Positions 1 to 63,088 of a stretch of DNA of 63,088 nucleotides are shown one piece after another. Under the pieces are notes generated by a model. It did no database searches, was not told the origin of the DNA, and saw only the letters and a list, made by a program, of their open reading frames with translations. Where the stretch lies: the IMG/VR virus record IMGVR_UViG_3300047470_000374, positions 1 through 63,088 of that record; one strand, written 5' to 3'. This stretch comes from a virus. Every line of letters starts with the position of its first letter. Position 1 is the first letter of the stretch. The position numbers were made by a program, and so were the translations under genes.

Positions 1-76
1 ATCAATAATCAATAATCAATAATCAATAATCAATAATCAATAATCAATAATCAATAATCAATAATCAATAATCAAT
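1..76. repeat. Tandem heptamer repeat (ATCAATA), about 10 copies
   Basis: A perfect 7-base unit is repeated about ten times from the window edge and ends in a slightly altered copy. It lies just past the terminator that follows the first tailspike gene and contains no open frame of note. It looks like a simple-sequence tract prone to slippage; since it starts at the window edge its true length is unknown. Confidence 0.95.
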
Positions 77-104
77 ATAATTCACTCTCCAGTTCATAGG
101 CAAT

Positions 105-128
105 AAAAAAGCACCCATTGGGGGTGCT
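105..128 (-). terminator. Terminator after tailspike 1
   Basis: Stem AGCACCC (110-116) pairs with GGGTGCT (122-128). The A-run on the left becomes a U-run in minus-strand RNA, so it ends transcription coming from the tailspike gene. Confidence 0.8.
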
Positions 129-144
129 CATTAATTCATACAAT

Positions 145-1974
145 TTATACTTTAAATTTATATCTATATGATCCAATTAAAAGCATATTCGATGCAGACT
201 TAGTAGATAAGTCTAGAGGTGCATTTAATACTAAAAGATTCGCCCTTTGTTCAGTATTAGCAGTCACATTAATCGCAATATTATTGGAAATATTGAAACC
301 AGTTGACTGAGTAATTAGACCATGACCTGAAATATAGTTCGAAATTACTGTACGTTCAGGAACACCTGAAACAGGTAATGTAATTGATAGATTTCCACTT
401 GTAAGAGTTGAGTTAAGTAGAATTGAGAATTCAACAGTAATATATTTACCTTCAATACTGTAATAGCCAACAGAATCTGTAATAGTTACATTAGGATTTA
501 TAGCGCCATTAACTAATATCTTTGGAATATACTGAAGTCTTTCATCTGGAAAATTATTATCAGTCGTATTATCACGAATGATAATAGTGCTATTACCAGA
601 AATAGGTCCATCAATCCACTTCTTGGAAAAGTCCGATTTTGAGCTAAATGTGTTATCTATGATTTTTAGATTTTCTGGCTGGAGTGTTGCTTGCAGTACA
701 CAAGCATTATTCTGTAGATCACCAAAACCTTCAAATATATTATTTAAAACCTTTATATTTTTAGCAACTCCAGTCGTTTTAACCACACCAAAAACTAGAT
801 CTTTTGCAGTTGTACCCATAATCAAAAGACCATCCACGTCTGTATATCTATGGACAAATGAAATACCTTTATCACGGGAATTTGCAATATTGTTTTTATC
901 AATAAAATTTGTCCATGTGTTATTAATATCCTTAACATCAATAGCTCTAGGTACTGATACTACTCCCTCGTATGAACTTGATTTAAAACTAGCAATAGCA
1001 ATATTATTAGAAAAAATTGGCTTAATTAACGTACAATCTTCTGAATAGACAAGTCGACCCGCAATAGTTATCTCATTATGTGAAATCGATAACCCATTAA
1101 TATAGTCTTTGATAGCATGAGTTCCTGTTACTTTTACAAGAAGTGAGGTGACATCAAAGCGATTGTTGTGAATCTTAAAGTGGCGCATTCCACTCTCTAC
1201 AGAGTGCATAGCTGGGGTATCACCGGCAACAATCAAATCAGAATCACAAGCAATCTCAAGAAAGCCATTTGCTCCACCCATTCCAGCTCCACCATTTCTA
1301 AAAGTAAATCCTCGACCTGAAACACGAGCAAATGAGTTGTACCAAGAAACATCACAGTCATCAAAAACTGCATCAATATCAAGATACTTATAAGATATTT
1401 TAAAACGAAATATATATGGGATTGCTGGATTGTTTAAATCCGGATAAACAGCTTTTAGTGAACCATTGAATCTTATTGAACGATATCTTGTATATTCAGA
1501 AAGAACTTCAATTCCATTTCCAGTAGGGTCAAACCATAGATTAGTTGAAGAGCCATCCCCATACATTTCAAATCCGAAGCCACTATTAGGGGCTAATATT
1601 GTTAAACTTAATAATCTAAAATTTCCACTTGGGATATACATAAATCGCTTACCACCTTGTCGCATGGTATTTTCATTGGACATGATGTAATCAATACATT
1701 TTTGAAAAGAAACCGTATCATCATTACCTATTTGATTTGTAGCATTCCAATTCCCATAAGCGCCAAACATATATACATCTGGCACTACAATATTTTGACG
1801 AACCCACCCATTAAAAACTAGACCTCCGTCAGTTATTGCTGATTTTGTTGAATCATAACTGAAATCCCCACCTCCTTTTCCTTTACCAATATGGTAGGAC
1901 TTCACATAAACAGTTTGACCATTTACAGGATTTTGAATATTCAATAAGTCACTAATACTTTCATATACTTCCAT
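145..1974 (-). CDS. Tailspike, probable capsule depolymerase (1)
   Basis: 609 aa. The first 60 residues form a short anchor domain with the SYHIGKGKGGGDF motif found at the start of Acinetobacter phage tailspikes. A GAYGNWN segment and a long stretch rich in N, I, V and G follow, typical of a right-handed beta-helix of the pectate-lyase type (roughly residues 70-480). The C-terminal 120 residues look like a trimerisation domain. Such proteins bind and cut the host capsular polysaccharide outside the cell, and they fix the capsule type a phage can infect. Catalytic residues cannot be assigned by eye. It lies downstream of a second, unrelated spike and has its own terminator. Confidence 0.8.
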   Translation of the reverse strand: MEVYESISDLLNIQNPVNGQTVYVKSYHIGKGKGGGDFSYDSTKSAITDGGLVFNGWVRQNIVVPDVYMFGAYGNWNATNQIGNDDTVSFQKCIDYIMSNENTMRQGGKRFMYIPSGNFRLLSLTILAPNSGFGFEMYGDGSSTNLWFDPTGNGIEVLSEYTRYRSIRFNGSLKAVYPDLNNPAIPYIFRFKISYKYLDIDAVFDDCDVSWYNSFARVSGRGFTFRNGGAGMGGANGFLEIACDSDLIVAGDTPAMHSVESGMRHFKIHNNRFDVTSLLVKVTGTHAIKDYINGLSISHNEITIAGRLVYSEDCTLIKPIFSNNIAIASFKSSSYEGVVSVPRAIDVKDINNTWTNFIDKNNIANSRDKGISFVHRYTDVDGLLIMGTTAKDLVFGVVKTTGVAKNIKVLNNIFEGFGDLQNNACVLQATLQPENLKIIDNTFSSKSDFSKKWIDGPISGNSTIIIRDNTTDNNFPDERLQYIPKILVNGAINPNVTITDSVGYYSIEGKYITVEFSILLNSTLTSGNLSITLPVSGVPERTVISNYISGHGLITQSTGFNISNNIAINVTANTEQRANLLVLNAPLDLSTKSASNMLLIGSYRYKFKV

Positions 1975-2084
1975 TTTTAGTTACCTTTATTAATAGAGAC
2001 AAGTTATTTATTCGAGTACCACATTTTGATTATTCCAATTAAGATGTTTGCAAAACTTTCCCTCCAGATTATAGGTAATAAAAA

Positions 2085-2109
2085 AAGCCCAATGCTTCAC
2101 AAAGGGCTT
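2085..2109 (-). terminator. Terminator between the two tailspikes
   Basis: AAGCCC (2085-2090) pairs with GGGCTT (2104-2109), with an A-run to the left (U-run in minus RNA). It ends transcription from tailspike 2 before tailspike 1 starts. Confidence 0.75.
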
Positions 2110-2199
2110 CCTAAATTTTTCACAAATAGACATTTCATTAATATTATTACTGTTTATCATTTTATATATCTAAACATATTAAAAAAACAGATTGATATA

Positions 2200-3954
2200 T
2201 CATTTACGAATAATAAATTGATACTCTAAATTATTACCGCCAGTTACATCATTTCGAAGCCAGAGCCAACCATTGGTATCTATGTATCCCCAAATATTAA
2301 TTGTATTGAGCACGCCATCTACGTAATAAGCAGCAGATAGTTGTGTAGGCGAACTGGCATTTGTTGATACAGATGATTTTTTATAACCAGCAACTGCAGA
2401 TTCAAAATAACGGTCATAGGCAGGATTTGTACAAATTGCTTTTTCAATAAAGAACCGGCCACAATCACCAACATAAGCAGATTTTTTATATGTTGTACCC
2501 GTGAAAATAACCTTCGAATAAATAGTTCGATCTACCTCACGATAGCCTGTAGACGTATATTCAGACACTAATCGTGAATCAGATAGCTTATATGGAAAAT
2601 CCTTAAAATAATCGTTAAATGTACAATTTTCAAAGCTTACATTTGGTGAACTAATCCGAGATAAAAACGTATATTTTTCAGCCTCAACTTGTGTTCTATT
2701 ACTGAATGTTTTTTCCCAATCAAAACCAACGAATTTAATATTTGATTCATAGTCGATTTTTATTTTTGGTACTGTAGTTGAAATATCAGCTGTATTATAA
2801 CTACGCCCAGTAATTACGACGCCACGGCTATTTGTAAAATAAAATTCCGTTCCTTTGTGGTTCTCAACAGAGGCCAATAACCGTGTTGAGTGAGTTAAGG
2901 AACCTTGAATAGCATTAGCACCATCTGGTGATCCGGTACCACAGCCATCAGCATGTACAGATAAATCAGAGTAAGTAAGCGCAGATAGATCAATACCAAC
3001 TCCCTGAGAGTTCGTAACATACAGATTGCGACCCGTTACTGATGTACCAGATGTAATCCCAATACCAAGCGAAACAGTATTATCCGTTAAGATATTGTTG
3101 ACTTGGGTCATCCAGCAATCAGTTTGAAAATATCCTTTATCACACCCAACTACCCTTAGGTCATTTCGACTTCCATAAATATTTGCTCGTAAATAGAAAC
3201 CATAACCTGTTCCAGCAACTGAACCATATCGATAAACTGAAATACCTTCGACACGATCATACATACCATATAGATCACCATCTTTTGGGCATACAAAAAT
3301 AACCGCATCAATATTATCCGTAAGATAGCCACTACCTACATGATTAGTCGTAGTTTTGATGAATTCAGTTGCTCCACGTCCTGCGCCTATTAATTTTGGT
3401 ACTCGATAGTAGACAGAAGTTCCTTGTGCAGCATGGATTTTAGAAATGATAATAGGATTAGTCGTTCTAAAAGTACCTGTCCCGATTTTAACAGTACGAG
3501 GCAAATTAAATGATGCGGCATAATACAACGCCTGATTCATAGCTGCACAAGACCATACAAATGTTGAATCTTGACTCAAACCATAATTCTCAGCATCAAT
3601 TTCAGAAGTACTGTCAATACGGACCCAACAACCATTTCCTGTATTGGTAGCATTATAGTAAGTATTAAAATTAGCAAAACCTGGTAAAGTTATTAATGGA
3701 TCAATAGTATATCCACCATCATGCTTACTTTTACTTTCTGTTCCGCTCCATACGAATAAACCGCCACCAGTCCTAGGATTTATTAATCCAGGTATTGGGG
3801 TATGATAGGATAAAACCCGAACAATCTGTCCATCTTCTCTCGGGACCACACTAATAAGATCATTAAGTGTATTGACCACCTGAATTGTTTTATCATTAAT
3901 CTGCTTTTGATTTTCTGAACCATCAATAACGTCAGTTGCATTTACTGTAGCCAT
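2200..3954 (-). CDS. Tailspike, probable capsule depolymerase (2)
   Basis: 584 aa. The N-terminal 110 residues carry an anchor domain (VLSYHTPIPGL, GGGLFVW, GGYTIDP) of the same general kind as in the neighbouring spike, then a beta-helix-like body (about 120-480) and a C-terminal domain with a repeated YYVDG/NIWGYID pattern. The bodies of the two spikes are not alike, which suggests two capsule specificities, or exchange of one module. Expected place of action is the virion tail tip and the host capsule. It directly follows the J remnant, the usual position of spike genes. Confidence 0.8.
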   Translation of the reverse strand: MATVNATDVIDGSENQKQINDKTIQVVNTLNDLISVVPREDGQIVRVLSYHTPIPGLINPRTGGGLFVWSGTESKSKHDGGYTIDPLITLPGFANFNTYYNATNTGNGCWVRIDSTSEIDAENYGLSQDSTFVWSCAAMNQALYYAASFNLPRTVKIGTGTFRTTNPIIISKIHAAQGTSVYYRVPKLIGAGRGATEFIKTTTNHVGSGYLTDNIDAVIFVCPKDGDLYGMYDRVEGISVYRYGSVAGTGYGFYLRANIYGSRNDLRVVGCDKGYFQTDCWMTQVNNILTDNTVSLGIGITSGTSVTGRNLYVTNSQGVGIDLSALTYSDLSVHADGCGTGSPDGANAIQGSLTHSTRLLASVENHKGTEFYFTNSRGVVITGRSYNTADISTTVPKIKIDYESNIKFVGFDWEKTFSNRTQVEAEKYTFLSRISSPNVSFENCTFNDYFKDFPYKLSDSRLVSEYTSTGYREVDRTIYSKVIFTGTTYKKSAYVGDCGRFFIEKAICTNPAYDRYFESAVAGYKKSSVSTNASSPTQLSAAYYVDGVLNTINIWGYIDTNGWLWLRNDVTGGNNLEYQFIIRK

Positions 3955-3987
3955 TTTATGTACCTTTAAATATCTATGAAAATAAAA

Positions 3988-4006
3988 AGCACCCTTTATT
4001 GGTGCT
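3988..4006 (-). terminator. Terminator after J remnant
   Basis: AGCACC (3988-3993) pairs with GGTGCT (4001-4006), with an A-run on the left side. Confidence 0.7.
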
Positions 4007-4013
4007 AATAAGA

Positions 4014-4205
4014 TTAAGCAGTTTGTAAAATTTTCCCTCCATTGATCAGCTTAGTTGTTAGTGGTGCTACTCCGCCAATTGCTGTGCCACCTCGTGTCGG
4101 CTGACCTTCAGTCATGCCGTGGTAATTCCACTTTCTTGTGCCCCTATTAGTAGATTTGTTACCATGTCCACCAGTCGGATGCCCGGCCTCAATCTCAACT
4201 TCACT
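4014..4205 (-). pseudogene. 3' remnant of tail-tip gene J
   Basis: The reverse strand encodes about 63 residues ending LINGGKILQTA. This matches the end of the intact J protein in this window (LINGGKILQTL), along with the shared motifs YHGxTEGQP and GGTAIxGVAPLTT. No start or upstream body is present: the frame runs at about 4,205 into a different gene remnant. It is the downstream edge of a large deletion that removed the rest of J. Confidence 0.85.
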
Positions 4206-4401
4206 ATGTGAAAATCAAAGCGCCAATGTTTAGGATAGGTAGAAAATTGCTTTCGAAGCGAATGGCCGTTTCTTTTAATTCTTGATTAAGGGTCTTTTGA
4301 GCTTCTAAATAATTTTGCTTGGCTTTGGATAATTACCTATTCTTTGGTTTGGATTTGACTTCTGTCTTTCCTGTGAGCTTAATATATTGCTTCGAGTCCA
4401 T
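4206..4401 (-). pseudogene. 5' remnant of VSR/DUF559-like endonuclease gene
   Basis: Starting at ATG 4401 the reading matches the N-terminus of the intact endonuclease at 45,820-46,296 (MDSK, then KxKPK, then YLEA, then KHWRFDFH). An in-frame TAA after KPKNR and a later frame change before KHWRFDFH break it, and it ends at the junction with the J remnant. Only about the first 60 residues of the original gene remain. Confidence 0.75.
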
Positions 4402-4414
4402 GCCAACACCTCCG

Positions 4415-4642
4415 CTACGATAAAAAATATTCAGGTTTATTATTAAGCCGAGCAATTAATTTATTATGTTTTTCTAAAGCCATAAAAAAACGCTCATCTA
4501 ATTGAGCGATCTCTTCTTGAGTTAGTTCTTGTGTTGAACAACTGCCTATATGATTAAGTTCTGCTTGGATCTGTTTAATTTCATTGGTAATTTTTGAAAT
4601 CCTGTCATAAATTCTCCAGAAATAAAAACTCCACTCAATCAA
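4415..4642 (-). CDS. Small phage protein, paralogue of 46308-46499
   Basis: 75 aa with no known domain. It shares ELNHxGSC, EEIAxLDERFF and KLxARLNNKPE with the 63-aa protein upstream of the endonuclease in the intact prophage, and holds the same relative position here. The pattern suggests a short coiled coil or helical hairpin. The first 12 residues have no counterpart in the paralogue, so the true start may lie downstream at a non-ATG codon. Function unknown. Confidence 0.65.
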   Translation of the reverse strand: MIEWSFYFWRIYDRISKITNEIKQIQAELNHIGSCSTQELTQEEIAQLDERFFMALEKHNKLIARLNNKPEYFLS

Positions 4643-4687
4643 GGAATCAAGTGGAGCTAGAATTCATTTCTTAATTTTCAACGAATA

Positions 4688-5399
4688 TTAAACAGCAGGA
4701 ATCACTTTAATAGTCGTAGGAGTCACTTCATTGCTATTCTGGCATACAAGAGTGAGGTTGAAGTAAACATCTTCAGTGAACGCTGTAATAGTCTGGTTAT
4801 AACGATGAATTTCAGTTAAACCATCAACTGATGGTAATCACATGCTCAATTTCAGTTGCAGATACATATTTCATTGAATACTTAACAGGTAAGTTTTGTG
4901 TATTGAACAAAGTATCTAACAATGAGAAGAAATCATTCATCTCATCGTAAGTATTGTTATAACCAATATCAGAACCGCCTAAATCGTAACTATCAAAAGT
5001 GGTCTGTAAACGAACACCACTATGGACATTACCTGTAGCACTTAAAAAGTTCTCAGCCACAACTTCAAGCGTATCGCCAATATTAGCTTTAGTAGCTGCA
5101 TGGTAACCGTACATGATTATTGGTGCTTCAGGTGTACCAAAATCTAATGGCTCGCCTACTGGAGTTAAAACACCATTTTCATATGTACAGTTATCCAAAT
5201 ACCAAGCCGATGCTGGAGGATTTGGAAGACTAGTTACACCAATGACAGTAAAACCTGGTAATGCATTAATTGCTTCAACATTACTCAACACTTGGTCATA
5301 ACTAGTCGAATCGTCAATCCTAACCAGCACTGTATGACCAGCAGGTAAGTTTGTATTTGTTAAAGTTTCAATTGTTGCTTGTTTTGGGGTAGTAACCAT
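4688..5399 (-). pseudogene. Hypothetical phage protein with C-terminal frameshift
   Basis: ATG 5399 follows a GAGGAAA ribosome site and opens a 191-aa frame ending EIEHVITIS-stop at 4824. About 50 further codons stay open in another frame right after (PSVDGLTEIHRYNQ through VIPAV, stop at 4688-4690) and look like real coding sequence. The simplest reading is loss of 2 bases (or gain of 1) near 4,830 in a gene of about 240 codons. No slippery heptamer is seen, so programmed shifting is less likely. Function unrecognised. Confidence 0.6.
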
Positions 5400-5419
5400 G
5401 AAGGTTTCCTCATAAAAAA

Positions 5420-5447
5420 AGCCCTATCATTTATATGTGATAGAGCT
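5420..5447 (-). terminator. Terminator upstream of 4688-5399 gene
   Basis: CTATCA (5424-5429) pairs with TGATAG (5438-5443), flanked by AGC/GCT, with an A-run to the left. It lies in the late leader before the first late gene of the remnant. Confidence 0.6.
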
Positions 5448-5471
5448 GGGTGGTAGAAACTGAAAAATAAA

Positions 5472-5525
5472 AAGCCCCGCCAATAACTAGTATTTAGCAG
5501 GGCTTCGCACCGTAATGCGTCCGGT
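5472..5525 (-). terminator. Late-leader terminator plus conserved hairpin
   Basis: AAGCCC (5472-5477) pairs with GGGCTT (5500-5505). Next to it is a small hairpin ACCG/CGGT (5509-5525). The same pair of elements, with near-identical sequence, occurs at 47,270-47,325 in the intact prophage. The rest of 5,526-5,645 holds no gene I would support. Confidence 0.65.
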
Positions 5526-5645
5526 AATTTAGGCAAATCATATTAATGTCATCACTTCACCTTTATCAGAGCAAAATGAATCATTCCCCCGATCTATTGA
5601 ACTTCTCATCATTAATAATTAAGTGATGAATTTTTGTTGTTCCAA

Positions 5646-5780
5646 TTAATTGAGTACGAGCCTGTTGTACAAGACTCCTGATAACAAAATCTTCCCCTTA
5701 TACTCCTTACCATCAGTTTTTGTGACGATAATGTTTTGAAATTCAGATTTTTTCCAAAGGATAGCTAATGGTTTTTTCAT
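5646..5780 (-). CDS. Small hypothetical protein, 44 aa
   Basis: ATG 5780 is preceded by AAAGG at good distance. The product starts MKKPLAILWK and ends YNRLVLN, is basic, and has two beta-like stretches (NIIVTKTDG, KILLSGVLY). It lies between antiterminator Q and the first late gene, where short leader genes are common. Function unknown. Confidence 0.5.
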   Translation of the reverse strand: MKKPLAILWKKSEFQNIIVTKTDGKEYKGKILLSGVLYNRLVLN

Positions 5781-5890
5781 GTGAATAGCCTTTAAAATTA
5801 AAGAAATTTTAATTTAACAAGCCATCAAAACTTAATACTGTTTTCTGTTGACAGTTCAAAAGCAATAAAATCAATTTTAATCAATAAAAA

Positions 5891-5912
5891 AAGCCCACTA
5901 ATAAGTGAGCTT
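5891..5912 (-). terminator. Terminator after antiterminator Q gene
   Basis: AAGC plus CACT (5896-5899) pairs with AGTG (5904-5907) plus GCTT, with a single-base bulge and an A-run on the left. It is the likely first stop that the antiterminator must overcome. Confidence 0.6.
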
Positions 5913-5984
5913 TAAAATATCTTTGGTGTTCGACCATAACTTCGTCCCACCTTAACATAAATTTATACTAACTGTGCTGCATTG

Positions 5985-6398
5985 TCAATATTGCAACACC
6001 TCTATTTTTCCATCTAAATATGCAAGGCCTTTATCAATTTCTGAACGGACTTTTGCTTTACTGCATTTATGAACATTGGCAATTGTTAGATAAGACCAAT
6101 TATTTTCATAATAAAGTATTAAAAACCAAGATCTTTCTTGCAAAAAATCTCTTTTATCACTATGCATTTTTGCCAATAGTTTACCTACCTCAACTGCTTC
6201 AAAATCTTCAATAACGCAAGGGATAGAAACCTTACTTGCCCTGATTCTAGTTGTGTCATTTTGGTCAATTAATATAGCTAAAGGATTTGCTGAAACTTTA
6301 AATTTCGTAGATCTTACCCACAAACCATATTGTTCAAGCCACTGATGAGCGGAACGTTTAGACCAGTCCATTATCTTATTATTTACTTTTGCATTCAT
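5985..6398 (-). CDS. Antiterminator Q-like protein
   Basis: 137 aa. The start DWSKRSAHQWLEQYGLWVR and the C-terminal helix-turn-helix-like stretch SYLTIANVHKCSKAKVRSEIDKG resemble the Q-like antiterminators of Acinetobacter and other gamma-proteobacterial phages. The family lets RNA polymerase read through terminators into late genes. Position fits: last gene of the early operon, followed by a terminator and the late leader. The intact prophage has a different Q type with a zinc site, so the two elements use non-homologous late switches. Overlaps the upstream gene by 20 bases. Confidence 0.65.
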   Translation of the reverse strand: MNAKVNNKIMDWSKRSAHQWLEQYGLWVRSTKFKVSANPLAILIDQNDTTRIRASKVSIPCVIEDFEAVEVGKLLAKMHSDKRDFLQERSWFLILYYENNWSYLTIANVHKCSKAKVRSEIDKGLAYLDGKIEVLQY

Positions 6399-6810
6399 CT
6401 TTAAATTCCCTCACATCAATATTGTGTACTGTTTTCATAAGGTGTTTTTTGTTTCGATAACTTGCTAGCTTACGTGTTGCTGCTGACTTCACATTCTCAA
6501 CTACAGAAACACCAGTAGCAGTAAAGTAAGTTAAATCAGCAAAGTATCTAAGTGCGGGTTTAGTTCTTTTCTCTCCTTCAATTTTTGTTTTGGGCGCTAA
6601 CTCGAATTTTGTGTAGTGCTGCAAATCTTTAATTCCACCCCGTTGTTGAGCCTTGAGTTGGATATAGCGCTTGTATTCCTTTGTGCTATCAAAAGTCATC
6701 CCATCTAATTTAATTTTTGAAGCATTAAATTTATTAGGACCCATTTTAGATTTTTCAGGCTTTGGACACTTTAACTTTAAGTGATATTCAGCAAGGCTCA
6801 TGGATGTCAT
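6379..6810 (-). CDS. DUF1064 protein, PD-(D/E)XK nuclease-like
   Basis: 143 aa. Family motifs are visible in order: KFNASK, LDGxxFDSTKEYKRY, HYTKFELAPKT, ALRYFADLTY and VENVKS. The spaced E, D and ExK residues fit a PD-(D/E)XK nuclease-type site, although the family has no settled function. A diverged copy (48,279-48,686) holds the same place in the intact prophage. Its start overlaps the stop of the 37-aa gene upstream as ATGA. Confidence 0.75.
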   Translation of the reverse strand: MTSMSLAEYHLKLKCPKPEKSKMGPNKFNASKIKLDGMTFDSTKEYKRYIQLKAQQRGGIKDLQHYTKFELAPKTKIEGEKRTKPALRYFADLTYFTATGVSVVENVKSAATRKLASYRNKKHLMKTVHNIDVREFKDECKSK

Positions 6811-6920
6811 TCCTCAATAGCCTCCTTACTTGAATGCCACCAAAGCACTACAACACCACAGATAACCCCAGTTACAATTGAAATGAGCATTGCCCACGCT
6901 AAAATCTCAAATTTATTCAT
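6807..6920 (-). CDS. Small single-pass membrane protein, 37 aa
   Basis: MNKFEILAW, then a hydrophobic helix (about residues 8-29, ending VVVLWW) and a charged tail. Both ends overlap neighbours: its start overlaps the replication gene stop and its TGA overlaps the next ATG (ATGA). This tight coupling is the main support. Role unknown; it could be an envelope-acting early protein. Confidence 0.6.
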   Translation of the reverse strand: MNKFEILAWAMLISIVTGVICGVVVLWWHSSKEAIEE

Positions 6921-7885
6921 GTTATTTCTCCATTACAATTTGATTGGAATCCAACTTGCTTAAGGTATGGCATCAATTTTTGTTGTTGCTCGAGATCAGC
7001 AAGTTTTACGGCAATACGAGCAGCTAGTTGTTCATAGCTTTCATTACTTTCCGCATATCTGCTTGCAAACTCTGGATGTACATAAAGTTTTTGAGCAAAT
7101 GCGTAAATTTTTTTAGAACTGAGTACTTTTAATTCTCCTTTGGTGGTTCGAACTTGTGATTGTGATTCAGTAGTTGTTTTTTTTGCTTGTTCACGAACTT
7201 GGTACTTACAAAATGTGTTGATTAACCAATCTGCAAAGTGGTAAAGCATGAGTTCATCACAAAGATTCTTTTCAGCGTTGTAGAGTTCAAATGCTCGTAA
7301 CTCTCGATCAAACCAAATCGCGTCTTTGATCTGCTCGTAAGTTTCCTCATCAGTTGCCAAAAGAATTTCTTCACGAAGTTTTTTCAAATTCAGCCATATT
7401 TTTTTATTTTTAGATTCTTCTAATAGTTTCTTTGGTAGATTCCGTGTCCCAACGTTGGAACTCTTTGCTGGAATTGTTGGAACTCTTTGCTGGAATTGTT
7501 GGAACTGTTCCGTTGTCGGAACTGTTCCATTATTGATACTGTTTAAATCATCATTTCCCTTGTCAAAGTGTAGTGTTGATGGAACTGTTTCTCGGCTTTT
7601 AACACCAACTAAATGGTAAACTTTAATTTGCTTAGTTTTACCTTCACGCTTACCTGTATCGATAATAAATCCATCCTCAATTAATTCATCTATAATATTA
7701 AGAACTGTTTTTCGATCCATTTCTGTATCTTGGACAAGACGAGCAATGCTTGGATAACAGCAATGATCTTCACCAGCACGGTCAGCCAGTGAAAGAAGAA
7801 CTAACTTTTTAAGTGGCTTCAAAGCACCACTGACTCTTTGTTTTTGGCGTGATTTCCACGCCCAAATCGTTGTATCTAAGCTCAT
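6917..7885 (-). CDS. Phage replication initiator, helix-turn-helix type
   Basis: 322 aa. The N-terminal 100 residues form a winged helix (LVLLSLADRAGEDHCCYPSI, DRKTVLNIIDELIEDGFI) as in phage O-like initiators that bind the origin. The middle (about 120-150) is low-complexity and is encoded by direct repeats that look like origin iterons. The C-terminal half is helical and probably recruits the host helicase or its loader. It resembles the initiator at 51,201-52,304 in layout and in the WFERELKAF-like core (here WFDRELRAF). Confidence 0.75.
   Translation of the reverse strand: MSLDTTIWAWKSRQKQRVSGALKPLKKLVLLSLADRAGEDHCCYPSIARLVQDTEMDRKTVLNIIDELIEDGFIIDTGKREGKTKQIKVYHLVGVKSRETVPSTLHFDKGNDDLNSINNGTVPTTEQFQQFQQRVPTIPAKSSNVGTRNLPKKLLEESKNKKIWLNLKKLREEILLATDEETYEQIKDAIWFDRELRAFELYNAEKNLCDELMLYHFADWLINTFCKYQVREQAKKTTTESQSQVRTTKGELKVLSSKKIYAFAQKLYVHPEFASRYAESNESYEQLAARIAVKLADLEQQQKLMPYLKQVGFQSNCNGEIT
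7455..7529. repeat. Iteron-like repeats inside replication gene
   Basis: A 22-base unit (TTGGAACTCTTTGCTGGAA plus TTG) occurs twice in tandem at 7455-7476 and 7477-7498, followed by two related GGAACTGTTCC palindromes (7501-7511, 7518-7528). Repeats placed in the middle of the initiator gene are a hallmark of lambda-type origins. Confidence 0.65.
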
Positions 7886-7895
7886 AGACCTTCCC

Positions 7896-8371
7896 CTAAA
7901 AATTTAAATGTGCTTTTAGCCACGATTGAAACTTGTTCATTTCCAATAGTTTTAAGCTGGTCCCCTCGATTGGCCACACCATCAGCCATTCGACCCAATT
8001 TGGGTTCAAACGGCCCCCCTTGCTTAAATCGCTCGCAATTGGAATTGGAAACTTCACAACTGCATCCGGTAAATCAGTTCTCGGATGATGGCTGACACTC
8101 CTTCTCTTGTTCCAATCCAATGCTTTCGGTGTTGGCCATATATTTACCATCGATTCCAAACAAGGACTTTTTCTGTTCCGCTCCGATGGACAACCCATTA
8201 TCTTGACATCTGATGCTTTGAGAGTGGGCAACAATCCAGATTCGGTCATAGATATGGATGCTCCAAAGTTAGATGCTGAAAAACGTGTCCAAGGATTGGT
8301 GTGTAACGGGTTTCGCCTGTGTAGTTTGTACGAAGCAATACACCTTTTTCTGCCATTTTTCTTCCGGCCAC
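7896..8371 (-). pseudogene. C-terminal remnant of phage DNA methyltransferase
   Basis: The open frame contains SGLLPTLKASD, WPTPKALDW and LPDAV. These are the paired WPTP-type motifs found in the C-terminal third of phage cytosine methyltransferases. The N-terminal catalytic half (SAM site, PC motif) is absent; upstream the frame runs into a cro-like start at about 8,370. The ATG at 8249 would give 117 residues, with no enzyme activity expected. Confidence 0.65.
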
Positions 8372-8446
8372 TTAAGAGACCCCAAGTAGAGAGACTGCAT
8401 TGATTCGTCCACCAATAGTGTTAATAGCTTGTTGAATAACACTCAT
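8372..8446 (-). pseudogene. Truncated cro-like (YdaS-type) regulator
   Basis: ATG 8446 encodes 24 residues containing QAINTIGGRINAVSLLGVS and then stops. The pattern matches the first helices of YdaS/Cro-like repressors (AI..GG...A.LLGVS). The remainder was lost where it joins the methyltransferase remnant. It is divergent from the intact repressor gene, as cro should be. Confidence 0.6.
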
Positions 8447-8484
8447 AAATTAAACCTTATTTAAACCCAATTTACATTTTAATT

Positions 8485-8563
8485 AAACCATAAGTTAAAA
8501 ATGGTTTCAACTCATGTGTACTTCACAAATAGATTTTTTTAAACTAAAATTCAACCAAAGGTT
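8485..8563. promoter_or_regulatory. Candidate repressor operators
   Basis: AAACCAT (8485-8491) is an inverted match to ATGGTTT (8501-8507). A second short palindrome, AACCAAAGGTT, is at 8553-8563, next to the repressor start. Both lie in the cro/repressor intergenic region and share the AACC/GGTT half-site. Confidence 0.5.
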
Positions 8564-8570
8564 ACAAGTA

Positions 8571-9317
8571 ATGATCGCGATGAGCACAATGGTTGAACGT
8601 ATTCAGGATGCCCTAAAAGCAAAGAAGTTATCTTGGTCGAAAGCCGCTACTTTAATTGGTCTTTCTGCTCAGGCTCCAGCAAAGTGGAAAAAGGGACAGA
8701 TTAGTAAAGAAACCCTAGATAAACTCGCCGCATTACTTGAAGTTGATGCGGGGTGGCTTCTTAATGGGAAAAAGCCTGCAAAGATTGATAACTTCAATAT
8801 GCAAGAGTTCATGGCAAAGCATGGGCTTACTAAAAAAGAAGATGTATCATTTGATACAGACGACATCATGGATGCAGATGTTGTTGAGTATGAAGTGGCT
8901 AACGGTTATGTATGGATAGATGTCGTGGAAGCTAGTTTTTCATGTGGTACTGGGGAATCTATTGAGTTCCATTTTGATGTAATTAACGGGAAGTATCCAT
9001 TCCCTCCCTCTTTCTTTCATAGGAAAGCTGTAGAACCTAAATACTTAAAGCTAATAAAAGCTAAAGGGGACAGCATGGAAGAGTATATTTTCCATGATGA
9101 TCTAGTTGGTATTGATATATCGCAAACCGAGATCATTGATGGTGAAATTTATGCTGTCTACTTCGAAGGTGAAGGAATGATTAAGAGAGTTTTCAAAGAA
9201 GAAGGGGGAACTTTGGTCCTCCATAGTCTGAATGAAAAATATAGAGATCGTAAAGTAACAGAACAGAACGGCATCAATTTTAAAGTTATGGGCCGTCAAG
9301 TTTGGCGTGCAGGATAA
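8571..9317 (+). CDS. LexA/CI-type prophage repressor (XRE + S24)
   Basis: Starting at ATG 8571 (AAAGG 9 bases upstream) gives 248 aa; an ATG at 8580 is also possible. An N-terminal XRE helix-turn-helix (SWSKAATLIGLSAQAPAKWKKG) is followed by an S24 self-cleaving domain with Ser in KGDSMEEYI and Lys in GMIKRVF. It should hold the left prophage silent and cut itself when RecA is activated. It is intact although the element it would control is gutted, so it may still give immunity against phages with matching operators. Confidence 0.85.
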   Translation: MIAMSTMVERIQDALKAKKLSWSKAATLIGLSAQAPAKWKKGQISKETLDKLAALLEVDAGWLLNGKKPAKIDNFNMQEFMAKHGLTKKEDVSFDTDDIMDADVVEYEVANGYVWIDVVEASFSCGTGESIEFHFDVINGKYPFPPSFFHRKAVEPKYLKLIKAKGDSMEEYIFHDDLVGIDISQTEIIDGEIYAVYFEGEGMIKRVFKEEGGTLVLHSLNEKYRDRKVTEQNGINFKVMGRQVWRAG

Positions 9318-9509
9318 TTAAACTAATAAAGTAAATCGAACTTTTTCACCGATATTTCATCAACTATTATTCTTCGAGAATTTTTTAATTTTTATGAGTA
9401 ATTACGAAACATAATGGTAACTAAATAGGGGTAGCTTTGAAGAAAACTTTGTATGCACTATGCTATTTTTAACCGTATTCAATAATTCTTTGAATTAAAG
9501 GGTTTTCCT

Positions 9510-9971
9510 ATGCAGTTATCGAATTTCACAGTCACACGTGATGATCATTATACTGTTTCTACAGATCCTTCTAAACTCAACATAGAAGTTATTCATTCTT
9601 TTTTATACCATTCAAAATGGGCAAAAGGGATTGATTTAGAAACAATGCAAACCGCTATACAACATAGTTTATGCTTTGGATTATATGATCCGAACAACCA
9701 ACAAATTGGTCTTGCTCGTATCATTACAGACTATGCAACTTTTGCTTATGTAAAAGATGTTTTTGTGATTGATGAGTTTCAAAAAATGGGGTTAGGACGC
9801 TGGTTAATGGAATGTTGCTTAGAACACTTAGAGTCTCTTAAACTTCGCAGAATTATGTTACTTACGAGTACAGCCTCAGGTCTCTATAAAAAAATAGGCT
9901 TTACCCCACTGAATCAAGAAAATTTTGTATGGCAACTTTTGCCCACTAATACAAAGGCAGTTTCAAAGTAA
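9510..9971 (+). CDS. GNAT-family N-acetyltransferase
   Basis: 153 aa. The acetyl-CoA site has the form VIDEFQKMGLGRWLMECCLEH (Q/RxxGxG/A type), preceded by the beta-4 stretch TFAYVKDVFV and followed by GLYKKIGFTPL near the end. It transfers acetyl from acetyl-CoA to an amine; the substrate cannot be told. It stands alone between the prophage remnant and attL and is followed by an intrinsic terminator, so it may be chromosomal or cargo of the older element. Confidence 0.8.
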   Translation: MQLSNFTVTRDDHYTVSTDPSKLNIEVIHSFLYHSKWAKGIDLETMQTAIQHSLCFGLYDPNNQQIGLARIITDYATFAYVKDVFVIDEFQKMGLGRWLMECCLEHLESLKLRRIMLLTSTASGLYKKIGFTPLNQENFVWQLLPTNTKAVSK

Positions 9972-10090
9972 ATTACCGATTTACTTCACTGTTTTTAGTT
10001 TAAGAAATACATCAACTTATAATTATTAATATGCTTTTGCTAGCAATAAAGCATGAAGTTATTACAAGATCAGGAAATTCTGGTACATTA

Positions 10091-10113
10091 GCCGCTTAGA
10101 AAGCGGCTTTTTA
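10091..10113 (+). terminator. Terminator after GNAT gene
   Basis: GCCGCTT (10091-10097) pairs with AAGCGGC (10101-10107), followed by TTTTTATTT on the plus strand. Confidence 0.85.
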
Positions 10114-10214
10114 TTTGATCAAATAAAGGTACTTTTTAAAAAGTGAGTAACATTGTGAGTAAAACTCTAGTCACTTATTAAATATATATTAATTATCATG
10201 AGGTTAAGTTCATC

Positions 10215-10231
10215 ATGCTTCTAATGATCGA
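10215..10231 (+). other. attL: attL core
   Basis: ATGCTTCTAATGATCGA is identical to the first 17 bases of trpG at the right end. Here it opens only a short frame (MLLMIEKNH, stop), the vestige of the trpG start. A GAGGTTAA-like ribosome site lies just upstream. Confidence 0.85.
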
Positions 10232-10349
10232 AAAGAATCATTGAGCAAATCTAAAAAAATCCAGCAAAATTTTAAAATCCTCAAATTATTGAAAAATATC
10301 AAAAATACAAATCTAAGCAAATCTAGGCAAACTATGCAAAATCACCAAT

Positions 10350-10399
10350 CTTGAGTATCATTTTGAGTACCGCCTCAAAAATCAAATCGGATACTCAAG
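10350..10399. promoter_or_regulatory. Candidate integrase arm-type sites (left)
   Basis: CTTGAGTATC (10350-10359), TTTGAGTACC (10362-10371) and an inverted copy GATACTCAAG (10390-10399) cluster just before the integrase gene. The same motif occurs twice at the other end (62,857-62,878). Paired repeats on both sides of the core fit arm sites bound by the integrase N-terminus. Confidence 0.55.
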
Positions 10400-10404
10400 A
10401 TTTC

Positions 10405-11601
10405 ATGTTAAGTGACTCAAAAATCAGAAGTGCAAAACCAAAAGAAAAGCTTTATCGAATTGGTGATTCCGACGGCTTATGTGTTGAAATTAAACCCAAT
10501 GGTAAGAAGTATTGGCGCTATCGTTTTCAGTGGCTCAAAAAAACTCAGATGATGAGCCTAGGCGAATATCCCATTGTTGGATTAGCTGAAGCGCGCACAA
10601 AACGAGATGAGGCTAAGTCATTAGTTGCTAGCGGTATAAATCCAGTAGAAGAAAAAGAAAATCAGAAAAAGGCCAAACATGATGAATATGACAATAGAGT
10701 TTTATTTAAAGATGTAGCTGCAGAATTTAAAAAAGAAAAATTAAATAATCGATCAGAGCGATATCAAGAAGCTTTTCAGCGAGCACTCGATAAAGATATT
10801 TTAAAAGTTATTGGTGATAAAGATATTAAAGAGGTTACCTCGGCAGATGTTTTGACAATAATAAAAAAAACAATTGCACGAGTTAAGCGCCAAAAAAATC
10901 ATGGTACTGGCGAAGTATCAGCAATTCAGAACCGTACTTTTATTGGCGGCGTAATGCGTTATGCAATCGCCACACTTAGAGCTGATTATGATCCTACTTA
11001 TGCAGTTAAAAATGTAGTTGAGCGCCCAGAAATAGAACACGCAAGGCCAATGGAAAAACATGAGGCTGTACAACTTAGAAATAAGCTAAACAACTACGGT
11101 GGATCTACTACAGTTAAAAATGCTGGGTTAGTAATGCTCTACTCTATGCTTAGGACTATCGAGATCCGTCGCATGAAGTGGGAATATGTAGATTTTGAAG
11201 CAAGAACAATCACATTCCCAAAAGAGATGATGAAAAAGAAGCGTATTCACATCGTCCCAATGTCTGACCAAGTTTTCAATATTCTTCAAGAGCAACGCAA
11301 TATTGTCGGTAATCGTGAATATGTGTTTCCTGCGATTTATCAAGATGGAATGCTTTCAGCTACTACCCTGAACAAGATGCTTGACTACATTGGATTATCT
11401 GATGTTACTGCTCATGATTTCCGTGCCACTGCATCAACATTGTTAAATGAAAAGGATTACGATGACAAATGGATTGAAAAACAATTAGCACATGCAGATG
11501 GTAATAAAACTAGAGCTACATATAACCATGCAAAATACCTGGAAAGCAGACGAAAAATGCTACAGGACTGGGCTAATATAGTAGATAGCTGGGCAAGTTA
11601 A
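10405..11601 (+). CDS. int: Tyrosine integrase, P4 family
   Basis: 398 aa from ATG 10405, where the usual family start MLSDSKIRSAKPKEKLYRI begins; an upstream ATG at 10351 would add 18 residues that overlap the arm-type sites. Residues 1-90 form the DUF4102 arm-binding domain (GDSDGLCVEIKPNGKKYWR). The catalytic domain shows Arg in LRTIEIRRMKW, HxxR in AHDFRATAS, His in QLAHADGNK and Tyr in RATYNHAKY. It recombines attP with the start of trpG. In the excised circle it lies downstream of the right-end operon, in the same orientation. Confidence 0.93.
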   Translation: MLSDSKIRSAKPKEKLYRIGDSDGLCVEIKPNGKKYWRYRFQWLKKTQMMSLGEYPIVGLAEARTKRDEAKSLVASGINPVEEKENQKKAKHDEYDNRVLFKDVAAEFKKEKLNNRSERYQEAFQRALDKDILKVIGDKDIKEVTSADVLTIIKKTIARVKRQKNHGTGEVSAIQNRTFIGGVMRYAIATLRADYDPTYAVKNVVERPEIEHARPMEKHEAVQLRNKLNNYGGSTTVKNAGLVMLYSMLRTIEIRRMKWEYVDFEARTITFPKEMMKKKRIHIVPMSDQVFNILQEQRNIVGNREYVFPAIYQDGMLSATTLNKMLDYIGLSDVTAHDFRATASTLLNEKDYDDKWIEKQLAHADGNKTRATYNHAKYLESRRKMLQDWANIVDSWAS

Positions 11602-11825
11602 TGGACAATAAAATGAAAAAGAATCTTACGGAAGAAGAAATATCTAAATTAGCAAAAGAATGGACCAAAGAAGACGTGATTGAAGTTATTAAGTCATGGC
11701 AAATGGCGGATGAATTCTTTCAAGAAGAGCATATAGGAAATAGTAATTTAAAAAAACAAATTGAAGGATCTCAAGAATGCTTAGCTATTATTATTGAGTT
11801 CATTAATACGCGATGTATTGATTAG
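11601..11825 (+). CDS. Hypothetical acidic protein, 74 aa
   Basis: Its ATG overlaps the integrase stop (TAATG), so it is probably translated with it. Charged and helical, with ISKLAKEWTKEDVIEVIKSWQ in the first half. No family recognised; it may be a small regulator of integration, but this is only from position. Confidence 0.6.
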   Translation: MDNKMKKNLTEEEISKLAKEWTKEDVIEVIKSWQMADEFFQEEHIGNSNLKKQIEGSQECLAIIIEFINTRCID

Positions 11826-11837
11826 TAGAGGTGGGTT

Positions 11838-12473
11838 ATGTGCGCAAACTATGAACCGATTTCCAAAGACCGAGTACACCTTCTAGATTTACTCGAACCC
11901 ACTTTCGACTATAAAGCAGATGTTTATCCCGGCTATGACTGCCCTCTTATTTTTTCTAACGATGGTCACATAGAATGGCGCCAAGTTAAGTTCGGCATGA
12001 TTCCGCCTTGGAATCATGATTTTAAATTCTCTAAATACACTTATAACGCTAGAACAGAAACTGTAGATAAAAAACCTAGCTTTCGACATGCATGGGCTAA
12101 AAGTCAGTTTGCTTTAATACCAGTCGAAAAAATTTATGAACCACGTTATGTAAATGGAAAAGCTGAACGTTGGGGAATTTTTCGTGAGGATGGTTTACCG
12201 TTCACAGTCGCTGCAATTTATGATTCAACTGTGATTGATAGCCAGCAAGTTCGCTCAATGTCTATGCTCACAATCAACGCTGACGCTCATCCCTTCATGA
12301 ATCAGTTTCATAAACCCGAAGATGAGAAAAGATCTATCATCGTTATTCCTGAAGAGTATCGAGTAGATTGGCTAAACTGCAAAAAAGAAGATGCTTTTCG
12401 GTTTTTCTTTGAAATGCCCCTAGATGAATTTACTGCTGACTACTTCCCTAAACCTAAAAAAACTGCAAATTAG
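11838..12473 (+). CDS. SRAP/YedK-type abasic-site DNA-protein crosslinker
   Basis: 211 aa. Cys2 directly follows Met (MCANYEP) and is the residue that bonds abasic sites in single-stranded DNA in this family. The conserved blocks YNARTETV, FRHAWAKSQFALIPVEKIYE and the His in NADAHPFMNQFHKP are present. RBS GAGGTGG is upstream of ATG 11838. With umuDC next to it, it makes a damage-tolerance cassette: shielding abasic sites while the error-prone polymerase copies damaged DNA. Confidence 0.88.
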   Translation: MCANYEPISKDRVHLLDLLEPTFDYKADVYPGYDCPLIFSNDGHIEWRQVKFGMIPPWNHDFKFSKYTYNARTETVDKKPSFRHAWAKSQFALIPVEKIYEPRYVNGKAERWGIFREDGLPFTVAAIYDSTVIDSQQVRSMSMLTINADAHPFMNQFHKPEDEKRSIIVIPEEYRVDWLNCKKEDAFRFFFEMPLDEFTADYFPKPKKTAN

Positions 12474-12581
12474 CGCCGTTGATTTTCCGACCAAATGCAC
12501 CGACTAGCGCGACAAGTAATGACTAGTCGTTATTTATCCACAGCTTTTTAAATTTGAATTATCGCCATGCTCTAGCATATC

Positions 12582-12606
12582 ATTTGATTTTGTAACGAAA
12601 TCAAAT
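12582..12606. promoter_or_regulatory. Palindromic operator upstream of umuD
   Basis: ATTTGATTT (12582-12590) and AAATCAAAT (12598-12606) are a perfect 9-base inverted repeat around TGTAACG, ending 13 bases before the umuD start. The layout (TTGA-type arm, TGTAAC centre, TCAA-type arm) resembles the operator reported for UmuDAb/DdrR repression in Acinetobacter, which lacks a standard LexA. It would cover the promoter or leader, so it is a likely SOS-type operator. Confidence 0.65.
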
Positions 12607-12619
12607 TAAGGGGAATGTT

Positions 12620-13120
12620 ATGAGTGATATTGTACCGTCCATCATTGAGATAAAGCACTATCTCAATCAATCTATTGTTTTAGCTGATGTTATCTCAATT
12701 AAGCTCGTAATCCCCTCGACTCAAATGTTAATCCCCTATGCATTGGAAAAAATCAATGCGGGTTTCCCCTCCCCAGCTCAGGACTACATTGATAAAGCGC
12801 TCGATATGAATGAGCACCTAATAAAAAATGAAACTGCAACTTTCATTGTCAAAGTCGCCTCACTCTCAATGCTCAACGCTGGCATCGACATTAATGACGA
12901 GCTCATTGTCGATCGTAGCTTAGATGCTAAACACGGCGATATTGTTGTGGCACTAATTGATAATGATTTTACGGTTAAGCGCCTAATGATCGATGATAAA
13001 GGCCAATGGCTAAAAGCAGAAAATCCAGATTACAAAGATATTCATTTATTAGATGGTCAAGAGCTGCTTATTTGGGGCGTTGTCACTTGCATCATTAAAA
13101 TGATAAGAAATAAGTCATGA
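12620..13120 (+). CDS. umuD: UmuD, DNA polymerase V processing subunit
   Basis: 166 aa. [14 protein letters not shown] marks the self-cleavage site (Ala-Gly in place of Cys-Gly in E. coli) and the SPA motif. The nucleophile Ser is in [10 protein letters not shown], where E. coli has SGDSM, and the Lys is in DNDFTVKRL. The N-terminal arm is about 20 residues longer than in E. coli UmuD and is unlike the long one of chromosomal UmuDAb. RecA-driven cleavage would give UmuD' for UmuD'2C. Overlaps umuC by ATGA. Confidence 0.88.
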
Positions 13121-14415
13121 AACATGAGAACAAAGTCTTTTTTCTCATAGATGTAAATAATATGTATGTCTCATGCGAGAGGGTCTTTAATCCAAGTTTG
13201 AATAATAAAAGTACTATAGTCCTCTCGAATAACGACGGCTGTGCAGTAGCCAGATCAAATGAAGCTAAAGCTCTCGGGATAAAGATGGGTGTGCCGTTAT
13301 TCCAAATTAAAGATATAGTTCAAAAGCATAGCGTAATCGTACTTTCAAGCAACTATGCAATGTATGCCGAAATGTCACGGCGCTTTCATAAGATCCTTTC
13401 TTCATACGTAACAGATGAAGAAGTTGAACCTTATTCTATTGATGAATGCTTTGTTGACTTCACTGCTTATGAGAAGAACTTTGATTTAGAGAAAGTTGGC
13501 CAGCAAATGCGCCAGCAATTATGGAAGTGGCTAGGATTGCCGGTTTGTGTTGGTATTGGTAGAAGTAAGACAGAATCGAAGATAGCTAACCATATAGCTA
13601 AAAAGAATGCGGGCTTTAACAGTGTTTGCGATCTCGTAAATATGGATCCGTGCAACAAAGAGTATTACTTTGCCCAAATAGACGTTTCTGAAGTTTGGGG
13701 AGTTGGGCGTAAGCACGCAAAAAAACTACATGGAATGGGAGTTAAAACTGTTTTAGATTTAGCATGTACTGAAGCGCGGGAAATGCAGCGGCAGTTTTCA
13801 ATTGTTATGGCTCGTACAATTAACGAATTACAAGGCATCTCATGCATTGAGATCGAGCACACCCCGCCCTCAAAAAAGCAAATAGTCGCAAGCCGGTCTT
13901 TTGGCGGTCGCGTAACTGAACTAACGGATCTAAAAGAAGCTATTTCGATGTATGCGCAAGATGCTTGTAAAAGGCTGCGTGATGAAGGGCTTTTATGCGG
14001 GTGTATGATTGCTTTTGTTCAATCTAATCCTTTTGATCAGAATGTTCCTTTCTATAATAAATCCATTACCGGCTCATTTTCAGAGCCAACTGATTGTGCT
14101 ACTGATTTTGTAAAAGCTGCGGTACGCATGATTGATGAAATTTATAAAGAAGGTATCAAATATAAAAAATGCGGTATTGTGCTGACCGGCTTAGAGCCAA
14201 AATCTGGCCATACTTATGACCTATTAACCGACTTCGCACATATAGAGAAAAAGCAATGTTTGATGCAGGCTATGGATGATATCCATAGCAAGTTTGGAAA
14301 GAAGAAATTAGGAGTCGGACCCTGCTTTGTACCCGGTCGTAACTGGTCGATGTCCCGTGATAAATTAAGCAAGAATCCCTTTCTTTGGGATGAACTATTA
14401 ATTATTAAAAAATAA
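13117..14415 (+). CDS. umuC: UmuC, Y-family DNA polymerase V catalytic subunit
   Basis: 432 aa, close to usual length. Metal-binding motifs are visible: [13 protein letters not shown] at the start (first Asp) and [10 protein letters not shown] (Asp-Glu pair) near residue 110. [14 protein letters not shown] in the fingers/palm is typical, and [18 protein letters not shown] is the helix-hairpin region. It performs error-prone synthesis past lesions with UmuD'. Prophage-borne copies raise mutation of the lysogen under DNA damage. Confidence 0.92.
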
Positions 14416-14486
14416 TAGCTCATTAATATTTAAAACAAAATTTTATGTCTTACACATTATCGATATAGTATATCATAACAGTTGCA

Positions 14487-15011
14487 CTATAATTTTTGAA
14501 AGTCGACATTCTTTAAGATTTCTGAGGCTAGTAATTGAATACTTAAATAATCAAATGGAATTATTTCGGGGAAAGTTCTTAGCTCCCAATACCTCCCATG
14601 GGCTAACCAATGGCGATAATCTAAAGCTTTTTGGAATTTATCAAATAATGGTTTATTTTTTGGATAAAAAACTTTCCATTCTTTTAGAATATCCTCATCC
14701 AAAGATGCTTTATTTCCCTTTTTTTTAAAGGTTGCTCTTAAATTTTTAGATAGTTGATCTTTAAGCTTTTTTTCATTTCTTCGAAGATAGTCAATTCTAA
14801 AGCTTGCCTCAAGAAGAGACAAAATTTCCAGAGAAACCATACGTTCAAGTGAACTTAACTGTACGTTGAATTCAATTTCGAGTTCAGCTTTTGAATAACC
14901 CCAAAAGTATTCATTTTGTTCATCAAAGTAATGTCTTAATGAAGAAGTTCCATAAAAATAGAATTGATTTATATCTTCAATTGTAGAATGTTGATTTGAA
15001 AATTTAATCAT
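14487..15011 (-). CDS. HEPN-like protein, candidate RNase of a two-gene unit
   Basis: 174 aa, strongly helical. The stretch KALDYRHWLAHGRYW (about residues 125-140) contains an Rx4H motif, the mark of HEPN ribonuclease domains used in toxin-antitoxin and phage-defence proteins. A long charged helix (KKLKDQLSKNLRATFKKKG) precedes it. It is the second gene of a minus-strand pair with only 4 bases between them. The family assignment rests on this motif alone, so it is inferred. A non-RNase HEPN or an unrelated helical protein is possible. Confidence 0.55.
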   Translation of the reverse strand: MIKFSNQHSTIEDINQFYFYGTSSLRHYFDEQNEYFWGYSKAELEIEFNVQLSSLERMVSLEILSLLEASFRIDYLRRNEKKLKDQLSKNLRATFKKKGNKASLDEDILKEWKVFYPKNKPLFDKFQKALDYRHWLAHGRYWELRTFPEIIPFDYLSIQLLASEILKNVDFQKL

Positions 15012-15015
15012 TTCA

Positions 15016-15561
15016 TTAATTCACCAGCCCCATTAATGAAGCAAAGAAATTATTTTCATTAAATTCAATAAACTTTATACGTGTTGAATTTCGATCAATT
15101 ATCTTCCATGTCCAATTGATATCAGTTTTAGTTTCATGTTTCTCATTATCAGAAAGAACTTTAAAACTTATATTGAATCCATTTGAATTCATATCAGTTA
15201 AAATAAATTTTACAGAACCTTTTGGCCCAATTAAGTCAATTCTTCCTTTGGTTCCTATCAATAACGTACCGATTGGGTCAAGTGTAAGTGTTGCTCCTGC
15301 TAAAGAAATATCCATTTTATTAACGATATAGGATCCGATATGATCTTCAGTAATATTTTTTTCACTAAACGAAATACTTAAAGAGCCTTGATCAATATAA
15401 GGTTTTAACCATTTTTTTACTTGATTATAAAAAAATTCAATAAATTCCAACCATTCTTGCTTCTGCTTTTCCCAATCAATTTCATTTTCTTCTTTGCTAT
15501 ATTTTTTCGCATTATCCTTCAAAAACTTTTCGAAATCTTTTCTGCTCATTTCGGTGCTCAA
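15016..15561 (-). CDS. Hypothetical partner of HEPN-like gene
   Basis: 181 aa. A helical, charged first third (KDFEKFLKDNAKKYSKEENEIDWEK, broken by KQKQEWLEFIEFF) is followed by a mostly beta-strand domain with alternating hydrophobics and glycines (LAGATLTLDPIGTLLIGT, GRIDLIGPKGSVKFIL). No family recognised. Being first in a pair with a HEPN-like gene, it may be an antitoxin, sensor or partner; that is inference. Confidence 0.55.
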   Translation of the reverse strand: MSTEMSRKDFEKFLKDNAKKYSKEENEIDWEKQKQEWLEFIEFFYNQVKKWLKPYIDQGSLSISFSEKNITEDHIGSYIVNKMDISLAGATLTLDPIGTLLIGTKGRIDLIGPKGSVKFILTDMNSNGFNISFKVLSDNEKHETKTDINWTWKIIDRNSTRIKFIEFNENNFFASLMGLVN

Positions 15562-15789
15562 TGACTAAAAATAGTTAAAGCATATACTTTATCTTCAGAT
15601 AAAACTAGTTTGTTCAAGGGCATAAAGGTAAGCTTTTAAAGAACTAGATGATGTTCGGATCTAGAAGATCTTTGTTTTAGTCTATATAAATATATTTAAT
15701 TATCCCATGTTGTAAATTATATAAGTAGATGAGAAGGCTCGAATCTCTGAGTCCCAAATGGTACCTATTTTAGGAGGAGTTGGTGAATA
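15562..15789. other. AT-rich divergent promoter region
   Basis: This 228-base gap separates divergent cargo genes. It is AT-rich with several TATAAT-like strings (for example TATATAA around 15,680-15,700), but I cannot fix start sites. A strong AGGAGG ribosome site at 15,771-15,776 serves the plus-strand gene. Confidence 0.45.
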
Positions 15790-16458
15790 ATGAATAAGAG
15801 TGCCTTTTCCATAAATATTATGATTATAGGATTAATTTTAATTTTTCTACTATTTAGTATTTTCGGAATTTTATATTTCAACTGGGGCGATGTTAAAGCT
15901 ATACAAGATAGCCTATCCACTACAGGAAGTATATTCGGCGCAATTGCAACACTAGGGGCAGCTTTAGTTGCTGCTCTCCTATATACAGATTGGAGAGAAC
16001 AATTAACTTCAACCATTCAACAAGAACAAGCTAAGAGTATTCAACTTGCTATAAATAAAATCCTATTCACCTTAGATAATTATGGAACGTTTGTACTTAT
16101 GCACTCAGGTATGGGGCATGAGCCAGAATACATAAAAGAAGCCTCTGTAAAAGCTAAAACTCTTTTCGAAGAATATCCAGAACTGGCCTTTAATTTAAAA
16201 TTAAATTTATTCAGTTATGAAGAGAATTTTCTAAATGGTAGATCAATCTTAACAGATGAAGAAATACAGAAGATTACTTGGTGGTACTACTATGGAATCA
16301 TAAATTTATTAAACAGAATTTTGAAAAAAGAACATTTACAACAAATAGATAAATTTCAGGTCTATATAAATGCATTGAAGAGAGATAGAGAGACATTTCA
16401 AAAGTTACGAAAAAAATTAAATGATGAAATAGTTCCTAAGATAAATATAAAATCATAA
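15790..16458 (+). CDS. Two-helix membrane protein with cytoplasmic domain
   Basis: 222 aa. Two membrane segments (about residues 8-31, and 45-66 in SIFGAIATLGAALVAALLY) are followed by a long soluble helical domain starting TDWREQL. The topology puts most of the protein in the cytoplasm. Similar membrane-plus-helical proteins are found among phage cargo and in some defence systems, but no family is assigned. RBS is strong (AGGAGG). Confidence 0.6.
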   Translation: MNKSAFSINIMIIGLILIFLLFSIFGILYFNWGDVKAIQDSLSTTGSIFGAIATLGAALVAALLYTDWREQLTSTIQQEQAKSIQLAINKILFTLDNYGTFVLMHSGMGHEPEYIKEASVKAKTLFEEYPELAFNLKLNLFSYEENFLNGRSILTDEEIQKITWWYYYGIINLLNRILKKEHLQQIDKFQVYINALKRDRETFQKLRKKLNDEIVPKINIKS

Positions 16459-16527
16459 TTTTTTTGTCTTGGAAAAAATTAAGTTCCGATATAAATTAGC
16501 ATTTTATAACTAAATTATATATTTTAA

Positions 16528-17271
16528 ATGGCTATCAGTAACAATGAAATTTTAAAGCATCAAACAATTGTGCTTCAAAATATTCCACCCAAAGGTCCTA
16601 TAGAACTAAAGATAGATTCCCCAACAGATTATACTGCACTTGGAATTACAGTGGCGGTATCTATTATTACTGCAATTATAAGTGCATGGATAACCATTTC
16701 ATTGGTTGATAGGACAAATAAAAGTTTGATAACGAGCCAAAATAAGCTCCAGCAAGACCTTATCAATAGCCAAATTGCTCAACAAAAAAATGATGTTAAC
16801 ACCAGAAATAGACAAGAATGGGTAAAAGAAGTCAGAAATATGATAGCTGAATTTATTCAATTAGCATCAACGTTTCCAACCCAATCCTATGATTTTGTAA
16901 TTTCTAGCATATTAGTTCACAGGCAAGAAATTTCAGAAGAAAGGTATCTTGCAGTTAGTGATAATCACAGAAAACATATTTCAGATTTGCATAATTTAGG
17001 TATGCGAATTGATCTAACTTTAAGTAAAACCGACTACATTGATCGTGAAATATGCAATCTGATCAATGAAATACATGGTGCAATTGTGGGTATAACTCAA
17101 AAATATAATCAAATAATTAGTAGTAATAAAACTAACAATAATCAACTTACAGCAATAAATTATTTAAGTGATCCATATTTCACACTAATATCCCAAAACA
17201 TTGATTCAATTAAAAATAAATCAAAAGATCTTCTTAAAGCTGAATGGGAAAGGGTTAAAAGTTTAAATTAA
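16528..17271 (+). CDS. Membrane-anchored coiled-coil protein
   Basis: 247 aa. A single hydrophobic segment at about residues 37-58 (GITVAVSIITAIISAWITISL) is followed by a Q/N-rich coiled coil (NKLQQDLINSQIAQQKNDV) and a helical C-terminus. It lies 69 bases after another membrane protein of similar design, so the two may act together. No known family. Position among lysogen-expressed cargo suggests exclusion or defence, which is inference only. Confidence 0.55.
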   Translation: MAISNNEILKHQTIVLQNIPPKGPIELKIDSPTDYTALGITVAVSIITAIISAWITISLVDRTNKSLITSQNKLQQDLINSQIAQQKNDVNTRNRQEWVKEVRNMIAEFIQLASTFPTQSYDFVISSILVHRQEISEERYLAVSDNHRKHISDLHNLGMRIDLTLSKTDYIDREICNLINEIHGAIVGITQKYNQIISSNKTNNNQLTAINYLSDPYFTLISQNIDSIKNKSKDLLKAEWERVKSLN

Positions 17272-17276
17272 CAAAA

Positions 17277-17292
17277 GCCCTCCTCAGAGGGC
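17277..17292 (-). terminator. Terminator of the spanin remnant
   Basis: GCCCTC (17277-17282) pairs with GAGGGC (17287-17292), with an A-run on the left. It has the same position relative to the spanin remnant as the terminator at 18,909 has to the intact spanin. Confidence 0.65.
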
Positions 17293-17357
17293 CCTCACAC
17301 AAATTCTTACATTCACTTTATTATTGATCCTAGGAGCTGTGCATCCTGATAAATAAA
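17284..17357 (-). pseudogene. Truncated copy of spanin-like lipoprotein gene
   Basis: The minus strand reads FYLSGCTAPRINNKVN and ends VRICVRAL-stop, matching the 32-aa lipoprotein at 18,934-19,032 (TGCSAHTINSNVN to VSVCVRAL-stop), including the lipobox Cys. The start is lost or shifted out of frame. Its presence on the far side of the PAAR cassette shows that the cassette sits between two diverged copies of this gene end. Confidence 0.7.
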
Positions 17358-17425
17358 ACTATACAGCACTGTCTACCCCTCATTGTTATCATTTCCCTCC
17401 TACACGAAAATAACAGGGAATTATT

Positions 17426-18265
17426 TTGGCAACCCCATATATAACAATCGGCTGCCCCACTACTGGAGGCGGCCAAGTAATTTCAGGAAATGGTATGTTC
17501 CTGATTGACGGTATTGCCGTTGCTTGTGTCGGTGATAAAGCTACCTGCCCAACACATAAAATTGTCGCTACGATTGTTTCTGGCGATCCAAACATGCAGA
17601 TCTTCGGCAAAGCAGCTGCACGCGTTAATGACTCACTTTCATGTGGTTGTAAGCTTTTACCTAAACAAAATTTAGTTGTTCAAGACAATGGCGGTGGTGC
17701 TACATCTTCTGCAAAATCAAGCTCGGCTCCGATGTCTCAAAAACAGCAAACAACTGATAGCTTTGCGAAAGATGAGTACGAAAACTATTACATAGAGAAT
17801 ACTAAAACCACTCTTGTACCATTTAAGCCTTGGTTGTATCCATACGATCAGGATAAGGCGTCGTTATTTGGACAAGCAATGCAAGCGTTATCAGGGGCAT
17901 GTACGTTTGAAGTTTCGTATAAATTAGAAAAGCAAAACCTATTCGTGACTGTAACATTGCTGCCGCCTGCTCTTCGTGCCGATGCAACAATTTACCCCCA
18001 AGCAGCTTTACGATTATTTAAGAATGGGAAACAGATTAACGAAGTAGTTAATTTAAAAGTAAGCAAAGGCGTTTGGAATACAGAAAATGATAGGCAGCCT
18101 GTCGGTAGTTGCAACATCAAGCTACCTACCCCTGACCTATCAACTATCAACGTTCAATTAACTATGAAATACGATGCTAGGTTTGATGGCGGAGGTGTAA
18201 TTACAAACCCTCCGCACGTAGTACATGAGTTCACAATTATATCTGCAGCAAGAAGGAAGAAATGA
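17426..18265 (+). CDS. PAAR-domain protein with unknown C-terminal domain
   Basis: 279 aa from TTG 17426 with AGGGA upstream. Residues 1-90 show PAAR repeats: GCPTTGGGQVISG, CVGDKATCP with His after it, IVSGDPNMQIFGKAAARVNDSLSCGCKL. PAAR proteins form the sharp tip of type VI secretion or phage-like spikes and often carry effectors. After a Ser/Gln-rich linker, residues 115-279 form an unrecognised beta-rich domain. It overlaps the following lipoprotein gene by ATGA, as an effector with its immunity partner might. On the plus strand, against the late operon. Confidence 0.8.
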   Translation: MATPYITIGCPTTGGGQVISGNGMFLIDGIAVACVGDKATCPTHKIVATIVSGDPNMQIFGKAAARVNDSLSCGCKLLPKQNLVVQDNGGGATSSAKSSSAPMSQKQQTTDSFAKDEYENYYIENTKTTLVPFKPWLYPYDQDKASLFGQAMQALSGACTFEVSYKLEKQNLFVTVTLLPPALRADATIYPQAALRLFKNGKQINEVVNLKVSKGVWNTENDRQPVGSCNIKLPTPDLSTINVQLTMKYDARFDGGGVITNPPHVVHEFTIISAARRKK

Positions 18266-18903
18266 GAAAAACACTTACACTAATTATTCTTGGTTCAGCT
18301 TTTCTAGCTGGCTGCGGTAATGCTTCTGAAGGTACTAAACAAACGGAAGTAAAGTCAGAGGCACTAGCACCTAAAAAGCTGTCTGCTAAGGATCAGCAAA
18401 TTTTAGATAAACATAATGAATATGTTCAGAAGTATTCTCTTGAAAGTCCAGAAGTCTTACAAAAGCATATGAAAGAATTGCTCCCTGAAATTAATACAAT
18501 GTCAGATAAGAGCAAGCGTGAAATGCTGCAAATGAACGTGTATTTAGCATCACAGATGTATGATGAAGCTTTAGCTTTAAATGTAAAACAAATAGCAGAA
18601 CATCCTGAAAACCCTGCTCTATCTATCGCTAAATGCCAGATTTTAACTTTACAGAAAAAAGAAAGCACTCTGATTAATCAATGTTTTGACGAAGCTGCAA
18701 ACGTTCTAAAAGTAGAACTAGATAAACCAGAAAACAAGACTGACCCTGATTATAAGATGGGTGAGTTCTCATACTTGCTTGCTAAATACAAAGGTGGGCA
18801 TCCCGAATATAAAGAGAAAATGAAGAGATTCATTGATAGTACAAATGATGAAGCTCTAAAAACCTCTTTAAAAACAATCTACGATGCAGAAGTAGAAAAT
18901 TAA
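18262..18903 (+). CDS. Lipoprotein paired with PAAR protein
   Basis: 213 aa. Signal peptide with lipobox LAGC (Cys18), then a charged linker and helical repeats of TPR-like spacing (ASQMYDEALALNVKQIAEHPENPALSIA). It should sit on the periplasmic side of a membrane. Coupled translation with the PAAR gene suggests immunity protein or accessory factor for an effector that acts in the periplasm. No family recognised. Confidence 0.7.
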   Translation: MRKTLTLIILGSAFLAGCGNASEGTKQTEVKSEALAPKKLSAKDQQILDKHNEYVQKYSLESPEVLQKHMKELLPEINTMSDKSKREMLQMNVYLASQMYDEALALNVKQIAEHPENPALSIAKCQILTLQKKESTLINQCFDEAANVLKVELDKPENKTDPDYKMGEFSYLLAKYKGGHPEYKEKMKRFIDSTNDEALKTSLKTIYDAEVEN

Positions 18904-18908
18904 TTAAA

Positions 18909-18930
18909 AAGCCCTGATCATTCAGGGCTT
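18909..18930. terminator. Bidirectional terminator
   Basis: AAGCCCTGA (18909-18917) pairs with TCAGGGCTT (18922-18930), with A-run before and T-rich run after. It serves both the plus-strand lipoprotein gene and the minus-strand spanin gene. Confidence 0.8.
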
Positions 18931-18933
18931 CTT

Positions 18934-19032
18934 TCAAAGTGCTCTAACACAAACTGAGACATTTACATTGCTGTTAATAGTATGAGCTGAGCATCCAGTT
19001 AATAGAATGCTCAGAAATAGAAATTTAAACAT
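18934..19032 (-). CDS. Small lipoprotein, Rz1-like outer spanin candidate
   Basis: 32 aa: a hydrophobic start MFKFLFLSILLTGC with lipobox LTGC, then a short tail ending VSVCVRAL. The ATG overlaps the stop of the upstream gene. It is the last gene of the lysis cassette, where phage spanins that fuse inner and outer membranes are found. No separate Rz gene is seen, and it is shorter than typical Rz1, so the role is likely but not sure. Confidence 0.55.
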   Translation of the reverse strand: MFKFLFLSILLTGCSAHTINSNVNVSVCVRAL

Positions 19033-19342
19033 CGATTGGTACCATGTCGACAGTTTTCCCAGCCAAATCATGATGACAATCAGATAAGAATTGAATCTTG
19101 CCATCTGTCAAAAATAAATGACATCGGCTCGCCGGGTAATGATCATTAACAAGTAAAGAAGGTGTAAACGTTGGCTTATTTATATCGCCGTTAAAATCCC
19201 AAATACTGCCATTGTGATGTGCACCTTCTTTCACATGGAATGGATGTAAATATTTACACCCGGGGCACTTAAACATATAAATGCCGCTGCTCCAGTATTC
19301 CAAATATGGCGTGAGCTCAGTTACTGTTTCTGCTCGAGTCAT
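19025..19342 (-). CDS. DUF6527-like zinc-binding protein
   Basis: 105 aa. CPGCKYLHPFHV in the first half and CHHDLAGK near the end give a Cys/His set likely to bind a metal. WDFNGDINKPTFTPSLL and CHLFLTDGKIQFLSDC are recurrent in this small phage family. It lies between endolysin and the spanin candidate, 0 bases after endolysin. Function unknown; assignment from memory of the family. Confidence 0.6.
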   Translation of the reverse strand: MTRAETVTELTPYLEYWSSGIYMFKCPGCKYLHPFHVKEGAHHNGSIWDFNGDINKPTFTPSLLVNDHYPASRCHLFLTDGKIQFLSDCHHDLAGKTVDMVPIDV

Positions 19343-19888
19343 TCAAATCACCACTCGATTTGCAATCCAGCCATAAAAAAACTGTTCTTGTGAAGGATTG
19401 CGTTCACAGATTTCGATATAGCGCTGGCCTTGCATGATATTAAGAACTCGCACCAGGACTTTCTCGCCTTCTTTACCTCTTTTTGATAGATATGTTTTGA
19501 GAGCATTTAGCGTAGCTGGTCCATAAATTCCGTCGACCGCAAGATCTGGCCAACCACCCTTACCCTGATTATTCAGCAAGTTTAAAGCACGTTGTAAAAG
19601 TGGTTTAGCAAAGCCAGTTCCACAGTTCACCCCAGTATCTAAAAGCTCTTCAGCAACTGCAGAGTTAATAGCGTTCACCTGGTCAAATCGTGGTGCTGTC
19701 CAGTAGTTTTTGCGATAAATTGCTTTGGCCACATCTAAAGGCAAATCACGCATATTGCCTTTAAAACCATTTGCGCGAGCTACTGCTTCGGTAATACCGT
19801 ATTTTGTTGCACCCCCTCGATCTGCTGGGTTATTCACATACCCGCCTTCGCGTTTAATGAGTTCTTCAAGATATTGTTCAATGTTCAT
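19343..19888 (-). CDS. Endolysin, GH108-type muramidase
   Basis: 181 aa. Catalytic Glu in IKREGGYVNNPADRGGATKYG (EGGY motif near residue 14), typical of GH108 N-acetylmuramidases, then YWTAPRFD. A PG_binding_3 domain follows (residues 85-170: LAVDGIYGPATLNAL). It cuts cell-wall glycan at the end of infection. No signal peptide is seen, so it relies on a holin for export. Confidence 0.9.
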   Translation of the reverse strand: MNIEQYLEELIKREGGYVNNPADRGGATKYGITEAVARANGFKGNMRDLPLDVAKAIYRKNYWTAPRFDQVNAINSAVAEELLDTGVNCGTGFAKPLLQRALNLLNNQGKGGWPDLAVDGIYGPATLNALKTYLSKRGKEGEKVLVRVLNIMQGQRYIEICERNPSQEQFFYGWIANRVVI

Positions 19889-19914
19889 TTCGGTTTCCTT
19901 CAGATGTAAAAAAA

Positions 19915-19928
19915 CCGCCCGAAGGCGG
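19915..19928 (-). terminator. Terminator before endolysin
   Basis: CCGCC (19915-19919) pairs with GGCGG (19924-19928), with an A-run on the left (minus-strand U-run). Confidence 0.7.
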
Positions 19929-19946
19929 CACTTAAAGTTGTGTTAT

Positions 19947-20168
19947 TTACTGCTTTGATTCTTCAGCTCTATTTTTCTTTTCTTGATCTGAGCTTCCGAA
20001 ATAGAAACCACATGCTGTCGTCATTGCCCCCGCAATGAAGCCCAAAGCAGTATTAATCAAGTTGCTATTTTCACGAGGCATATCGACAAAAAATAATGCT
20101 ACAACCAGTACAAACATTAACCCAACAAGTGCAAAAGCCAGATAAGCTCTAGTCTGTTCGCTGTTCAT
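19947..20168 (-). CDS. Small two-helix membrane protein, holin or antiholin candidate
   Basis: 73 aa from ATG 20168, which has a GGGGG-type site upstream. Two hydrophobic segments (YLAFALVGLMFVLVVALFF and TALGFIAGAMTTACGFYFG) and a charged tail. It overlaps the first holin gene by 20 bases. Two adjacent holin-like genes often form a holin/antiholin pair that times lysis. Confidence 0.7.
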   Translation of the reverse strand: MNSEQTRAYLAFALVGLMFVLVVALFFVDMPRENSNLINTALGFIAGAMTTACGFYFGSSDQEKKNRAEESKQ

Positions 20169-20442
20169 TATTATCCCCCTTGATTCGTTTTTTAGTTTGC
20201 TCATACTGCTCAACACGTAATTTATGAATCTCATCAGCCCGCTTTTCATCACGGCGTTTAAAGTAGAGATTCGTTAAGTAGGTTGCTAAACCGATTAAGA
20301 TTGAAATGACTACAGCCCAGTCAATTTTTCCAAAGATTCCGATCAATCCCCCACCTACCATATAGCCATATGAAAATTTAGTTGCAGTCGCAGCAGCTGT
20401 GCTTGCAGCTGCTTCAACTACGCTATTTGTTTGATCGTTCAT
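20149..20442 (-). CDS. Holin, class II-like
   Basis: 97 aa from ATG 20442 after GGAGGAAGG. Ala-rich N-terminus, a glycine-rich hydrophobic segment (YGYMVGGGLIGIFG), a second helix (DWAVVISILIGLATYLTNLYF) and a long basic tail (KRRDEKRAD). It fits a pore-forming holin that opens the inner membrane for endolysin. Confidence 0.75.
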   Translation of the reverse strand: MNDQTNSVVEAAASTAAATATKFSYGYMVGGGLIGIFGKIDWAVVISILIGLATYLTNLYFKRRDEKRADEIHKLRVEQYEQTKKRIKGDNNEQRTD

Positions 20443-20476
20443 GCATGCCTTCCTCCAGATCATAGGCAATAAAAAA

Positions 20477-20493
20477 GCACCCGAATTGGGTGC
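20477..20493 (-). terminator. Terminator after J
   Basis: GCACCC (20477-20482) pairs with GGGTGC (20488-20493), with an A-run on the left; the next gene's ribosome site lies immediately beyond. Confidence 0.8.
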
Positions 20494-20512
20494 TCTAAGT
20501 TCTTTCAAAGCA

Positions 20513-23500
20513 TTAAAGGGTTTGTAAGATTTTCCCTCCGTTTATCAATTGTGTTGTGAGTGGAGCTACTCCGACAATTGCAGTGCCACCTATTCCAGGT
20601 TGACCTTCAGTGGTGCCATGATATCGCCAGTTCCAAGTTCCATCGTTTGTAGACTTGGTACCGCGCTGTCCCCATCCACCACCATCTCCCGATAGTGGAG
20701 ATCCATAACGATCGTTCTGCGTTCGATAACCTTTACCAGGCACTGAAGCTTCAGCATCAGTAACTTTTACAACCATCAAATAACCGCCTTCAAGATACCA
20801 ACGCCAGTCCTGAGAATCATTGTAGATTGGCTGTCCTGTCATAACCCGACCAAACGGTGCTCCTGCTCCACCAGGAATACCTTGGACTCCATAACCCAAT
20901 TCTGTGTAAATGCCACTCGGTGCAGCTCCACCACCTGAACCGCCTCGAGCCAAAGTCCCCCCATCGATAATAAGATTCAATTTGCTGTGCCGGTTCATTA
21001 GCCCCGGCGCACCTTGAAACCCATCACGACGTGTTCTAGTAAAGGTATAATTCGAGTCACCAGATAATCCTCCAAATGCTAAATGTGGTAAACCACCATC
21101 ACCTCCACGCCCGACAACAGCACCTTTAATCATTAAATTTACAATCAAGTCAGGTGGAAATACTCCTGTATCAATTGCTGGCAGTTCAGGAGCAGCAGGA
21201 ACAACATACTCCCTAGTTTCTGAATCATAAGTATGTTTATAAACCATTCTGGTTTCAGGTCTCAGTGAGCTTGAACTTGAAACTAATGCACCGGCTTCAA
21301 CTACAAAGTTAATTATACCTGAAGTTGGCAATTCTCCTCTTTGCATCTGGTACAAACGAGCAAGGTTAAGATCTAACTGATCGTAACGAATGTAAATTGG
21401 AGAATTATCAACAGGTAAATCTATAAAGTCCTTATCGTTAAGGTAATACCGCACATCATAATTCACTGCAGTAATCGTATTTGAGAACTTATCAACCGGA
21501 TCTTTCTTAGCGACCAAATAAGGTAATGAATCCTTAGTATCATCATTGACAACCGTATAAATCGTATTGACGAAATCTTCAGGACTAAGTTTTAGTGCAC
21601 TATTGGGTAAGCGTCCTAAAATAACCTTGTTCTTAGCAGATCCAGCAGTAATAGGGATCAGGTCCACGCTACCATCACCCAACTGTAGATAAATGACGTA
21701 GCTCTTACCTGCAATGAAATCAACATCATGGCTCAGAGTAAGAATTAAGCCCTCCTGTTTCACCACATCGCCACTTTGATGAATACCATTGCGATAATCA
21801 GCAACAGCTATACGGTCACGTAAAACCAGTAATTCCGATTCTGGCGCTCCATCAAAGGAAATTGATTTACGCTGAAACCGAAGCTTGTTCCAAAGCCGGT
21901 ACGCATTGAAATGAGCCTGCCACTTATTTCGCACACCAACTGACTTAACTTCTTTCGGGTTCTTGGCTCCTTTATCCGGTAGATAAATGTTTATACGACT
22001 ATCATCGGTTGGATCCGTGTATTCATAGATCAGTCCATCGTAGTCATCCATCACACCGAAAGTGAGATCATGCTTATAAGTATCAGGAATGATGTTCCTG
22101 AAGTTAAACAACAACACCGAATTATCAGTTGGTCGCTCAAAGTAGATCTTGAGCTTGTTGTTTTGCCGATATGCCGTACAAAATACGGCATCACAGAGAT
22201 TTGTGACTAACTCTTCAAATGAGACGTTAGTGTCATCCAGCGTAGTACAGAATTCTGCTGCTAAAGTTGTACCGAAGTAGTCGACAATATCGTTATAGGT
22301 ACGATAGATATTTTCTACATCAATCTCGTCAATCGTACGGCGACCGATCTTATCATCGAGTGCCATTGAGACCAGTGCATCAGCAAAGCTAGACGTTGGA
22401 AATAATTCAGTCGTCATTGCTCCATTTTTGTAGGTAGGCAACATCCGCTGAAGATCAAAATTGATCTTGCGCGATTTAACCGACAATGCTCCAGTCGTTG
22501 CATATGTACGTGCACGGAAAACTGTTTCATGTTCATATTTTGTGCTTTGCAACGGATAAGCACCGTACAACGCTTGCCACTTCACATCATCAACAACAGT
22601 GGTAACTCCAGGAGTTGGAGTTAAGCGGCGAGCACGTACACTACAGCGCCCCTGAAATGTGACCATATCCAGCGTTGCACCAACTGTTTGCCGCGACTTA
22701 GCTGAACCCTTGAGAATGATCTGCTTTAGCATAGGGTTGCCAATAGCTGCACCTGATTCATTCACTGGAGTGACTTCAACCTCAATTGTCACGTTTACAG
22801 CTGCCTGATTGCCCCCTGAAGAAACGGTATAAAGTCCATTTGTGGCCACAAAATTAAAAAGCACCCGACTACGTTCGATGTTGTCCAGGATAAATGGACC
22901 AATCCACTTTTCACCAATCGATGCAAGCTTTGGAGATAAAGCACCTGTTTGCTGATTAGATAACTCTTTTAGCTTTAACCAGTTTGGATTTACTGCAGCA
23001 GGATTTGATAACGTCATACGATCATCAGCAACGGATAAGACGCTATAAGTACCGTTTAAATCGTATGTTTGCCCGTTATAGGTAAATGAAGCATTAGTGA
23101 TTTCAACACGGTCATTGCTGACAAACTTGGTGGTTAGATCTGTATTGTTTGCAGCTGCTCGAAGGATCTCGTTTGGGTATGCGAAAAGAAGATAGTTGGT
23201 CCCTTCTAAAGTTTGTGTATCAGCTGGTCGTAAGACTTGACCATTTACTGATGTTTGATGCTGTACGGTTAATGGGGGCGTTGTAATTTCTGTACCGATT
23301 GAAAAATAAGGTTCTCCAGAAACAATATCTACACCTGGTCTGAAGACTTCTACAGATGCCCCTGCAATATCAACAATATTAGTTTCACCATCGTAAGCAC
23401 CGTTGATTTTATAGTGGCCACGGCCTATGCAGCCGACCATATGCTCAACTTCAATGTTATTTTCATAAACTTTATAAGGCACTGCTATTGAATCAGGCGT

Positions 23501-23935
23501 ATCCCAAGCAGCACCATAAATATCTGCAATGCGGCCATTTACCCGGATCTTGTTTTCGCGGTTTGAAAGTTCGTTATTTGCTGAAGATGATTGATTAATA
23601 TTCTGGGTTGTCTGAGCCATTGAAGGCGTAGGCATTAAAAAAGCGATCGCAATACTAATTACAATCGAAACGATCGCAGCAACCCATTTTGGGTTCTCAA
23701 TGACGATAAAAGTACCTGGTAAAAAATCGAGCTGTTTTAAGTCATATGCATTTTTAGGTGTTACTTCATTCGCAATAGAAATTTCCGCATGATCCATATT
23801 GCTAGCAGTGTAAAAAATACGGATGTGCTCAGGTATGTAATCATATTTAGAAGTAAGCCATTGCCCTATTGTGTTGGCATGCTCAATAGTCTTTTCTTCA
23901 GACAAAGCATCTTGTTTATAAATAACTTTAATCAT
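20513..23935 (-). CDS. Tail-tip host specificity protein J
   Basis: 1140 aa, normal for J. The N-terminal 100 residues include a hydrophobic segment (WVAAIVSIVISIAIAFLMP). The body has J-family blocks such as NKIRVNGRIADIYGAAWD, EVEHMVGCIGRGHY and SFADALVSMALDDKIGRRT. The last 250 residues are Gly-rich (GGDGGLPHLAFGG, GGSGGGAAPSG) and may contact the receptor. J sits at the distal tail end and recognises the host surface. No tailspike gene follows it here, unlike in the left remnant. Confidence 0.9.
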   Translation of the reverse strand: MIKVIYKQDALSEEKTIEHANTIGQWLTSKYDYIPEHIRIFYTASNMDHAEISIANEVTPKNAYDLKQLDFLPGTFIVIENPKWVAAIVSIVISIAIAFLMPTPSMAQTTQNINQSSSANNELSNRENKIRVNGRIADIYGAAWDTPDSIAVPYKVYENNIEVEHMVGCIGRGHYKINGAYDGETNIVDIAGASVEVFRPGVDIVSGEPYFSIGTEITTPPLTVQHQTSVNGQVLRPADTQTLEGTNYLLFAYPNEILRAAANNTDLTTKFVSNDRVEITNASFTYNGQTYDLNGTYSVLSVADDRMTLSNPAAVNPNWLKLKELSNQQTGALSPKLASIGEKWIGPFILDNIERSRVLFNFVATNGLYTVSSGGNQAAVNVTIEVEVTPVNESGAAIGNPMLKQIILKGSAKSRQTVGATLDMVTFQGRCSVRARRLTPTPGVTTVVDDVKWQALYGAYPLQSTKYEHETVFRARTYATTGALSVKSRKINFDLQRMLPTYKNGAMTTELFPTSSFADALVSMALDDKIGRRTIDEIDVENIYRTYNDIVDYFGTTLAAEFCTTLDDTNVSFEELVTNLCDAVFCTAYRQNNKLKIYFERPTDNSVLLFNFRNIIPDTYKHDLTFGVMDDYDGLIYEYTDPTDDSRINIYLPDKGAKNPKEVKSVGVRNKWQAHFNAYRLWNKLRFQRKSISFDGAPESELLVLRDRIAVADYRNGIHQSGDVVKQEGLILTLSHDVDFIAGKSYVIYLQLGDGSVDLIPITAGSAKNKVILGRLPNSALKLSPEDFVNTIYTVVNDDTKDSLPYLVAKKDPVDKFSNTITAVNYDVRYYLNDKDFIDLPVDNSPIYIRYDQLDLNLARLYQMQRGELPTSGIINFVVEAGALVSSSSSLRPETRMVYKHTYDSETREYVVPAAPELPAIDTGVFPPDLIVNLMIKGAVVGRGGDGGLPHLAFGGLSGDSNYTFTRTRRDGFQGAPGLMNRHSKLNLIIDGGTLARGGSGGGAAPSGIYTELGYGVQGIPGGAGAPFGRVMTGQPIYNDSQDWRWYLEGGYLMVVKVTDAEASVPGKGYRTQNDRYGSPLSGDGGGWGQRGTKSTNDGTWNWRYHGTTEGQPGIGGTAIVGVAPLTTQLINGGKILQTL

Positions 23936-24290
23936 AATAACTAACTCGACAAAACCCCATTCCCATTACGACCTCTTCTGATAAATAAGTGACTCCACTT
24001 TCCATGAGATGCAGAATCTTTTGCCCACGAAAAAGCCCCACGTGCGGGGGCTTGTTTCTTTGTCTTGGGTGGAAGGCGACTATGCAGCCCTCCTTGGGCA
24101 TGGGCAGTGGATTTAAGAGCTTTAACCGTGAAGTAAGGAAGGTAATCTTTCCCTTAGGTTGCATAAAGAGTTCAAGCGCCTCACTACGATCTATTCCATA
24201 TAGATCCATTGCAGCTTCGTGGACAAAATGAACACAATTGTAATGCTCTTCGTCATATTGCTTATCAAGCAAATGGTCGTGACTTTTCAT
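23928..24290 (-). CDS. NlpC/P60-type tail assembly peptidase (K-like)
   Basis: 120 aa. Cys in HYNCVHFVHEAA and His in PPHVGLFRGQKILHL fit the NlpC/P60 Cys-His pair. In lambda-like phages this protein acts at the tail tip and may cut peptidoglycan during DNA entry. It is encoded between the DUF1833 gene and J, overlapping both by a few bases. Confidence 0.8.
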   Translation of the reverse strand: MKSHDHLLDKQYDEEHYNCVHFVHEAAMDLYGIDRSEALELFMQPKGKITFLTSRLKLLNPLPMPKEGCIVAFHPRQRNKPPHVGLFRGQKILHLMESGVTYLSEEVVMGMGFCRVSYYD

Positions 24291-24793
24291 ACAGCCCCCT
24301 TGAGACCACTAAAACGATCAAGCGAGAAAATATCTCCGGTTTTATTTGTGTTGAGCCTTGGTGACTCTGCTTTAAACGTCACTGCTTTATGATTCATAGC
24401 GACACTAGCAAGCTGGAGGCCTATCAAATAAAACATTGGGGAATTGAGGTTATCTGAACTATAAAGACGGTAATTTACAGTCGGCTTTACATTAGAATAT
24501 TGCCCCTCAATTACCCGCTCGAACTCATCAGGTAAAACATCGCCTAAACCAGAAATTGAAACGGTAAGAGTCTGGTCTAGATCACCTAGCATTCCGGATC
24601 TCTGAATTGAAACTGGCAGGAATTCATAATAAACCTGACCAGTCCCTGCCTTATGCTGCACATAGACCCCGCGATCATCATTACGTACAACCCGATAGGT
24701 GTTTATAAAAGAAGGGTGTGATAACTCAATACACTCTAGTTGATAAATATCGACTGTACGATTGAGAAAAAACTTAGCGTATTCATTATCCAT
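24287..24793 (-). CDS. DUF1833 tail protein
   Basis: 168 aa from ATG 24793, whose A is the last base of the upstream TAA. IYQLECIELSHPSF and SISGLGDVLPDEFERVI are typical of DUF1833, a minor tail family that lies next to the K-like peptidase. Probably part of the tail-tip complex. Confidence 0.75.
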   Translation of the reverse strand: MDNEYAKFFLNRTVDIYQLECIELSHPSFINTYRVVRNDDRGVYVQHKAGTGQVYYEFLPVSIQRSGMLGDLDQTLTVSISGLGDVLPDEFERVIEGQYSNVKPTVNYRLYSSDNLNSPMFYLIGLQLASVAMNHKAVTFKAESPRLNTNKTGDIFSLDRFSGLKGAV

Positions 24794-25191
24794 TACACCA
24801 CCCAATCACTAATAAGGGCCTGATCAGCAGTAGCGTTCGACTGATTCTGAATAACTTCTAGTTGAGCAGTTACCCGGTATAAATTTCCATTCACTTCATT
24901 GGTCTTGAATGAATTGGGAATAAAGTTGCATTGGTATTGCTGACGCGCTCCCTGATCAATGACCAGATCCGCATAAAAAGAAGCTGGCTTGCTTTGGTAG
25001 ACACGCCAGAAAGCCATCATCTTATTAAAATCGGTTTTACTTAGATTCCAGTTCACATCGACAATATGGCTATTACGTTTTACATCGATGTAATAGCGTC
25101 CACGTCCACCATCCATCTGCTGGCGTTTCACATCATCACCTGGTGTTACGCCATAACCGCTGTTCTGAGGATTTAACTTTAACTTGTACAT
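24793..25191 (-). CDS. Minor tail protein
   Basis: 132 aa. GRGRYYIDVKRNSHIVDVNWNL and FWRVYQSKPASFYADLVID match minor tail proteins that follow the tape measure in Acinetobacter siphophages. By position it corresponds to lambda M. A role at the tail tip is inferred. Confidence 0.65.
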   Translation of the reverse strand: MYKLKLNPQNSGYGVTPGDDVKRQQMDGGRGRYYIDVKRNSHIVDVNWNLSKTDFNKMMAFWRVYQSKPASFYADLVIDQGARQQYQCNFIPNSFKTNEVNGNLYRVTAQLEVIQNQSNATADQALISDWVV

Positions 25192-25213
25192 AACTTTCCT
25201 TCAGGTAATAAAA

Positions 25214-25233
25214 AACCATCTCGAAAGGTGGTT
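25214..25233 (-). terminator. Terminator after tape measure gene
   Basis: AACCATC pairs imperfectly with GTGGTT around a TCGAAAG loop, with an A-run on the left. It separates the tape measure gene from the minor tail genes. Confidence 0.55.
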
Positions 25234-25240
25234 TTGTTCA

Positions 25241-28200
25241 TTAACGGTTCCGTCTTGTAGTCGTGTTCTCAGTCAAAGACCGGCTAATAGTTGAGTTTGG
25301 ATTACCAATTTGATCTCCTACAATTTTAGGCACCGCTCTTGGAAGCTGTTTATCCAACTCTTCTTTAACAATGATTCGAACAGTTTTCTCATCCAGTTGT
25401 TCTGCTTCAACTGTTGCACCACTTACCTGATTCACAACTTCAATTTTGAAATTGATTGTCGGAGAAGCAGGTTCGATTGAAGGCATAATCTCAGCTTGAG
25501 GACGTGAAGTTTGTCCTAAAGTGAAATCCTGCACATCATCAAGATTTGACCTATCCTGAACTAAGCCATTTGAAGAGAAGTAAACTTTCCCATCATGGAA
25601 AAGATCGGAACTTGCTGAAGTAGAAGAATTTGAAATGTTCCTTCCGGTATACCCAACATTAGCAAAGCCTTTAGTAATAATCTGATTTTCTCGAACAGGT
25701 TGATTAAAAATATTCGAGATCGTTTGATTATCATTAAAAGCTTTTGAACTTAGGAAAGAACGATTAAAGACACTCTCTGCTGAAGTGTTATTTTGTGCAT
25801 GGTTATTGATAAACGCTTCAGGGCCTGAGCTCTTACGCATAGTCTCGACTAAACCAACACCACCCCAACGGCGGATGTCGTCCTGTGACCAAACCACCTC
25901 TCCTTTATGCACAGCACCGGCAATTTGGTATTTTCCACCTGCTCCAGTGTAACCACCGTCCGCAAAGCCTTGATCTTTAATTGCACGGATATTCGCAATA
26001 ATGCTAGCACCTTGTGCAACCGCCCCAGCAATTAAAGGTAAGTTGTAAGGGAAACCAACTTTTGAAGCTGCTGCGATATTTTGCTGAATAGCAATACCTG
26101 CGGCTGCAATTGCATAAGCCTTATCCGCAGCAAACATAAGCTTGTACGCTTTGGATTGCTCACCAAACATAGAACCGAACATAGATGTGACTGAACCCAT
26201 CATTTGCCCACCAAGCGCAATCTGAGCGTTTAATCTATCTTGTTGATACTTGTCTTCAACATCCTTAGTGTTCTGGGCAAATTCGTTGTAAATTTGACTT
26301 CTTTGCTCTTGAGCAGCTTGAATAATGGCAGTCTTCTGATTTTCAAAGTCCTGTTGCTGAATTAATCCAGCTTCCATTTGTGCATTCAAGCCATCCAGAC
26401 CGTTTTGTTCATCTAAATCTGCTGCTGCATATTGGCTATCAGCCAAATCATTTGCAGCACCCAAGCGGCTAAACCGTTCTTGATCCTGTCTATAGAACTC
26501 ACTAGTACCATTCATATCTGCCTGGATACCGCCCCAGTTTTGAACAGCGCTATTAACTTTGTCGCGTGTCTCTTTGTCCTGCGTGGCTTTAGACAACGCG
26601 ATTAGTTTTTGGCGTTCTTCAATTGAAAGCTTTGTATTCTTAAGAATTTCCTCCCGTTCGAGTCTGTAGCGTTCCTGCATTGCTTGAGTTTCGGAAAGCA
26701 GAGATAACCGAGCTTGAAATGCGCGTTGTTCTTGGGCCAACTGCATAAGTCCAATTTCTTGCTGCAATTGTTGAGCTAATAGATCAACAGTCTCTTTTCG
26801 CTGATCTTTCGTTAACTCTAGGTCATGCTCGGCCTCAAACTGACGCTTGGCATAGCTATCTTTTAAGATTTGTTCTTCCGACTTTGTGTAGTCTCGGAAA
26901 GAAGCAAGCTTAATCTTCGTTGCTTGTTCAGCAATAGCAATATCATTTTCTGCACGTGCTTGAAGTTCTGCTTTAATTTCAGCTTTGCGTTCTGGGCTAA
27001 AATTAGCTTTATCAACTTCTTCCAATTTTTTAGAAAGATCAAATCTAATCTGGGTAACTTGATTTGCAACATCATTTTCCAATTTAAGCCGAAGATTAGC
27101 TTGTTCTTCTGCCATTTTAGTGGTGTCTTGAATAATCTTATCGAAGTCTTTTGATGAGATATCACCAGTTGTATAACCATTAATACCCGCCATATAGCCC
27201 TGATAGTCCTTCCAGTATTGATTATTATATTTACCAATACCTTTACCCTTCTGCACATTTCCTTCCCCTGCGTGATAGGCGCGTACAGCCTTCTCTAAAT
27301 CCCCCTTAAAGAGTTTTAAAAGATAAGACATGTACTTTGCAGCGCCCTCAGCAGACTGTGCTAAATCAGTACGGTCCTTCACACCATATTGCTTAGCAGT
27401 ACCTTCGAGAAATTGGAAGCCACCTGTGGCTCCAGTTTTTTTGTTGTAAGCTTTTGCATTACCTTGAGATTCGATCATATGAATCGCGGATAATGTTCCA
27501 GATGGAAGTTGGTATTTAGACTCCAAATCTGAAAATCCAAACTTTGAAGCATTGGCTTGAACTTTGGCATTTACGGAGAGAACTTTTTGTTGATTCTTAA
27601 GTTCCTTGTTCTGTGCACGTATTGAATCGGTTCTGGCATCAGTAATTGTCTTAATGGTCTCTTCTGACTTCCAAATTTCTTTTTGAGTCTTAATAACCTC
27701 TTTATCTGCTGCTTTTAAGCCTTTAGAAATTGAATCTTTATAAACCTTCAATAAGTCATTGGCTTGAGATTCTGAGAAACCTTTCTTTAATAGAATTTCA
27801 ACAAATTGGGTATCCCACAGTTTGTCTTGATACATTTTTTGTAAGGACTTCTGAGCGTCATCAGCAGCCTTTTTGGTGTTACCAATGGCATCTGCATGTT
27901 TCTGCTGCTCAATGGCTGCATTTTGAGCTTTATTGCCAGACAAGCTTACTTCTACACCAAACAATTTTACGGCAGTTTTAGTCTTATCGGCCTTATCATA
28001 AGCTTCATTATATTTTTCGATTTGCTCCTTCAAGGCATCTCTTAAACTCGGGGGTAATTTCTCTTTACCTAATAATTGCAATGCCTCTTTGTAACTAATA
28101 GTACCCATGCGAGCTTCATTAGAAATACGTGTAAGTTCAACATTCCCTTTACCGTAGTTCTGGATATCAATTAAAGCAGCCCCTACTGCCAATTGGGTAT

Positions 28201-29797
28201 TATGTATTTCCTCATTTTGAGCTTTAAAAGCTGTAGCTAAATCGCTTATTGCTTTGGTTTTAGCTTCACCTTTTAAACTTTTTAGCTCTTCTGTTGTACG
28301 GTTTGCAACCTCAGCTTGTTCAGCAAGGGTTCTGTTCGCTTCCTCAGCTTTACCTTTAAAATACGTATATGTTGCAGCTAGGGCAGATACACCTAATGTG
28401 ATTGCTCCAATTGGACCACCAATAAGCCCTAATGCTCGACTTCCAATGGCACCAGCCATAGAGGTTGTAGCAGAAAGCTTAGTTTGTGCAGCAGTTTGTG
28501 CATTAGTTGCTGCTGTCACAGCCGCCTGGGCTTGTGTATATCTTAGAGCAGCGGCTGTAGCTCCATATTTGGCTTGAGCCTCTGCATTTGTTGCCCGAAC
28601 ATTAGCAAGATGTGCTTTAGCAGAGTTTAATGTTGCTGAAGCTTCTACTACTTCTGCCTGGGCTTTAGTGATACTAGCTTGCCTGCTTATAAGAGTTGCA
28701 GCAGTTACTTGTTTAACGGCTGCACCCTTCATTAAAATTGCATGTGTAACAAAGCCAATTCCTACAACTAAAGCGCCATCAGCAATTAAATCAAGATTGC
28801 TAGCTAAGACCTGAACGGATCCAGCTAAAGCCTGAGCAGCCCCACTTCCTTTCCCAGCCTCGCCTATAAACTTTGTAACTTCATTACTCAGAAGAGTTAA
28901 AGACTGCCCAATAGTAATATCGGTTTTTGAGAATAATTCATCTACTGAAGCTTTTGCGTTTGTTAGTGCTTTTACCAACACATCGCTGGTAATTTTACCC
29001 TCTTGGGCCATTGATCTAAGTTCACCAATATTCACTCCAAGACCACTAGCTATAGCCTTTAAAAGCCCTGGTGCTTGTTCAGCAACAGAGTTAAATTCCT
29101 CTCCTCTAAATACACCAGAAGCCAAGGCTTGCCCAAACTGAACAAGAGCAGCATCTGCTGAAGCGGCACTGGCTCCACTAATGGCAACTGCTTTGGATAC
29201 AGTGTCTGTAAGTTCGGCTGTTTTGGCCATGTTGATGTTAAGTGTTTTAGAGTTATCCTGAAATCTTTGGTAGACCTGAATAACACTGTCCCAAGCTGAG
29301 CGAGTATTTTGAGCAATCCTGAAAGTAGCTTCAGTAGCATTATTTAGTTCTTCTTGGTTATTGGTTACTAATTTGAGTCGGTTTTGAAGGCTTGTATAGG
29401 CATCCATTTTTGATATGGCTGAATTTACAGTTGCTAGCCCAGCCATGTAGCCAGCCAAGGACTTAATTGCTACCCCATATGAATTTGCATTTCTTTCTTG
29501 TTTTTCTAATCCTTGAGATGTCGTTTTTAATTCTTGTCCAAACTTTTGAGTTTGCTGCGTTGCTTGCTTTGTTATTTCAACGTTTTTATTTATTACAGAA
29601 TTAGAATTATTTACGGTGGTATTAAAATTCTGAACAATATTATTTGTTATTGTTATCTGTTTAGACATTTCTTTTGAGGTGCGTGTTGCAGAATCGCCCG
29701 TATCTGTAATTTTAGACATTTCCTCAGCCAATGCTTTTGCATTTCTCTCTGCATTTTTTGAATCAATAACAATGACCAACCGTGATTCTTGAGTCAT
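25241..29797 (-). CDS. Tape measure protein with lytic transglycosylase domain
   Basis: 1518 aa, the largest gene. The N-terminal part holds the tape-measure domain (GVFRGEEFNSVAEQAPGLLKAIASGLG near residue 240) and long coiled coils. Hydrophobic stretches lie near 330-350 and 450-475. Residues about 765-850 form an SLT domain with catalytic Glu in SAIHMIESQGNAKAYN and GATGGFQFLEGTAKQYG and RAYHAGEGNV. It sets tail length and probably opens the cell wall when DNA is injected. The predicted tail is long, as in siphoviruses. Confidence 0.92.
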   Translation of the reverse strand: MTQESRLVIVIDSKNAERNAKALAEEMSKITDTGDSATRTSKEMSKQITITNNIVQNFNTTVNNSNSVINKNVEITKQATQQTQKFGQELKTTSQGLEKQERNANSYGVAIKSLAGYMAGLATVNSAISKMDAYTSLQNRLKLVTNNQEELNNATEATFRIAQNTRSAWDSVIQVYQRFQDNSKTLNINMAKTAELTDTVSKAVAISGASAASADAALVQFGQALASGVFRGEEFNSVAEQAPGLLKAIASGLGVNIGELRSMAQEGKITSDVLVKALTNAKASVDELFSKTDITIGQSLTLLSNEVTKFIGEAGKGSGAAQALAGSVQVLASNLDLIADGALVVGIGFVTHAILMKGAAVKQVTAATLISRQASITKAQAEVVEASATLNSAKAHLANVRATNAEAQAKYGATAAALRYTQAQAAVTAATNAQTAAQTKLSATTSMAGAIGSRALGLIGGPIGAITLGVSALAATYTYFKGKAEEANRTLAEQAEVANRTTEELKSLKGEAKTKAISDLATAFKAQNEEIHNTQLAVGAALIDIQNYGKGNVELTRISNEARMGTISYKEALQLLGKEKLPPSLRDALKEQIEKYNEAYDKADKTKTAVKLFGVEVSLSGNKAQNAAIEQQKHADAIGNTKKAADDAQKSLQKMYQDKLWDTQFVEILLKKGFSESQANDLLKVYKDSISKGLKAADKEVIKTQKEIWKSEETIKTITDARTDSIRAQNKELKNQQKVLSVNAKVQANASKFGFSDLESKYQLPSGTLSAIHMIESQGNAKAYNKKTGATGGFQFLEGTAKQYGVKDRTDLAQSAEGAAKYMSYLLKLFKGDLEKAVRAYHAGEGNVQKGKGIGKYNNQYWKDYQGYMAGINGYTTGDISSKDFDKIIQDTTKMAEEQANLRLKLENDVANQVTQIRFDLSKKLEEVDKANFSPERKAEIKAELQARAENDIAIAEQATKIKLASFRDYTKSEEQILKDSYAKRQFEAEHDLELTKDQRKETVDLLAQQLQQEIGLMQLAQEQRAFQARLSLLSETQAMQERYRLEREEILKNTKLSIEERQKLIALSKATQDKETRDKVNSAVQNWGGIQADMNGTSEFYRQDQERFSRLGAANDLADSQYAAADLDEQNGLDGLNAQMEAGLIQQQDFENQKTAIIQAAQEQRSQIYNEFAQNTKDVEDKYQQDRLNAQIALGGQMMGSVTSMFGSMFGEQSKAYKLMFAADKAYAIAAAGIAIQQNIAAASKVGFPYNLPLIAGAVAQGASIIANIRAIKDQGFADGGYTGAGGKYQIAGAVHKGEVVWSQDDIRRWGGVGLVETMRKSSGPEAFINNHAQNNTSAESVFNRSFLSSKAFNDNQTISNIFNQPVRENQIITKGFANVGYTGRNISNSSTSASSDLFHDGKVYFSSNGLVQDRSNLDDVQDFTLGQTSRPQAEIMPSIEPASPTINFKIEVVNQVSGATVEAEQLDEKTVRIIVKEELDKQLPRAVPKIVGDQIGNPNSTISRSLTENTTTRRNR

Positions 29798-29822
29798 CTC
29801 TACTTTCCTCTAGGCAATAAAA

Positions 29823-29840
29823 AACCCGCTTTCGCGGGTT
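29823..29840 (-). terminator. Terminator before tape measure gene
   Basis: AACCCGC (29823-29829) pairs with GCGGGTT (29834-29840), with an A-run on the left. Confidence 0.8.
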
Positions 29841-29855
29841 CTTTTACATGAAAAA

Positions 29856-30797
29856 TTACTTTTCTGGATCAGGATGATATTGACCATCACTTCCCAAAAA
29901 TAAGACTTTATTTGCAAATCCAACAACATCAGCCCCATAAGAGTTTTGAGCTGTATATTCAATACCAATTTTAAGCAGTGCCCCTTCTTGCTTTACAATT
30001 GCGCTTCTTGGTTTAAATGAATAGGGGTTTTTTAAACCAATCTTTTCTAAAACTGACACAAAATATAAGTTCTGAGAAATACCCTTTTTTGAAAGGGGTA
30101 AATTAATATTTGGATCTAATACTGTTATTACACTAATGTTAGTTTGTTTCCCTTCTCCATCCTTAAGTTGAGCAATGTACTTTGTATCTTTATGAATCAA
30201 ATCCTTTAAATTCTTTTTTTTAAGGTTTTCATTTGCCAACTTATAAAGTTTTTTGTTTTCTTCAATTCTTTTTTCAATAATTTCAGAAAACTTTTTTTCA
30301 ACTTGTTTTGTCTGATAATTCTCATTGAAGCTTGTGAACGTTAAAGATGATGAAAGATCTATTTTTTTAAAATACTCATTGGAACCAAATGATGATTTTA
30401 AAGCGGAGATTAAGCTAGACGTCTTATTACCAATTATGTAGCTCTTTGATTCTTCATCTATTAAAACCACAAGTAGCTCTTTATTTTTTGAATCAAATGC
30501 AACGAAACTTTTTAAATGCTGCCCAACAAATTTATTTTTATTTTGACGAAATTCGGCTGTTAATACTCCATTTATAAGATTATTTTCACCAATACAGCCA
30601 TCTTCATCAAAATCTGTAGATCTCATTGCTCCAAACTTCATTAATTTTGAATCAAATGCTTCTTTGAAATTCGCATCATAGGCTAGTAAATTAAAACCTC
30701 TTAATTTGCAATTCTCATTATAGTTAAGAGGTTGTGGAGTGTTCGCAATAGCAAGAACTGGAAAACAAATTAAACTTAAAAAAATAAACTTTTTCAT
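29856..30797 (-). CDS. Secreted cargo protein of unknown function
   Basis: 313 aa. Clear signal peptide (MKKFIFLSLICFPVLAIA, cleavage after AIA). Mature part is Lys/Asn-rich with a charged helix (EKKFSEIIEKRIEENKKLYKLANENLKKK). It lies between the tail chaperone and the tape measure gene, where lambda has nothing, and is bracketed by strong terminators, so it is an added cargo gene. An exported protein carried by a prophage may block superinfection or alter the envelope; no family recognised. Confidence 0.65.
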   Translation of the reverse strand: MKKFIFLSLICFPVLAIANTPQPLNYNENCKLRGFNLLAYDANFKEAFDSKLMKFGAMRSTDFDEDGCIGENNLINGVLTAEFRQNKNKFVGQHLKSFVAFDSKNKELLVVLIDEESKSYIIGNKTSSLISALKSSFGSNEYFKKIDLSSSLTFTSFNENYQTKQVEKKFSEIIEKRIEENKKLYKLANENLKKKNLKDLIHKDTKYIAQLKDGEGKQTNISVITVLDPNINLPLSKKGISQNLYFVSVLEKIGLKNPYSFKPRSAIVKQEGALLKIGIEYTAQNSYGADVVGFANKVLFLGSDGQYHPDPEK

Positions 30798-30855
30798 AAA
30801 AATACCCTTTGTTTAGGGGTAATTTAGCAAATTGAGCAATATATGTCACATAAAG

Positions 30856-30881
30856 AAAAACCGCTATCTCTAGCGGTTTTT
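30856..30881. terminator. Bidirectional terminator between cargo genes
   Basis: AAAAACCGCTA (30856-30866) pairs with TAGCGGTTTTT (30871-30881). The runs on both sides let it stop transcription either way. Confidence 0.85.
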
Positions 30882-30896
30882 CTCAATCAATCAATT

Positions 30897-31256
30897 TCAC
30901 TCACACTTAACTGCAAGGGCCTTTTTGTAAAAGTTGGACACACTCTCATAATCTGTTAATAGGGTTTCTTTTCTGTATATATATGGTGAGAGCTTGAGTA
31001 GAGCTGGCATATACTGTTTTTTGTAGACTTCAGGGTATGTCTTGCACAATATTTCCCGCTTCCGTTGAAGTGGCACATCTCGATTATTTAAATCGTCCAG
31101 CATCTTTCCTATTTGTTGATCCGCGCTCATGAATTGCGCCTCAGCAGAAGGAAGTAGTTCCTTATTTTCCACTTGTTTAGTGCAGCTAACTAAAACCACC
31201 AAAGAAATAGATAACCCCAATGTATATAAAAGTTTTACTAACATATTAATTTTCAA
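30897..31256 (-). CDS. Cargo lipoprotein, 119 aa
   Basis: Signal peptide with lipobox LVSC (about Cys25), then an acidic, helical mature part (SADQQIGKMLDDLNNRDV, QRKREILCKTYPEV). Its own terminator and AT-rich upstream region suggest separate expression. Small phage lipoproteins commonly exclude related phages by masking receptors or blocking DNA entry; that role is inferred here. Confidence 0.65.
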   Translation of the reverse strand: MKINMLVKLLYTLGLSISLVVLVSCTKQVENKELLPSAEAQFMSADQQIGKMLDDLNNRDVPLQRKREILCKTYPEVYKKQYMPALLKLSPYIYRKETLLTDYESVSNFYKKALAVKCE

Positions 31257-31310
31257 TATAAATTATTGTTAATATTATATATTTCTACAAATCAAAATAC
31301 ATTATCTAAA

Positions 31311-31333
31311 ATAGCCATCACGAGGATAGCTAT
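31311..31333 (-). terminator. Terminator after tail chaperone gene
   Basis: ATAGCCATC (31311-31319) pairs with GATAGCTAT (31325-31333), one mismatch, A-rich left flank. Confidence 0.6.
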
Positions 31334-31336
31334 TTA

Positions 31337-31666
31337 TTATTTTTTGGACTTGGCTGCCATCTTCTTATGAGCTTCCTCAAGAAGCAAATTATCTAAAGCA
31401 AAAATACAGTCATTGAAGATATGAACATCAACAGGCAAATCATTATGCTCAGCATATACGTTGATAGCCTGCTGATCTAAAGATAGCGGAATGCCCTGCT
31501 CATAACGCCTGGACCTAATAATCATGTAAAAGGCTGCAAGGATTGAGTCAGCTGCATAAGAATATTCTGGAGGTTCAGGAATATGTCCTTCTAAGAATTT
31601 GATTTGTTCGATTTCGTGCGGCGTTTTTGACGCATAGGTCTTTTTGTACTTGTAGAGTTCAATGAC
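31337..31666 (-). CDS. Tail assembly chaperone T extension (made as GT fusion)
   Basis: Reading in the -1 frame from the slippery site, codons continue VIELYKYKKTYASKTPHEI through to KKMAAKSKK with stop at 31337, 109 residues. The frame opens at the slippery site and has no start with a good ribosome site there, although an internal ATG at 31525 exists. As in lambda gpGT, the fusion (about 254 aa) would bind the tape measure protein and guide tail tube assembly, and is absent from the virion. Confidence 0.8.
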   Translation of the reverse strand, partial: VIELYKYKKTYASKTPHEIEQIKFLEGHIPEPPEYSYAADSILAAFYMIIRSRRYEQGIPLSLDQQAINVYAEHNDLPVDVHIFNDCIFALDNLLLEEAHKKMAAKSKK

Positions 31667-32100
31667 TTTCCCAAAATCGTCGCCTTATCTTTATCTGCTT
31701 CTTCTTGGATCTTCTGCGCTTGCTCTTTGATAAATGACCAGATTAATAGGCCAATATCACCAAGGTTAAGCAACTTAGATGCATTTTCAGGCGTGTAAGG
31801 TTGATCAATTTCGAGTGTTTCACCATCTACCACTTCTGCAAAGACAACGCCCTTCCAGTCTTCAATTAAATGAGCACCTGCAGCATCTAATAAAAGCTCA
31901 TGATAAAGCTTTCCGTTTTCGTCTTTTACCATTACATCATAGCCTTTAGATGAAATCTGATTCCCAGCTTTTTCTAACGCAACTTGAAAGGGTTTATAAC
32001 CAATACCACGGATTTTAAATTCTGCCTGCCCAGCTGCGGTTTCAAACGTACACCACTTCGATACTTCCGAGCTTCGAACAATTCCAACTTTTAAAGACAT
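31591..32100 (-). CDS. Tail assembly chaperone G
   Basis: 169 aa. FKIRGIGYKPFQVALEKAGNQ and LLDAAGAHLIEDWKGV resemble tail assembly chaperones located between tail tube and tape measure genes. The last about 24 codons after the slippery site (HSLNSTST-like, KRPMRQKRRTKSNKSNS) are low-complexity and basic, as expected for a frame used only as the non-shifted ending. Confidence 0.8.
   Translation of the reverse strand: MSLKVGIVRSSEVSKWCTFETAAGQAEFKIRGIGYKPFQVALEKAGNQISSKGYDVMVKDENGKLYHELLLDAAGAHLIEDWKGVVFAEVVDGETLEIDQPYTPENASKLLNLGDIGLLIWSFIKEQAQKIQEEADKDKATILGKSLNSTSTKRPMRQKRRTKSNKSNS
31666..31672 (-). promoter_or_regulatory. Programmed -1 frameshift site GGGAAAG
   Basis: In the G frame the codons read TTG GGA AAG, so the heptamer G GGA AAG has the right phase. 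It is the same heptamer used in the lambda G-T shift. TTTGGGA just before it is also slippery in phase. The -1 frame is open for 109 codons after it. Confidence 0.85.
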
Positions 32101-32127
32101 ACCAACCTCTGAAATTTAGGAAATAAA

Positions 32128-32153
32128 AAGGCCCATGGCACTCCATGAGCCTT
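32128..32153 (-). terminator. Terminator after tail tube gene
   Basis: AAGGC plus CATGG pairs with CCATG plus GCCTT with one unpaired base on each side and an A-run on the left. Confidence 0.65.
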
Positions 32154-32171
32154 GATGTTATTTAAGTTGAA

Positions 32172-33089
32172 TTACACAAGTGCTCGAACAATCGTTGGGG
32201 TTGTACGAACTTGAGCAAAGTTAATGTCTAAAGTGATGATGTCATCACCTCCTCCATCCGGGTGATTGGCTTCCATAACTTCCAACTGCGGGAAGTTGAA
32301 CGAGTATTTGCTTCCTTTACTGTCTTTAATGTCGAAAGTAAGAGTAAATACATCACGTGTTTTGATTGCATCAATCCAACCTGCGGCTGTTGCCGAGAAC
32401 ATGAATGATGCATTCGCTTCGATATCCATCATTTTTTCAAGATAAAACTCTGGAGTGTATTTACCATTTCCAATACAACGAATTGCTTCCAAATTATTAT
32501 TGATCGAAATAGTTAGCGATTGCATGCAGGCTTTACCCTGAATTGATTGACCATTCACCAATAGGTTCTCAACGTTTGGCATGCTGACCAATGGACGGCT
32601 AGACGCAGCGACTGGATTAACAACTGGGTTTACTTGCTGACGAGTAAAAGAGCTACCAACCAAGCCAAAGTTACCAGTTATCTTCCCTGTGGCCTGAATG
32701 GTGATTTCACCCGTATTTACCTGAACACCACGGTAAATAAAGACCTGCCCCACATCTTCAAAGACTTTGACTAAAGTTAGTGATTTACGTACGGCACCAC
32801 CAAAGCTTAAAGAATTTCCCGCCCAGTTATTGAATGCCAGCGCACTCAAGAATAAATCGAATGTCCCTACCGATAATTCAAACTCTAACTGGCCTGCGAC
32901 TTCTGCTTCAGTAACAACTCCACCTTGCCGAAAGCGTGAATCCACAACCTCACTACTCTCCTCAGTAGAAACGTTTTCTGATAAACCATCTGATACACGG
33001 CGAACCGTTTGCCAGATCGGATTCGCCGGAGTGACTCCTAGCACTGCTTCTTCACAAGCATATAATCGAATTTTTGCGCCTGAACTCAT
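32172..33089 (-). CDS. Major tail tube protein
   Basis: 305 aa. KIRLYACEEAVLGVTPANPIW, then SEVVDSRFRQGG and VAGQLEFELSVGTFDLFL, follow the tail tube pattern (short N-terminal strand, VxxSR arm loop, beta sandwich). It forms the tube through which DNA passes. Sits right before the chaperone genes, its normal place. Confidence 0.85.
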   Translation of the reverse strand: MSSGAKIRLYACEEAVLGVTPANPIWQTVRRVSDGLSENVSTEESSEVVDSRFRQGGVVTEAEVAGQLEFELSVGTFDLFLSALAFNNWAGNSLSFGGAVRKSLTLVKVFEDVGQVFIYRGVQVNTGEITIQATGKITGNFGLVGSSFTRQQVNPVVNPVAASSRPLVSMPNVENLLVNGQSIQGKACMQSLTISINNNLEAIRCIGNGKYTPEFYLEKMMDIEANASFMFSATAAGWIDAIKTRDVFTLTFDIKDSKGSKYSFNFPQLEVMEANHPDGGGDDIITLDINFAQVRTTPTIVRALV

Positions 33090-33120
33090 TTATAGTTCTC
33101 CAAAATTTAGGCATAAAAAA

Positions 33121-33139
33121 ACCCGCTTTATCTGCGGGT
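33121..33139 (-). terminator. Tandem terminator 1 upstream of tail tube gene
   Basis: ACCCGC (33121-33126) pairs with GCGGGT (33134-33139), A-run left. Confidence 0.75.
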
Positions 33140-33163
33140 CGTTTTAAAAATGGGTGTAAAAAA

Positions 33164-33182
33164 ACCCGCTAAATTAGCGGGT
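33164..33182 (-). terminator. Tandem terminator 2 upstream of tail tube gene
   Basis: ACCCGCT (33164-33170) pairs with AGCGGGT (33176-33182), A-run left. Two near-identical hairpins in a row make a strong stop after the fibre gene. Confidence 0.8.
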
Positions 33183-33184
33183 CC

Positions 33185-34489
33185 TTATTTAATTTCATCT
33201 GAATTGGAGACTTCTGGAGGTTCGACACCTGCCATTGCATCTGCTACAGCTTGCGCAAGGTTAGTTGGCTGAAATTCAACTGGTGTTTCACTCAGTGGTT
33301 CTTCGGGTTCTGACTCAGGCTCTTCATGTAAGCGGATATCAATCCAACGCGAGAAAGGAATATCCATAGGATTTTCCAGATCTGCAACGATTGCAGCCAG
33401 TTCAATATCAAACTTACGCTTGTAGGTTTTAATGGAAATATCGCCATTCTCTAGCGTTTCATAGACAACTGCGACAACCGTGTTGCCATTCGCATCTTTT
33501 GGCACTTCGACGTACCAGCCTTCTTGTGCAAAACCAAGTGATCCCTTAATCAGGTAATCACCAATTCCATGTTTCTCAAAAGTGATGGGCTGTTTTTCAG
33601 CATCGGAGTTTAGATCAATATAATCACTGAACAGTTTTACAACCGGAGAGGCTGCCTTAATGAATCCTGATCCATCAACCGTGGTGTTGTGTTCACCACG
33701 TAAGGCGTACCAAGGAGAATATGCGCCCTGATAACTATGTCGTCTAAAGCCAAAATAAGCAGAAGAAGTCCCGACACTGATTTGTGCAGCGTGTTCGGCT
33801 GCACTAGTAATGTTTAATCCCAAAATATATTGAGCAAAAATTCCCGGATAATCGCCTGCAGCGGATGCATTTGCTCCTGTGCTCTGTAATCCAATAAAAC
33901 TACCTCGTGCATCAAGAGTTGCTAAAGGAGAATTGCTCAATGGAAAGTTAGCAGCAAAACCATTATTTATTAATCGTTGATAATCCGCCGAACTAGCATC
34001 TACAAGACGTTTCCAAGCGGTCCATGTCGCTAAGTCAGCAGTTGAGCGATACCAGATACGACCACTTGAAGCAGAAATATAGATCTGGTTGCGGTAATTA
34101 TTGGAACCAGAAACATTTAATACCAACAATGTCCCAACAACTCCCGCTTCAGGGAAATTTAAGGCTAATGTAGCGCTAGCAAATGTATCGTTACCATAGA
34201 ACCCCACTGTAGTCATGTTGTTGAGGTCTGCACCACCAACATCAATATTCCGAAGTGGCTTACCTAAACCAAAGTCACCAACTCTAAGAACGCGACCAAT
34301 CGTATCATCTAAATATGATGTGGTAAGTGTGCCTGCTGCTGCTGTCCCCGCCCCCTGAACCTGTGATAGTTGTGGGTTCAAATTCGGAATTCCAGAAGCA
34401 AAAGGCAGCATAAATTGCCGCTTACCTTCAGCCGCATTATATGGGAACGGCCGATGATCCCAGCTAAACTTAAATAATAGATTTGCCAT
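33185..34489 (-). CDS. Tail fibre-like protein
   Basis: 434 aa. VGFYGNDTFASATLALNFPE, IYISASSGRIWYRSTADLATWTAWKRL is the pattern of pyocin-knob type repeats in phage fibres, and a second such block occurs near residues 215-265. The C-terminal tail is acidic (EEPESEPEEPLSETP). Fibres bind the host surface. Position between the connector and tail tube genes is unusual; fibres are normally after J. Confidence 0.7.
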   Translation of the reverse strand: MANLLFKFSWDHRPFPYNAAEGKRQFMLPFASGIPNLNPQLSQVQGAGTAAAGTLTTSYLDDTIGRVLRVGDFGLGKPLRNIDVGGADLNNMTTVGFYGNDTFASATLALNFPEAGVVGTLLVLNVSGSNNYRNQIYISASSGRIWYRSTADLATWTAWKRLVDASSADYQRLINNGFAANFPLSNSPLATLDARGSFIGLQSTGANASAAGDYPGIFAQYILGLNITSAAEHAAQISVGTSSAYFGFRRHSYQGAYSPWYALRGEHNTTVDGSGFIKAASPVVKLFSDYIDLNSDAEKQPITFEKHGIGDYLIKGSLGFAQEGWYVEVPKDANGNTVVAVVYETLENGDISIKTYKRKFDIELAAIVADLENPMDIPFSRWIDIRLHEEPESEPEEPLSETPVEFQPTNLAQAVADAMAGVEPPEVSNSDEIK

Positions 34490-34839
34490 TATGCAGTCAC
34501 TCCATCAATCACCTGGAATGTCAAAGTTTCAGTGTGCTGTGTTGTCCCGCTTACCACTGCTTTAATATCCATTTGAACCAAACCTAGAGGCCACGCAGTC
34601 GTGCTTGCACCAGATTTCACACTTAACCACCCCTTCTGAGTACTCTGACTTAAAGGGGCACAGGTCAAGGTAGCTACTGCAGTACCTTCTGCAGTTTTAA
34701 CTTGAGATGTAAATGTATAACCTGTCAGATCAATTGCACGGCGCACATCATCGGCAGGAAATTGCAGAGTTTCATCCATATCGACGAGCTGCAAATTCAA
34801 GTTGAAGGTGTCACCACGCTTAAAAACAAAATTGCTCAT
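34489..34839 (-). CDS. BppU-like baseplate/fibre-associated protein
   Basis: 116 aa from ATG 34839. FKRGDTFNLNLQL, IDLTGYTFTSQVKTAEG, and GLVQMDIKAV match the N-terminal domain of BppU-type proteins, which form immunoglobulin-like plugs for receptor-binding proteins. Stop and next start overlap (TAATG-like). Likely attaches or precedes the fibre. Confidence 0.6.
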   Translation of the reverse strand: MSNFVFKRGDTFNLNLQLVDMDETLQFPADDVRRAIDLTGYTFTSQVKTAEGTAVATLTCAPLSQSTQKGWLSVKSGASTTAWPLGLVQMDIKAVVSGTTQHTETLTFQVIDGVTA

Positions 34840-34863
34840 AAGTGATTCCTGTAAAAATAAAAA

Positions 34864-34880
34864 ACCACCGATGAGGTGGT
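34864..34880 (-). terminator. Terminator before BppU-like gene (distal)
   Basis: ACCACC (34864-34869) pairs with GGTGGT (34875-34880), A-run left. Confidence 0.65.
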
Positions 34881-34898
34881 AGTGATTAAAATGCAAAA

Positions 34899-34914
34899 AC
34901 CGCCCTAAGGCGGT
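34899..34914 (-). terminator. Terminator before BppU-like gene (proximal)
   Basis: ACCGCC (34899-34904) pairs with GGCGGT (34909-34914), A-run left. With the neighbouring hairpin it forms a second tandem stop. Confidence 0.75.
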
Positions 34915-34931
34915 ATGATCCTGTTGTTTAA

Positions 34932-35141
34932 TTAGATCTGATTCTTTCTGTACTCTTCTTTGCGTGCTTCAATTTCTTTATTGGTGAATTTTTTTCCACA
35001 AGTAGAACATTTCCATAGATGATCACCTTTAAAACTATGGCAAACAGTTTCTACTTGCTCATGGTGGCAATTCACATCCTCTTCTTCGTCATACAAAGCA
35101 AAAGGTTCATAACCTGATATCTCTGGCTTCCCATTACTCAT
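34932..35141 (-). CDS. Small zinc-ribbon-like protein
   Basis: 69 aa. Acidic start (YDEEEDVNCHHE), Cys/His pairs CHHEQVETVCH and WKCSTCGKKF suggest one zinc site. Hypothetical phage protein lying among connector and tail genes, so perhaps cargo. Confidence 0.6.
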   Translation of the reverse strand: MSNGKPEISGYEPFALYDEEEDVNCHHEQVETVCHSFKGDHLWKCSTCGKKFTNKEIEARKEEYRKNQI

Positions 35142-35164
35142 TCTGCCACCTCGCCTTCTAATCG

Positions 35165-35341
35165 CTAATCATTAATTGGTGGCAAATCTTGCCATTTAAT
35201 AACTTTTTCACCATCGTCTACTTTGAAAAACCCACCATTGTAGTAACTGATATCAACAATTTCATAATGAGGCCCTTCTACAACGACGAGATACCGCCCT
35301 GCGCTTACGGGCCTCTCTTCTTTTAATATTTTCCACATCAT
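35165..35341 (-). CDS. DUF551-like small protein
   Basis: About 58 aa, starting at tandem ATGs just after the stop of the tail terminator gene. MWKILKEERPVSAGRYLVVV and the ending IKWQDLPPIND fit the short DUF551 pattern of WxxL..P and WxxLP. Function unknown. Confidence 0.6.
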   Translation of the reverse strand: MMWKILKEERPVSAGRYLVVVEGPHYEIVDISYYNGGFFKVDDGEKVIKWQDLPPIND

Positions 35342-35342
35342 A

Positions 35343-35741
35343 TCAATTCACCGTATATCCAATAAAGACATTATACTTAACAAAGTCAGCATCTTTACCC
35401 GCATCAATCGATTCGCCCTTCAAACATTCTAAATTCTCAAATGAGAAATACTCAAAATGTGCCAGCAAAGCATCACTTAGAACTGTTAGGGCTTTCTCTC
35501 CAGTATGAAGTCGGTCAAAGCATTGAATCATGATATTACCTGTGCGACGAGTACATGGTTTATCAGCAACACCTGAAGTAAAGCTTGAACCGCCAGCAAT
35601 TTTTAATCGACACCATAAACCTTCCTTCGGCACAGTAAAGCCTGGTGCATTTGGAAACTGAATTCTGTCCTGGGCAATGCCTGTAAAGTTTTCCATACGA
35701 TCGATGATAGCTAGCCTTGTCTGCTCTAATGTCATTGCCAT
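35343..35741 (-). CDS. Tail terminator-like protein
   Basis: 132 aa from ATG 35741, which overlaps the end region of the upstream gene. MTLEQTRLAIIDRMENFTGI, and IMIQCFDRLHTGEKAL fit DUF4128/tail terminator proteins that cap the finished tail. Position after the HK97 gp10-like gene is standard. Confidence 0.7.
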   Translation of the reverse strand: MAMTLEQTRLAIIDRMENFTGIAQDRIQFPNAPGFTVPKEGLWCRLKIAGGSSFTSGVADKPCTRRTGNIMIQCFDRLHTGEKALTVLSDALLAHFEYFSFENLECLKGESIDAGKDADFVKYNVFIGYTVN

Positions 35742-35742
35742 C

Positions 35743-36111
35743 TTAACCACCGTACTTTTGAGAAATATAAGTAAACGTTGTACTGTAAATACCCTGCGGT
35801 GCTTGGTCTGACCAACCATTCTCTAAGCGTTCAGCATATGACTGGTTGTTCTGAATATAGACCAAATTGCCCAGCTTAAACTTAACGGCTTGAATAGCTG
35901 CATCTTGCACGGCGTTTGCTTCAGGTCCACGAACACCAAATTCCTCAGATCCAATCGATACAATATGAGAGGATCGATAAGCACCAGTATCAACGGGACT
36001 TGAAACTACAAGCGATTGCATCGTATCCATAATCATTTTCTTAACATCGTCTTCAGCTTTTTTTTCTACTTCAAAACTAAAGCTAGTCGGCTTTTTCCCC
36101 GTCCACCCCAT
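35743..36111 (-). CDS. HK97 gp10-like head-tail protein
   Basis: 122 aa from ATG 36111 preceded by GAGGTTGAAAG. MDTMQSLVVSSPVDTGAYRSS is the family hallmark (SPVDTG), and YAERLENGWSDQAPQGIY near the end is also typical. It joins head and tail. Overlaps the upstream frameshifted gene. Confidence 0.8.
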   Translation of the reverse strand: MGWTGKKPTSFSFEVEKKAEDDVKKMIMDTMQSLVVSSPVDTGAYRSSHIVSIGSEEFGVRGPEANAVQDAAIQAVKFKLGNLVYIQNNQSYAERLENGWSDQAPQGIYSTTFTYISQKYGG

Positions 36112-36491
36112 GACTTTCAACCTCGCTTGCTTCATACATTTCAAATAGGTCTTGTGCGATTGACTGAATTGAATACGCTTCAAACTCAACACTTGGCTCG
36201 CGCTCACCCATTCTTCGTTTTACTATTTGCCAGACATGAACAGCCTCGTGTAAAAGCAGTCCATAAACTTGTAATTGGTCCTTACCCCCCCTTATCACCA
36301 ATTTGGACAATTGCATAAGCGCCATCAGAAAAGGAACTAACTTGAGCATCTGCCCCCATATCTAAAAATTGATCAGCTTTATCCATGTCCTCGAATAACA
36401 GATTCATGTGTAGCTGATTTCTGGCGAGTGTATATTTGACATGTTGAAACGGTGAGGTGTACCACTCAGGCACATAATCGGTATTAACCAT
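36083..36491 (-). pseudogene. HExxH-motif phage protein broken at a G7 tract
   Basis: From ATG 36491 (AAAAGG upstream) the frame runs MVNTDYVPEW to IQIGDKGG and stops at 36282. The C-terminal half continues in another frame as KDQLQVYGLLLHEAVHVWQI with HEAVH, a zinc-peptidase-like motif, ending DGEKAD at 36083. The switch falls on seven G in the coding strand (C7 at 36285-36291); six would restore one 136-residue frame. Mutation, slippage or a sequencing error are all possible. Confidence 0.75.
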
Positions 36492-36501
36492 GGCCATCCT
36501 T

Positions 36502-36672
36502 TTAGCTTGGTAAGAGTGTTTCAGTAGCCTCTCTACCATCAAATGAATTATGAACAAAAACGCCATCCTCAATTTTGGGATGGCATTCACAATGAAAAAA
36601 TGAGTGTGGTTTTAAATCATCTATAGGAACTACCTGAACACTTTCATGAAATGTATACACAACCCAAGACAT
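36502..36672 (-). CDS. Small hypothetical protein, 56 aa
   Basis: ATG 36672 begins MSWVVYTFHESVQVVPIDDL; HCECH in the middle may bind metal. The start is next to the stop of the upstream gene. Conserved in position in related phages as far as I recall; function unknown. Confidence 0.55.
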   Translation of the reverse strand: MSWVVYTFHESVQVVPIDDLKPHSFFHCECHPKIEDGVFVHNSFDGREATETLLPS

Positions 36673-37040
36673 TACACTCTCCTCAACTGACATTTCCAAA
36701 TAGTAGCTCCTGGGTCTTGTTGAATGTGTTTGACACGAAATATACCTAAAGGAGTAACCCACTCATCTTCCATTATGGGCACCATGGTCACTTCATTTTG
36801 CAGCACGGTCGCCTTTTTATCTGTAGCCAGTACTCCAAGCGTTTGTATTTCATATTGACTGTATGAGCCGAATAGAACACCACGACCAGTATAGTTTTCT
36901 TTAACTTCAACATGAGTTTCTGTCTTAGGATCCCAATTCGTTTTAGAAATCCGCTCACAGGTAAAGGTATGCACGGCGTCCGCTAAATCTTCATTTAATG
37001 CTTCAGCAATTTCTGCCTGAATTTCGTCACGTAAGCCCAT
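36672..37040 (-). CDS. Head-tail connector protein
   Basis: 122 aa. GRGVLFGSYSQYEIQTLGVLATDKKATVLQNE, quoted in part, and WVTPLGIFRVKHIQQDPGATIW resemble head closure proteins. Start overlaps the previous stop by one base. Assignment rests mostly on its place between connector and gp10-like genes. Confidence 0.55.
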   Translation of the reverse strand: MGLRDEIQAEIAEALNEDLADAVHTFTCERISKTNWDPKTETHVEVKENYTGRGVLFGSYSQYEIQTLGVLATDKKATVLQNEVTMVPIMEDEWVTPLGIFRVKHIQQDPGATIWKCQLRRV

Positions 37041-37420
37041 TAGATTTTCCTGACAAAAAATACTCGTTTGCTTTTGCGATATGGTTTGATCAAATCAAGA
37101 ATAAACTGCTCAGTTGCCGTTAGTTTTACCGATCCGTCTTGATATTCTTTTTCCGTCTCAACCGTATCGGCCTTTACCTTCTTGCGCTTTAATGCCTGTT
37201 CCTGACCTTGGTATAACTCCCCTTTCATAATGCCTTTAATGATCTGATAAGAGGCAGTTTTGAGGGGTTGAGGTACTGTAGCGACATCTACATAAGGCTT
37301 AACATTACGTGCTAATAGATAAGCCTCAGACATCTGTAGATAATCAGCCTTATCACTGTCAGATAAAGCATCAAAGCCTACTACATGTTCAATCGCTTCT
37401 TGTTCAGTGATAAAGCTCAT
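37040..37420 (-). CDS. Head-tail adaptor (connector) protein
   Basis: 126 aa, all-helical: FITEQEAIEHVVGFDALSDS, then SEAYLLARNVKPYV, then YQIIKGIMKGELYQGQ. This matches gp6/DnaT-like adaptor proteins that bind under the portal. It follows the capsid genes. Confidence 0.65.
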   Translation of the reverse strand: MSFITEQEAIEHVVGFDALSDSDKADYLQMSEAYLLARNVKPYVDVATVPQPLKTASYQIIKGIMKGELYQGQEQALKRKKVKADTVETEKEYQDGSVKLTATEQFILDLIKPYRKSKRVFFVRKI

Positions 37421-37423
37421 GGG

Positions 37424-37798
37424 TTATTCCTTTGGAAGAAGTGCTAACAACTCATCTTTTTTAGCACCTGATTCAAATGCAATGCCCTTTTCGGTTAATA
37501 CAGCACGAAGCTCATCAACTTTAAGTCCAGCATAGTTAATTGGTTGTACCTGGTCATCTCCAGCGTGTTGGCTGCCTTCAGAGTTTTGATTGCTTTGAGC
37601 TTGCTGATTGTCACCATCTGGTGTTTGTTTTCCTTCTCCCAATTCAAGCTCGGCAATACGTGCTTTCATTGCTTCAGGATCATTCTGAAAAGCAATAAAT
37701 TCATCTTTCAGGGTTGCAAGTTGCTCTTCCAGCTCAGTAATTCTGTCTTGTGTCATTTGTTGTCTTTCCCGTGCACGGTTAAATGATGAAAGTCCCAT
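37424..37798 (-). CDS. HeH/SAP-motif protein after capsid gene
   Basis: 124 aa. N-terminal coiled coil (QDRITELEEQLATLKDEF), Q/N-rich linker, and a C-terminal helix-extension-helix (YAGLKVDELRAVLTEKGI, then KKDELLALL), a small nucleic-acid or protein binding motif. It is often found next to capsid genes in Acinetobacter phages. Role unclear, perhaps head assembly. Confidence 0.65.
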   Translation of the reverse strand: MGLSSFNRARERQQMTQDRITELEEQLATLKDEFIAFQNDPEAMKARIAELELGEGKQTPDGDNQQAQSNQNSEGSQHAGDDQVQPINYAGLKVDELRAVLTEKGIAFESGAKKDELLALLPKE

Positions 37799-37842
37799 TT
37801 GTTAGTCTCCAAAAGAAAAGGCGGATAAATCCGCCCATGTCT

Positions 37843-38793
37843 TTATTTAATTTTGTGCTTAAAAGCCACAATACGAATTTGTTTTGGATCGTAAACACGT
37901 TCCCAATTATCGCCACTTGCAAGACCAGAGTTCTTCGGCGCAATACCATTCGCACCAGCCCATTTAATACCACGTGGATGTAGTACAAAGTGACGGCGGT
38001 TAATCAAGATATCTACACCAGCAAGACTATCGCGATCAGTTTCAACCGCATTTGGTGCACCAATATCTTGGAAGCCAACAGCACCTTGACCAAATAGGAA
38101 AGAAGTAAATACATCACCATCAACGGGCATGCCATCATCAACAATCACACGGCGATCCATAAAGGTTTTATAGAGTAAAACCCCATCAGCATCACGCACG
38201 GTTTCAATTAAACCCTGCTTAGATAAAGCTGACATAGTGAATGAATGCATTGAAATCGCCGTTAATTTATCGACCGCATCGCCAAGCTTATATGACGCAT
38301 CGACAAAAGAATGACCATCAATAACCGCTGCGGCCCCTACGCCAGCTGAAATATCATGTACGTTACTTGCCATACTTGCAGCACCAAAAACACCTTTGAG
38401 GGTATTCACGGTAAAGCCCTGAAACTCACGCGCCCAATAATCTGCTACCAGATCACCAACCGCACCGAGTGGATCGTCACCAGATAAGGCTTTTGCTAGA
38501 TCATTAGCACCCCATGCCTTACCACGGGCATGGAGAATTGCAATATCTTGACCTGATGTAATGTTATTTACAGTTAAAGGGGTTTGATCAGAGAGAACTT
38601 CCGATTCACCACTTAAATCGTTCCAAAAAGGAATATTTACAGTAGTACCACCCTTCGTTCCAAAAGCTACATCTTCTTCAAGATCCCCCACAATGCCAGA
38701 CTGCCATAAGGCAGATTTCTCAGCGGTTTTATTTAAAACATATGGAGTGAATAATTCAGGAACGATTACATCAGCAATTTTGGTATCAGCCAT
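37843..38793 (-). CDS. Major capsid protein
   Basis: 316 aa. KIADVIVPELFTPYVLNKTAEKSAL at the start (shown in part), GKAWGANDLAKALSGDDPLGAV in the helix, and VDILINRRHFVLHPRGIKWAG in the A-domain fit the HK97-fold coat proteins of this phage group. No N-terminal delta domain or protease is seen; scaffolding is a separate gene upstream. Confidence 0.85.
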   Translation of the reverse strand: MADTKIADVIVPELFTPYVLNKTAEKSALWQSGIVGDLEEDVAFGTKGGTTVNIPFWNDLSGESEVLSDQTPLTVNNITSGQDIAILHARGKAWGANDLAKALSGDDPLGAVGDLVADYWAREFQGFTVNTLKGVFGAASMASNVHDISAGVGAAAVIDGHSFVDASYKLGDAVDKLTAISMHSFTMSALSKQGLIETVRDADGVLLYKTFMDRRVIVDDGMPVDGDVFTSFLFGQGAVGFQDIGAPNAVETDRDSLAGVDILINRRHFVLHPRGIKWAGANGIAPKNSGLASGDNWERVYDPKQIRIVAFKHKIK

Positions 38794-38806
38794 TTGGCTT
38801 TACTCC

Positions 38807-39604
38807 TTAAAGTTTAATATTGTGTTTTGCTGCCAGCTCTTTAGCTAACTGCGGATTTTCATTTCGTAATTGCGCCAATTTGGTTAAGTTCACTGAACCA
38901 TCTGGTTTGAGAATGTCGACCTGACCTTTTGTATTGGCACTACCTGGTGCCCCCATACCATTTGGTTTAGGCCAGTAGTACGGTTTTAGCTCCCGTAGAG
39001 ATTCAACCCATTCTTTTGGGGTCTGCGGTGTCTGACCGTCTTTACCAATGACCACTTCACCGTTTTCATCTACAGCTACCGCTTTGCCGTTTTCATCTAA
39101 TGCAAACTTGGATTTAGCTAAAAAAGCGATGTCACCTGTTGCTTCAGCTAATGCTTCAAGCTCTACAGCCGCTTGAACGATTTGCCCTTGAATTACTGAC
39201 TCCTTAAACTTATTTGCATAAGCTTCGGCTTTGTCAGCACGGTCTTTTTCGGCTTTAAGTACCTTTTCATGTTCTTCACGCATCTTCTCGGTGCGTTTCT
39301 GAATCACTTCGGTAATTTTGCCTTCAGCGATTAACTTTGCTTCTTCATCTTGATCAAGTTGAGCAAAGACTCTTTTGACAATTTCAGGGTCAATTCCTTC
39401 GAACTGATTTTGAAGTTCCTGAAGTTTTCGTTTTGCATCCTTAGCGGCATCACGCTCACTTTGAAGTGCAGATTTCAAACCTTTAGGATCTTCATAGCCG
39501 TCTAAGTCAAGGCGAAACTTCCCGTTTTCCTCAACATACAAAGCGCGGTGCTCTTCTTTGATTGCATCAAGTGAATCAACAATAAATGGTAATGGCATGT
39601 TCAA
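38807..39604 (-). CDS. Capsid scaffolding protein
   Basis: 265 aa. Long charged coiled coil (LQSERDAAKDAKRKLQELQ, then KMREEHEKVLKAEKDRADKA) typical of scaffold proteins. ENGKFRLDLDGYEDPKGLKSAL near the start and a C-terminal NENPQLAKELAAKHN segment are usual in the family. It guides capsid assembly and is removed. Lies just upstream of the coat gene. Confidence 0.8.
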   Translation of the reverse strand: MNMPLPFIVDSLDAIKEEHRALYVEENGKFRLDLDGYEDPKGLKSALQSERDAAKDAKRKLQELQNQFEGIDPEIVKRVFAQLDQDEEAKLIAEGKITEVIQKRTEKMREEHEKVLKAEKDRADKAEAYANKFKESVIQGQIVQAAVELEALAEATGDIAFLAKSKFALDENGKAVAVDENGEVVIGKDGQTPQTPKEWVESLRELKPYYWPKPNGMGAPGSANTKGQVDILKPDGSVNLTKLAQLRNENPQLAKELAAKHNIKL

Positions 39605-39650
39605 ACCTCTCGTTTGATTTGGATAAAGCCTTATCTCAAGGCATTAAAAA

Positions 39651-39668
39651 AGCGCCCTTAAGGACGCT
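39651..39668 (-). terminator. Terminator after Acb2/Tad1-like gene
   Basis: AGCG plus CCTT pairs with AAGG plus CGCT, with one mismatch, A-run left. Confidence 0.7.
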
Positions 39669-39696
39669 GTATTTAGATAAATAAGTAATACGTAAT

Positions 39697-40317
39697 TTAA
39701 ATTTGGTTTAAACCTTCCACGCCTCGTTTCTGGCGATCTCGTGTACGATGTTCTAACCACATTTGGCCTTGCTCAATGTTCGTAATTGCAAGTGAATTTT
39801 CACGGCATGGAAACTCTTGATTCAATATTCGCAAGCGATGTAAAACTATTGCGAGTAATGCTTCATTCGTTATGCCATTTACTCCAACTTCTTTAACTGG
39901 ACCTAGTTGAAATTGAATAGGTGTGAGTAAACCACCAGAAATCACATCGTAAAAATGTCCAGCTTTTAATGGCTGTTCACCATCCCGTGTTTTAACTGTT
40001 TCGTTATGGATAACTGTTACACCATTATCATCTTTATGAATTTCTCGGCCCAATACACAATTTTGAAAACCGTCTAGCTGATATGATTTTTCAAAAACAT
40101 CTTTTGGTGACCACGAAATATATCCTTCATGATCTGGATGATTAGCCTTGCCGCCATCTTTGTATTCAATTAAATAACCCGGATCACCTGGGTCTTCGTT
40201 TTCTGGAATTTGCCATCCTTGGTATTCATTATATTCACCACGTGACATAGGTATTGCTAGAACTGATTTGGTGCCGATGTATGCAACCATCGAAAGTGCT
40301 AATAGTTTCTTAGACAT
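39697..40317 (-). CDS. Acb2/Tad1 hairpin-domain protein, candidate anti-defence sponge
   Basis: 206 aa. The C-terminal 65 residues (NEALLAIVLHRLRILNQEF, CRENSLAITNIEQGQMWL, HRTRDRQKRGVEG) match the Acb2/Tad1 hairpin pattern; members bind cyclic nucleotides and block CBASS or Thoeris signalling. The N-terminal part (YIGTKSVLAIPMSRGEYN, GYISWSPKDVFEKSY) is a domain often fused to it in phages. The first residues look hydrophobic but fit the domain better than a signal peptide; ATG 40290 is an alternative start. Lies between head genes with own terminators. Activity is inferred. Confidence 0.65.
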   Translation of the reverse strand: MSKKLLALSMVAYIGTKSVLAIPMSRGEYNEYQGWQIPENEDPGDPGYLIEYKDGGKANHPDHEGYISWSPKDVFEKSYQLDGFQNCVLGREIHKDDNGVTVIHNETVKTRDGEQPLKAGHFYDVISGGLLTPIQFQLGPVKEVGVNGITNEALLAIVLHRLRILNQEFPCRENSLAITNIEQGQMWLEHRTRDRQKRGVEGLNQI

Positions 40318-40334
40318 TTTTTACTCACAAAAAA

Positions 40335-40350
40335 AGCACCCGAAGGTGCT
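40335..40350 (-). terminator. Terminator between 40397 gene and Acb2-like gene
   Basis: AGCACC (40335-40340) pairs with GGTGCT (40345-40350) around CGAA, A-run left. Confidence 0.8.
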
Positions 40351-40396
40351 ATGGTTAAAATCAGTTATTTTCTGGGCATGTTTCAAGACCAGAGGA

Positions 40397-40669
40397 TTAA
40401 GTAAACTTACTATTTTTTACTGAAAATTCAGCTCTAGCTTTATGCCATGCTCCTTCAGAAATCACACCTGTTATAAATCCGAGCTCTAACCCATCACCAA
40501 TATATTGTCTAAATTGACTAGTAGTTAAATTAAACTTAATTGCCACTTCTTTGGCAATTAATGGGGCATGTTCTAGAAGTACATTCCATTCATCTTGAGT
40601 AAGCTTTTCTTTTCCACGCAAAAATAACTCCATTGACTGTGCAAGTATTTCATTATTTATATCACTCAT
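40397..40669 (-). CDS. Hypothetical helical protein, 90 aa
   Basis: EILAQSMELFLRGKEKLTQDEW and IAVKFNLTTSQFRQYIGDG suggest a small helical bundle with an HTH-like second half. No family recognised. Located between MuF and the Acb2/Tad1-like gene, in an accessory pocket of the head module. Confidence 0.55.
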   Translation of the reverse strand: MSDINNEILAQSMELFLRGKEKLTQDEWNVLLEHAPLIAKEVAIKFNLTTSQFRQYIGDGLELGFITGVISEGAWHKARAEFSVKNSKFT

Positions 40670-40747
40670 ACGTACTTAGCCATTTTCTAAAATTTTATGG
40701 TTCTATATTAGCCGAACCATTACATAATGCTACTGTTTAAAAAGACT

Positions 40748-40891
40748 TCAAATATGGCAGCAGGCTTTAGGGTATTTAAAGTTTAATCCGAAGAGAGCCA
40801 TATATCTTGGAATCAACTTCCGAACAAATGGCACCAAAATAATATTAGTGCTTAGGATATATTGCGCTTGAGTCATAGTTACTTGTTTCAT
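40748..40891 (-). CDS. Small hypothetical protein, 47 aa
   Basis: ATG overlaps the MuF gene stop (ATGA), which supports it. MKQVTMTQAQYILSTNIILV, then basic residues, then YPKACCHI at the end with a CC pair. Hydrophobic in its first half. Function unknown. Confidence 0.5.
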   Translation of the reverse strand: MKQVTMTQAQYILSTNIILVPFVRKLIPRYMALFGLNFKYPKACCHI

Positions 40892-41994
40892 AATCCAATG
40901 TCCTTAAATGTCTGCTCATCCAACTTTCGAAGTTGGTCCAGTGTGTAAAGCCGCCCTTTAGGATCAAAGAATTTATCAAAATCAAACTTTCCTTCTTTAT
41001 AAAGTTTGTACCGCTTTGGCCCTAGCCATTCATTCTGGAAGAAATCATCTGTTTTCTTAAAGAACTCTTTGAATGTGGTGTTTGCGTCCAATTGGCCGAT
41101 GAGTTGGCTACGCTCGTCTTTTGGGATGTCTTTAACTTTTCGCTCATCCATTACAAACGGTCTTTCTCCCACAAGGAGACCATCCTTATCTACAGCAACC
41201 AGAATACTGCGGCAGTTTCGATGTAATGGTGGTACTCGTTTTGCCGGATCATCAATTCTCCAGACAGTGCCATCTAATGACGCGCAAAGCTTTGTTGTTC
41301 TTCCATCCAATACACTGACAAAGCGGACATATTCAAAACCTAGCTGCTTGAAGGTGTCTAAATACGTTTGATTTGCTACATGGTTACGTAACGTTCTTAC
41401 AGTCTGATCAATGTCTGACTTAGTGCTAGTTAAAAGCCCATCTTCATAATTGAGGCGCTTGGTACCACGAATACGTTGGACAATTTCCTGATTCGTTTTA
41501 CCGGAGTTAATCCCATCCCGAATTGCATATTCAACTTTTTGGCGCGTTGTTTCGGCAATCTTGGCAAGTAGATCCTCTACCAATGCCCCGCCCACTAAGG
41601 GTGCTTTTTTAGCAGCTGAATAAAGTTTTTCGCCAATCGGCTTTTTAATCTTACCGCCGTACAGCTTTGCTGTGTAATTAGCCTCATATACCGCTAATGC
41701 TGTGGCTGAAACTGCGAATGCTTGAGGCAATGAAGTATTTATTGCCGTAAACCACTGAGAAATTAAATCCCGAATCTCTTTGAGGTTTGTCGTTGTGTAC
41801 TGACCACCCGCAAGAGCAAGCTTTTCAGAATCACTTAACTCATCTAACAAGTCTCTAAGCTTTGCCAGCATTAATGCCGACTCATCATTAAAGATTGTTA
41901 ATAATTCATTAACTGATTGAGAAGATGCTCGATATAAATACGCCTGGTGTTGTGTAAGTACTTCAATCAATGATTTTTCAATATTAGAAGCCAT
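40888..41994 (-). CDS. MuF-type minor head protein
   Basis: 368 aa. The MuF domain is near the middle to C-terminal: NHVANQTYLDTFKQLGFEYV, SVLDGRTTKLCASLDG, and VPPLHRNCRSILV (Cys/His pair, SPP1 gp7 family). An N-terminal helical domain binds the portal. It is a minor head or ejected protein needed for infectivity. Confidence 0.88.
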   Translation of the reverse strand: MASNIEKSLIEVLTQHQAYLYRASSQSVNELLTIFNDESALMLAKLRDLLDELSDSEKLALAGGQYTTTNLKEIRDLISQWFTAINTSLPQAFAVSATALAVYEANYTAKLYGGKIKKPIGEKLYSAAKKAPLVGGALVEDLLAKIAETTRQKVEYAIRDGINSGKTNQEIVQRIRGTKRLNYEDGLLTSTKSDIDQTVRTLRNHVANQTYLDTFKQLGFEYVRFVSVLDGRTTKLCASLDGTVWRIDDPAKRVPPLHRNCRSILVAVDKDGLLVGERPFVMDERKVKDIPKDERSQLIGQLDANTTFKEFFKKTDDFFQNEWLGPKRYKLYKEGKFDFDKFFDPKGRLYTLDQLRKLDEQTFKDIGL

Positions 41995-42003
41995 TTAACA
42001 CCT

Positions 42004-43353
42004 CTAAATCGGAGAGCTATCCCGCTCAGCTTCAACCCTCTTCAACTCTTCCTGATAATCATGACCAGGTAATTTTCCTGTAGCGATATATTCCCAATAC
42101 GTCTGGAATGAGTTCTTTCCAGAAATTGCACCTTCATAAAGCTGCTTAGCCATATTGATATCGTATTGCTGGACAATAAACTCAGGCTCTACCGTAAATA
42201 CATTTTTGGAAGGATCTAGCTTTAACCACTGAGCTGCATATTTAATGGACTGCTCAATAGCAGCAGCTGCACACATCACAATACTGTGTAGGCTTGCTTG
42301 TTGATCATCCTGACGTGCACGGCGTGCTTCACCTGATTCTTGTGTATTCGTATCAACAACCTTTGCACCGGCTTCTAATGCTGCGTTCTTTTGTGCATCC
42401 ATTTCACTCTTGGTAAGTTCGATACCATTACCTGAAATTTCTAAATAACCGCATTGTGAGTCCTTAGGCAGACTCCAGACAGCCATCACACCAGTAACAC
42501 TAATATCGTCATCGTCCTCATCCCCTTCTAAACCATTAATCCAAGGCTGAGGATGTGCTGTATGATGAAGTGACTGAAAGTAATCCGCACTAAGCTGGTA
42601 ACTCTTTAGAGCTGCTTTCGCCATAGTTAATAGCGGAATAGTTCCAACATTAGGAGAATTATCCGTGGTACCACAGAATACAAATGGTGTGAATGAAAGC
42701 TGATTACCGCCAAGATCCGGAGTTTTATCTTCTTCACTAGAGCCATCAAACAAACGGACAGTTAAAGCACCTTCCTGCATAGCTAAAACACGGTGGACCG
42801 TTTTCGTGTCATGTCCGAATTCATCTTCACTATTATCAAACTGCTCCTCGAGCACCAATAGCTTCAGATCCTTACGACCACCAATACTGTTTTCCTTCCA
42901 GTTGATGATAGATAACGCATCGTATAGAGCAAAATATGGAACGCCTTTAGAATCGACATCGACCAATAAACCACAGCGGCCATACTCCAAAAGCTCTAAG
43001 CAAATTCGAATAAAGAGTTGTTTAAGGCCAAAACCATCATTAGTTGCGTTTTCAATCAAGCCCTTTAAAAGAGAACTTTCAATTACAATGTTTGGCTCAA
43101 GCTTAGAGACCAGACCAATCATCGTGCGAAGAGAGTCTTGAACCCAGAGGGGATATTGAGCGCGGCTTAAATAGGCTTTATAAATCTCTCCAGTCTTATC
43201 CCCCTGCTTTTCTGCCTCAATCATTCCAGCCGATTTAGCAAGATACTTGGTTTGTTCCTGTTTGATCTGCTCTTCGCCAGCAACGGCGTCACGCATAATC
43301 TGCCAGCTTTTTTGTGCAGCAATATACTGCGGATGTTTATCAGTAACTGCCAT
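42004..43353 (-). CDS. Portal protein (DUF4055)
   Basis: 449 aa from ATG 43353. HPQYIAAQKSWQIMRDAVAG, YLSRAQYPLWVQDSLRTMIGLV and ESGEARRARQDDQQASLHSIV are typical of DUF4055 portal proteins. Twelve copies form the DNA entry ring of the head. Between MuF and terminase genes, as expected. Confidence 0.88.
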   Translation of the reverse strand: MAVTDKHPQYIAAQKSWQIMRDAVAGEEQIKQEQTKYLAKSAGMIEAEKQGDKTGEIYKAYLSRAQYPLWVQDSLRTMIGLVSKLEPNIVIESSLLKGLIENATNDGFGLKQLFIRICLELLEYGRCGLLVDVDSKGVPYFALYDALSIINWKENSIGGRKDLKLLVLEEQFDNSEDEFGHDTKTVHRVLAMQEGALTVRLFDGSSEEDKTPDLGGNQLSFTPFVFCGTTDNSPNVGTIPLLTMAKAALKSYQLSADYFQSLHHTAHPQPWINGLEGDEDDDDISVTGVMAVWSLPKDSQCGYLEISGNGIELTKSEMDAQKNAALEAGAKVVDTNTQESGEARRARQDDQQASLHSIVMCAAAAIEQSIKYAAQWLKLDPSKNVFTVEPEFIVQQYDINMAKQLYEGAISGKNSFQTYWEYIATGKLPGHDYQEELKRVEAERDSSPI

Positions 43354-43371
43354 AAATACACCAATAAAAAA

Positions 43372-43387
43372 GCACCTAAATAGGTGC
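43372..43387 (-). terminator. Terminator between terminase and portal genes
   Basis: GCACCT (43372-43377) pairs with AGGTGC (43382-43387), A-run left, inside the leader of the portal gene. Confidence 0.7.
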
Positions 43388-43392
43388 ATTGT

Positions 43393-44685
43393 TTAACGAG
43401 AAAAACCAGCGATAGTTCGCCGTTTAAATACTTTCTGAATAATGATTGGAAAGCGCTTAGCTAATGGATACCCGCCAGCATCACCCACATGGTCCAAACC
43501 AGCACCTTTATCAGGCATTCCAAAAGCATCATAGACTTGCTGCTCTAGTGTTGCCGTAAAGTTAGGACATTTGTTTGTGTTCACTTTTAAATGCCGTTCA
43601 CCATCTGCATTTAGGATCTGAGCATTCACAGCATTGATACGGTCTTTTATGCCTGGGTTCACACCATTCACTTCAACTTTAAAACCGTTTTTCTTTAAGA
43701 TTGCATGATCAGATTCACTAAAACCCTTCGATGATGTAGCTTGACCTGAGGCATCGGGTATCACCGTAATATCATGGCCAGGGAAGCGCTCTTTGATCAA
43801 ATAACAAATAGTTGGTGTATCTCGCACACCAACTAATTCATCCAAGGCTCTTGGCTTACCATTTCTTATTACATAAACCACAGCTGCCATTTTCAAAACG
43901 TTAAAGTCCATACCAATAAGTAAGGATTCTCCTTGGTTAATTTCCTCATCTGTATGATTCAAGATCCGATCAAAATCAGGATAAACAGCACCACTAGTTA
44001 AGTTGACAAACTTACCATCCAAATAAGCAGAAATCAGTTGAGGTGGATATGACTCAAATAAAGAAGAAATATAATCGTCCGGAAGATTGGCTTCATTGTC
44101 ATAAGTTGAAGCTTGAATCATTCCATAGAGCTTACTCTTAGCCTCTGATTTATTTGCCTCTTTAACAAATTGCTCATATGTAAATTTAAAGCCTTCTGGC
44201 GTGGTGGCCACATCAATACCATTGACCAATCCAGCTTGCTTATAACGCATACGTGCAATGATCTTACGCCATGCTTGCTGGGCCTTAAGCTTAGCCATGA
44301 CATCAAGTTCATCAATCAAGGCATGACCAATTTTAAAACCAACAATTGAGTCCGGAATATCCATCGACCGACAAATAATAGTGGTCCGATACTGCCGACC
44401 ATAATAAATATCGACTTCCTTGTTCGATTGATAAACTTTTGTCTTTAACCCCCAATCAAATGCAACCTCATCAATTGTTGGATAAAAGATATCCCGTATT
44501 TGTGCATATGTAGGTGCAAAATATCCTAAAGGTACTTTTGGAAACTCCCATGACTTATTACAAAGGCTTGAGCTACCCACCCAAGTTTTCCCAGAACCAA
44601 ACCCCGCGACAAAAGCCCGGAATTTATTTTCCATCTGTAAAAAATTAGCCTGAGGCACATTCAGCGTCGGATTGATGTTCGGCAT
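43393..44685 (-). CDS. terL: Terminase large subunit
   Basis: 430 aa from ATG 44685. Walker A FVAGFGSGKTWVGSS near residue 35, Walker B IGHALIDELDVMAK near 120, and nuclease motifs LIGMDFNVLKMAAVV and DHVGDAGGYPLAKRFP. It packages DNA with ATP and cuts the concatemer. Overlaps terS by 41 bases. Confidence 0.92.
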   Translation of the reverse strand: MPNINPTLNVPQANFLQMENKFRAFVAGFGSGKTWVGSSSLCNKSWEFPKVPLGYFAPTYAQIRDIFYPTIDEVAFDWGLKTKVYQSNKEVDIYYGRQYRTTIICRSMDIPDSIVGFKIGHALIDELDVMAKLKAQQAWRKIIARMRYKQAGLVNGIDVATTPEGFKFTYEQFVKEANKSEAKSKLYGMIQASTYDNEANLPDDYISSLFESYPPQLISAYLDGKFVNLTSGAVYPDFDRILNHTDEEINQGESLLIGMDFNVLKMAAVVYVIRNGKPRALDELVGVRDTPTICYLIKERFPGHDITVIPDASGQATSSKGFSESDHAILKKNGFKVEVNGVNPGIKDRINAVNAQILNADGERHLKVNTNKCPNFTATLEQQVYDAFGMPDKGAGLDHVGDAGGYPLAKRFPIIIQKVFKRRTIAGFSR

Positions 44686-45160
44686 CTTTTTTACTCGCAT
44701 CTACAACTTGAATGGTTACTTTGACTGGTGTTGGGTCATCTTCCCCTTCGCCTTCCCTCATCTTCTCAATTTCAAGATGTTTCAACTCAACATTTAAAAG
44801 CATCAAGTCATGGCCCTGCATTTCTTCCCGAACTTGCTTGATAACGCCCTGCTTCATCAGCCTATTGTTTTTATAACCTTCATAGATCTTCTGAAGTTCA
44901 TTCAATCGATAGGCTTTGTTTGCTAGAGGGATGTCATAAACGTTCTTTTGGAAATCTGCCCTGGTCTTATTAAACAAAGTAATAAGTTTCTTACTTAAGT
45001 TTTTTCCTGTTGGCTTTGTTGGATCATATGCAGCTACTTGTTGCCTTAGAATTTCAACTCCAAATTCTTGTTTTACAGCATCAGCTACTTGTTGAGGGGT
45101 GTCAAAGCAAGCAAGAGACTGAACTATAAAGATTTTTATAGGCTCCTTTAGTGTTGCCAT
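44645..45160 (-). CDS. terS: Terminase small subunit (DUF2280)
   Basis: 171 aa. IKIFIVQSLACFDTPQQVADAVKQEF is the DUF2280 start (shown in part), with a helix-turn-helix and a long helical middle (LNELQKIYEGYKNNRLMKQ). Binds the packaging site on phage DNA. Directly before terL. Confidence 0.85.
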   Translation of the reverse strand: MATLKEPIKIFIVQSLACFDTPQQVADAVKQEFGVEILRQQVAAYDPTKPTGKNLSKKLITLFNKTRADFQKNVYDIPLANKAYRLNELQKIYEGYKNNRLMKQGVIKQVREEMQGHDLMLLNVELKHLEIEKMREGEGEDDPTPVKVTIQVVDASKKDAEHQSDAECASG

Positions 45161-45206
45161 AACTACCCCTTCGTAAAACTACGTAAAACAAACAGTGCAA
45201 AAAAAA

Positions 45207-45220
45207 GAGCCCTTAGGCTC
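45207..45220 (-). terminator. Terminator after metallopeptidase-like gene
   Basis: GAGCC (45207-45211) pairs with GGCTC (45216-45220), A-run left; it overlaps the stop of the gene. Confidence 0.7.
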
Positions 45221-45860
45221 AATTGATTGCGCAGTTTCCGCAGCATTTTGAAATATCTAAATTTGAAACAAACGGCGGGTTATTCGCAGCTTCAATAAGT
45301 CGCTTAACGTTCTTACTTACTCCCCACCGTTTGGTTACACCAATAAATTCTTCGACATCATGACCAGCCAAATAATGTTTAGGTAATCCCGTAGTGGTGC
45401 TAATCAACATGTCACCATCTTCGTCGCGCTCAACACCTATATGGTAAAGCTCATGCTCAAGCAAATAGCAAAACTCTGTATCGTTTGCTCGTTCACAGAA
45501 AGAAGCATCAACTGTAATTAAATAACTTGGTACTGAGCCGAACCAGTCTCGCATTTGTTGCTCTTGTCGAGCTTTGCGCCAACCACCGACATTAAACATT
45601 ACCTTTTCACACTGACCAAGAACCATGGCCTGTTTGCTCTTATAAGCACATGATGCCCAAGCAAATGCCAAGAATTCCTCATTATCATCGAGTAACTCAG
45701 CAATGTGGTCATGATCTGGATTGTGTAAAGGTCCACCAATCGTTAAATAATTTGCAATAACCCATTTCTTCAGGTCTGGTGCTGGTATTAAGCGAATTGC
45801 TTTTTCCTCTTCAGCGTCATCAATAAAGTCCGCTGGCGGGAAGGGTCTGATCTGTTCCAT
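45219..45860 (-). CDS. Putative phage metallopeptidase
   Basis: 213 aa. CYLLEHELYHIGVERDEDGD contains HELYH, an HExxH zinc motif, with His in LAGHDVEEF as likely third ligand. WASCAYKSKQAMVLGQCEKV is typical of this phage family found before terminase genes. Target unknown; may process phage or host proteins. Overlaps the upstream gene by about 40 bases. Confidence 0.75.
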   Translation of the reverse strand: MEQIRPFPPADFIDDAEEEKAIRLIPAPDLKKWVIANYLTIGGPLHNPDHDHIAELLDDNEEFLAFAWASCAYKSKQAMVLGQCEKVMFNVGGWRKARQEQQMRDWFGSVPSYLITVDASFCERANDTEFCYLLEHELYHIGVERDEDGDMLISTTTGLPKHYLAGHDVEEFIGVTKRWGVSKNVKRLIEAANNPPFVSNLDISKCCGNCAIN

Positions 45861-46296
45861 TGAAAATTTGCCTCTTCAAATTTTTCAGCCATTCGCTGGC
45901 AAAGCTTGCTTGAATTTGTAGCGGCCCTAATTCATTAATCTTAAATCTTGCTGCCGACTCTAAGCGAACTACGGTATAGCCCATCTCTTCAGCCACATCG
46001 TAACGATCAAGACTCCACGCCTTTGTTGCAAGCTTTCCTCGTCGACCTCCCGACCAAGGACCACCCGCAATTTCAACTAATATACGATGTTCAATTAAAT
46101 GAAAATCAAAACGCCAATGCTTTGTGGATTTAAACTGGAATTTCTTCTCATATTTGATTTCCAGCACATCTAAAGCATGAGTAAATTCCTCTTCTGCCTC
46201 TAAATATTTTTGGGTTGCCTTAGGCAATGGTCTGCTTTTAGGTTTGGTTTTAGGTTCTTTTTTTCTGGTTAGCCAAAAATAATCTTTACTGTCCAC
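45820..46296 (-). CDS. VSR/DUF559-like endonuclease
   Basis: 158 aa. FQFKSTKHWRFDFHLIEHRILVEIAGG (shown in short parts: WRFDFH and LVEIAGG) gives Asp and ExxGG as in very-short-patch repair type nucleases; GYTVVRLES follows. A basic N-terminal region precedes it. In phages such enzymes may nick DNA for packaging or recombination. A decayed copy is at 4,206-4,401. Confidence 0.75.
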   Translation of the reverse strand: MDSKDYFWLTRKKEPKTKPKSRPLPKATQKYLEAEEEFTHALDVLEIKYEKKFQFKSTKHWRFDFHLIEHRILVEIAGGPWSGGRRGKLATKAWSLDRYDVAEEMGYTVVRLESAARFKINELGPLQIQASFASEWLKNLKRQIFNGTDQTLPASGLY

Positions 46297-46307
46297 ACCT
46301 AAGCCCT

Positions 46308-46499
46308 TTAAAGAAATCCCTCAGGCTTATTGTTCAGCCGAGCTACCAACTTTTTCTGTTTTGCTGTGGCCAAAAAAAATCGCTCATCTAAGTGAGCGAT
46401 CTGTTCTTCTGTGAGGCCCTTGGTAGTACAGCTTCCCAAGTGATTTAGCTCTGTTTGGAGCTGTCTAATCTCATTTATGTTTTTTTGAAATTCAGTCAT
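46308..46499 (-). CDS. Small helical phage protein, paralogue of 4415-4642
   Basis: 63 aa from ATG 46499, MTEFQKNINEIRQLQTEL, with LTEEQIAHLDERFF and KLVARLNNKPEGFL. Two helices, coiled-coil-like. Overlaps the upstream gene by 8 bases. Function unknown. Confidence 0.6.
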   Translation of the reverse strand: MTEFQKNINEIRQLQTELNHLGSCTTKGLTEEQIAHLDERFFLATAKQKKLVARLNNKPEGFL

Positions 46500-46710
46500 A
46501 TATTTCTCTTGAATCAAGAAAAAAGGCATCGGTATTTAAAACACCCTCACACTTCCATTGATTTTTGAAATCACACTTTTCAACATCTTCATGAGCTGTA
46601 TAGTTGGAAATGCTTTCTTTTAAAAGATTTATTGCCCGTGGAAAGTTGTCCTCACACACCCTTCTAGCAAACTTTTCAATATTAAAGTAAGGTGAGTCTA
46701 TAGTGTTCAT
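46492..46710 (-). CDS. Hypothetical protein, 72 aa
   Basis: From ATG 46710: MNTIDSPYFNIEKFARRVCE, then CDFKNQWKCEGV. Two Cys could bind metal. An upstream in-frame start at 46719 adds 3 residues. Function unknown; part of the early-late gene string. Confidence 0.5.
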   Translation of the reverse strand: MNTIDSPYFNIEKFARRVCEDNFPRAINLLKESISNYTAHEDVEKCDFKNQWKCEGVLNTDAFFLDSREIYD

Positions 46711-46772
46711 ATTGACCACCTTTTAAATTGTGAAAAAGAAATATCACCCAGAAGGTGGTAGATACATGTAAT

Positions 46773-46925
46773 TTACTCAATAAAACCTTTCAGAATTTCA
46801 ATCAGTTGTTTCGCGGCTTCCTTACTAATCACAATATCTGAATCTTTTTGATAGATTGTGACTGTACTTTCATCCACTCCCACTTCTAAGTTGAAATACT
46901 TCTCTTGTTTAATTTCGATACTCAT
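46773..46925 (-). CDS. Small hypothetical protein, 50 aa
   Basis: ATG 46925 after GGAGGAATT. MSIEIKQEKYFNLEVGVDES then a strand-helix (IVISKEAAKQLIEILKGFIE). The good ribosome site supports it. Function unknown. Confidence 0.6.
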   Translation of the reverse strand: MSIEIKQEKYFNLEVGVDESTVTIYQKDSDIVISKEAAKQLIEILKGFIE

Positions 46926-46950
46926 ATATCAATTCCTCCAAAAAGAAAAA

Positions 46951-46969
46951 GCCCACCAAATGGCGGGCT
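46951..46969 (-). terminator. Terminator after first late gene
   Basis: GCCC then CC pairs with GG then GGGC (46951-46969), one mismatch, A-run left. Confidence 0.65.
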
Positions 46970-46990
46970 TCTATGTGTTTAAGTTCTAGT

Positions 46991-47221
46991 TTAAGAAAGA
47001 TAAGTGTACTTTTCGGCTAGATGTTTGTGCGCGATTTTTGTAGTTTCAAAATAAGATATTTCTGCACACAGCCAAAATCTATATGTGTTTTCACCAACTA
47101 CATAACTCTGGCGGTTGTAAGTTGATTCTTTAGATGCATCTATTTCACTTGCTTCAAAATATGTACCTTCACGGTCATTTACAACTTCACCGTCCAAATC
47201 ACCGCCAATACAAATATACAT
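46991..47221 (-). CDS. First late-leader gene, hypothetical 76 aa
   Basis: Starts at ATG 47221 (MYICIGGDLDGEVVNDREGT); the longer upstream frame would add 20 hydrophobic residues without a good start. FWLCAEISYFETTKIAHKHLA follows. First gene after the antitermination leader. Function unknown. Confidence 0.6.
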   Translation of the reverse strand: MYICIGGDLDGEVVNDREGTYFEASEIDASKESTYNRQSYVVGENTYRFWLCAEISYFETTKIAHKHLAEKYTYLS

Positions 47222-47269
47222 TGCAAGCTTCCATAAAATTATGAATGGCAGCTTAACATATAAAGTTAA

Positions 47270-47325
47270 AAGCCCCGCCAATAATCGATATTTAGTGGGG
47301 CTTCATGTGCCGTAATCCGTTCGGC
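47270..47325 (-). terminator. Late-leader terminator with conserved hairpin
   Basis: AAGCCCC (47270-47276) pairs with GGGGCTT (47297-47303); a hairpin GCCG/CGGC (47309-47325) lies next to it. The same two elements are in the left prophage at 5,472-5,525. Confidence 0.75.
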
Positions 47326-47340
47326 AAAATAAAAAGCCCA

Positions 47341-47357
47341 GTTTTCAAATTGAAAAC
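47341..47357 (-). terminator. Late-leader terminator 2
   Basis: GTTTTC (47341-47346) pairs with GAAAAC (47352-47357), extended by partial AGC/GCT pairing, with A-run to the left. Confidence 0.6.
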
Positions 47358-47426
47358 CGAGCTTCGTCGTACTGTGGTTTATGGCTACTGTATGTGTTAA
47401 GGGGTCGCCAAGCCCAAGTAAATACT

Positions 47427-47507
47427 CACCTCTTTAGGTGGTCAAACCAAGGGTAGTGTTTTGTTCAAAACCTTGCACCCTTTCTATTGCCCTATTGACC
47501 AAATAGG
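47427..47507 (-). other. Structured RNA candidate in late leader
   Basis: Three stem-loops in 81 bases: CACCT/AGGTG (47427-47440), a long one AAGGGT (47449-47454) with ACCCTT (47477-47482) enclosing GTTTT/AAAAC (47458-47471), and CCTATT/AATAGG (47491-47507). No coding potential. It may be an RNA element used in antitermination. Confidence 0.5.
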
Positions 47508-47552
47508 ACCCCCACTAAATTTAAGATCCCTAGTAGGTAAGACCAGTAACAA

Positions 47553-47576
47553 AAAAGCCCACCGTATGGCGAGCTT
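47553..47576 (-). terminator. Terminator after Q gene
   Basis: AAGC..CC pairs with GG..GCTT around GTAT, two mismatches, A-run left. Same position as 5,891-5,912 in the left element. Confidence 0.6.
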
Positions 47577-47655
47577 TTAAAATTTGTCTGGTATGTATTA
47601 GATACACTTTTCCAGTATGGGAAAAATGTACCCTAAATTTGCACCCGAAGCAAGA

Positions 47656-48273
47656 TCAAAGGTTGTACTCTTCTACTTCATATGAAAAATATTTTCTTAA
47701 ATACATATCAAGTTCCATATACCAATCCATAAGAATACGAGTTGCATCAACTTCTAAAGGTAAGTAAGAACGTAAATAAACTTGGCGAGCAACTTCTAAT
47801 TTTGAAAGCTTATGTTTTTCGGTCTGTGTATAGCCATCCATTCCAAAGCGACAAACAGAACAAGGCTTGTATATTTCCCCAACCTTTTCAAGACGTAAAC
47901 CTTTGCATTTTGGACATGTACGTCGTTTAAATAAAAATTGAGTAATTGTTGAACGAGATACGCCTTTCGCAACATCCTTTGGCTTTGTTTTAGTAAATTT
48001 AATATTCTTATCTTTGATAACTAAACGAACCTCACTAACCAAAAACATTTGCAACATAACGAAATGTCTATCACCCGTTTCTGTGCTTCTAACTAAAGCC
48101 CACAACATAGCTGCTATATGTGACGGCATACCCTGCATCATCATTGCAGCAGGATTGTTCCCCCCTTTTTTAATTCCAGTTCCCACAACTTCCTCTTTAA
48201 AACCATCCATTGTTTTTTGAGCTAAGTCTAGAAGTGAAAAACCACCATGTCTTGCTTCAATATTAATATTCAT
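47656..48273 (-). CDS. Antiterminator Q-like protein with zinc motif
   Basis: 205 aa. RRTCPKCKGLRLEKVGEIY and KPCSVCRFGMDGY form a CxxC...CxxC zinc site in the middle, as in the lambda-type Q/antiterminator group (phage_antitermQ). VARQVYLRSYLPLEVDATRIL follows. It should bind the late promoter region and make RNA polymerase ignore terminators in the 26-kb late operon. Not related by eye to the Q-like protein of the left element. Confidence 0.7.
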   Translation of the reverse strand: MNINIEARHGGFSLLDLAQKTMDGFKEEVVGTGIKKGGNNPAAMMMQGMPSHIAAMLWALVRSTETGDRHFVMLQMFLVSEVRLVIKDKNIKFTKTKPKDVAKGVSRSTITQFLFKRRTCPKCKGLRLEKVGEIYKPCSVCRFGMDGYTQTEKHKLSKLEVARQVYLRSYLPLEVDATRILMDWYMELDMYLRKYFSYEVEEYNL

Positions 48274-48278
48274 TGGTT

Positions 48279-48686
48279 TTAAACCTCTCTCACATCAATG
48301 TTATGTACTGTCTTCATCAGGTGTTTCTTGTTGCGATAACTTGGCAGCTTTCTAGTAGCTATGGATTTAACATCCTCAACGATGTATTCGCCATTGATGA
48401 GGTAGTAAGTAAAATCTGCAAAATATCGTAGTGCCGGCTTTGACCTTTTCTCCCCTTCCAATTTCGTTTTCGGCGCAAGTACAAATTTTGTGTGATGCTC
48501 TAAACCAAAGATTTCACCACGTTGCTGCAATGCTTTAAGTACGATGTATCGCTTGTATTCTTTTGTGCTATCAAAAGTCATTCCATCTAATTGAACTTTA
48601 GATGCATTAAACTTGTTGCGACCCTTTTTAGCTTTACGGCCATTTGGAAATTTGGAGTGATATTCAGCTAAACTCATGGATGTCAT
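48279..48686 (-). CDS. DUF1064 protein, PD-(D/E)XK nuclease-like
   Basis: 135 aa. Motifs KFNASKVQLDGMTFDSTKEY (short parts), ALRYFADFTY and VEDVKS as in the copy at 6,379-6,810. The two share most residues. Overlaps the gene upstream by ATGA. Early-operon nuclease-like protein of unsettled role. Confidence 0.78.
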   Translation of the reverse strand: MTSMSLAEYHSKFPNGRKAKKGRNKFNASKVQLDGMTFDSTKEYKRYIVLKALQQRGEIFGLEHHTKFVLAPKTKLEGEKRSKPALRYFADFTYYLINGEYIVEDVKSIATRKLPSYRNKKHLMKTVHNIDVREV

Positions 48687-49021
48687 TTTGAGTCTTCACC
48701 CTCAAGAACGTTCTCTTTACTTTCGTTTGATAGAGGCGTCATGACACCCTCAGGCCATTTAAAGCAAGTAATCCAATTTTTATCCCATTTTGCCCAAACA
48801 CCATGTTTACTTACTCGGTAAAACACTCCAGCTTGCCAATGAGTTGCACCTTTTGGACGTTGGCTCGAAATTTCATTAAGTATGGCTTGCTCTATAGCCT
48901 TTTCTAATTGGAGTAACTCGTTGTAATCAGTATTAGATAGCCCACCGCGATTATATTTGCCTCGTAATTTGACCTGACGAGCTTTGGCATTTGCTAAAAC
49001 GAAATTTACACAAGTATTCAT
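48683..49021 (-). CDS. Hypothetical protein, 112 aa
   Basis: MNTCVNFVLANAKARQVKLR at the start, GATHWQAGVFYRVSKHGVWAKW in the middle, an acidic end. Overlaps neighbours on both sides by ATGA. The middle looks like a small beta domain. Function unknown. Confidence 0.6.
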   Translation of the reverse strand: MNTCVNFVLANAKARQVKLRGKYNRGGLSNTDYNELLQLEKAIEQAILNEISSQRPKGATHWQAGVFYRVSKHGVWAKWDKNWITCFKWPEGVMTPLSNESKENVLEGEDSK

Positions 49022-49386
49022 GCTTCACGTCCCTTGAGTGCTTGTTTAATCTGATCAACAAAACCCAATGTTCTCTGGTTAATATCCGAAATAGATGTTG
49101 TATCCAATATTGCCAAGGCTGTATCAATACGTTCTTGTAGCTCATCGTTTTTCTTTTGATCCATATTCGCCATTCGGTTAGCAAATGAAATTACACTTTC
49201 CTTTTCATTCATTTTCGCTTGCTGACAAATGCTCTCTTGAGCCATATCGACCAAAGCGCAAATATTTAGCGGATGAGCAACCACATCTACAAATGGGCCA
49301 TAATGTCTATTACATGCATGAATTGCATCTTCAGCTGCTCTTCGAATTAGCACCAATTGTCTATGTGATAACTTAGGTTCATTCAT
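49018..49386 (-). CDS. Hypothetical helical protein, 122 aa
   Basis: From ATG 49386: MNEPKLSHRQLVLIRRAAED, then long helices (MNEKESVISFANRMANMDQK). No domain recognised. Starts 10 bases after the previous stop. Confidence 0.55.
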   Translation of the reverse strand: MNEPKLSHRQLVLIRRAAEDAIHACNRHYGPFVDVVAHPLNICALVDMAQESICQQAKMNEKESVISFANRMANMDQKKNDELQERIDTALAILDTTSISDINQRTLGFVDQIKQALKGREA

Positions 49387-49396
49387 GATTGGCCCC

Positions 49397-49594
49397 TTAA
49401 TCAACCAGCTCGCCATTAGGCATAATTTTCCATTTATAAACATCACCATGGTTTAAGTGATCTGGTGGACACCTATAAGCGACATATCTCACTTCTCGAT
49501 CTTTACCTAAAACGACTCTTGGTGCTCTCAAACTTCCACAAAGAGGGCATTCAAGACATTCAAAATCCACATTTGTATTTTTTGGTTCACTCAT
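49397..49594 (-). CDS. Small zinc-ribbon protein, 65 aa
   Basis: From ATG 49594: CLECPLCGSLRAP and CPPDHLNHGDVY give a likely zinc ribbon. Acidic end. Restriction alleviation-like or single-strand binding small proteins look like this; no firm family. Confidence 0.55.
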   Translation of the reverse strand: MSEPKNTNVDFECLECPLCGSLRAPRVVLGKDREVRYVAYRCPPDHLNHGDVYKWKIMPNGELVD

Positions 49595-49607
49595 GGCTGG
49601 CTCCTTA

Positions 49608-49976
49608 TCAATCCCTGTAATAATCTTCAAGATTTTCTTCATTCCACCGTTTCCAAAATTTAGAAACACATTCAGAACACCTTGAATAAACAGGGCCATG
49701 ACTCCCTTCATCTGGATCACGGTAAGATGAAAGTTCAGGCACTAAAGTTTTACAGCGTGGGCATTGTTCCCATTGTTCAGGGTCATTTCGTTTTTGTTCT
49801 TTTGAAGCTTTATACTCATCCAAGCATTCTTGGCACATATTTGAATGTTCAGCCCCAAAACTATCAGCTTCCACACAAACTCTTTTGATAGCTGGCTGGT
49901 CTGGATGCTCGTGACAATTAGTGCCCCATTCATCATCTTCAATAGAAACAAATTGATTGGGTAAAGGCGCTTTCAT
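49608..49976 (-). CDS. Multi-Cys zinc-binding protein, 122 aa
   Basis: Cys pairs CHEHPDQPAIKRVC, MCQECLDEY, CPRCKTL and RCSECVSKFW suggest two or three zinc sites. ATG overlaps the upstream stop. Function unknown; DNA- or RNA-binding is possible. Confidence 0.6.
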   Translation of the reverse strand: MKAPLPNQFVSIEDDEWGTNCHEHPDQPAIKRVCVEADSFGAEHSNMCQECLDEYKASKEQKRNDPEQWEQCPRCKTLVPELSSYRDPDEGSHGPVYSRCSECVSKFWKRWNEENLEDYYRD

Positions 49977-50734
49977 TTGCTAGCTCCTTGATTTCGATAA
50001 ACTCGCTCACCATCAGCAGTTCCAAAACCACAAAGCAAACAAGCAACGTCATATCCATGTACACATTCACCAGCAGTCTTCACAAAGCTCTTTCTCTTTA
50101 AATCACCCTGTAACTTCCTGATTTGATCTTCTTGCTCAACGTTCTTTTGTTCTAAACGAGTGTAATTACGTTGCATATAAAGGATCTGCTCTGGATCTTG
50201 TAGGCGAGCTAAAGCCATTGTTAATAGATTCAATTCGTTTTGAATGTTCCGCTCTTCAAAAGCCAGATTCTTGAAGTTCTCTTCAACAATTTGATGATCA
50301 AAATGACTTTTATTTTTCTTAGACCATTGGCAGTAATATTTAATCTTTGGAGCGGACAAAACCCCTGCTACTACTTTGCAAATACCTTTTTCGCTTACAT
50401 AAATCAGCCCCCATTTCTCGGGCAATTCTTCTGGCTTGATTAGCCCAGTTGGGCAAATGTAATAACGGTATTTACCTACTCCAATTTCTGGATTTGAACG
50501 GTGAGGTTTATTTCTATCAGCCAAGAAATCTGAACGACTTGTTTTAGCTTCTAGTAAGAACGTACCAATTCCGTGTGAGTGGATGCCGTGACGTACACCG
50601 AAAACATCAGGGTTCTCGCCATAGCTTGAAGCTTCAATAATGGTGAAATGACAGCCATGCCCGTTTGCTGACTCAGGACGTTTTAGAAATTTTGCGCCGA
50701 TTTCACAAAGTTGGCGGTGTGTTAGTTTGCTCAT
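49973..50734 (-). CDS. PD-(D/E)XK nuclease-like protein
   Basis: 253 aa from ATG 50734 (ATGA overlap with the upstream gene). NPDVFGVRHGIHSHGIGTFLLEAKTS contains the D...EAK core of PD-(D/E)XK nucleases (shown as separate motifs NPDVFG and LLEAKTS), similar to MmcB-like proteins. A coiled coil (RNYTRLEQKNVEQEDQIRKL) and a Cys-rich end (CVHGYDVACLLCGFG) follow. Likely acts on DNA during replication or recombination. Confidence 0.65.
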   Translation of the reverse strand: MSKLTHRQLCEIGAKFLKRPESANGHGCHFTIIEASSYGENPDVFGVRHGIHSHGIGTFLLEAKTSRSDFLADRNKPHRSNPEIGVGKYRYYICPTGLIKPEELPEKWGLIYVSEKGICKVVAGVLSAPKIKYYCQWSKKNKSHFDHQIVEENFKNLAFEERNIQNELNLLTMALARLQDPEQILYMQRNYTRLEQKNVEQEDQIRKLQGDLKRKSFVKTAGECVHGYDVACLLCGFGTADGERVYRNQGASK

Positions 50735-51204
50735 TGGCCACACCCCTTAACTACTGCACATCCCAATAACAAACAAATAAAGAAAAAAGATTTATTGATT
50801 GCCTTTGATTCATCATGGCCAACAATTTTTTGTGAGGCTTTGCTTTGCGTATCTTCAGGCTCTTGAATCTCAATATCAGAGACTAAACAGCAAAAAGGTC
50901 GCCCATCATCTAAACGCCCAAATACCCGGTTATCTTCAAAAAGATCGACGGTACCATTGCCCACAAAATGAAGAATGTCTTGCCCTTTATCTGGTACATG
51001 TGAAAAATCCACCTTTACGCGAATGCCTTTTTTTAATTCAGCAGCTTTAACAGCGATACGCATTTGCTCAATGTCTTCTTCGCTTTTAACCAGTGCATAA
51101 TGCTTATCAAAAAAATTGTCGCGTTCGATGTACATACAAGAATCAAATTCCTGAAGAATCTCTTTTAATTTTTGAATTCCAATAGCTGTGTTCAAGGTAA
51201 TCAT
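50731..51204 (-). CDS. Hypothetical protein with C-terminal membrane segment
   Basis: 157 aa. KGIRVKVDFSHVPDKGQDIL and FGRLDDGRPFCCLVSDIEI form a beta domain; the C-terminus NKSFFFICLLLGCAVVKGC is hydrophobic, probably a tail anchor. It overlaps both neighbours by ATGA. Function unknown. Confidence 0.55.
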   Translation of the reverse strand: MITLNTAIGIQKLKEILQEFDSCMYIERDNFFDKHYALVKSEEDIEQMRIAVKAAELKKGIRVKVDFSHVPDKGQDILHFVGNGTVDLFEDNRVFGRLDDGRPFCCLVSDIEIQEPEDTQSKASQKIVGHDESKAINKSFFFICLLLGCAVVKGCGQ

Positions 51205-52304
51205 GCCGCCCCCTTGGTTGGGTTTTTAAAGCCCATTTCGATTAAATATGGAATAAACGGTTTTTGTTGCTCTGGATCTACCAGCAATTTGGCCATGCGC
51301 TTTCCTGCATCCATCCATGATTCGCCAGTACGACTAAATGAATCTTTAAAATCGGGATGGTTTACAAGGCGTCGAGAAAATGTGAATAACTGTTTTTCAG
51401 ATGCAAAAGTGATCACATCAGGAATTGGGTTTTCGGATTGGGCTTGCTGACCATTCGAAAATTTAGATTCAGAGCGTGGTGCCGGTGTTTTCATCTTTGC
51501 GTATTTGGCGCGTGCTTTAAGCATCCACTCAGCAAAGAATTTAATCATGTGGAAATCAGAGTGATTACGCCCTTCATTGAACCCATTGAAAGCTTTTAGC
51601 TCTCTCTCAAACCAGGAAGCATTAAAAATCTCGTCGGTATTGATTGATGGATTAATAGAACAAATTTCTAATTTCAAATTTTCCAAAACAAACCATGTAT
51701 TTTTTTTATTTTGATAAGTTGGTTTTGATAGTGTGTTTTGTGTGTTAAAAATTTTAACTAGTAGGGGTAAAAAATTTTTACTAGCAGTAGTTAAAAAATT
51801 TAACTGGCTAGGGTTTTCAAGGTAGTTAAAATTTTTAACTAGCAAGCGTGATTTTTGAGGGAAATTTAAACAGAGATTTTTACTCTTTTTGCCCTTCGTT
51901 AATTTTTTGGGTGCAGGTTTCTGGTAGTTAAAATTTTTAACTAGCTGACCATTAAATAAACTAAAAAATTGAATAAGTACTGAGCTTTTATTTGGGAAGT
52001 TTACATACTCACCAACAAAATAATTGTCTATTAATGAGTAAACATTCCCGTATACAGATTGCTCATGTTTCTTTACCAGCCCAACTTTGATGAGTTCTTT
52101 TGTACATCTAACAACTGTAGGATGACTTTTCCCAGATAGCTCTTCTAATTGCGTAATAGAAAGCGCATCACACTCTTTTGCCCAGCCACGGGTTTTACGA
52201 TTAATGATTAAATAAATCTTTACTGAAGCATCAGAGATTTTACTCATTGCCTCGTCAACAAACGCATTTGCAACCTGAAAAGAATTAGGGACATATTTGC
52301 TCAT
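51201..52304 (-). CDS. Phage replication initiator with internal origin repeats
   Basis: 367 aa. N-terminal winged helix (NAFVDEAMSKISDASVKIYL, then DALSITQLEELSGKSHPTVV) for origin binding, a low-complexity middle (residues 120-190) encoded by five palindromic repeats, and a C-terminal helical part (FNASWFERELKAFNGFN, HMIKFFAEWML) probably recruiting the helicase machinery. Layout is that of lambda O. Overlaps neighbours by ATGA. Confidence 0.78.
   Translation of the reverse strand: MSKYVPNSFQVANAFVDEAMSKISDASVKIYLIINRKTRGWAKECDALSITQLEELSGKSHPTVVRCTKELIKVGLVKKHEQSVYGNVYSLIDNYFVGEYVNFPNKSSVLIQFFSLFNGQLVKNFNYQKPAPKKLTKGKKSKNLCLNFPQKSRLLVKNFNYLENPSQLNFLTTASKNFLPLLVKIFNTQNTLSKPTYQNKKNTWFVLENLKLEICSINPSINTDEIFNASWFERELKAFNGFNEGRNHSDFHMIKFFAEWMLKARAKYAKMKTPAPRSESKFSNGQQAQSENPIPDVITFASEKQLFTFSRRLVNHPDFKDSFSRTGESWMDAGKRMAKLLVDPEQQKPFIPYLIEMGFKNPTKGAA
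51744..51944. repeat. Five palindromic iterons (candidate phage origin)
   Basis: Copies of TAGTTAAAATTTTTAACTAG or close variants at 51744-51761, 51767-51784, 51788-51807, 51823-51842 and 51925-51944. The last two are identical. Each is nearly self-complementary. They lie inside the initiator gene, as iterons do inside lambda O. Confidence 0.8.
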
Positions 52305-53155
52305 GCTGCAACCTCCAGCACTTGAATACGTTTTCTGTTAGAGCGCGTATTTGAAAATTTTGAAACTAAATCTTGGTATTCATGCAAAAGTGAATAATTT
52401 GGATGTATGCCGGTTAGATCTGGAAGAGTGCGTAAACTTGCATGCATTGAATACCCAGTGATTTCTTCAATTAGGCACATCAACGCATAAACTTGAGGAT
52501 TTTTATTCGCACCGTTAATAAGGTCTTTTGAGCTACCCATAATGCATGTGATGCAACTTAATCGATCATTATCCTGATATGCCCAGTGGGGTATATGACC
52601 AGCATTTTTAATGGTTTTAAAAACATCACTGGTTGTTAATGAATGAATCGGCAGATAGTCATACCAGGTGCGACCAGCTTTACTATTTTCTGTTGCTGGC
52701 TTAAATATCTGTTGCTTCGCTCTATTACTGGATTCTTCAGCTCTTAAGCCAACACAATTAACAATACGATCAAAGCCATTAGCTTTTGCATAACGGCGTA
52801 TCTCTCGAGTAATTGGACCTCGTTTTAAATCACTAGTACATTGGCGATACTTAGGTGAAGGAAATGAAGGGACTTCTGGTCGTTCTGAATAACGCTTTAG
52901 AACCATATCAAGAAAAGATTTTTTAGCTTTAGCCACAACAAAAGGCACACCAGCTACTTCAGCTTGGTCGCGGGCAAGTTCTAAGGCTCCTGGCCATTCC
53001 ACAATACCTAGACTGGCATGTACTACTAGAATTTGCTCCTTAGGAACAAACTCCAGTAATTTAATCATCATGGCTTGGCTGTCCTTACCACCACTATGAT
53101 TAATAACAAACAGTGCATTTAATCGGATTTCATTGAGCACGGTTGGTGGAATCAT
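52301..53155 (-). CDS. PAPS reductase/DndC-like PP-loop protein
   Basis: 284 aa. PP-loop HSGGKDSQAM near residue 20 binds ATP or PAPS; YRQCTSDLKRGP and CITCIMGSS are Cys motifs typical of phage PAPS-reductase-family proteins, which may chemically activate sulfur or modify nucleotides. VGLRAEESSNRA follows. Substrate unknown; could serve DNA modification or queuosine-like chemistry. Overlaps the ASCH-like gene by ATGA. Confidence 0.75.
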   Translation of the reverse strand: MIPPTVLNEIRLNALFVINHSGGKDSQAMMIKLLEFVPKEQILVVHASLGIVEWPGALELARDQAEVAGVPFVVAKAKKSFLDMVLKRYSERPEVPSFPSPKYRQCTSDLKRGPITREIRRYAKANGFDRIVNCVGLRAEESSNRAKQQIFKPATENSKAGRTWYDYLPIHSLTTSDVFKTIKNAGHIPHWAYQDNDRLSCITCIMGSSKDLINGANKNPQVYALMCLIEEITGYSMHASLRTLPDLTGIHPNYSLLHEYQDLVSKFSNTRSNRKRIQVLEVAA

Positions 53156-53871
53156 TTATCACCGCCCTGGATTACATTAAATTCCACCACCCAGACCCAT
53201 GGGTTAAAATCCCATGAGTTAGATCCGTAAATGCTCTCCCATAACCACTTAAATACTTCACAAGGATTACTGCTTGCTGCCCCGAAGTATTGATCACCTT
53301 GATTTACAACGTACCGTCCCGAAGCTGGTAATTTAAGAAGCCCCTCTTGCACTGCATCTTGTGTAGATATTTGATTTAATCTCTCTATACGAATTTTAGT
53401 AATTTCAAGCAAAATTCTTGCTGCTGAGCGAGGCATGTGAATTGATGGTTTCCAAACAACCCCTTCAACATCAACATTGTTTTCTTCGCACCATTGCTTT
53501 GGAATTGATTGTTGGTTTTTAATAAATGCATTGTCTTGATCTACATAAAGTCTGCGATCTTCTGGATGTTCTGCATCCCACTCATCGATACGTCCATAAC
53601 AAAAAGTTTCACGAACCCAAAGTCGATCACCCTTTTTGCCAAAAGGATTTACTTCATCAATGAACCCTTCATAGTATTCACTAGTAGGATTTTGAAGTTC
53701 TTCTTCTACTCGGACCATGGACTGGACATAAGTGCAGCGCCACCAATGCCCACCACCACTACCATCAAAAGCTTTCGGTTGAGGTTTAACAAGACGGCGT
53801 GTTTGGGTTTTTCGACCTTCAATAATTGCTTTGACCGTTGCGGTATTAAAAATAATAGGACGCTCTTTCAT
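53152..53871 (-). CDS. ASCH-like phage protein
   Basis: 239 aa. KAIIEGRKTQTRRLVKPQP, KGDRLWVRETFCYG, SIHMPRSAARILLEITKIRI and FNPWVWVVEF are the recurring motifs of this phage family, which resembles ASCH domains (RNA or nucleotide binding). Pairs with the PP-loop protein gene by overlap. Function not settled. Confidence 0.7.
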   Translation of the reverse strand: MKERPIIFNTATVKAIIEGRKTQTRRLVKPQPKAFDGSGGGHWWRCTYVQSMVRVEEELQNPTSEYYEGFIDEVNPFGKKGDRLWVRETFCYGRIDEWDAEHPEDRRLYVDQDNAFIKNQQSIPKQWCEENNVDVEGVVWKPSIHMPRSAARILLEITKIRIERLNQISTQDAVQEGLLKLPASGRYVVNQGDQYFGAASSNPCEVFKWLWESIYGSNSWDFNPWVWVVEFNVIQGGDK

Positions 53872-54194
53872 TTAGCCTCCCCTTCAATAATTTGAATGAA
53901 AGTGCTACCTAAATAACGAATCCGGTTAGCTCTGTATAAGCTAGAGATTATTTGGCTAGCATGGCCGAGGTAAAGACCATGTACGCCGTGCTCATCAAGC
54001 AGTGCTTGCATAAATTCTTCACGTGTTACTGCTGCGTTATTTTCATCACGATTGGCTTCACGTAAGTTAGCTTTGCGCTTTTCAAGCAAACCAGCCAAAG
54101 TTCTTAATGCTGGGTCATGCCAAGATTGGTAACTTTGCTTTCGCTTTTCTTCAAGTTGATTGTCTTTTTCTACTTGATTTGATAAATTAGACAC
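53868..54194 (-). CDS. Hypothetical protein, 108 aa
   Basis: Charged helical N-terminus (LEEKRKQSYQSWHDPALRTL), then MQALLDEHGVHGLYLGHASQ. Start and stop overlap or adjoin neighbours. No domain recognised; possibly DNA-binding. Confidence 0.55.
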   Translation of the reverse strand: MSNLSNQVEKDNQLEEKRKQSYQSWHDPALRTLAGLLEKRKANLREANRDENNAAVTREEFMQALLDEHGVHGLYLGHASQIISSLYRANRIRYLGSTFIQIIEGEAK

Positions 54195-54212
54195 GTGATT
54201 TAATCTCCTTGG

Positions 54213-54521
54213 TTAATGAACACGAAAAGCTCGACCTGCAACGTCGGGCTTTTTATTTGCCAGGAATACAGAAAAAATACTTTTAAAGAAATTTATGTAT
54301 TCATTTGAATTCATTGTATTCGTTGATTTTTTTAACTCTGCAATTGATGATTGGCCTAATTCAACTTCTAGCTTTAATTCAATGGCCTCTCTTATCCACT
54401 TTGCTCTTGCACCACCTGCCAATTCATCAACAAGTTCCTGTACTTCAATCGGAACTCTAGTCGACATTGGAGCTGATAATTTCTTACTAACCTGGACACC
54501 TTCTAAAATTATGTTTTGCAT
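54213..54521 (-). CDS. Ribbon-helix-helix-like small regulator
   Basis: 102 aa from ATG 54521 after AAGGTG; a TTG at 54554 would add 11 residues. APMSTRVPIEVQELVDELAGG and AKWIREAIELKLEVE look like a ribbon-helix-helix domain, followed by a longer helical tail. It is the second gene of the early rightward operon, so perhaps a CII-like or Cro-like regulator. Confidence 0.55.
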   Translation of the reverse strand: MQNIILEGVQVSKKLSAPMSTRVPIEVQELVDELAGGARAKWIREAIELKLEVELGQSSIAELKKSTNTMNSNEYINFFKSIFSVFLANKKPDVAGRAFRVH

Positions 54522-54565
54522 GATTTCACCTTGTTCTATTGACACTTTGCTCAAGTGTGTAGTTC

Positions 54566-54817
54566 TTAAGCGATTAATGTTCCTAGATTTTTATGGAATA
54601 TTGATTGTGGTCGCAGCTCGATCCAAATATCTTGGAAACTATCTGGAAAAAGCTCTTTTCTAGTTGATAAACCTAGATCTTCTGCAATTACTGCAAGTCT
54701 GATTTTTTTATCCAGCGGGATTGCCTTCCACCCACTTACTGATGAAGGTCTGATATCTAGCAGTCTCGCAACAGCTGTGACACCACCTAAAACCTTAATA
54801 AGTTGTTCGTCATTCAT
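54566..54817 (-). CDS. Cro-like (YdaS-type) regulator
   Basis: 83 aa. LIKVLGGVTAVARLLDIRPSS VSGWKAIP marks a YdaS/Cro-like HTH, followed by KKIRLAVIAEDLGL. First gene of the minus-strand early operon, divergent from cI and separated by the operator region. It should repress cI and promote the lytic switch. Confidence 0.75.
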   Translation of the reverse strand: MNDEQLIKVLGGVTAVARLLDIRPSSVSGWKAIPLDKKIRLAVIAEDLGLSTRKELFPDSFQDIWIELRPQSIFHKNLGTLIA

Positions 54818-54842
54818 AACGGGCTCCTAATTTCAATTTAAA

Positions 54843-54870
54843 TTATTAGGCATTCCTTACATTAAATCAA
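54843..54870 (-). promoter_or_regulatory. Early promoter for cro-like operon
   Basis: On the minus strand TTGATT (54865-54870) and TAATAA (54843-54848), 16 bases apart. It overlaps two CI operators (54846-54859, 54870-54883), so CI would block it. Confidence 0.65.
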
Positions 54871-54908
54871 TAGGAATACCTAATTTTATTTATGTTAGGA
54901 TTTCCTAA
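54846..54908. promoter_or_regulatory. Three CI operators between cro-like gene and cI
   Basis: TTAGGCATTCCTTA (54846-54859), ATAGGAATACCTAA (54870-54883) and TTAGGATTTCCTAA (54895-54908) share the TTAGG/CCTAA palindrome with start-to-start spacing of 24 and 25 bases, like lambda OR1-3. Confidence 0.8.
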
Positions 54909-54926
54909 CATTGTAAGGATGGTTAT

Positions 54927-55691
54927 ATGAATACTCTTGCTGAACGCCTTAGACACGCTATGGAGGTTTTGCCACCTAAGAAAATTAAGGGTGTTGATCT
55001 AGCTCGCGCTGTTGGTGTGAAACCACCATCGGTGAGTGACTGGCTATCTGGAAAATCAAAAACAATGGAAGGTGAAAACTTGGTTCGAGCTGCTAAATTT
55101 CTTAAAGTCAATCCAACCTGGTTGGCATCAGGAACTGGTGACATTCAACAAGTACCAGCAACCCAGTTTAAGCAACTAGACATTGAAGCTTTTAAAAAGA
55201 AATACAACATTAGTGATAGTGATGAAGCTGTTTTATTTAACAACCTTGTCGAAAAACCTTTTGTACCACCTTTAAAGCGTTGGGTTCCTGTAAAAGCTTA
55301 TTCAAAAATGGGGATGGATGGCTTTTTCGTAGATATGGGATATGAAGGAAATGGTGGTGATGGCTATATACCAACGCACACAGCAGGGCCAAATGCTTAT
55401 GCTGTAAAAGGCACTGGTGACTCAATGTTTCCAGCAATACGTAATGGGTGGTATGTAGTTTGTGATCCAGATGCCGAGCCAGTACCGATGGAGTTTGTGC
55501 AAGTTTGTTTAAAAGATGGACGATGCACTATTAAAGAATTTATAGGCATACAAAATGATGTATTAAGCCTAATCGCAGTAAATGGCGGTGAACGTTTAAC
55601 ATTTAACATGGATGAAGTTGAGAGTGTTACAGCAATTACAGATATTGTTCCACCAAGTCAACATAAACAAGATCACCCTAAAGCAAATTAA
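54927..55691 (+). CDS. CI-type prophage repressor (XRE + S24)
   Basis: 254 aa; ATG 54927 follows AAGGA at 7 bases. Residues 1-65: HTH with VDLARAVGVKPPSVSDWLSG. C-terminal S24 domain: Ser in GTGDSMFPAI, Lys in RCTIKEFIG. Keeps both early operons off in the lysogen and self-cleaves under SOS. Distinct from the left repressor (operators differ), so the two prophages are probably heteroimmune. Confidence 0.9.
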   Translation: MNTLAERLRHAMEVLPPKKIKGVDLARAVGVKPPSVSDWLSGKSKTMEGENLVRAAKFLKVNPTWLASGTGDIQQVPATQFKQLDIEAFKKKYNISDSDEAVLFNNLVEKPFVPPLKRWVPVKAYSKMGMDGFFVDMGYEGNGGDGYIPTHTAGPNAYAVKGTGDSMFPAIRNGWYVVCDPDAEPVPMEFVQVCLKDGRCTIKEFIGIQNDVLSLIAVNGGERLTFNMDEVESVTAITDIVPPSQHKQDHPKAN

Positions 55692-55723
55692 AAAAATGAG
55701 CTGACTTATTAATTCTAAGTCCA

Positions 55724-55744
55724 ACCCACCATAACGGTGGGTTT
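55724..55744 (+). terminator. Terminator after cI
   Basis: AACCCACC (55724-55731) pairs with GGTGGGTT (55737-55744), followed by TTCTTTT. Confidence 0.85.
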
Positions 55745-55768
55745 TCTTTTGCTTAAAAATTATAAAAA

Positions 55769-55826
55769 TTAGGTTTATCTAATTTTATTAGGAATACCTA
55801 TTGACTTAATAATTAGGTTTACCTAA
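55769..55826. promoter_or_regulatory. Three CI operators downstream of cI
   Basis: TTAGGTTTATCTAA (55769-55782), TTAGGAATACCTAT (55788-55801) and TTAGGTTTACCTAA (55813-55826). They carry the same half-site as the set upstream of cI, forming an OL-like cluster. Confidence 0.8.
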
Positions 55827-55829
55827 TAT
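55801..55829 (+). promoter_or_regulatory. Early promoter for recombination operon
   Basis: TTGACT (55801-55806) and TAATAT (55824-55829) are 17 bases apart, close to consensus. It overlaps two of the operators above, so CI control is expected. Confidence 0.75.
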
Positions 55830-55848
55830 TTACCTCATAGACAGCAAA

Positions 55849-55880
55849 AAGCCCCGACACTTTCCACGGCGATCAGGGCT
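55849..55880 (+). other. Leader hairpin before recombination operon
   Basis: AGCCC (55850-55854) pairs with GGGCT (55876-55880) just after the early promoter. A-run before it and CTTC after it; it may be an attenuator or an antitermination site rather than a full terminator. Confidence 0.45.
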
Positions 55881-55902
55881 CTTCACTTACATGAGGTTCA
55901 TT

Positions 55903-56358
55903 ATGGAACAAAATGTCTTAAATCACAATCGCAGCTTTACTTTTGGCAAGTCAATGCTTGTTAGTTGCGTATTTTCTGTTGCCACTCTCGCTTTTTTAGC
56001 CGGCGCTTATGATCTTATAACTAAGCCTCCAGCTATAGCCCCTGCTCTTACTTCAGCAAAAACTAAAAGTGTATACGGCTTATTAGCTGTAAAAATCACT
56101 TCTGAAAATTCTGGTGAAGCAGTCATTAATCTTGATGGGTTCCGTGTATACACAAGCTTTGACTTTGATAAGTTTCAAGATACAAACGGCGCACCTAATG
56201 GCGAATTTACAGGTATTGAAATCACAAATTTAGCTGTTGACCAGGTGTTTGATGCTAACGGTAACAACTATAACGACTTCACAAATCCAGATGATATTCG
56301 AAACATCATTTCTGTAATCAAGGCTCACGTTCAACAAAACAAAATGGTTGGAGCGTGA
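55903..56358 (+). CDS. Hypothetical membrane protein, 151 aa
   Basis: From ATG 55903 after GAGG. One hydrophobic segment near residues 20-42 (SMLVSCVFSVATLAFLAGAY), then a soluble beta-rich part. First gene of the early plus-strand operon. Function unknown. Confidence 0.6.
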   Translation: MEQNVLNHNRSFTFGKSMLVSCVFSVATLAFLAGAYDLITKPPAIAPALTSAKTKSVYGLLAVKITSENSGEAVINLDGFRVYTSFDFDKFQDTNGAPNGEFTGIEITNLAVDQVFDANGNNYNDFTNPDDIRNIISVIKAHVQQNKMVGA

Positions 56359-56360
56359 TC

Positions 56361-56684
56361 ATGAATAAAAAACGATTCACTACCCCTTTCCGCGAATTTA
56401 TCACTCGCGATGATCAAGGCCGTTATCACGTACGTTTAGGTCCTCAGATTTTCTCAACAAATCTAAAGCTTACCGATATTCGTATCGAGAGCGAAAACGG
56501 CAGCAACCCTATTAGCGAAACCCTTCTTAAAATCAAGCCATGGATCCTTCGCAACCTCGAGCAAGAAATTAAAGAACAACGCAAAAAAGAACGTGAAGCT
56601 TTGTTTTCTAAAGACTGCTTTAAGCGCACGCCATATAGTGCGAACCAAAAAATCGCATATAAAAATGCCCGTAATAACGGATAA
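56361..56684 (+). CDS. Hypothetical basic protein, 107 aa
   Basis: ATG 56361 after GGAG. FREFITRDDQGRYHVRLGPQ and a Lys/Arg-rich helix (ILRNLEQEIKEQRKKEREAL). May bind DNA. No family recognised. Confidence 0.55.
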   Translation: MNKKRFTTPFREFITRDDQGRYHVRLGPQIFSTNLKLTDIRIESENGSNPISETLLKIKPWILRNLEQEIKEQRKKEREALFSKDCFKRTPYSANQKIAYKNARNNG

Positions 56685-56698
56685 CTGAGGTACTCACC

Positions 56699-57688
56699 AT
56701 GAATGCTGCAATTAATTCCGATGTACTAGCTAACGCTATTCCTGAAAGTATTCTCGATCTTCCTGGTCTTGAACGTGTGTATCACCACGTTACTTTCTTA
56801 AAAGTGATTAATGAGCTAGAAGCTCCTAAAAGCCATAACAGTGAATTCGGTGGTTATAAATATCGTTCTGCTGAAGACATTCAAGCCGCATTAAAACCTT
56901 TGCTTCTTAGATATAAATGCACAGTTTTCACACGTGAATTCGAAATCAAAGATGGTTTCAAAGTTTATGCATATATCGTTTTTAAAGATCAAACTTACAT
57001 GCGTTGTGATTTGCCAGGTGTGGCAACTTTTGACTTTGTTAAAGATTTAGCAAGTAATAAGAAAATTTCAAAAACTCAGCAATTTGCTGCATATCAAAGT
57101 TATGCAAAGAAATATGCTCTATCTAATTTACTTCTTATTGATGACTCTCAGAATGATCTTGATGCTCTTACTAATCAGAACATTCAGAATGAGCAACAAT
57201 CTAGCAATAAGAAAAACTATCAAAGTCGTTCAAACAATCAAATGGCTACCCAGGCAGACTGTGATCGTGCCTTAAAACAAATTGAGGCATTACCTTTAAA
57301 TACCTCACTTGAACAAGCTGAATATATCTTTGATGGTTTACGCCAACAATATCCAAACTTCGATAAAGAAATCTATGAAGCAGGTTGCGCGAAGTACAAC
57401 GCGATCATGCAGCATTTGCAAAGTTTAAACCAACAGCAACAAGCAACCCCTCAATCTGCAAACACTAAGCAGTCTCAGACTCAACAAGCACAGCATCAAA
57501 ATAGCCATGTGCCAATCACGGATAAGCAGTTAGTTGAGCTGCGGGCTTTCATCAGTGAACGTGCTCTAGATGTTACTCAAGTATGCGAGCACCTGGCTAT
57601 CGATGGCTTGGCCCAAATTAGTATTGAGCGATTTGAAGAAGCAAAACAACACATTGATCAATTAGCCAAACAGGAACTTCATGCATGA
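56699..57688 (+). CDS. erf: ERF-family single-strand annealing protein
   Basis: 329 aa. The ERF domain (about 20-155) contains LEAPKSHNSEFGGYKYRSAE, VYAYIVFKDQTYM and QQFAAYQSYAKKYAL. A Gln/Asn-rich linker and a short C-terminal domain (QLVELRAFISERAL) follow. It anneals complementary strands for phage recombination and circularisation, with the exonuclease downstream. Confidence 0.88.
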   Translation: MNAAINSDVLANAIPESILDLPGLERVYHHVTFLKVINELEAPKSHNSEFGGYKYRSAEDIQAALKPLLLRYKCTVFTREFEIKDGFKVYAYIVFKDQTYMRCDLPGVATFDFVKDLASNKKISKTQQFAAYQSYAKKYALSNLLLIDDSQNDLDALTNQNIQNEQQSSNKKNYQSRSNNQMATQADCDRALKQIEALPLNTSLEQAEYIFDGLRQQYPNFDKEIYEAGCAKYNAIMQHLQSLNQQQQATPQSANTKQSQTQQAQHQNSHVPITDKQLVELRAFISERALDVTQVCEHLAIDGLAQISIERFEEAKQHIDQLAKQELHA

Positions 57689-58365
57689 GTGCACTAATTT
57701 TAGATACAGAAACACATGATTTAGATGGTTATCCGATCGAAATCGCGCATGTTCCAGTTGGCTTCCAAGAGAATGGCGAATTAATTGTTGATAAAGAAGC
57801 TTGCTTTGATGAGTACTTTTCCTGCCCTGAGCCTATTAATTATGGTGCTATGGCAGTACACCACATTCTTGAGTCAGACATTGCTGATAAGCCGAGTTAT
57901 GAAACGTTTCGTTTACCTGAAGGTATTCAATACATCATTGGCCACAATATTGATTATGACATTAGAGCAATCAAGCTTTCTGATAAATCAGTAAATGTAA
58001 AATCAATTTGCACATTAGCTTTGGCTCGAATGGTCTGGCCAGATGCCGCACATACGCTTTCAGCTCTTATTTACATGCTGTCAAAGGGTTCATTGAAAGC
58101 GCGTGAATCAATTCGAAATGCACATAACGCAAAACAAGACATATTGCTAACTGCTGCCCTACTAAAACAGATTTGCAAGAACTTAGGCATTAAGGATATG
58201 CGTTCCCTATTCCTTGCCTCTGAACATGCTCGCATCCCTACAAAAATAACTTTTGGTAAACACAAGGGTATGGCTATCAAAGATCTGCCTGCCGATTACG
58301 TTACCTGGTTGTTAAAACAGGATGATTTAGACCCTTACCTTAGCAAAGCACTTCTAAAAGGATAA
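57685..58365 (+). CDS. DnaQ-type exonuclease with DUF3820 domain
   Basis: 226 aa. DEDD motifs: ILDTETHDLDGYPIEIAHV at the start (D, E), IGHNIDYDIRA, and NAHNAKQDILLTAAL (HxxxxD). The C-terminal TFGKHKGMAIKDLPADYVTWL is DUF3820. 3'-5' exonuclease acting with the ERF protein. Overlaps ERF by ATGA. Confidence 0.85.
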   Translation: MSALILDTETHDLDGYPIEIAHVPVGFQENGELIVDKEACFDEYFSCPEPINYGAMAVHHILESDIADKPSYETFRLPEGIQYIIGHNIDYDIRAIKLSDKSVNVKSICTLALARMVWPDAAHTLSALIYMLSKGSLKARESIRNAHNAKQDILLTAALLKQICKNLGIKDMRSLFLASEHARIPTKITFGKHKGMAIKDLPADYVTWLLKQDDLDPYLSKALLKG

Positions 58366-58369
58366 AACG

Positions 58370-59707
58370 ATGAATATTTTAAATAATCAAGAAGCTTTTG
58401 TAGCTTTGCAAAGAGGCAAAAATCTACTTTGCCGTCATATCGATGGTGAGTTTTTAGGGCTGGACCAATTCCCCGCAACTGTTTTTGCTTTGCCAGATTA
58501 TGAGTTTTGCATCGATATTGAAAAAATCGAACTCGCTGGTTTTACCTTTACTAAACCATGCACTCCTGGCGAGTTAAAAGATGGTCAAGAAATTTATGTC
58601 ATCGACTTTTCTTGCTCAAATATTTATTACGGCCCATTTAATCCTAAAAGTGAATATGTTCGCGATTTAATTATTAATGGAGTTGTTCAACGAGATTCAG
58701 ATAATGCGGCAAATCAGCTCAGAGCCTTTCATGAAATTTTAGGCGTTAAGTTAGGCATAATTCTTAAGCCTGTAGAATTTATAGATACAGGAATTAAAAA
58801 ACTAAAAACAGCTGAATCAAAGCCAGATCGAAAACGCACAAATAAAAAAGAAACTCAGGCAGATCCGCAATTAGTTGAGGCTGAAAAAGACATTGTGCTT
58901 GATGGCATTAGCAATAGCAAAACCGAATGTGAGATTGACTCACTTTGCTATGACCTGGAGAAACACAGTTTCACACCTGAACAATTAAAAGCTATCGAGA
59001 ATGCTAAAGATGCAAAATTAGCTGAGCTGGCATTAATTAAAGCTGAAGCTGAAAGTGAAAAACTTGAGTTATTTACTCCAGCTGAAGCAGAACCCCAAGC
59101 ACATGAATTATCAGTTTTATGTGAAGCCTTCATTGATGAAATTTCTAACTCTAAAGCAAAAGAAGATTTAGATTTTATTCGCAGCCGAATTAATTCAAAC
59201 GGCGTTTTAACTGAAGTTGAAAATGCTGAACTATTTACCCGCTTAAATTTAAAAGCAGCTACTTTTGAAAAGTCTGAATTCAATAATGAAGTTGAAGTTG
59301 CTGAAGTCAAAAAAACTGAAGAACGGAAACCAATTGAAGAGGAAGAAGGAAAATATCAAAAAAAGCTTAATGATTTAAAAAAGCGTGTTGATGAATCAAA
59401 GACTGTTACTGAAGTTAATGCTGTCACCAAGTACACAACTCAGTGGTCAGCGGAGCAACGTGCACCATTATTGCAATACATTCATAAACGCCTCGATGCG
59501 CTTAAAAAAGATAAACAAGCAAATGAACCTTCTATGCTTGCACAAATCCAAAATGCTCCTGACCTAGCCACATTAGATGCATTTGAAATCGACATTCATA
59601 GTCTAGATCCACTTGCACAACCAAAAATGATGCAGGCCATAACAACTCGAAAGAAAGAACTTGATCTAGCTAAAAACGAATATTTGATCGATGAGGATCT
59701 GCCATGA
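58370..59707 (+). CDS. Hypothetical acidic protein, 445 aa
   Basis: Residues 1-150 look globular (LLCRHIDGEFLGLDQFP, FSCSNIYYGPFNPKSEYVRD); the rest is helical and charged with repeating segments (CEIDSLCYDLEKHSFTPEQL; FIDEISNSKAKEDLDFIRS). May scaffold recombination proteins. No family recognised. Confidence 0.6.
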   Translation: MNILNNQEAFVALQRGKNLLCRHIDGEFLGLDQFPATVFALPDYEFCIDIEKIELAGFTFTKPCTPGELKDGQEIYVIDFSCSNIYYGPFNPKSEYVRDLIINGVVQRDSDNAANQLRAFHEILGVKLGIILKPVEFIDTGIKKLKTAESKPDRKRTNKKETQADPQLVEAEKDIVLDGISNSKTECEIDSLCYDLEKHSFTPEQLKAIENAKDAKLAELALIKAEAESEKLELFTPAEAEPQAHELSVLCEAFIDEISNSKAKEDLDFIRSRINSNGVLTEVENAELFTRLNLKAATFEKSEFNNEVEVAEVKKTEERKPIEEEEGKYQKKLNDLKKRVDESKTVTEVNAVTKYTTQWSAEQRAPLLQYIHKRLDALKKDKQANEPSMLAQIQNAPDLATLDAFEIDIHSLDPLAQPKMMQAITTRKKELDLAKNEYLIDEDLP

Positions 59708-59847
59708 AATTTCGATACTCATCATTAAACAGAACCTTGATTGTCATCGGCAATTTCATGAATCACCACTTTGACAATGTAAATGCTTCAGAAATCGAAC
59801 AATGCCTCTATAACGTGTTGCTTAAAGAAGGCAGCTGGAGACGGTAA
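59704..59847 (+). CDS. Small hypothetical protein, 47 aa
   Basis: Overlaps the previous stop (ATGA) and the next start (TAATG). MKFRYSSLNRTLIVIGNFM, then an acidic helix ending KEGSWRR. Overlaps on both sides support it as real. Function unknown. Confidence 0.55.
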   Translation: MKFRYSSLNRTLIVIGNFMNHHFDNVNASEIEQCLYNVLLKEGSWRR

Positions 59848-60050
59848 TGCGAACGGTCGTTAAACGCAAAAACCTCCTCGCTTTCAAAATTTGGTTAGCC
59901 CTTCTGGGCTACCAAGTTAGGAACATGGAAGACGGTCGAGGTTTTAATTTTCGGTTCAAAAAACAGTACGGAATGGTCACTCGGGGATTGGCAGGTAATG
60001 AACTGGCTTACTCACTCGGTAAAGAATTTGAAGAACACTTGAAATCTTAA
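59847..60050 (+). CDS. Small hypothetical protein, 67 aa
   Basis: Basic start (RTVVKRKNLLAFKIWLALLG), then GRGFNFRFKKQYG. The N-terminal half may be a short amphipathic or hydrophobic helix. Translated from an overlap with the preceding gene. Confidence 0.55.
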   Translation: MRTVVKRKNLLAFKIWLALLGYQVRNMEDGRGFNFRFKKQYGMVTRGLAGNELAYSLGKEFEEHLKS

Positions 60051-60075
60051 AAGTGATTCTTCCTGGAGAGAACAA

Positions 60076-60336
60076 ATGTCAAATTTATCAGAATTAAATA
60101 AACACCTTTTTGCTCAATTGGATCGATTAAGCAATGACGAACTAAAGGGCGATGCTCTTAAAGAAGAAGTTTCACGAGCTGGTGCTGTAAACGAAATATG
60201 TAAGTCAGTTATTGAAAACGCTAATTTACAACTTCAAGCCACAAAGCTTGTTGCCGAGTATCGCGGAATGAAAGAAGGTGCTGAAAATCTTCCTGAAGCT
60301 TTCAAAACAACTCAAAGGACAATTAGCCATGGCTAA
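60076..60336 (+). CDS. Hypothetical helical protein, 86 aa
   Basis: After GGAGAG. ELNKHLFAQLDRLSNDELKG and EEVSRAGAVNEICKSVIENA. Resembles small phage proteins placed before HNH genes; overlaps the next gene by 8 bases. No function known. Confidence 0.6.
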   Translation: MSNLSELNKHLFAQLDRLSNDELKGDALKEEVSRAGAVNEICKSVIENANLQLQATKLVAEYRGMKEGAENLPEAFKTTQRTISHG

Positions 60337-60931
60337 AGGGCATGCTATTAAATACTCGCCTGAGCAGTTGGACTTTGTGAAGTCTAACTGCACCCTTGAG
60401 CGTAAAGAATTAACCAAACTTTTCAATGAGAAGTTTAGTACCCAACTTTCAGTTCAATGTCTTAGTAGCTTATGTAAACGTAACAAATGGAGAACTGGCC
60501 GTACTGGTTGTTTTGAGAAAGGAAGTGTTCCACCCAATAAAGGCACAAAAGGTTTAACTGGTGCAAACCGGACAAGTTTTAAAAAGGGTCAATCGGTTTG
60601 GAATACAAAGCCAATTGGGTATGAGCGAATTGATAAGAAAGATGGGTATGTTCACATCAAAATTGCTGAGCCAAATGTTTTTGCTCTGAAACACCGGCAC
60701 ATTTGGGAGAAACATTTTGGGCCTGTTCCTGATAAGCATGTAATTGCCTTTAAGAACCAGGACAAAACAGATTGTCGAATTGAAAACCTTATCTTAATGC
60801 GCAAATCAGAAATGGTTCGTTATTCACAAAGCTTTCACAAGTTGGCTAATCCTGAAACCAATGAAACTTGTTTAATCATGGCCAAAGTGAAAACCAAGGC
60901 TGCTCAATTGAAAAAAAGAGGGGCTATCTAA
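60329..60931 (+). CDS. HNH endonuclease
   Basis: 200 aa from ATG 60329. A helix-turn-helix-like start (YSPEQLDFVKSNCTLERKEL) and a central HNH: ALKHRHIWEKHFGPVPDKHV (shown in part), FKNQDKTDCRIENLILM. The pattern H..W....GP.P..H....N.D..D.RI.NL is that of phage HNH nucleases. May act in recombination or be a homing enzyme. Confidence 0.85.
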   Translation: MAKGHAIKYSPEQLDFVKSNCTLERKELTKLFNEKFSTQLSVQCLSSLCKRNKWRTGRTGCFEKGSVPPNKGTKGLTGANRTSFKKGQSVWNTKPIGYERIDKKDGYVHIKIAEPNVFALKHRHIWEKHFGPVPDKHVIAFKNQDKTDCRIENLILMRKSEMVRYSQSFHKLANPETNETCLIMAKVKTKAAQLKKRGAI

Positions 60932-61383
60932 TGCTTAATGAAAAAAGTGAAAGAGATTTATTTGTTGTCTTCCTCAAAACCAAGGGTATTTTGAAAATTG
61001 ATTGGAATTGCATGGGTGTTATTACAAACATGGTTCGTGAAGCAGGCTGTGCTCTTGGTTATAACGACATTGAATTAATGCAGGAAGTTTGGATGGAAAA
61101 AGCCAAAGCTCAGGCGGTGCCAGTCTGGGTTTCAACTGAATTCATGCTACCAGATGAAGGCGATTTAGTTTTGTTCTTAGATTCACATAACGTCATTCAT
61201 GAAGGCACTTTAAACACAGATTATGTCGATGGTCCTTATGGTGAAAATGGAGAAGACCTTGGAGATAATGAAACCTTATGGACTTCAAACTCGAATGGAG
61301 AAGAGTTTTTACTAAAAAAAGTTAAATACTGGATGCATAGACCAAGCGGTCCAAGAGCAAGCGAATCGGGAGAAGGTGAATGA
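60931..61383 (+). CDS. Hypothetical protein, 150 aa (DUF551-like end)
   Basis: From ATG 60931, overlapping the HNH stop. Acidic, with a C-terminal VWVSTEFMLPDEGDLVLFLD and VKYWMHRPSGP, similar to DUF551 (the W...P.....V.....W.P pattern). Function unknown. Confidence 0.6.
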   Translation: MLNEKSERDLFVVFLKTKGILKIDWNCMGVITNMVREAGCALGYNDIELMQEVWMEKAKAQAVPVWVSTEFMLPDEGDLVLFLDSHNVIHEGTLNTDYVDGPYGENGEDLGDNETLWTSNSNGEEFLLKKVKYWMHRPSGPRASESGEGE

Positions 61384-61802
61384 AGAAGGTAATGCAAACA
61401 AAAACTGGCTTCGGGGGAAATTGCGAAGGTGCAACCTTAGCCACATTACTTGACCTTGATTTACATAATATTCCTGATTTTTGGGAAAATTGCTTAATTG
61501 AGGATCCAGCAAATCCCACCAATGGTGAAATTTACCAGGACAACTTAAATAAATTTCTTGCACTACATGGCTATAAGTCTGTTTCTATTGGTTGGAATGA
61601 ACCAACCGAAGAAAGCGTACGCTGGGTAGAAGATATCAGTAAGCAAATTGGAGTAAAGCACTTGGTTGCTGGGTTATCTCCACGTGGCTACATGCATTCT
61701 GTAATTTATGAAAAAGGTAAATTGTGGCATGACCCACATCCAGAAGGTGGCGGAGTAATCGCCTGCCAGATCCAATTTTTAGTACCGGTGTTTGGGAGCT
61801 GA
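61380..61802 (+). CDS. Hypothetical protein with conserved Cys and His
   Basis: 140 aa. GNCEGATLATLLDLDLHNIP carries a Cys at a helix start, and GYMHSVIYEKGKLWHDPHPEGG a His, the layout of papain-like thiol proteases or transglutaminases. It is a recurrent phage protein of no proven activity. ATGA overlap with the previous gene. Confidence 0.6.
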   Translation: MKKVMQTKTGFGGNCEGATLATLLDLDLHNIPDFWENCLIEDPANPTNGEIYQDNLNKFLALHGYKSVSIGWNEPTEESVRWVEDISKQIGVKHLVAGLSPRGYMHSVIYEKGKLWHDPHPEGGGVIACQIQFLVPVFGS

Positions 61803-61805
61803 GTC

Positions 61806-62045
61806 ATGAAAAAACTAATACTTATCTTTTTATTGTTAAGTGGCTGCTCTTCTACTAACGATGCCAACAAAGCTTTAAAAGCCAATGGATTTACTGATAT
61901 CGAGACACACGGCTATGCATTTTTTGGTTGTGGCAAGGATGATACCTTTTCCACAAAATTCACTGCTAAAAACCAGCATGGGCAGAAAGTAACAGGTGTT
62001 GTTTGTAGTGACTGGCTGAAAGGCTCAACTATTCGATTTGATTGA
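61806..62045 (+). CDS. Small lipoprotein, 79 aa
   Basis: Signal peptide MKKLILIFLLLSGC with lipobox LSGC, then Ser-rich linker and a small domain (YAFFGCGKDDTFSTKFTAKN, VVCSDWLKG) with two Cys that might pair. Exported early protein; may affect the envelope or superinfection. Function unknown. Confidence 0.65.
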   Translation: MKKLILIFLLLSGCSSTNDANKALKANGFTDIETHGYAFFGCGKDDTFSTKFTAKNQHGQKVTGVVCSDWLKGSTIRFD

Positions 62046-62054
62046 GGTGATCTG

Positions 62055-62285
62055 ATGAATGTGATTTTAACTGAAGCAGATTTAGATATTGCACTTAAGA
62101 ATGGTGATAGTTATTACCAGATCCTTGATCATGTTACTTCTTTGCTTTTCGATAAAGCTTTAGTTCAGGCAAGAGGCAATAAAACACATGCTGCTGCAAT
62201 ATTACGTATTAACCGTGGAACGCTAAATTCGATTCTAAAGCGAGTAAATGCTAAGAAGGAGGCGGAAAAAAATGGAAATATCTAA
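62055..62285 (+). CDS. Fis-like HTH protein
   Basis: 76 aa. FDKALVQARGNKTHAAAILRINRGTLNSILKR (shown in short parts) closely follows the C-terminal HTH of Fis (GN.T.AA..LGINR.TLR..L). The length is a little shorter than Fis (98 aa). It could bind near attR or the early promoters to help excision or transcription. Confidence 0.75.
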   Translation: MNVILTEADLDIALKNGDSYYQILDHVTSLLFDKALVQARGNKTHAAAILRINRGTLNSILKRVNAKKEAEKNGNI

Positions 62286-62562
62286 ATATCCACTTTACTC
62301 AGTTCTTGGTCTCGATTTAGGTGTGACTGAAACAGACTTAGTATTTGAAGATGTTCATTTAAATATTATTGAGTTATTCCATACAAACAATGCTGGAGAA
62401 GCTTTGCAAAAACTGGAAGAATTTAAAGTATCTTTTCCAAAAGCAATGTTAACGAACAATGCTGCAATTGCTCGCTTTAATTTAGAGTATCAAGTTAATG
62501 AGATGAAAAAGAAACTCCCTGCATTAGAGAATAAGGAGGCTCATCATGCGACAAGCAATTAA
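62272..62562 (+). CDS. Hypothetical protein, 96 aa
   Basis: ATG 62272 after GGAGGCGG, overlapping the Fis-like gene. MEISKYPLYSVLGLDLGVTE, then helices. Function unknown; translated next to the excisionase candidate. Confidence 0.55.
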   Translation: MEISKYPLYSVLGLDLGVTETDLVFEDVHLNIIELFHTNNAGEALQKLEEFKVSFPKAMLTNNAAIARFNLEYQVNEMKKKLPALENKEAHHATSN

Positions 62563-62815
62563 GATTGAACCGGGTTTGATGGAAAAGCTTGTGGATGTAG
62601 TGGAACGTTTGGCTCAAGCTAAAGAAGAGCGACGTGTTGGTCGTGAAGAATTTGCCCATATGCTCAATATTGAACCTGAAACTCTAGATGCTCGGATACG
62701 TGAAGGCAGATACCAAAGGCCACACAAGGATGGGCGAAAAAGTTTTTGGTTGTTGTCGTATGTGCAATCTGTCGTTACAGACACAAAAGAATCTGATAAA
62801 GTAGCCACCTATTGA
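62546..62815 (+). CDS. Excisionase-like DNA-binding protein
   Basis: 89 aa. RVGREEFAHMLNIEPETLDARIREGRYQRPHKDGRKSFW (in parts) is a winged-helix MerR/Xis-like fold: HTH followed by the wing (GRYQRPHKDG). It sits just inside the right end, where Xis is expected, and would be next to integrase in the excised circle. Confidence 0.65.
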   Translation: MRQAIKIEPGLMEKLVDVVERLAQAKEERRVGREEFAHMLNIEPETLDARIREGRYQRPHKDGRKSFWLLSYVQSVVTDTKESDKVATY

Positions 62816-62825
62816 GGTGGCTTTA
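62804..62825 (+). terminator. Terminator at right end
   Basis: GCCACCT (62804-62810) pairs with AGGTGGC (62815-62821), followed by TTTATTTT. It ends the recombination operon, although this would also limit expression of integrase from the excised circle. Confidence 0.85.
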
Positions 62826-62856
62826 TTTTATACAATGACATAGGTACTTTCTCAAT

Positions 62857-62878
62857 CTTGAGTACCAAATTGAGTATC
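62857..62878. promoter_or_regulatory. Candidate integrase arm-type sites (right)
   Basis: CTTGAGTACC (62857-62866) and TTGAGTATC (62870-62878), the same motif as near integrase (10,350-10,399). Confidence 0.55.
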
Positions 62879-62899
62879 AAAACCGCCCCAAAATAAAAT
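62870..62899 (+). promoter_or_regulatory. Possible promoter driving trpG after integration
   Basis: TTGAGT (62870-62875) and TAAAAT (62894-62899) are 18 bases apart and lie 30 bases before the trpG start. It comes from the phage arm, so it may restore trpG expression lost on integration. The -35 coincides with an arm-type site. Confidence 0.45.
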
Positions 62900-62929
62900 C
62901 CCCTTATTTATTAGTGAGTTGAATCTAAA

Positions 62930-62946
62930 ATGCTTCTAATGATCGA
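62930..62946 (+). other. attR: attR core
   Basis: Second copy of the 17-bp core, formed by the first codons of trpG. Confidence 0.85.
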
Positions 62947-63088
62947 CAATTACGACTCTTTTACCTACAACATCGTCCAGTACTTTGGCGAGTTGGGCGA
63001 GCATGTGCACACGGTGCGCAACGACCAGATTACACTCTCCGACATCGCGGAAATGAAACCGGACCGCATCTGCATTTCGCCGGGACCG
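62930..63088 (+). CDS. trpG: Anthranilate synthase component II, partial
   Basis: The first 53 codons ([20 protein letters not shown], then ending RICISPGP) are the start of the glutamine amidotransferase TrpG/PabA, which supplies ammonia for anthranilate (tryptophan) or aminodeoxychorismate (folate). The gene runs off the window before the catalytic Cys. The first six codons are supplied by attR. GC content of the rest is about 54%, above the prophage, and the residues after FGEL differ from the Acinetobacter TrpG I remember. Confidence 0.9.

Follow-up and report, generated by a model that had tools for sequence, protein, structure and literature searches.

What does a protein resembling a nucleotide-signal sponge do in the middle of a phage head gene cluster? 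Such sponges have so far been discovered family by family through phage screening. The question is raised by a gene in a viral DNA stretch of 63,088 nucleotides (the window), whose source is an Acinetobacter phage. A first-pass annotation had described the product as an Acb2/Tad1-like hairpin protein fused to a YISWSPKDVF domain, encoded among head genes with terminators of its own and therefore expressed late. The open reading frame (39697-40317, minus strand, 206 amino acids) is genuine; it contains all of the strings quoted for it (CRENSLAITNIEQG, RTRDRQKRGVEG, and YISWSPKDVF), and in close homologues the frame is kept, with low dN and high dS. The locus comprises the following features.

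39697..40317, minus strand: composite gene of an N-terminal module (N-module) and a Tad1 domain, 206 amino acids, ATG start; candidate anti-defence gene
40078..40290, minus strand: N-module, residues ~10-80, beta-alpha-beta-beta-alpha
39697..40062, minus strand: Tad1 domain, residues ~86-206, with a beta part (residues 87-136) and a helical hairpin (residues 151-198)
40324..40350, minus strand: leader, the upstream cassette border, with the hairpin AGCACC-TTCG-GGTGCT (stem 40335-40350), a T-run, and GTGAG
39651..39668, minus strand: downstream terminator, the downstream cassette border, AGCGTCC-TTAA-GGGCGCT plus a T-run
40888..41994, minus strand: head-morphogenesis protein, upstream flank of the slot (phrog_241, E 1.7e-159)
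38807..39604, minus strand: head scaffolding protein, downstream flank of the slot (phrog_206, E 1.8e-71)
37843..38793: major capsid gene, on the downstream side of the slot beyond the scaffold gene

The gene is best read (probability roughly 0.82) as encoding a two-module anti-defence protein, in which a Tad1 sponge is joined to a sponge-associated N-module, on a cassette that is exchangeable within a slot at a constant place in the head region. This reading was built from sequence comparison, namely from Tad1 homology and fold, the conservation and partners of the module, the cassette borders, and the occupancy of the slot.

From the first-pass naming, it was Tad1 that stood, with both the beta domain and the hairpin present. 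When PDB chains were searched with phmmer, the protein matched CmTad1 (8kbb, E 3.9e-17) and CbTad1 (7uav, E 3.5e-8), the former value placing the likeness far beyond chance. The AlphaFold2 model of the full-length protein (pLDDT 83) has strands within residues 87-136 and helices at 151-168 and 172-198, the order of a Tad1, in which two long helices come after a beta domain, and Foldseek aligned it with 8kbb_D across 129 columns that take in the beta domain (E 1.7e-6, TM 0.67 on the target). The pTM of only 0.49 leaves the arrangement of the domains undefined. The KEVGVNG motif is retained and, like REN and R-T-R-D-R, shared with the solved Tad1 proteins; N174, R191, and R195, which we take to be equivalent to the ligand-binding hairpin residues N92, R109, and R113 of CbTad1, were invariant in the Tad1 alignment. 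The nearest stand-alone relatives among those aligned (L327, L330, and L326) were 49-54% identical. Clear as the similarity is by phmmer, the match to the Pfam family Acb2_Tad1_hairpin (PF24729) reached 25.9 bits and was formally a miss against the curated cut-off of 27; a clear stand-alone Tad1 relative (L051) scored only 20.7, so that the profile is insensitive for this Tad1 branch. Acb2, the other half of the original name, was discarded as the identity of the domain. It shares the two-helix hairpin and the Pfam family, but Acb2 proteins are small, all-helical, and devoid of the Tad1 beta domain, whereas the window protein has 206 residues with beta domains, and its significant PDB matches, as well as those by Foldseek, were all to Tad1 or Tad1-like proteins. 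Judged by homology and predicted fold, the C-terminal domain is a complete Tad1, not an Acb2. Unlike the solved Tad1 chains, which comprise 123-138 amino acids and stand alone, the window protein bears an extra N-terminal module of ~80 amino acids, and its gene is a terminator-bounded, exchangeable cassette.

A review (PMC12043709) describes Tad1 as a sponge for gcADPR and cyclic oligonucleotides. By homology, the Tad1 domain of the window protein would assemble and sequester gcADPR, the signal of Thoeris, as well as the cyclic di- and trinucleotides of CBASS; with these signals bound, the effectors would stay off, and the infected cell would neither die nor lose NAD+. Of 99 Acinetobacter species genomes sampled, 20 contain a SMODS CD-NTase, which indicates that relevant signals exist in this genus. 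The protein may exert anti-defence activity in its host.

The fusion to the YISWSPKDVF domain was borne out as well, with the N-module (residues ~10-80) placed ahead of the Tad1 domain (~86-206). The module consensus, YIGTK..YNxYRGWxxPENEDP..GYLVEY.DGG..GYISWSPxxVFE..Y, is kept in 75 diverse proteins, and residues Y29, W35, Y48, Y52, D54, Y66, W69, F75, and Y79, together with K17 and E41, are near-invariant across phages and partners. Its model is compact (pLDDT 93, pTM 0.77). No match was obtained in Pfam, NCBIfam, or the PDB sequences, and a fold search against solved structures gave nothing better than E 0.8; in PHROGs, the module occurs only as an unrecognised portion of several unknown families (phrog_872, 9467, and 32732). 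Between Acinetobacter homologues, dN was 0.035-0.069 in the N-module and 0.10-0.35 in the beta part of Tad1, with module and Tad1 part alike under purifying selection. A literature search yielded no earlier description of either the module or the slot, which is weak evidence of novelty because its coverage of subscription papers was thin.

When viral proteins were searched with the module only, 180 unique module-bearing proteins were obtained. Their partners were Tad2 (116), Tad1 (18), PF13876 (14), a PF21825-type hairpin (13), and WDGH (1); six more were three-domain proteins or had the reversed order, and 12 lacked a classified partner, several of these being PF21825 by Pfam, truncated, or stand-alone modules. 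PF13876 corresponds to Acb4, which binds 3′3′-cGAMP and several homologues of which carry extensions remarked upon as unexplained by the authors of that work (PMC11722364). As Acb4 is a proven sponge, 154 of the 180 module proteins (86%), namely those that also bear a Tad2, Tad1, or Acb4 domain, contain a sponge-family domain with experimental foundation. Two of the partners found in other proteins differ from the window protein's own: Tad2-like domains (PF11195, DUF2829), the commonest partner of the module, and Acb4 (PF13876, Phage_gp49_66) both have folds unrelated to Tad1 and are absent from the window protein (for PF11195, by Pfam search). In two phages (L226 and L270), short modules are joined to other Tad1 subfamilies, which implies that module-Tad1 fusions arose at least three times. 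Sponge genes also adjoin module genes: a Tad1 frame immediately follows a module-Acb4 frame in L054, and an Acb2 gene immediately follows a module-Tad2 gene in L037 and L106. Equating the PF21825 hairpin itself with Acb2 was considered and dropped, since the Acb2 of PaMx41 looks unrelated and a PDB search returned no Acb2. One protein (OM334891.1, L002:3001-3435) is annotated as DUF2829, yet its C-terminus is a PF21825-type hairpin and not Tad2; the name seems to have been carried over via the shared module. Single chains that stack three domains were also observed (L107:2083-2974, L169:2982-3723, L117:2982-3861, L211:3000-3696, and L126:2637-3453), combining the module with hairpin and Tad2, Acb4 and Tad2, or Acb4 and hairpin.

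Phages join the N-module to Tad1, Tad2, Acb4, and helical-hairpin domains, and as a sponge-associated domain it is most likely either a second ligand-binding site or an assembly contact, two roles that we weigh about equally. That the module is itself a sponge for a distinct nucleotide signal, so that one protein would have dual specificity and block two defence pathways, is plausible at somewhat less than even odds. The near-invariant aromatic and polar residues in very different phages and with different partners, the lower dN of the module compared with the Tad1 beta part, the occurrence of stand-alone copies (L123, L292, and L295), and the piling up of several sponge domains in three-domain proteins all argue for it; but no fold match hints at a ligand, and the conservation would also suit a surface that mediates oligomerisation or binds a host protein. 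The other role, an aid to assembly or solubility that has no ligand of its own and raises the avidity of whichever sponge is attached, would account for the company of unrelated folds (Tad1, Tad2, Acb4, and hairpin). The ligand pockets of sponges lie between protomers (PMC12043709 and PMC11722364), so an extra contact from the module could help. A single interface would, however, need to suit the Tad1 hexamer and the differently built Tad2 and Acb4 tetramers, stand-alone modules exist, and most Tad1 proteins work without the module; such a role is plausible at slightly lower odds than the first. Very improbable is a third explanation, under which a signal peptide at the Acinetobacter N-terminus would direct the protein to a role in the envelope. 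MSKKLLALSMVAYIGTKSVLA does resemble a signal sequence, but relatives lacking the first ~10 residues retain the YIGTKxVxAxPM stretch, the model places residues 19-23 in a strand of the module, and the ligands of Tad1 are cytoplasmic.

The sponge-associated reading of the module leaves the setting of the gene to be accounted for. Its own terminators, reported at first pass, are present, with stems at 40335-40350 upstream and 39651-39668 downstream; the region has six terminator-like sites where 2.9 are expected, and related phages have conserved both of these terminators. Where phages differ in their flanks, the DNA homologous to the window extends from 40352-40361 to 39630-39641 and hence ends at both terminators (L005, L006, L017, L028, and L029); in L037, the homologous stretch (40366-40105) takes in leader and module, after which the sequence switches to Tad2. 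The leader ends 6 nt before the ATG, and the T-run of its terminator ends ~11 nt before the start codon, an arrangement common to slot genes; in L039 and L049, the leader terminator is rebuilt with a different stem. A terminator so near to the start suggests one of two things, that late antitermination allows read-through or that the gene is insulated from transcription arriving from upstream, and the leader is possibly an attenuator or a device for antitermination-dependent expression. Late expression, which had been deduced from the position among head genes, is not supported; the terminators insulate the cassette from both neighbours. In being a single terminator-bounded gene within a late operon, among conserved phage genes, the cassette resembles phage morons. 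It differs from them in its constant address and in contents drawn from a narrow set of families; morons also have a promoter of their own and are expressed in the lysogen, and a promoter scan, a weak method, revealed no sigma-70-like site inside the cassette.

The head-cluster location was confirmed, with head morphogenesis on one side and scaffold and major capsid on the other. The stretch between head morphogenesis and the slot varies between phages; in the window, a 90-amino-acid frame just upstream of the slot (40397-40669, minus strand) has weak similarity to TMP_3 and tape_meas_nterm and, being like a tape-measure N-terminus, is misplaced among head genes.

By BLASTN, the same leader was found ahead of other genes in dozens of Acinetobacter phages, among them genes for a 104-amino-acid Acb4 and a 63-amino-acid protein (EHLP). 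IMG/VR was scanned with the DNA pattern of the leader only, blind to the gene downstream, which gave at least 119 loci at a spacing of 6 nt and 35 at 7 nt (at least 154 in all) and none with N5 spacing. Among the 154 loci listed, many of which stem from closely related phages, the leader preceded Acb4 in 95 (one further copy being cut off by the contig end), EHLP in 31, module-Tad1 in 22, module-Tad2 in three, and module genes without a recognised partner in two (at least one truncated); no other type of gene followed it. Unique proteins among those listed, both spacings added and some cut by contig ends, amounted to about 34 Acb4, 3 EHLP, and 10 module-Tad1. Acb4 is thus both the commonest occupant of the slot and a partner of the module elsewhere, and Tad2-like domains occupy the same slot in the three listed leader loci and in L037. 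The downstream terminator followed the slot gene in 133 of the 154 listed loci; relatives of the head-morphogenesis protein lay upstream in 120 of 121 slot loci, and on the downstream side a scaffold or capsid relative was present in 121 of 122. Between L387 and L389, 90.5% homology stops exactly at the ATG and 95.4% homology resumes just past the stop codon, the genes between these limits being unrelated; the same holds for L386 and L385. The leader occurred in no more than 2 of 99 Acinetobacter species genomes and hence is no general motif of intergenic regions. A 6974-bp A. baumannii "plasmid" record (L384, NZ_CP051476.1) is made up, at least in part, of phage head genes that include the Acb4 slot and is probably a phage fragment or a misassembly. 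In another record (L035:170-499), the module-Tad1 gene is truncated after NCVMGL and runs straight into the orf122 region, which is a deletion or an assembly join.

The occupants, the constant head flanks, and the start-to-stop exchange mark this position as a sponge slot, and the location among head genes is a fixed sponge address in this phage group rather than a peculiarity of one genome. Two larger points go beyond the first-pass annotation: the YISWSPKDVF domain recurs with several sponge families, and the slot swaps sponges. The cassette is exchangeable within the slot, where related Acinetobacter phages hold Acb4, module-Tad2, or the 63-amino-acid protein instead, and the slot may be a site selected for such exchange. 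That the product serves in head structure or assembly and merely resembles Tad1, as its constant location between head-morphogenesis and scaffold genes might suggest, is the least credible explanation of all, given that non-homologous genes take the same site with the flanks intact and that module-bearing relatives also occur outside head regions (for example, in Vibrio phage 41E34.2 between the ssb and endolysin genes).

The slot also draws attention to its less familiar occupant.

L386:3544-3735 and L387:3544-3735: EHLP, 63 amino acids, occupying the sponge slot (phrog_1761/5120)

EHLP (phrog_1761/5120) had matches in 366 phage records from Mycobacterium, Erwinia, Vibrio, Gordonia, and T4-like Acinetobacter phages. 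Profile comparison of EHLP with Acb2 or Tad1 gave no signal, a comparison of little power, since Acb2 against Tad1 itself gave a probability of only 20%. Sharing either the module or the slot makes EHLP, PF21825, and WDGH candidate sponges, the case of WDGH resting on one unique fusion. It can tentatively be proposed, at less than even odds, that the previously undescribed sponge-associated domain and the dedicated slot mark a whole class of phage sponges, that the N-module binds a nucleotide, and that EHLP, PF21825 (crAss001_48-related), and WDGH (PF25311) are hitherto unrecognised sponges for nucleotides.

The module, which keeps company with three proven sponge families, and the slot, whose identified occupants are sponges or a single uncharacterised family, provide two independent routes of guilt by association, and each leads towards anti-defence proteins not yet recognised. 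Three phage families that are common but functionally uncharacterised thereby become concrete predictions that are cheap to test. The exact start-to-stop swap of sponges at a constant address suggests that these phages retune counter-defence as a replaceable part.
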